A stretch of DNA of 12,805 bases from Magnetococcales bacterium. Lineage in GTDB: Bacteria; Pseudomonadota; Magnetococcia; Magnetococcales; JADFWU01. This document shows, one piece after another, positions 1 through 12,805 of the stretch. A program made the position numbers and the translations under genes. Numbering within the stretch: position 1 is the first letter of the stretch; each line of letters opens with the position of its first letter. The stretch spans positions 1 through 12,805 of the forward strand of contig JADFWU010000069.1 in the NCBI GenBank assembly GCA_015234045.1. The letters run 5' to 3'. The notes under the pieces are model-generated. The model made no database searches. It was not told the origin of the DNA and saw only the letters and a program-made list of their open reading frames with translations.

Positions 1-780
1 TTATCCCACGTTGCGGTGACGGTATCGCCCACCTTGTACGCACCGCTGGTGCCGGATGCGCCGCTGATAGAGATACTGCCATCAGTCAGAGTCGGGCTGA
101 CAGCATCGACAGTGGCGTTGGTGGTATCCGCTGTGGTTGTCGTGTTGCCCGCGTTATCAGTGGCGGTGACACCAATATTGAGAGTGGTGTTGTCAATGGA
201 GCCTTCGACAACGGTATACGTTGCAGTCCAAGTGCCGGCGCTTTCACTGGCACTGACGGCTGATCCGCCGCCAAAGGCGCTGAAGTCAACGGAAACCGTG
301 CTGATGGTATCGCTGTTGTTGTCGCCGCCGTCTGTATTATCCCACGTTGCGGTGACGGTATCGCCCACCTTATAGGCACCGCTGGTGCCGGATGCGCCGC
401 TGATGGAGATGTTGCCGTCTGTCAAAGTAGGAGCGACAGCATCGACAGTGGCATTGCTGGTATCCGCTGTTGTCGTGGAATTGCTCGTATCATGGTTGGC
501 TGTGACACTTACATTGGCACCGGTTGAATCAACCGAACCGGAAACGATGGTGTAGGTTGCGGTCCATGTGCCGGAACTCTCAGTGGCACTGACGGCTGAT
601 CCACCGCCAAAGGCGCTGTAGTCCACACTTACCGAAGAAATTGAATCGCTGTTGTTATCGCCTGAGCTGGTATTATCCCATGTGGTGGAGACAGTGTCGC
701 CGATCTTGTACGCACCACTTGTACCGGAGGCACCACTGATGGAAACATTACTATCAGAAACAGTTATCGATATGGACTCC
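1..780 (-). repeat. 336-bp in-frame tandem repeats (112 residues per unit), cut by the window edge
   Basis: The same block (plus-strand start 'ttatccca') begins at 1, 337 and 673, exactly 336 bp apart, so each unit is 112 residues and keeps the frame. The copies starting at 1 and 337 are very similar over their visible length; the copy at 673 is more diverged. Each unit encodes 'ISGASGTSGAYKxGDT', 'TWDNTxxGDNNSD', 'FGGGSAVSA' and 'AT(V)DAVxPTLTD'. The array continues past the left edge, so the copy number is unknown. The high similarity points to recent duplication or gene conversion. Confidence 0.9.
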
Positions 781-3700
781 ACTAGGACATTGGTAGTTGC
801 ATCAACGCTGTTGAGCGTCAGGCTTGCGTCATTTCCGGCAGTGTCCCGGATTATGCCGGAATTGAGGCTCAATGCGGAAGGTTGACCGATACCATCGCTA
901 TCCTGATCTCCCGAGACCACAGTGTAGCGGAACACCACTGCGGTTGAGCCGCTGCCGGATTGATATGTCGCGCTTTTGCTGCTGCCACCCAGGTCAAAGC
1001 TTAATGATGGCGTGCTGGTGCTAACCGTAACACTTTCGGAAAAATTGACAGTGAAATCCAAATTTTCATTTGAGCCATAGGTGGCATCACTGGGCGCGGA
1101 GACCGAAGTGATGGTGGGTGCGGTGGTGTCTACCAGGATGCTGGTGGTTGTGCCGATACTGTTCAGCGTGGTGTCGGCACTGTTCCCTGCCGAGTCTGTG
1201 AAGGTGCTACCGTTCAAAGTAAGGCCGGTTGGTTGACCGATACCGTCCGAATCCGTGTCGCCTGCTGCCACAGTATATTTGTAAGCGACTGACGTGTAGG
1301 AACCATTGACACCCGCCAGAGAGGCTTGCTTGGTCGAACCTCCTAAATCGAAACTGATATAGGCAGTGCCGCCACTCTCATTAATCGAAAGCGACTCGTC
1401 AAAATCGAGCCAAAACCACAACGAATCACCTGCCATGTAACTGCCATCGGAGGGCACCCGCACTTCTGTTATCGATGGTCCCTCGGCATCTACCAATACG
1501 CTACTGGTACTGGCCACACTGTTGAGGGTGGTATCTATATCGTTACCGGCAGAGTCTTTCAACGTACCTGAGTTAAGCGTGATCGTTGTTGGTGTCCCAA
1601 TACCATCACTGTCAAGATCGCCATCTGTGACCGTATAGCTGAATACCAAGGCTGTGGTTGTTGATCCACTGGCATAACTGGCTGATTTTGTGCTGCCACC
1701 CAGATCGAAGCTGATGGTTGGTGTGCCGCTGTTGGTGTCAACGGTAATCGCTTCGCTGAAGTTAACCGTGAAGGAGAGTGTGTCATTTTCTGTGTAGGTA
1801 TCATCAGAAGGCACAGATACTGAGTTGACAACGGGTGTGATATTGGTTGTCACGCTGGATGCGGTGCTGGTGTTGCCATCACCGTCAGCGATGGTGAATG
1901 CCATGGTGCGTTCACCGGTGTCTGGGGTGCTGCCGCCTGCATGGGTATATTGAATCGCTTGTAGAAGGGCACTTGCAGCTGTGGGAGTAGCGTTGGTGCC
2001 GCTGAAAGTGATAACCAGATCATTACCGCTGGTGCCATCACTGGTGATGGTGCCGATGGTGTTGCCGGAGTAGCTCACCGTGTTGCTTGAGACAGTGATG
2101 CTACCTTCATTTGTGACAGAGAGTGTGTCTTCCGAACTTACGCCACCGGATGTAATGGATATGGTAAGGTTTCCACCATCGAAATCGGTTGAATCGGTAT
2201 CCGTAATGGTGGCATCCAAGCCGCTGTCCAGACTTACTGAAGAACCACCAGCAGAGGCTGTAATGCTATCACCGGCTAACTTGCTGAAAGTAGGGGTAGG
2301 TCCAGAATAAGTCAGGGTTACATCATTACCATCGCCGCCAACATAGGAGATGGAAAAAGTGTAGTTGTCAAAGGTGTAGTTATCGCCTTCAGCAAGGCCG
2401 TCAAATGTACCGGTAACGGCATCAGAGCCATCGTTGTTGATGAGCGTAAACACATCATCAGCAGACGGTGTGAAGCTGTTGATCAGTGTGCCGGATAGTG
2501 TGGCATCGGTGATATCTACCGTACCTGTCACAACCAGTTGGTCATAACCGGTACCAGCCGTGGTGCTGCCAAGCTCAACGGATAGTGTTGCGCCACTGAC
2601 AAAGGTGAGATTGCCTGTAGCCAGATCACCAGCAGTGCTATTGCCTGGTGCGATACTGGCGCCACTGGAGACTGAGACTGCGCCAGCCAGTGAACCATCA
2701 CCAGCCAATGTGCCAGCAGAAACAGTGGTTGTACCGGAAAACGTATTGGTGCCATCCAGGGTCAGTGTAGCGCCGCCATCAATGGATAGGTTATTGCTGC
2801 CGGATATGACACTGGAGATTGTGGTGTCGGCAAAGGAAGAGATATAGGCATCACCATTGAGTACGATACTGTTATCAATAGACGTGGCACTCGAAAACAT
2901 GAGCACAGCATTTGTTGCCAATGTCACAGACCCGCTGCCTAAATTGGAGTCTGAGTTGATATTGATTGTACCAGCGGACAGAACTGTATCGACGTAGGTG
3001 TTCGTGCCACTCAGGGTTAGAATAGAACTGGTATGACCGCTCTTGGTCAGGTCATAGTTACCAGAGATAACACCGGATAAGACGACATTGGTCTCGGTGC
3101 TGATCGTGGCATCACCAGCAAGGGCAATGGCGTTATCAATAGTGCTGACGTTGTCGGTGAATTGCAGGGTAGAGCCCGCTGCCAACGTCACGTTACCAGA
3201 GCCTAAACCATTATCTTCTGAAATGCTCATCGTCCCAGCGGATACGGTGGTTGTGCCGGTGCGTGTGCTGGTTCCAGTCAGTGCCAAACTACCATCACCG
3301 GCTTTACTGAGTGCGCCACTGTCACTGATCGTGCCATAGAGTGTGGCGGTTTTGCCGGAGGATACATCAATGGTGCCGCCAGAGGATTGAATGGCGATGG
3401 CATTGCCTATTGTCAAATCATCAGTAAATTCCAGCGTGCCATTGCTCAGATTGATTGTTTCACTGCTGAATGCATTACCGTCAGAAATTGAGAACGTGCC
3501 GGCATAGATCCAAGTCGATGATGTATAGGACGTGCTGTTACTGATATTGGTCAAAATCAGGCGACCATCACCTCTTTTGTTCAGTTGAGTGGCGCTTGTT
3601 AGCAATCCTGAAAAGGTTACATCAACGGAAGCGTCAACAGAGATATCGGCCGCCCCAGAAAGTGTGACAGCGTTATCAATCGTTGTTGCGCCACTGATCT

Positions 3701-6143
3701 GAAAGGTTGTGTCGCCAGCGAGCGTTACGGTACCACTACCAAGATTTTCATCGGCGGAGACACTCAGAGTACCAGATGAAAGAGATAGACCGCCATCGAA
3801 GGTGTTGGTACCAGAGAGTGTCAGCGTACCGGTACCGCTTTTTATGACACCATAGGTATTGCTGCCATCATCAATCACGCTGGCAATAGTATCGCTATCA
3901 CCGCTACCGGAGGTTATTGTGATATTGCCTCCCAAGGTGATGGTGCTGCCGGTAATAGTTAAACCGGAGCCGTTGCTGAGATCAAGGGTCGCGCCGGATT
4001 CGAGTGTGATGTCGGAGCCAAGAGTGATGGTGTCGCTACCGCTGAAGGTGCTGCTATCCAATACAAGCGACTGTGTGCCATCCTGGCTGGAGGCGATGGA
4101 GGCTGCCTCACGTAATGTGACGGTGTTGCGATCACTGTCAGATGTGTCGCCGGTGTCATTTATGTAGATCGTATCGGTGGAAATGGTAACCGTGGCAGTG
4201 TCCGTACGGCTAGTATCATCGGTAATTGTGAATTCAATGGTGGCATCACCGGCTGGCGTATCGTTACGGTAGGTGATGTGTTGAAGAACATCGCTTACCA
4301 ACGCAGTTGTGGCAACGTTGCTGCCGCTGAAAGTGATGGTCAGTACGCCATTGGAATTGGTGAATGATCCGAAGGTGTTGCTGGAACCATCCTTTAGATC
4401 ACTGCCGCTTACGGTGAATGATGCGCTGCTGGTGTCAAAATCGAATGTGTCTGAAGTAACAGCCGTACCAGAACGTTGAACAGTCAGGGTTGCACTACTG
4501 TAATCACCACTCCCGCTGTTGAGTGCATCAAGTTCTGTGTCGCTGACCGTGCCGTCACTGTCTACAGTGACTGAAGAGCCAACACCCGCCCAGCTTGCTG
4601 ATCCACCGTCCAGATTTGAAAAGCTTGGCGCGGTGGCGGACGAGCTCGTGATGGTGATGGAAATAGTTGCCGTGTCATCAGCCGTGCTATCTGAATCCTC
4701 ATCATCTACCGAAACTTCAAGTGTTACGGTCGCAGCACTCAGGCTGGCACCCGATGCGACTGTTACTTCACCTGTGGATGAGTTGATAACAAACAGACTC
4801 TGTCCTGTGCCACCAGTTATGGAAAAGATCAAGCCATCGGTATCACCAGTGTTGGCTACAGTACCGACCGAGGTGCCGGCTGCTGTACTATCGGTGATAG
4901 AGGTAAATGTTTCATCGCCGATATTGGGATCGACATCGGCAATCGTCACATTGATGGTAATAGAATCAGTATCGCCTTCGCTATCCTCGACTGTAACTTG
5001 AAAACTATCAGCGCCGAAAGTGCTTGCGGTGGGTTCATAAGTTGCTGTGTCAGGGGTTGCGCCCGAAGTCCCTATGGAACCGGTACTGGTGGCTGTACTG
5101 GAAATAACCACGCTGCCATTATTTGGTGCTGAACTCTGGGACCAGGTCAATGTCTGGTTAGAGTCAGTATCCGTTGTGTCCAACAAGCTTGTAAAAGACG
5201 TTGCACCATCGCCCTCATTTACGGTGAGTGATGCAGAGGTTCCCTCGTTGAAGGCTGGGCTGGAATTTTCACCGCCGGTGAGCATGAGTTCTTCAAAATC
5301 AATATGAGTGGCTGCGTACTGCTCATAATCCTCAAGAGATTGCTGATCAAAAACTTGCCAGACATCCGCGTCAATGTCGCCATATTCGGCTTCCAGAGAC
5401 CAGTCTCCTCCTAAATTGGCATCACCGGTAGTATCGGTGGAGGCTGCGATATCTGTACCTGTCAGCTCTGCAACGGCTTCAACGAAGCGTTGACCTTCAC
5501 CATGTGCTACCTGGCAGGCGTAGAGTAGAATATCTCCCTCAGCGGATACGGCATCACCCCAGGCGACCAGATCATCATGATGTGTGTCCAGTGTCTCCAG
5601 TGTGAGAGTGTCACTGCCCAGTATCACGGCGCCTTCGCCGCCATGGGAAACAATATGCAGTGAATCCAGATTGGAATATTGGGAAAGAATGGTTGTGATC
5701 TGTTCAACTGCGCTACGGCTATCATCAAGCAGGTAGGCATCTGCATTGGGTAAAATTGCGTCTAGAAGACGCTGTTCACCTTGGACCTGGCTGTCAATGA
5801 TCACCACTTCTGTGGCGTTGCCGGTCTCTGCCGCAATTGTGGGTACTGGCAGGCCGCCAAGATCGCTGCTCTCAATGGTATCTAAAGCCTGTCTCAGGTT
5901 CTCGACAAATACCAAGTCTTGACTGTCGGTAACGGCGCTGTCAGAGCTGTCATGGATTGTCTCCAGGACTGTCTGGTCAGCCTCATGGCCAATACCATCA
6001 ACACCAGAGATAATCCCCGCAGCATCGAACATGATTCTTGGCTCAAGCGCACGCAGGTCGGCGGGGCTGTCTGATCGTTTGATCAGCGCTTCATGAGGTG
6101 TTTTCTGAGCTTTGGCACGCATGAACCACAACAGTGTTGACAT
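1..6143 (-). CDS. Giant LEPR/DUF4347 surface protein (adhesin-like), N-terminal part, runs off left edge
   Basis: The minus frame is open without a stop from an ATG at 6143 to the window edge (about 2047 codons); I checked the register near 4180, 2580, 1290 and 29. Residues 33-42 read LEPRIMFDAA, the motif near the N-terminus of many very large exported proteobacterial proteins. Residues ~113-268 form a DUF4347-type domain with SHGGEG (166-171) and LLYAC (206-210). Then come cadherin-like domains, a beta-helix of autotransporter-associated repeats, Ig-like repeats and 336-bp tandem repeats, nearly all rich in Ser, Thr, Gly, Asp and Asn and almost free of Cys. This composition suits an exported, calcium-binding adhesin, probably type I secreted, but the C-terminal secretion signal lies outside the window. 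The start is uncertain: the ATG lacks a good ribosome site, and the frame stays open upstream to a GTG at 6236, directly after an in-frame TAG. Function as an adhesin is inferred from architecture. Confidence 0.9.
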   Translation of the reverse strand, partial: MSTLLWFMRAKAQKTPHEALIKRSDSPADLRALEPRIMFDAAGIISGVDGIGHEADQTVLETIHDSSDSAVTDSQDLVFVENLRQALDTIESSDLGGLPVPTIAAETGNATEVVIIDSQVQGEQRLLDAILPNADAYLLDDSRSAVEQITTILSQYSNLDSLHIVSHGGEGAVILGSDTLTLETLDTHHDDLVAWGDAVSAEGDILLYACQVAHGEGQRFVEAVAELTGTDIAASTDTTGDANLGGDWSLEAEYGDIDADVWQVFDQQSLEDYEQYAATHIDFEELMLTGGENSSPAFNEGTSASLTVNEGDGATSFTSLLDTTDTDSNQTLTWSQSSAPNNGSVVISSTATSTGSIGTSGATPDTATYEPTASTFGADSFQVTVEDSEGDTDSITINVTIADVDPNIGDETFTSITDSTAAGTSVGTVANTGDTDGLIFSITGGTGQSLFVINSSTGEVTVASGASLSAATVTLEVSVDDEDSDSTADDTATISITITSSSATAPSFSNLDGGSASWAGVGSSVTVDSDGTVSDTELDALNSGSGDYSSATLTVQRSGTAVTSDTFDFDTSSASFTVSGSDLKDGSSNTFGSFTNSNGVLTITFSGSNVATTALVSDVLQHITYRNDTPAGDATIEFTITDDTSRTDTATVTISTDTIYINDTGDTSDSDRNTVTLREAASIASSQDGTQSLVLDSSTFSGSDTITLGSDITLESGATLDLSNGSGLTITGSTITLGGNITITSGSGDSDTIASVIDDGSNTYGVIKSGTGTLTLSGTNTFDGGLSLSSGTLSVSADENLGSGTVTLAGDTTFQISGATTIDNAVTLSGAADISVDASVDVTFSGLLTSATQLNKRGDGRLILTNISNSTSYTSSTWIYAGTFSISDGNAFSSETINLSNGTLEFTDDLTIGNAIAIQSSGGTIDVSSGKTATLYGTISDSGALSKAGDGSLALTGTSTRTGTTTVSAGTMSISEDNGLGSGNVTLAAGSTLQFTDNVSTIDNAIALAGDATISTETNVVLSGVISGNYDLTKSGHTSSILTLSGTNTYVDTVLSAGTININSDSNLGSGSVTLATNAVLMFSSATSIDNSIVLNGDAYISSFADTTISSVISGSNNLSIDGGATLTLDGTNTFSGTTTVSAGTLAGDGSLAGAVSVSSGASIAPGNSTAGDLATGNLTFVSGATLSVELGSTTAGTGYDQLVVTGTVDITDATLSGTLINSFTPSADDVFTLINNDGSDAVTGTFDGLAEGDNYTFDNYTFSISYVGGDGNDVTLTYSGPTPTFSKLAGDSITASAGGSSVSLDSGLDATITDTDSTDFDGGNLTISITSGGVSSEDTLSVTNEGSITVSSNTVSYSGNTIGTITSDGTSGNDLVITFSGTNATPTAASALLQAIQYTHAGGSTPDTGERTMAFTIADGDGNTSTASSVTTNITPVVNSVSVPSDDTYTENDTLSFTVNFSEAITVDTNSGTPTISFDLGGSTKSASYASGSTTTALVFSYTVTDGDLDSDGIGTPTTITLNSGTLKDSAGNDIDTTLNSVASTSSVLVDAEGPSITEVRVPSDGSYMAGDSLWFWLDFDESLSINESGGTAYISFDLGGSTKQASLAGVNGSYTSVAYKYTVAAGDTDSDGIGQPTGLTLNGSTFTDSAGNSADTTLNSIGTTTSILVDTTAPTITSVSAPSDATYGSNENLDFTVNFSESVTVSTSTPSLSFDLGGSSKSATYQSGSGSTAVVFRYTVVSGDQDSDGIGQPSALSLNSGIIRDTAGNDASLTLNSVDATTNVLVESISITVSDSNVSISGASGTSGAYKIGDTVSTTWDNTSSGDNNSDSISSVSVDYSAFGGGSAVSATESSGTWTATYTIVSGSVDSTGANVSVTANHDTSNSTTTADTSNATVDAVAPTLTDGNISISGASGTSGAYKVGDTVTATWDNTDGGDNNSDTISTVSVDFSAFGGGSAVSASESAGTWTATYTVVEGSIDNTTLNIGVTATDNAGNTTTTADTTNATVDAVSPTLTDGSISISGASGTSGAYKVGDTVTATWD
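786..1845 (-). repeat. Three bacterial Ig-like repeats of ~355-360 bp (within CDS)
   Basis: Three successive units each begin with a V-x-x-P-S-D motif (near plus 1803, 1446 and 1086). They continue with a 'FxVxFxE' strand, then 'SFDLGGSxKxAxY', then 'YTVxxGDxDSDGIGxP', then 'L(N/K)xSxxxDSAGN', and end in 'LVD'. They are about 119 residues each, diverged at DNA level, and have the layout of tandem Ig-like/SwmB-type domains common in large calcium-binding adhesins. They probably act as stalk modules that place the protein away from the cell surface. Confidence 0.75.
2660..3870 (-). repeat. Beta-helix block of about five PATR-type repeats (within CDS)
   Basis: At protein level this block repeats a pattern like GxGTLTLSGTNTFxGxTTVSAGTLS, followed by NLGSGTVTLA and an 'IDNAI.L.G' strand. 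I see copies near plus positions 3860-3730, 3590-3470, 3330-3200, 3060-2930 and 2800-2680, so about five degenerate units. The pattern matches the passenger-associated transport repeat known from autotransporter passengers. Units are diverged at DNA level, unlike the array at the left edge. Just upstream in the protein (plus ~4060-4190) is an INDTGDTSDSDRNTVTLREA stretch, typical of the start of a pectate-lyase-like beta-helix (CSLREA-like). This suggests the block folds as one right-handed beta-helix. Confidence 0.75.
5340..5807 (-). other. DUF4347 domain within the giant protein
   Basis: This part encodes residues ~113-268 of the giant protein. It opens with a hydrophobic strand (VVIID), then a strand ending HIVSHGGEG (residues 163-171), and later a strand ending DILLYAC (204-210) followed by QVAHGEG. 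It closes with LGGDWSLE, typical of the end of DUF4347. DUF4347 is a recurrent N-terminal module of giant repeat proteins and has no established activity that I know of. A strand followed by His-Gly and a later strand followed by Ala-Cys is the arrangement of the catalytic dyad in clan CD (caspase/gingipain-like) peptidases. Whether this copy is catalytic is inference only. Confidence 0.8.
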
Positions 6144-6787
6144 CAAGCTGTTCTTGCCAATCAATTTCTCATACTCCGTCTCTGGGCCGCTGACCGATCG
6201 TGCCAAAGCCGGGTTGCTCCCAGCTCTGGCCCACACCTAAATATATCTAAATTTTGCAGGCATCAAAAGGCAAAAACTCTATGAAATTTTATGCTGTTAA
6301 CTTAATAGTAACTGTTTTGCTGTTAATTATTTCCTGGATAATAATTGTGTCTCAGGCAGTGAAAGTGTTCAATGCAAATTAAGTGGTGATTGAAGGATTA
6401 CTGTTCTAATCTGACATGGTCTGTCAATGGTGTTAATATGACGGGTTGTCACACATAAAGATATGAATAATTTTAACAAAAAACATCTCGATTTATATCA
6501 AAAACATAATGCTGTATATTGCATATAAAAAGTGAATCAATATTTAATTTAAGAAATATAAAAAGTTCTATAAATTTGATCAGTTTAAATTTAGGCATCC
6601 AAAGCAGACTATAAGCATAGAGTCATTCCAATTTTCACACCAGCATTGCCCATCTTATGAAAAGCTGATTTACTGACAGCTTGATAACTGACGGACAGAC
6701 ACTGTAATCCTGGACGATGTCAGCATCGAGTGGCAGAATTTGGATACGTTAAATCATTTTTAAACAGGTAGTTGGTAGGGATTTGAC
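6144..6787. promoter_or_regulatory. Divergent AT-rich intergenic region (643 bp)
   Basis: This stretch separates the minus-strand giant protein from the plus-strand methyltransferase operon, so it must hold the promoters of both. From about 6240 to 6620 it is much more AT-rich than the flanking genes. I see a perfect inverted repeat TGACA-N5-TGTCA at 6412-6426, an AT-only inverted repeat at 6325-6331/6340-6346, and a small hydrophobic reading frame at 6281-6382. A weak sigma-70-like pair (TTGATA at 6681, TAATCC at 6705, 18-bp spacer) precedes the operon, but its -10 box is poor. I see no RNA gene, riboswitch or clear terminator. Confidence 0.5.
6281..6382 (+). CDS. Possible 33-residue single-pass membrane peptide
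   Basis: An ATG at 6281 opens a 33-codon frame ending in TAA at 6380-6382. The peptide begins MKFYAVN, has a continuous hydrophobic stretch of about 18-20 residues rich in Ile, Leu and Val and containing SW (residues ~8-26), and ends in a polar tail (QAVKVFNAN). A weak purine run, AAAAGG, lies about 11 nt before the ATG, further than ideal. It would be a single transmembrane segment with a short exposed C-terminus, resembling known bacterial small membrane proteins in form only. AT-rich DNA produces hydrophobic codons by chance, so this may be accidental. It lies in the divergent spacer and shares no obvious link with its neighbours. Confidence 0.3.
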   Translation: MKFYAVNLIVTVLLLIISWIIIVSQAVKVFNAN

Positions 6788-7441
6788 ATGGAAATCGGAA
6801 CAAGCAAAATCGCGAAAGTTGCAGGGCTCAACATCCACTATACAGACGCGTTGGGCACAGGCGGTTGGGATTTTGGACTGGATTTCCTGGATCTGTTTGC
6901 CCAAAAAGGTTGGAAAGCTGGTCGTGCTTTCGAGATGTGCTGTGGTCCAGGATATATCGGGTTTGCACTGCTCGCCCATAATTTATGTGACACGCTCTGC
7001 TTGGCTGATATCAACCCTGTGGCTGTTGAGGTCTGCAAGAGAACAATCGCTGAAAATGGACTGAGTGATCGTGTGAGCGTCTATCTTTCTGATGGTTTGG
7101 CTGATATCCCATCACATGAAAAATGGGACGTGGTGGTAGGAAATCCACCGCAATACGCGCAATCCGGTGCCCGTGAGAAAAGAATCGGCAAAGCCATTAA
7201 GTTTGAGCTGCATGAACGGATTTGGCTGGATGAGGATTGGCATATCCATCGGGATCTTTACTCAGGTGTTGGGAAGCATCTTATGAAAGGGGCTAATATC
7301 GCTATTATGGAAGCGCGTCTTGGCAGCGACGAGAATGATTTTATAGAACTCATTCGTGATGGCGGTCTGGAATATGTTGCGCGTTTGCCATGCAAGGGCG
7401 ACCGTCGGTTCTACTATGTTCATTCCCGATTGCCGGAATAA
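6788..7441 (+). CDS. Small class I SAM-dependent methyltransferase (NPPQY motif)
   Basis: The gene encodes 217 residues from an ATG at 6788, with AGGGA at 6777-6781 at proper spacing. A Rossmann-type methyltransferase fold is visible: motif I FEMCCGPGYIG (residues 48-58) for S-adenosylmethionine, an acidic residue at the end of strand 2 in LADIN (D74), a GLSDRV helix-strand turn (91-96), a DG pair at 102-103, and NPPQY at 119-123. NPP-(Y) at this point is the active-site motif of PrmC/RsmC-like 'MTS' enzymes, which methylate amide or exocyclic nitrogens, so N-methylation is a reasonable guess. The substrate is unknown. There is no RNA-binding or other accessory domain. It is the first gene of an apparent operon (56 nt before the radical SAM gene), which suggests a small-molecule or pathway role rather than ribosome modification. 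Confidence 0.85.
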   Translation: MEIGTSKIAKVAGLNIHYTDALGTGGWDFGLDFLDLFAQKGWKAGRAFEMCCGPGYIGFALLAHNLCDTLCLADINPVAVEVCKRTIAENGLSDRVSVYLSDGLADIPSHEKWDVVVGNPPQYAQSGAREKRIGKAIKFELHERIWLDEDWHIHRDLYSGVGKHLMKGANIAIMEARLGSDENDFIELIRDGGLEYVARLPCKGDRRFYYVHSRLPE

Positions 7442-7497
7442 ACATGTCGGTTTGCAGTGTTGGACATACCATAACAGGGCCAGGGGCAAGGTGACGC

Positions 7498-8622
7498 ATG
7501 AAAGGGCACTACGGAAGACAGATTGCACGCGCGATACGCTCTTTCATCACGGAAAAGCCGGATCTTGCTCTGAGATATAAACATGCGAAATCGGTAGTGA
7601 GATCCTTCCGCAATCCCGCATTTTATGAAATCGCTACCCGCTGTAATTTGACCTGTGAAGGGTGCTACTATTTTGGTAATGAAAATGCACCGCCCACAGA
7701 TGGCAACCGTCCGTTGGAAGAGTGGCAACGCTTTTTTGCCAAGGAAGCCGCACGAGGGGTCACCATGGCCTATTTTGTCGGGGCTGAACCAGCCCTGAAA
7801 CAGGAGCGGCTTCTGGCTGCGGCCCCCTATTTTCCTTATGGCAATATTGGCACCAATGGCACCGTTCGCATCGACCCTGCTGTCCCATACCGCATTGGTG
7901 TCTCAATCTGGGCTGGTGAAGAGTCCTCCGATATTGAACTGAGAGGTGGTAGTGCATTTCGTAAAGCGCTGCATAACTATCGTGGTGATCCCCGTGCCAT
8001 CATGCTCTTTACCGTGACCCAATGGACCATTAATCAAGTCGAAACAGTGGCTGAGATGTGCCAGGATCACGGTGTTCAACTCACCTTCAACCTCTATTCA
8101 CCAACACATACGTTCCAGGCCAAATTGGCCCAAGGTGTAGATAATGATCGTGACCATTTCCGCCTCAGTCGGACTGGTCATGCGCCAATACTGGATGATG
8201 CGGCTTTGGTTGAGGTTCATCGCACTTTGGCAGAGACACTGGACCGTTTTCCAGAGACTGTCGTTTATGCACACCCTTTTAATGACTTTATCTGTACGTC
8301 ACACCCACGCTATGAACTCGACCCTGAAACCGGCGTGGCCATTGACTGTGGTTCGCGCATTGTGCCGCCCATGCGCTATTACACAACGGACCTGACCGCA
8401 CAGGCCGTTAAATGTTGCACGCCCGAGGTGGATTGCGCCCACTGTCGGTTGTATTCGGGCGGATGGTCTTCAAAGTTTGTTCCTGGCATATCCGATGTTA
8501 AAGATGATGTCTCTTTTGAACGGTGGCTTGATATGATGGAGACTTTGGGACGCATTTTTCTCTATCCCAGGGATCGCCATGCGGAACGCTTTGACAACGC
8601 GATGACCAAGCAGATGGACTGA
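7498..8622 (+). CDS. Radical SAM enzyme with cysteine-rich C-terminus
   Basis: The product is 374 residues from an ATG at 7498, with AAGGTG just upstream and an in-frame TGA at 7492-7494 that excludes an earlier start. CNLTCEGC (C49, C53, C56) is the canonical CxxxCxxC that binds the [4Fe-4S] cluster reducing S-adenosylmethionine. GAEP at 95-98 stands where most family members have GGEP. GTNG (118-121) and later strands complete the partial TIM barrel. Five further cysteines lie in the last quarter: C284, the CC pair 306-307, and CAHC at 313-316. They could bind a second cluster as in SPASM/twitch-type enzymes, but the spacing does not match a SPASM motif I can name. The reaction is unknown; methylthiolation, epimerisation or C-C/C-S bond formation are all possible. 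It sits between the methyltransferase and the P450, 14 nt from the latter, so the three are probably one transcript. Confidence 0.92.
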   Translation: MKGHYGRQIARAIRSFITEKPDLALRYKHAKSVVRSFRNPAFYEIATRCNLTCEGCYYFGNENAPPTDGNRPLEEWQRFFAKEAARGVTMAYFVGAEPALKQERLLAAAPYFPYGNIGTNGTVRIDPAVPYRIGVSIWAGEESSDIELRGGSAFRKALHNYRGDPRAIMLFTVTQWTINQVETVAEMCQDHGVQLTFNLYSPTHTFQAKLAQGVDNDRDHFRLSRTGHAPILDDAALVEVHRTLAETLDRFPETVVYAHPFNDFICTSHPRYELDPETGVAIDCGSRIVPPMRYYTTDLTAQAVKCCTPEVDCAHCRLYSGGWSSKFVPGISDVKDDVSFERWLDMMETLGRIFLYPRDRHAERFDNAMTKQMD

Positions 8623-8636
8623 AAATAAAAGGTGAT

Positions 8637-9929
8637 ATGATGACCATCAGCCAGAACCGTTTTTTGCCGCCAGTACTCTCTTTGCCTGATCTGGATGCAC
8701 TTGAGTGGAAAAGCATGGCAGAGATGATCCGCTTTCGGGAAAACAGCCGACCAAAAGAGTTGCTTGATGAACAGGTCATCGTCAAACAAATGGGCAAGCG
8801 CCAAATCGTATTGATTGCCGACCCAGTCGCCGCTGAAGAGATACTCTTCCGGCGTGCAGATCAGTTTCCCAAAGCCGCCATCCAGAAAAAATTGGGGCAT
8901 GCCGCCTTTGGGCCGGGGTTAAGCGGAACCGTTGGCGCTCAAAACCAGCGTCAGCGCCATGCGTTTAAGCCGCTTATGGTTGGAGAGCAGGTGCGTATCA
9001 TGGCTGAGGTGGCCAAAGAGGCTGCTGACGCAGCCGTGTCGCGTTATCTCAAGGCAGGTCGTATTGATCTCGGCTACGAGATGGCAGAACTGGCTATGCA
9101 GATCATCTGGGCCACGTTGCTCGGACCTGGCCGGTATGAGGGGCGAGACCCGATCGTTGCGGAAGTTATTACAGAACTCTATGCACATCCGAAAGGCGAT
9201 TTTATTTCCGCCACAGGGATTGTCCGGCGGCTTGCTGACCATTTTGAGGAATCAGGGCGCTGGAAACGCCTTGCAGACGATAATCCGTTAGCTGCTATCA
9301 CCAATCCAGACGGTTGGACAGGGAAGCATCCCATGAGCCAAGAAGAACTACGGGCTAATGCGGTGGTCATGGCGGCTTCAGGACATGTTACCACCGGATT
9401 GACGCTGGCTTGGTCAGCTTGGCTGCTTGGGCTTTTTCCGGACGATCAGAGGCGAGTTGTCCAAGAGGTTGATAACGATGAACATCAAGAGTCTGGCTCT
9501 TTTCTTCGTCAAGTGGTCAATGAGACCTTAAGATTGTTTCCGCCCGGTGCAGAAACCATGCGTGATGCCCTGTCTACAATGCAGGTGGCTGACCAGACCA
9601 TCAATCCCGGAGATCTTGTCATTGTCTCTTTCTATGCGCTGCACCGTCATCACCGTCTCTGGCAAAATCCCGATGCGTTCCAGCCCCAGCGGTTTGCCGC
9701 TGAGTCGCCTGAACCTGTGATGCCAACGGCATTTCTCCCCTTCAGTGGTGGTCCAGGCGGTTGTCTGGGAGAGCGTTTGGCTTGGGCTGAAATGCTGGCA
9801 GTGCTTGGCACTCTATTTCGACACACCCGCGTTGAGACAGATCCTGTAGAGGCTGACAAGGTTGGCCTCTGTCCGGGCACATGTATCTATCCAGAAGGCG
9901 CGTTGCGCGCTCAACTGCACCCACGCTGA
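8637..9929 (+). CDS. Cytochrome P450 monooxygenase
   Basis: The product is 430 residues (normal bacterial length) with no membrane anchor, so it is soluble. The heme-ligand loop FSGGPGGCLG (369-378) matches FxxGxxxCxG with C376 as thiolate. ETLR (296-299) is the K-helix ExxR, and RQRHAF (105-110) is the helix-C heme-propionate region. The I-helix reads AASGHVTTG (246-254): the threonine pair is kept, but the acidic residue before it, usual for oxygen protonation, is Val. Two ATGs adjoin at 8637 and 8640; the second lies at better distance from AAGG (8629-8632). No ferredoxin or reductase is fused or adjacent, so electrons come from elsewhere. It probably hydroxylates or oxidises the pathway intermediate, perhaps creating the hydroxyl that the neighbouring carbamoyltransferase would use (inference). 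Confidence 0.95.
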   Translation: MMTISQNRFLPPVLSLPDLDALEWKSMAEMIRFRENSRPKELLDEQVIVKQMGKRQIVLIADPVAAEEILFRRADQFPKAAIQKKLGHAAFGPGLSGTVGAQNQRQRHAFKPLMVGEQVRIMAEVAKEAADAAVSRYLKAGRIDLGYEMAELAMQIIWATLLGPGRYEGRDPIVAEVITELYAHPKGDFISATGIVRRLADHFEESGRWKRLADDNPLAAITNPDGWTGKHPMSQEELRANAVVMAASGHVTTGLTLAWSAWLLGLFPDDQRRVVQEVDNDEHQESGSFLRQVVNETLRLFPPGAETMRDALSTMQVADQTINPGDLVIVSFYALHRHHRLWQNPDAFQPQRFAAESPEPVMPTAFLPFSGGPGGCLGERLAWAEMLAVLGTLFRHTRVETDPVEADKVGLCPGTCIYPEGALRAQLHPR

Positions 9930-9934
9930 ACGCA

Positions 9935-11905
9935 TCAGTCAAGCGGACCGGATCCGCTGTGTTCGACAAAGTGCCACAGGTCGATAAATTGAAGATCAGC
10001 TCTATTCTGAGTTTTACGTTTTATCCGGGCAATGAGCCGCTGTAGCTTGTGTGCATCGCCCGCGTTGCTCGGATCATAGCGATGCAATCGAGGATTGTGA
10101 TAGTAGAACATGAGATCGTATCGTGAAAGCTGGTGCGGGTTCAGTTTTTTTTCCATGGAAACAGGGTCGTTTACTGCGGGCGGGTCAATGTTTACGCCCG
10201 TTCTTTGCAATGGGTGTGTTTCGTTGTATGCGGCGCAATTCTTCAGTTCAATTCGACAGTTGTTGATGTAGACAATCCTGATCTCTTTTCTGAGGGCAAA
10301 GTTCAGCGCTTCAGGAATCGTGTTGATGATCGGTTCGCCACGATCGTTGAGGGACGTGTTGCCGAGAATTGGCACGCCTGTACGTTGGTAAAATGCGGAT
10401 AACAGGTGGTGGAGTGCTGGATTATCATCCATGCTCAACGTTTGAACTCGGGCTGTTCCATCCAGATGACAAATGGCGGCAACCGTCTCCTTTTTTTCGG
10501 CGCTTATTTTGAACGTGTGCAGCATGTAGGGAGAGTTGTAGATATCTTCAAACCATTCATGCATCCGCTCTTGTAGAACGATTGGTGCAACCGGTCGCCA
10601 CCATTGACGTTGTTTGATCGCATTCAATGCGTCTCTTGCGGCGAGATTTCTGGGATCAGCCAGCAGGCTACGATTCCCCAACGCCCGAGGCCCCATTTCT
10701 GCGCGTCCTTGGAACCAGATAATAGGCGCTTGTAATAGATCATCCACTACCTGGTCGTAGTGTAAGGTTTGCACGCTTTCAACAAAATCAGAGAACTGCG
10801 CATCAGCCAAAACCGTATCCAGAGCATCATCGGCACTGCCATGATATGGCGTGCGAAAATGAAAATCGAACTGTTTCAGTCGCGTATGAAACTGATATAG
10901 CCCCATGCCTAATGACATGCCTGAGTCATTGAGACATGGCGGTGCCATAAATCCCTTGAACTGATATTTTCGCATCAAGTGGGCATTTGCCGGGCAGTTA
11001 AGTGCATATCCGCCTGACAAGGCAAGATAGGTGTCGCGTGGATCGAGATGATGTTTCTTTAATATCCCATCAATGGTTTGCTCCATGATCATCAGAGACG
11101 TTTTATGAATGATTTTGACCACCATGCTGATCTGATTGTCTTCAACAGAAAATCGGCTGTCAAACGCATTCATTAACGTGCCTGCGTCACAAGCGGAAAT
11201 TGACTCAATGCGCTGGGCAATGGCTTCAAACCATTCACCAAGATCAATAATATCCTTGGTATTGGTAACGGATAACGGATATTCCATTTCAATCCAAGCG
11301 TTACTTTGGGACGCGCTTCCCAAAGCCATCAATGACCCCTCATTCAACTGATAGCGTTGCCGCATCAAGGCCCAGAGCACCCCTGGGGATGAGATTGGAA
11401 ACAGTGCTAACTGGCCTCGATTGGAATAGCCGCCGACATAATAGTTCTTCTGCCTGACTTCCGTATCAATGACATTATCCGGGGCACCATCCACAGCCAG
11501 TGCGATAATTTTTTCACGATGAAATATGTCTGTATCCAGAAGAATACTGGAAAAAAGATGCATCAAACCATGGTGGGGTAATTGGGGGTGTTGCGTCTGC
11601 CATTCTGTATCAGAAATGGTAGATAGGCCGGGCGTGCCCCACACCGCAACCATATCATCCAGTGAAAGTCCGACCTCTTCCAACAGCGTGTTGATAACCT
11701 GCTGGGCATGAACAGTGCTGAAAAATGAGTTGCTGTGATTTTTATGTCCGGATACTCTTTCCAGCTCCCAATAGTGAACCAGTTCAACATGATTGGCCTC
11801 TTTTCGCCAGAGGGCCATATTCTGGTCATGTCTCAAGCCAATATTCTTGAGATAGGCGAGGTCTCCGATATGAGAGTAGACCGATAGGTAATGACCGTTT
11901 TTCAC
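9935..11905 (-). CDS. O-carbamoyltransferase, NodU/CmcH/TobZ family
   Basis: The product is 656 residues from a GTG at 11905, with AAAGGT at proper spacing upstream. Family members transfer a carbamoyl group from carbamoyl phosphate through carbamoyl-AMP to a hydroxyl or sugar of antibiotics and Nod factors. The Kae1-like N-terminal domain has HHGLMH (111-116; HxxxH metal-ligand pair H112/H116), AVDGAPDN (137-144), LSGGYALNC (296-304) and NDSGMSLG (326-333). The C-terminal domain has WFQGRAEMGPRALGNRS (397-413), LADPR, QRQWWRPVAPIVL (432-444), DGTARVQT (482-489) and GNTSLNDRGEPI (515-526). All main landmarks are present, so it should be active. After residue ~560 there is an extension of about 95 residues, charged and aromatic-rich, that is longer than I expect for the family. 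It is convergent with the P450 gene and follows the TPR gene by 36 nt. The acceptor is unknown. Confidence 0.95.
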   Translation of the reverse strand: MKNGHYLSVYSHIGDLAYLKNIGLRHDQNMALWRKEANHVELVHYWELERVSGHKNHSNSFFSTVHAQQVINTLLEEVGLSLDDMVAVWGTPGLSTISDTEWQTQHPQLPHHGLMHLFSSILLDTDIFHREKIIALAVDGAPDNVIDTEVRQKNYYVGGYSNRGQLALFPISSPGVLWALMRQRYQLNEGSLMALGSASQSNAWIEMEYPLSVTNTKDIIDLGEWFEAIAQRIESISACDAGTLMNAFDSRFSVEDNQISMVVKIIHKTSLMIMEQTIDGILKKHHLDPRDTYLALSGGYALNCPANAHLMRKYQFKGFMAPPCLNDSGMSLGMGLYQFHTRLKQFDFHFRTPYHGSADDALDTVLADAQFSDFVESVQTLHYDQVVDDLLQAPIIWFQGRAEMGPRALGNRSLLADPRNLAARDALNAIKQRQWWRPVAPIVLQERMHEWFEDIYNSPYMLHTFKISAEKKETVAAICHLDGTARVQTLSMDDNPALHHLLSAFYQRTGVPILGNTSLNDRGEPIINTIPEALNFALRKEIRIVYINNCRIELKNCAAYNETHPLQRTGVNIDPPAVNDPVSMEKKLNPHQLSRYDLMFYYHNPRLHRYDPSNAGDAHKLQRLIARIKRKTQNRADLQFIDLWHFVEHSGSGPLD

Positions 11906-11941
11906 AAGGTTACCTTTATAAAAACAATCATGAAAACCAAT

Positions 11942-12283
11942 TTACGACTGTTGGAGATTCGTGGATAAACTTCTCCAGATGGGACCAAAGCTTATATTTT
12001 CGGGACTGCCACACAGTTGTTGGGCAAAATCTTCCAGTACAACGGAAAACCACCGGTCAATAAAATCCTCTTCACTTTCGCCATCTGCCGGTTCAGGAAG
12101 AGTAAATAATTGGACAACAGATCGTTTATCCTGCCAGACGGCTTTGCATGAAATTGTTGGAATGGAATGCTTATACGCAAGTCGAGGAATGATGGGAGAG
12201 ACCCGGATATGTCCGTTGAGAAAAGGGCGTTCAAGTGCATGTGTGCTCTCCTGGTCATATCCACATTTTCCTGACCATGACAC
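11942..12283 (-). pseudogene. Out-of-frame continuation of the TPR gene; resembles acyltransferase C-terminal end
   Basis: This frame (possible GTG at 12283, stop at 11942) encodes 113 residues and lies -1 relative to the TPR frame. A YDQES...ALERPFLNGHIRVSP...RLAYKHSIPTISCKAV stretch recalls the part of LpxL/LABLAT acyltransferases where a DQ is followed by a PFF-G-x-x-x-x-xP-x-x-x-x-LA-x-x-x-x-x-P pattern. A later acidic helix, EEDFIDRWFSVVLEDFAQQL, would match the family's C-terminal helix. The catalytic HxxxxD half is absent, so this would not be an enzyme on its own. Either a single-base change split one TPR-containing gene of about 243 residues, or a deletion joined a TPR gene to the end of an acyltransferase gene. 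The likeness is by eye and moderate. Confidence 0.4.
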
Positions 12284-12672
12284 AGTTGAATGCTGTTGAC
12301 TCTTTCCTCTTTATCAAGAATTTTCAGGATGTTGACATAGCGGGTAAAAATATCAGGGTGTTTTGGCGTTTCCTGAAACCATTTTTCAACGACATTGAGC
12401 GCTTCAGTATACGCTTTCTGGTGAATCAAAATATCAAAATAGAGTGTTTTGACCTGAATATTGGAGGACCACTGTTCCATGGCTTTCTTAGTTAATCTCA
12501 GCGCCTCATCCGCTCTTCCGTATTTGTACGTGAATTTGGCCATTTCAAGCGCGGCAAGTATCCGTAACAGCTCTGCTTCGGCCTTTTTCAATTTTCCAGA
12601 ACGTTCAAAAAACAGCGCGACACCGAGTAGTGTGTCAGGATCTTCTTTTTGCTCTGTATGAATCGAAGTCAT
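11992..12672 (-). CDS. TPR-repeat protein; 3' part probably out of frame
   Basis: The open frame has 226 codons from an ATG at 12672, with AAGAGA upstream. Residues ~14-125 are helical TPR-like repeats: LLGVALFFERSGKLKKAEAELL, YKYGRADEALRLTKKAM, LIHQKAYTEALNVVEKWF and HPDIFTRYVNILKIL show the small/large residue pattern of paired helices. From about residue 135 the sequence loses this character and reads like a shadow frame, while the overlapping minus frame 12283-11942 looks like real protein. I therefore think the true reading changes frame by -1 between about 12290 and 12240. One candidate is the four-base T run (plus) at 12266-12269, read as AAAA. TPR domains mediate protein contacts; the partner is unknown. 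The gene lies just upstream of, and codirectional with, the carbamoyltransferase, and was probably cotranscribed with it. Confidence 0.6.
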   Translation of the reverse strand: MTSIHTEQKEDPDTLLGVALFFERSGKLKKAEAELLRILAALEMAKFTYKYGRADEALRLTKKAMEQWSSNIQVKTLYFDILIHQKAYTEALNVVEKWFQETPKHPDIFTRYVNILKILDKEERVNSIQLCHGQENVDMTRRAHMHLNALFSTDISGSLPSFLDLRISIPFQQFHAKPSGRINDLLSNYLLFLNRQMAKVKRILLTGGFPLYWKILPNNCVAVPKI

Positions 12673-12744
12673 GAGCGTCTCTTAGATAGTGTTTAAACTG
12701 CACCAACGTTAGAAAAACGAAATTTCTAAAACTGGTTGGCGTGT

Positions 12745-12765
12745 AGAGGAGGCTGTGCCGCCTCT
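12745..12765. repeat. Imperfect GC-rich hairpin (dispersed-repeat-like)
   Basis: AGAGG (12745-12749) pairs with CCTCT (12761-12765), and GGC (12751-12753) with GCC (12757-12759), leaving an A/G mismatch between the two stem parts and a TGT loop. No T run follows on either strand, so it is not a standard intrinsic terminator. It lies 72 nt upstream of the TPR start codon and 6 nt from a second hairpin, which together look like a mobile intergenic repeat. Confidence 0.4.
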
Positions 12766-12771
12766 GCTGGG

Positions 12772-12788
12772 TGTGGGCAACGCCCACA
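12772..12788. repeat. Perfect 7-bp stem hairpin, TGTGGGC/GCCCACA
   Basis: TGTGGGC (12772-12778) and GCCCACA (12782-12788) form a perfect stem with a three-base loop (AAC). A 'GTGGGC-AAC-GCCCAC' core of this kind occurs as a dispersed intergenic repeat in various proteobacteria and cyanobacteria; that this copy belongs to such a family is inference. No poly-T tract follows. Together with the hairpin at 12745 it sits in the leader or promoter region of the TPR-carbamoyltransferase pair. Confidence 0.45.
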
Positions 12789-12805
12789 TCAAACGAAATG
12801 GCGCG

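Follow-up and report, generated by a model that had tools for sequence, protein, structure and literature searches.

What would four tailoring-type enzyme genes act on when they lie together without a scaffold synthase, and do they serve a single pathway? The question is raised by a contig of a Magnetococcales bacterium, which belongs to a small and poorly studied proteobacterial class. The window that we analyzed (12,805 nucleotides) is the entire contig, and the view of neighboring genes stops at both contig ends. The original prediction had placed a methyltransferase, a radical SAM enzyme, a cytochrome P450, and a carbamoyltransferase in one pathway. Open reading frame (ORF) calls, Pfam and NCBIfam profiles, and a CxxxCxxC motif in the radical SAM protein bear out all four genes, in the positions and with the spacing that it gave. 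The features are as follows:

6788-7441, plus strand: methyltransferase (MT), 217 amino acids; Asc-Orf2-like carbamoyl N-methyltransferase family
7498-8622, plus strand: radical SAM protein (rSAM), 374 amino acids; C-terminal SPASM/twitch-like cysteine set
8637-9929, plus strand: cytochrome P450, 430 amino acids; PF00067
9935-11905, minus strand: O-carbamoyltransferase (CT) of the NodU/TobZ/GdmN class, 656 amino acids; Carbam_trans_C
11966-12672, minus strand: decayed TPR/LpxL-like acyltransferase gene, found with tblastn; remnant ORFs at 11992-12672 and 11942-12283

The gaps are 56 bp between MT and rSAM, 14 bp between rSAM and P450, and 5 bp between the convergent ends of P450 and CT. The MT-rSAM-P450 trio would form a single transcription unit. 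The decayed acyltransferase gene adjoining CT did not figure in the original prediction. Defense-system models gave only weak cross-matches. On balance, and with modest confidence, we lean toward the view that the locus is a tailoring cassette placing an N-methylcarbamate on an oxidized scaffold.

A duplicated trio under purifying selection

MT, rSAM, and P450 are repeated in the same order on a second contig of the same genome (C107), at 71 to 77% amino acid identity. The dN/dS values between the copies are about 0.06 to 0.13, which are rough ratios because dS is saturated. The trio is a real, duplicated unit under purifying selection. Downstream of it, C107 carries a second P450 and then an intact TPR/LpxL-like acyltransferase (654 amino acids; PF03279 at 22.1 bits, just under the cut-off), so the product may be acylated.

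The window holds a remnant of the same acyltransferase. Compared by tblastn with the C107 homolog, it is preserved in three pieces: residues 18 to 102, 294 to 404 (frame -2), and 557 to 654 (frame -1, 74% identity). The gene is frameshifted and residues 405 to 556 are missing, with the catalytic core lost. Because this remnant sits beside CT and its homolog follows the trio on C107, the minus-strand unit of the window is tied to the trio.

A methyltransferase with a probable carbamoyl acceptor

By profile, MT is an MTS-type methyltransferase (7e-13). Its match among PDB sequences (phmmer) is far more specific: Asc-Orf2 (9l4q) was found at E = 2.7e-44, with the runner-up at 9.6e-6. The AF2 model of MT (pLDDT 90.8) likewise had 9l4q as its best Foldseek/VIA match (37% identity, Z 31.6, rmsd 1.7 Å over 212 amino acids), and the next fold reached Z 20.9. 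The motifs CCGPGYIGF, NPPQ, and D-W-H-I-H-R are conserved in MT, and in an alignment of the window MT, Asc-Orf2, and the MTs of C107 and genome G073, GG..FG, C.GP.[FY]IGF, NPP, and DW.IHR are invariant. The activity of Asc-Orf2, carbamoyl N-methylation, is taken from the title of its PDB entry. From these sequence and model comparisons, MT is not a generic methyltransferase and would most likely methylate the carbamoyl nitrogen itself, not the scaffold. This activity of Asc-Orf2 is what ties MT to CT.

The acceptor-side loop reads NPPQ in both MT copies of this genome and NPPH in Asc-Orf2 and 32 of 40 relatives. We take NPPH to be a trend within the family rather than a feature that defines it. 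With its replacement in both copies, the acceptor may differ.

If MT were instead a SAM lyase like the azetidine-2-carboxylate synthases AzeJ and VioH, it would be the missing scaffold synthase. These enzymes share the fold and similar size of MT, and VioH works with a radical SAM enzyme (PMC11794875). However, the AzeJ signatures FY, PFNxxGN, and RxxYYxxC (PMC11794875) are missing from MT, which has NPPQYAQ and RDLYSGVG, and neither AzeJ nor VioH was among the PDB sequence matches at E ≤ 0.01, in which Asc-Orf2 stood at the value given above. We rejected this identity, which is extremely improbable, on the missing signatures.

A class III carbamoyltransferase with intact catalytic residues

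CT matches Carbam_trans_C (PF16861, YrdC-like) at 5e-58, and its closest solved structures are 7xb6 (5.9e-38), NovN, TobZ, and GdmN. Aligned with 14 other CTs, it retains the predicted iron ligands H112, H116, D139, and D327 (Kae1-like HxxxH, D, D), at the positions given for GdmN (PMC9633730). The YrdC-domain motifs GPRALGxRS and K-R-xx-[FW]RPxAP are also intact. Carbam_trans_N covers only residues 292 to 333, scoring 23.4 bits where the cut-off is 24 (the genome search gave 25.8 bits), and the NodU equivalog NF041651 (NCBIfam) gives 143.8 bits, far below its cut-off of 1000. Judged by sequence, CT appears to be a complete class III O-carbamoyltransferase of the TobZ/GdmN type.

MT and CT are paired across phyla

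CT was the commonest neighbor family among 50 loci of MT relatives from other species. It lay within the neighborhood of 13 of them and was directly adjacent in 11. Among the 39 genome-checked MT loci, 10 had a CT neighbor where 0.38 were expected (P = 1.1e-12). The hosts of the 13 MT-CT pairs include CPR bacteria, DPANN archaea, Bradyrhizobium, and actinomycetes; the pairs are arranged in tandem, divergent, or convergent order, and their CT partners come from different branches. In a tree, CT-linked MTs fall on either side of the window MT. CT is encoded somewhere in 38 of the 39 MT-bearing genomes, in 44 of 48 genomes of the host's class, and in 48 of 152 Pseudomonadota genomes outside it. 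We rely on local adjacency because the genome-level co-occurrence is partly confounded by taxonomy. The MT and CT families are thus strongly coupled genomically across phyla. Apparent MT-CT gene fusions at two loci (L059 and L061) were artifacts of out-of-frame ORFs, the genes being separate and overlapping or adjacent, and a third locus (L066) was discarded as CT-linked for a frame artifact.

Together, this coupling and the duplication and selection of the trio make a shared pathway likely, as the original prediction had proposed. That proposal is supported in part. Its touchstone had been the co-occurrence of homologs of the four genes. Pairs do recur; the quartet does not, as the exact four-gene set was absent from 39 whole MT-carrying genomes and 398 Pseudomonadota genomes, this rSAM occurred in 0 of the 13 other MT-CT pairs, and no CT accompanies the second trio on C107. 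The carbamoyl-plus-methyl half turns up again in bacteria and archaea that are very distant, and the full set occurs nowhere else among the genomes examined.

The absence of CT from C107 also fits a different reading, in which CT is an unrelated neighbor that forms its own minus-strand unit with the decayed acyltransferase gene, and the trio makes a product without a carbamate, its NPPQ methyltransferase having switched acceptor. The NPPQ loop of both MT copies is consistent with this. The convergent orientation of CT, outside the trio operon, counts for it and against a cassette, and the contig stops right past the acyltransferase remnant, where context is missing. Against it stand the homology of that remnant to the gene after the C107 trio, the strong coupling of the MT and CT families in other genomes, and the divergent or convergent order of some pairs there. 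We consider an unrelated CT rather unlikely.

The oxidative enzymes and the nature of the scaffold

The rSAM motif C49xxxC53xxC56 is invariant among relatives, although the Pfam score is under the cut-off. C-terminal cysteines lie at C266, C284, C306/C307, C313, and C316, and C307, C313, and C316 are invariant in seven relatives. Matches to rSAM/SPASM families were weak, with no named family reaching its cut-off; a contig scan with rSAM alone as query returned no match, and an AF2 model built from two sequences had a pLDDT of 37. P450 (PF00067, 2e-42) has the heme loop FSGGPGGCLG (Cys376) and the ExxR motif E296-T-L-R299. Its I-helix reads GHVTT in both copies, lacking the acidic residue of the acid-alcohol pair ([AG]GxD/ETT), and simple hydroxylation is therefore not assured.

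The closest profile to P450 is that of the RiPP P450 ApyO (1.2e-33, far below the model's cut-off), and a 53%-identical rSAM lies in a lasso-type operon with a cyclase and a B2 protein (L122). Both would suit a RiPP reading, similar to lasso- or aminopyruvatide-like clusters, in which rSAM and P450 tailor a ribosomal precursor whose gene lies elsewhere. We regard this as improbable, because the regions upstream of MT share no similarity between the two copies and hold no conserved short ORF or RiPP precursor, this genome has no lasso B2-type protein (PF13471), and neither the window nor C107 has a recognition element or peptidase.

A cell-surface glycan or lipid, in place of a diffusible natural product, is another candidate acceptor. 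CT and MT would add the N-methylcarbamate to a sugar or lipid, and the lipid part would be the target of rSAM, P450, and the LpxL-like acyltransferase. MT-CT pairs elsewhere neighbor NDP-sugar epimerases, DegT aminotransferases, O-antigen ligase (Wzy_C), and nucleotidyltransferases, and MT without CT is found among PMT_2 glycosyltransferases. The frequency of CT throughout the host's class and the C107 acyltransferase, for all its sub-threshold PF03279 score, point the same way. However, neither the window nor C107 has a glycosyltransferase or nucleotide-sugar gene, and the genes found next to rSAM relatives are of NRPS, ACP, lasso-peptide, or fatty-acid type rather than glycan genes. We view this acceptor as unlikely for the locus. 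The earlier suggestion of a primary-metabolite scaffold found no support in the analysis.

Proposed pathway and significance

Returning to the tailoring cassette, we infer the substrate and step order as follows. rSAM and P450 would modify the scaffold, on which P450 would probably create or expose a hydroxyl. The YrdC-like domain of CT would convert carbamoyl phosphate to carbamoyl-AMP, and its Kae1-like iron site would transfer the carbamoyl to the hydroxyl; both steps are established for the class, and the residues are present here. MT would then methylate the carbamoyl nitrogen, as its Asc-Orf2 family and gene pairing suggest.

As a tailoring step, carbamoyl N-methylation is rare and has been little studied. 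We know of no case of N-methylcarbamate on surface glycans of CPR bacteria or DPANN archaea. More tentatively, we propose an undescribed route in which rSAM and P450 oxidize an acylated scaffold that receives an N-methylcarbamate, together with a widespread module of class III CT and Asc-Orf2-type MT that also decorates CPR/DPANN surface glycans; this wider proposal is possible rather than probable. Should the cassette reading hold, an anonymous MT family, including CT-adjacent members in reduced CPR/DPANN genomes, could be tested as an N-methylcarbamate module and would help in the search for natural products and surface sugars that bear the group. The locus would then be a small pathway that links the module with the chemistry of radical SAM enzymes and P450s, in a bacterial class that has otherwise gone unexplored.

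Comparison with known systems

No described pathway in the literature matched the locus, in agreement with the original prediction; a search joining these gene names returned nothing but an expression list from Paraburkholderia with HypF, which is unrelated. The crocagin CgnI/CgnL pair was rejected as a parallel, since CgnL methylates a peptide N-terminus.

Like TobZ, NovN, GdmN, VtdB, and NodU, CT combines a Kae1-like with a YrdC-like domain and has the YrdC motifs and all four iron ligands; with GdmN and NovN it also shares a C-terminal extension of ~100 amino acids, judged by length only. It differs in its divergent N-terminal half and long branch in the tree. A P450 and an O-acyltransferase accompany the nearest rSAM relative with known context, at L122 in genome G304, in an operon-like run, which counts in favor of the cassette. 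Unlike the window, that operon has an MBOAT/DltB-type acyltransferase, a lasso cyclase, and a B2 protein and lacks MT and CT, and its P450 is only 25% identical to ours.

NodS is a distant match to MT (3ofk, Foldseek E = 1.9e-9, 15% identity). It methylates a sugar amine, not a carbamoyl. The likeness to NodS/NodU is that a methyltransferase and an O-carbamoyltransferase act on one molecule, the rhizobial Nod factor, according to work cited in PMC6022934. The ansacarbamitocin (asc) cluster combines carbamoyltransferases (PMC9633730) with a carbamoyl N-methyltransferase (PDB title). It is a polyketide (ansamycin) pathway, whereas the window has rSAM and P450 and no visible polyketide synthase or NRPS. 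Asc-Orf2 is the best structural and sequence match to MT, with 37 to 40% identity, the same fold, and the shared GG..FG, C.GP.[YF]IGF, NPP, and DW.IHR motifs; the window MT differs in having NPPQ for NPPH, in being operonic with rSAM and P450, and in its proteobacterial host.

Gene content of the locus

All four genes of the original prediction, encoding a methyltransferase (MT), a radical SAM protein (rSAM), a P450 and an O-carbamoyltransferase (CT), were recovered where it had placed them, and their families matched. The window spans an entire contig (C83, 12,805 bp); the host draft genome is 3.65 Mb and 93% complete.

6788-7441, plus strand: MT, MTS-type methyltransferase (7e-13)
7498-8622, plus strand: rSAM, CxxxCxxC present, score under the Pfam cut-off
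8637-9929, plus strand: P450, p450 (2e-42)
9935-11905, minus strand: CT, Carbam_trans_C (5e-58)

CTs are common in the class (44 of 48 genomes, one order). The rSAM and P450 have no real counterpart in the class's other 47 genomes, where only weak superfamily-level matches were found. The nearest solved proteins to the CT are 7xb6, NovN, TobZ and GdmN. Its N-terminal half is divergent, its YrdC-type motifs are intact, and the GdmN iron ligands H133, H137, D156 and D333 (PMC9633730) are matched by H112, H116, D139 and D327. By NCBI's cut-off, it is not NodU. Both the heme Cys and ExxR are present in the P450. Judging from its motifs, plain hydroxylation is plausible but not assured, because GHVTT, with no acidic residue of the acid-alcohol pair, replaces the acid-bearing I-helix in both paralogues (window 8637-9929; 3603-4892 of L018, on contig C107 of the same genome). 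The window also carries a very large DUF4347/PATR/cadherin-like adhesin gene (1-6236, minus strand), whose near-identical 336-bp repeats of Ig type lie where the contig begins on the left and probably caused the assembly break there.

The methyltransferase resembles a carbamoyl N-methyltransferase

Among PDB sequences, the METHYLTRANSFERASE (MT) matched 9l4q with an E value of 2.7e-44, and no other match was better than 9.6e-6. An AlphaFold2 model built from 40 relatives (pLDDT 90.8) also had 9l4q as its top structure match (Z 31.6, 37% identity, rmsd 1.7 Å over 212 residues), far ahead of PrmC in second place (Z 20.9). The 9l4q entry is titled 'carbamoyl N-methyltransferase Asc-Orf2 complexed with SAH', and we take the activity of Asc-Orf2 from this title. 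Both MT copies in the host genome have NPPQ, compared with NPPH in Asc-Orf2 and 32 of the 40 relatives. PrmC and HemK methylate an amide nitrogen; the MT's similarity to them, like its NPP motif, is in keeping with methylation of a carbamoyl nitrogen.

Methyltransferases of this family are repeatedly paired with carbamoyltransferases

Scanning the MT alignment against 84,980 species returned 50 loci. CT was the most frequent neighbor family, present at 13 loci (L059, L060, L061, L064, L069, L075, L076, L079, L086, L087, L092, L096 and L105) and directly adjacent at 11, in tandem, divergent or convergent order. Hosts comprise CPR bacteria (Yanofskybacteria, Magasanikbacteria and Parcubacteria), DPANN archaea (Woesearchaeota and Micrarchaeota), Bradyrhizobium and other Hyphomicrobiales, Myxococcaceae and Actinomycetes. 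Among 39 genome-searchable loci, a CT lay near the MT at 10, against 0.38 expected by chance from CT counts per genome (P = 1.1e-12). Independent pairing events number nearer ten, because some of the pairs are closely related (L060/L105; L075/L076/L086). The paired CTs are not one clade, and in a tree of the MTs the CT-linked members fall on either side of both the window MT and Asc-Orf2. A module that first carbamoylates and then N-methylates would be expected to produce this pattern, in which a single MT family is joined again and again by different CTs.

Several pairs lie among sugar-nucleotide and O-antigen genes; a widespread N-methylcarbamate sugar module is possible. Near the MT in four actinomycete loci (L067, L072, L080 and L093), a DUF6002-type protein recurs (Pfam match tested in L080). 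In an Omnitrophota locus (L095 9995-12056), the MT is an NPPW variant, and the gene immediately after it encodes another kind of radical SAM protein, one that carries a helix-hairpin-helix domain.

The trio is duplicated and linked to an acyltransferase gene

C107 (6945 bp) carries MT, rSAM and P450 in window order, at 77, 72 and 71% identity, respectively. The dN/dS ratios (NG86) between copies show purifying selection on the trio (MT 0.06, rSAM 0.13, P450 0.09), although these values are rough because dS is saturated. Downstream on the same strand are two further genes:

L018 2479-3606, minus strand: second P450 (375 aa), heme Cys loop FGLGNHRCPG, no recognizable ExxR at the usual place
Next gene: TPR protein of 654 aa whose C-terminal acyltransferase domain is LpxL-like (PF03279 at 22.1 bits, slightly below the cut-off)

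From its motifs, this second P450 is possibly non-catalytic or unusual. DNA similarity between the contigs runs from the start of the MT gene to the end of the P450 gene, with one separate stretch in which the C107 acyltransferase gene matches a decayed window copy (11966-12642, minus strand) that is frameshifted and missing residues 405-556. The gene upstream of the window CT is therefore the remnant of a gene located downstream of the trio on C107, and this links the trio to the minus-strand unit. The genome has two CTs, one in the window and the other on contig C40; C107 itself carries none.

Relatives of the radical SAM protein

No close rSAM relative adjoins the MT in any of 39 MT-bearing genomes. 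In a Deltaproteobacterium with a sister MT (G398), a distant relative lies on another contig beside fatty-acid-type genes. A Methylomagnum plasmid relative (36% identity) sits between ACP/TauD and NRPS genes, and relatives at about 26% identity occur in Tistrella and, with a PaaA-like oxygenase and MaoC or thioesterase, in Alteromonas and Burkholderia. The nearest relative (53% identity, genome G304) lies in an operon-like run (L122 598-10835) encoding a lasso cyclase, NTP_transf_5 protein, ABC transporter, B2 protein, P450, DltB-type MBOAT, AlgX-like SGNH protein and the rSAM. A short ORF (L122 300-454) is a possible precursor in this unusual lasso-type cluster. The family (L107-L111, L122 and L123) conserves C-terminal cysteines and has no NCBIfam or Pfam name. 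Its company of NRPS/ACP, PaaA-like oxygenase with MaoC, fatty-acid-type and lasso genes indicates that it travels with natural-product or acyl-chain genes.

Discussion

Most likely, the locus encodes oxidation, carbamoylation and N-methylation. A scaffold would be modified by rSAM and P450, a hydroxyl carbamoylated by the CT from carbamoyl phosphate and ATP, and the carbamoyl nitrogen methylated by the MT; the C107 version of the route may also attach an acyl chain. The analysis shows the genes, their residues, the duplication, the selection, the MT-CT coupling and the family placement directly; that all the enzymes act on one molecule is inferred, as are the order of steps, what the P450 does and what kind of scaffold is used. 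The original prediction of a shared pathway is borne out in part and sharpened: the trio is duplicated under selection and MT and CT are coupled across genomes, but the CT is convergent and absent from C107. The latter two points are the main doubt, and the decayed acyltransferase gene next to the CT weighs against it.

Enzymes of these kinds are already known. In the literature searched, neither their combination nor how widely the MT-CT module occurs seems to have been described; that literature covered few subscription journals, so the lack of a matching paper is weak evidence of novelty. The neighborhood of the nearest rSAM relative, in G304, includes both a P450 and an O-acyltransferase, a grouping reminiscent of the rSAM, P450 and acyltransferase of C107.
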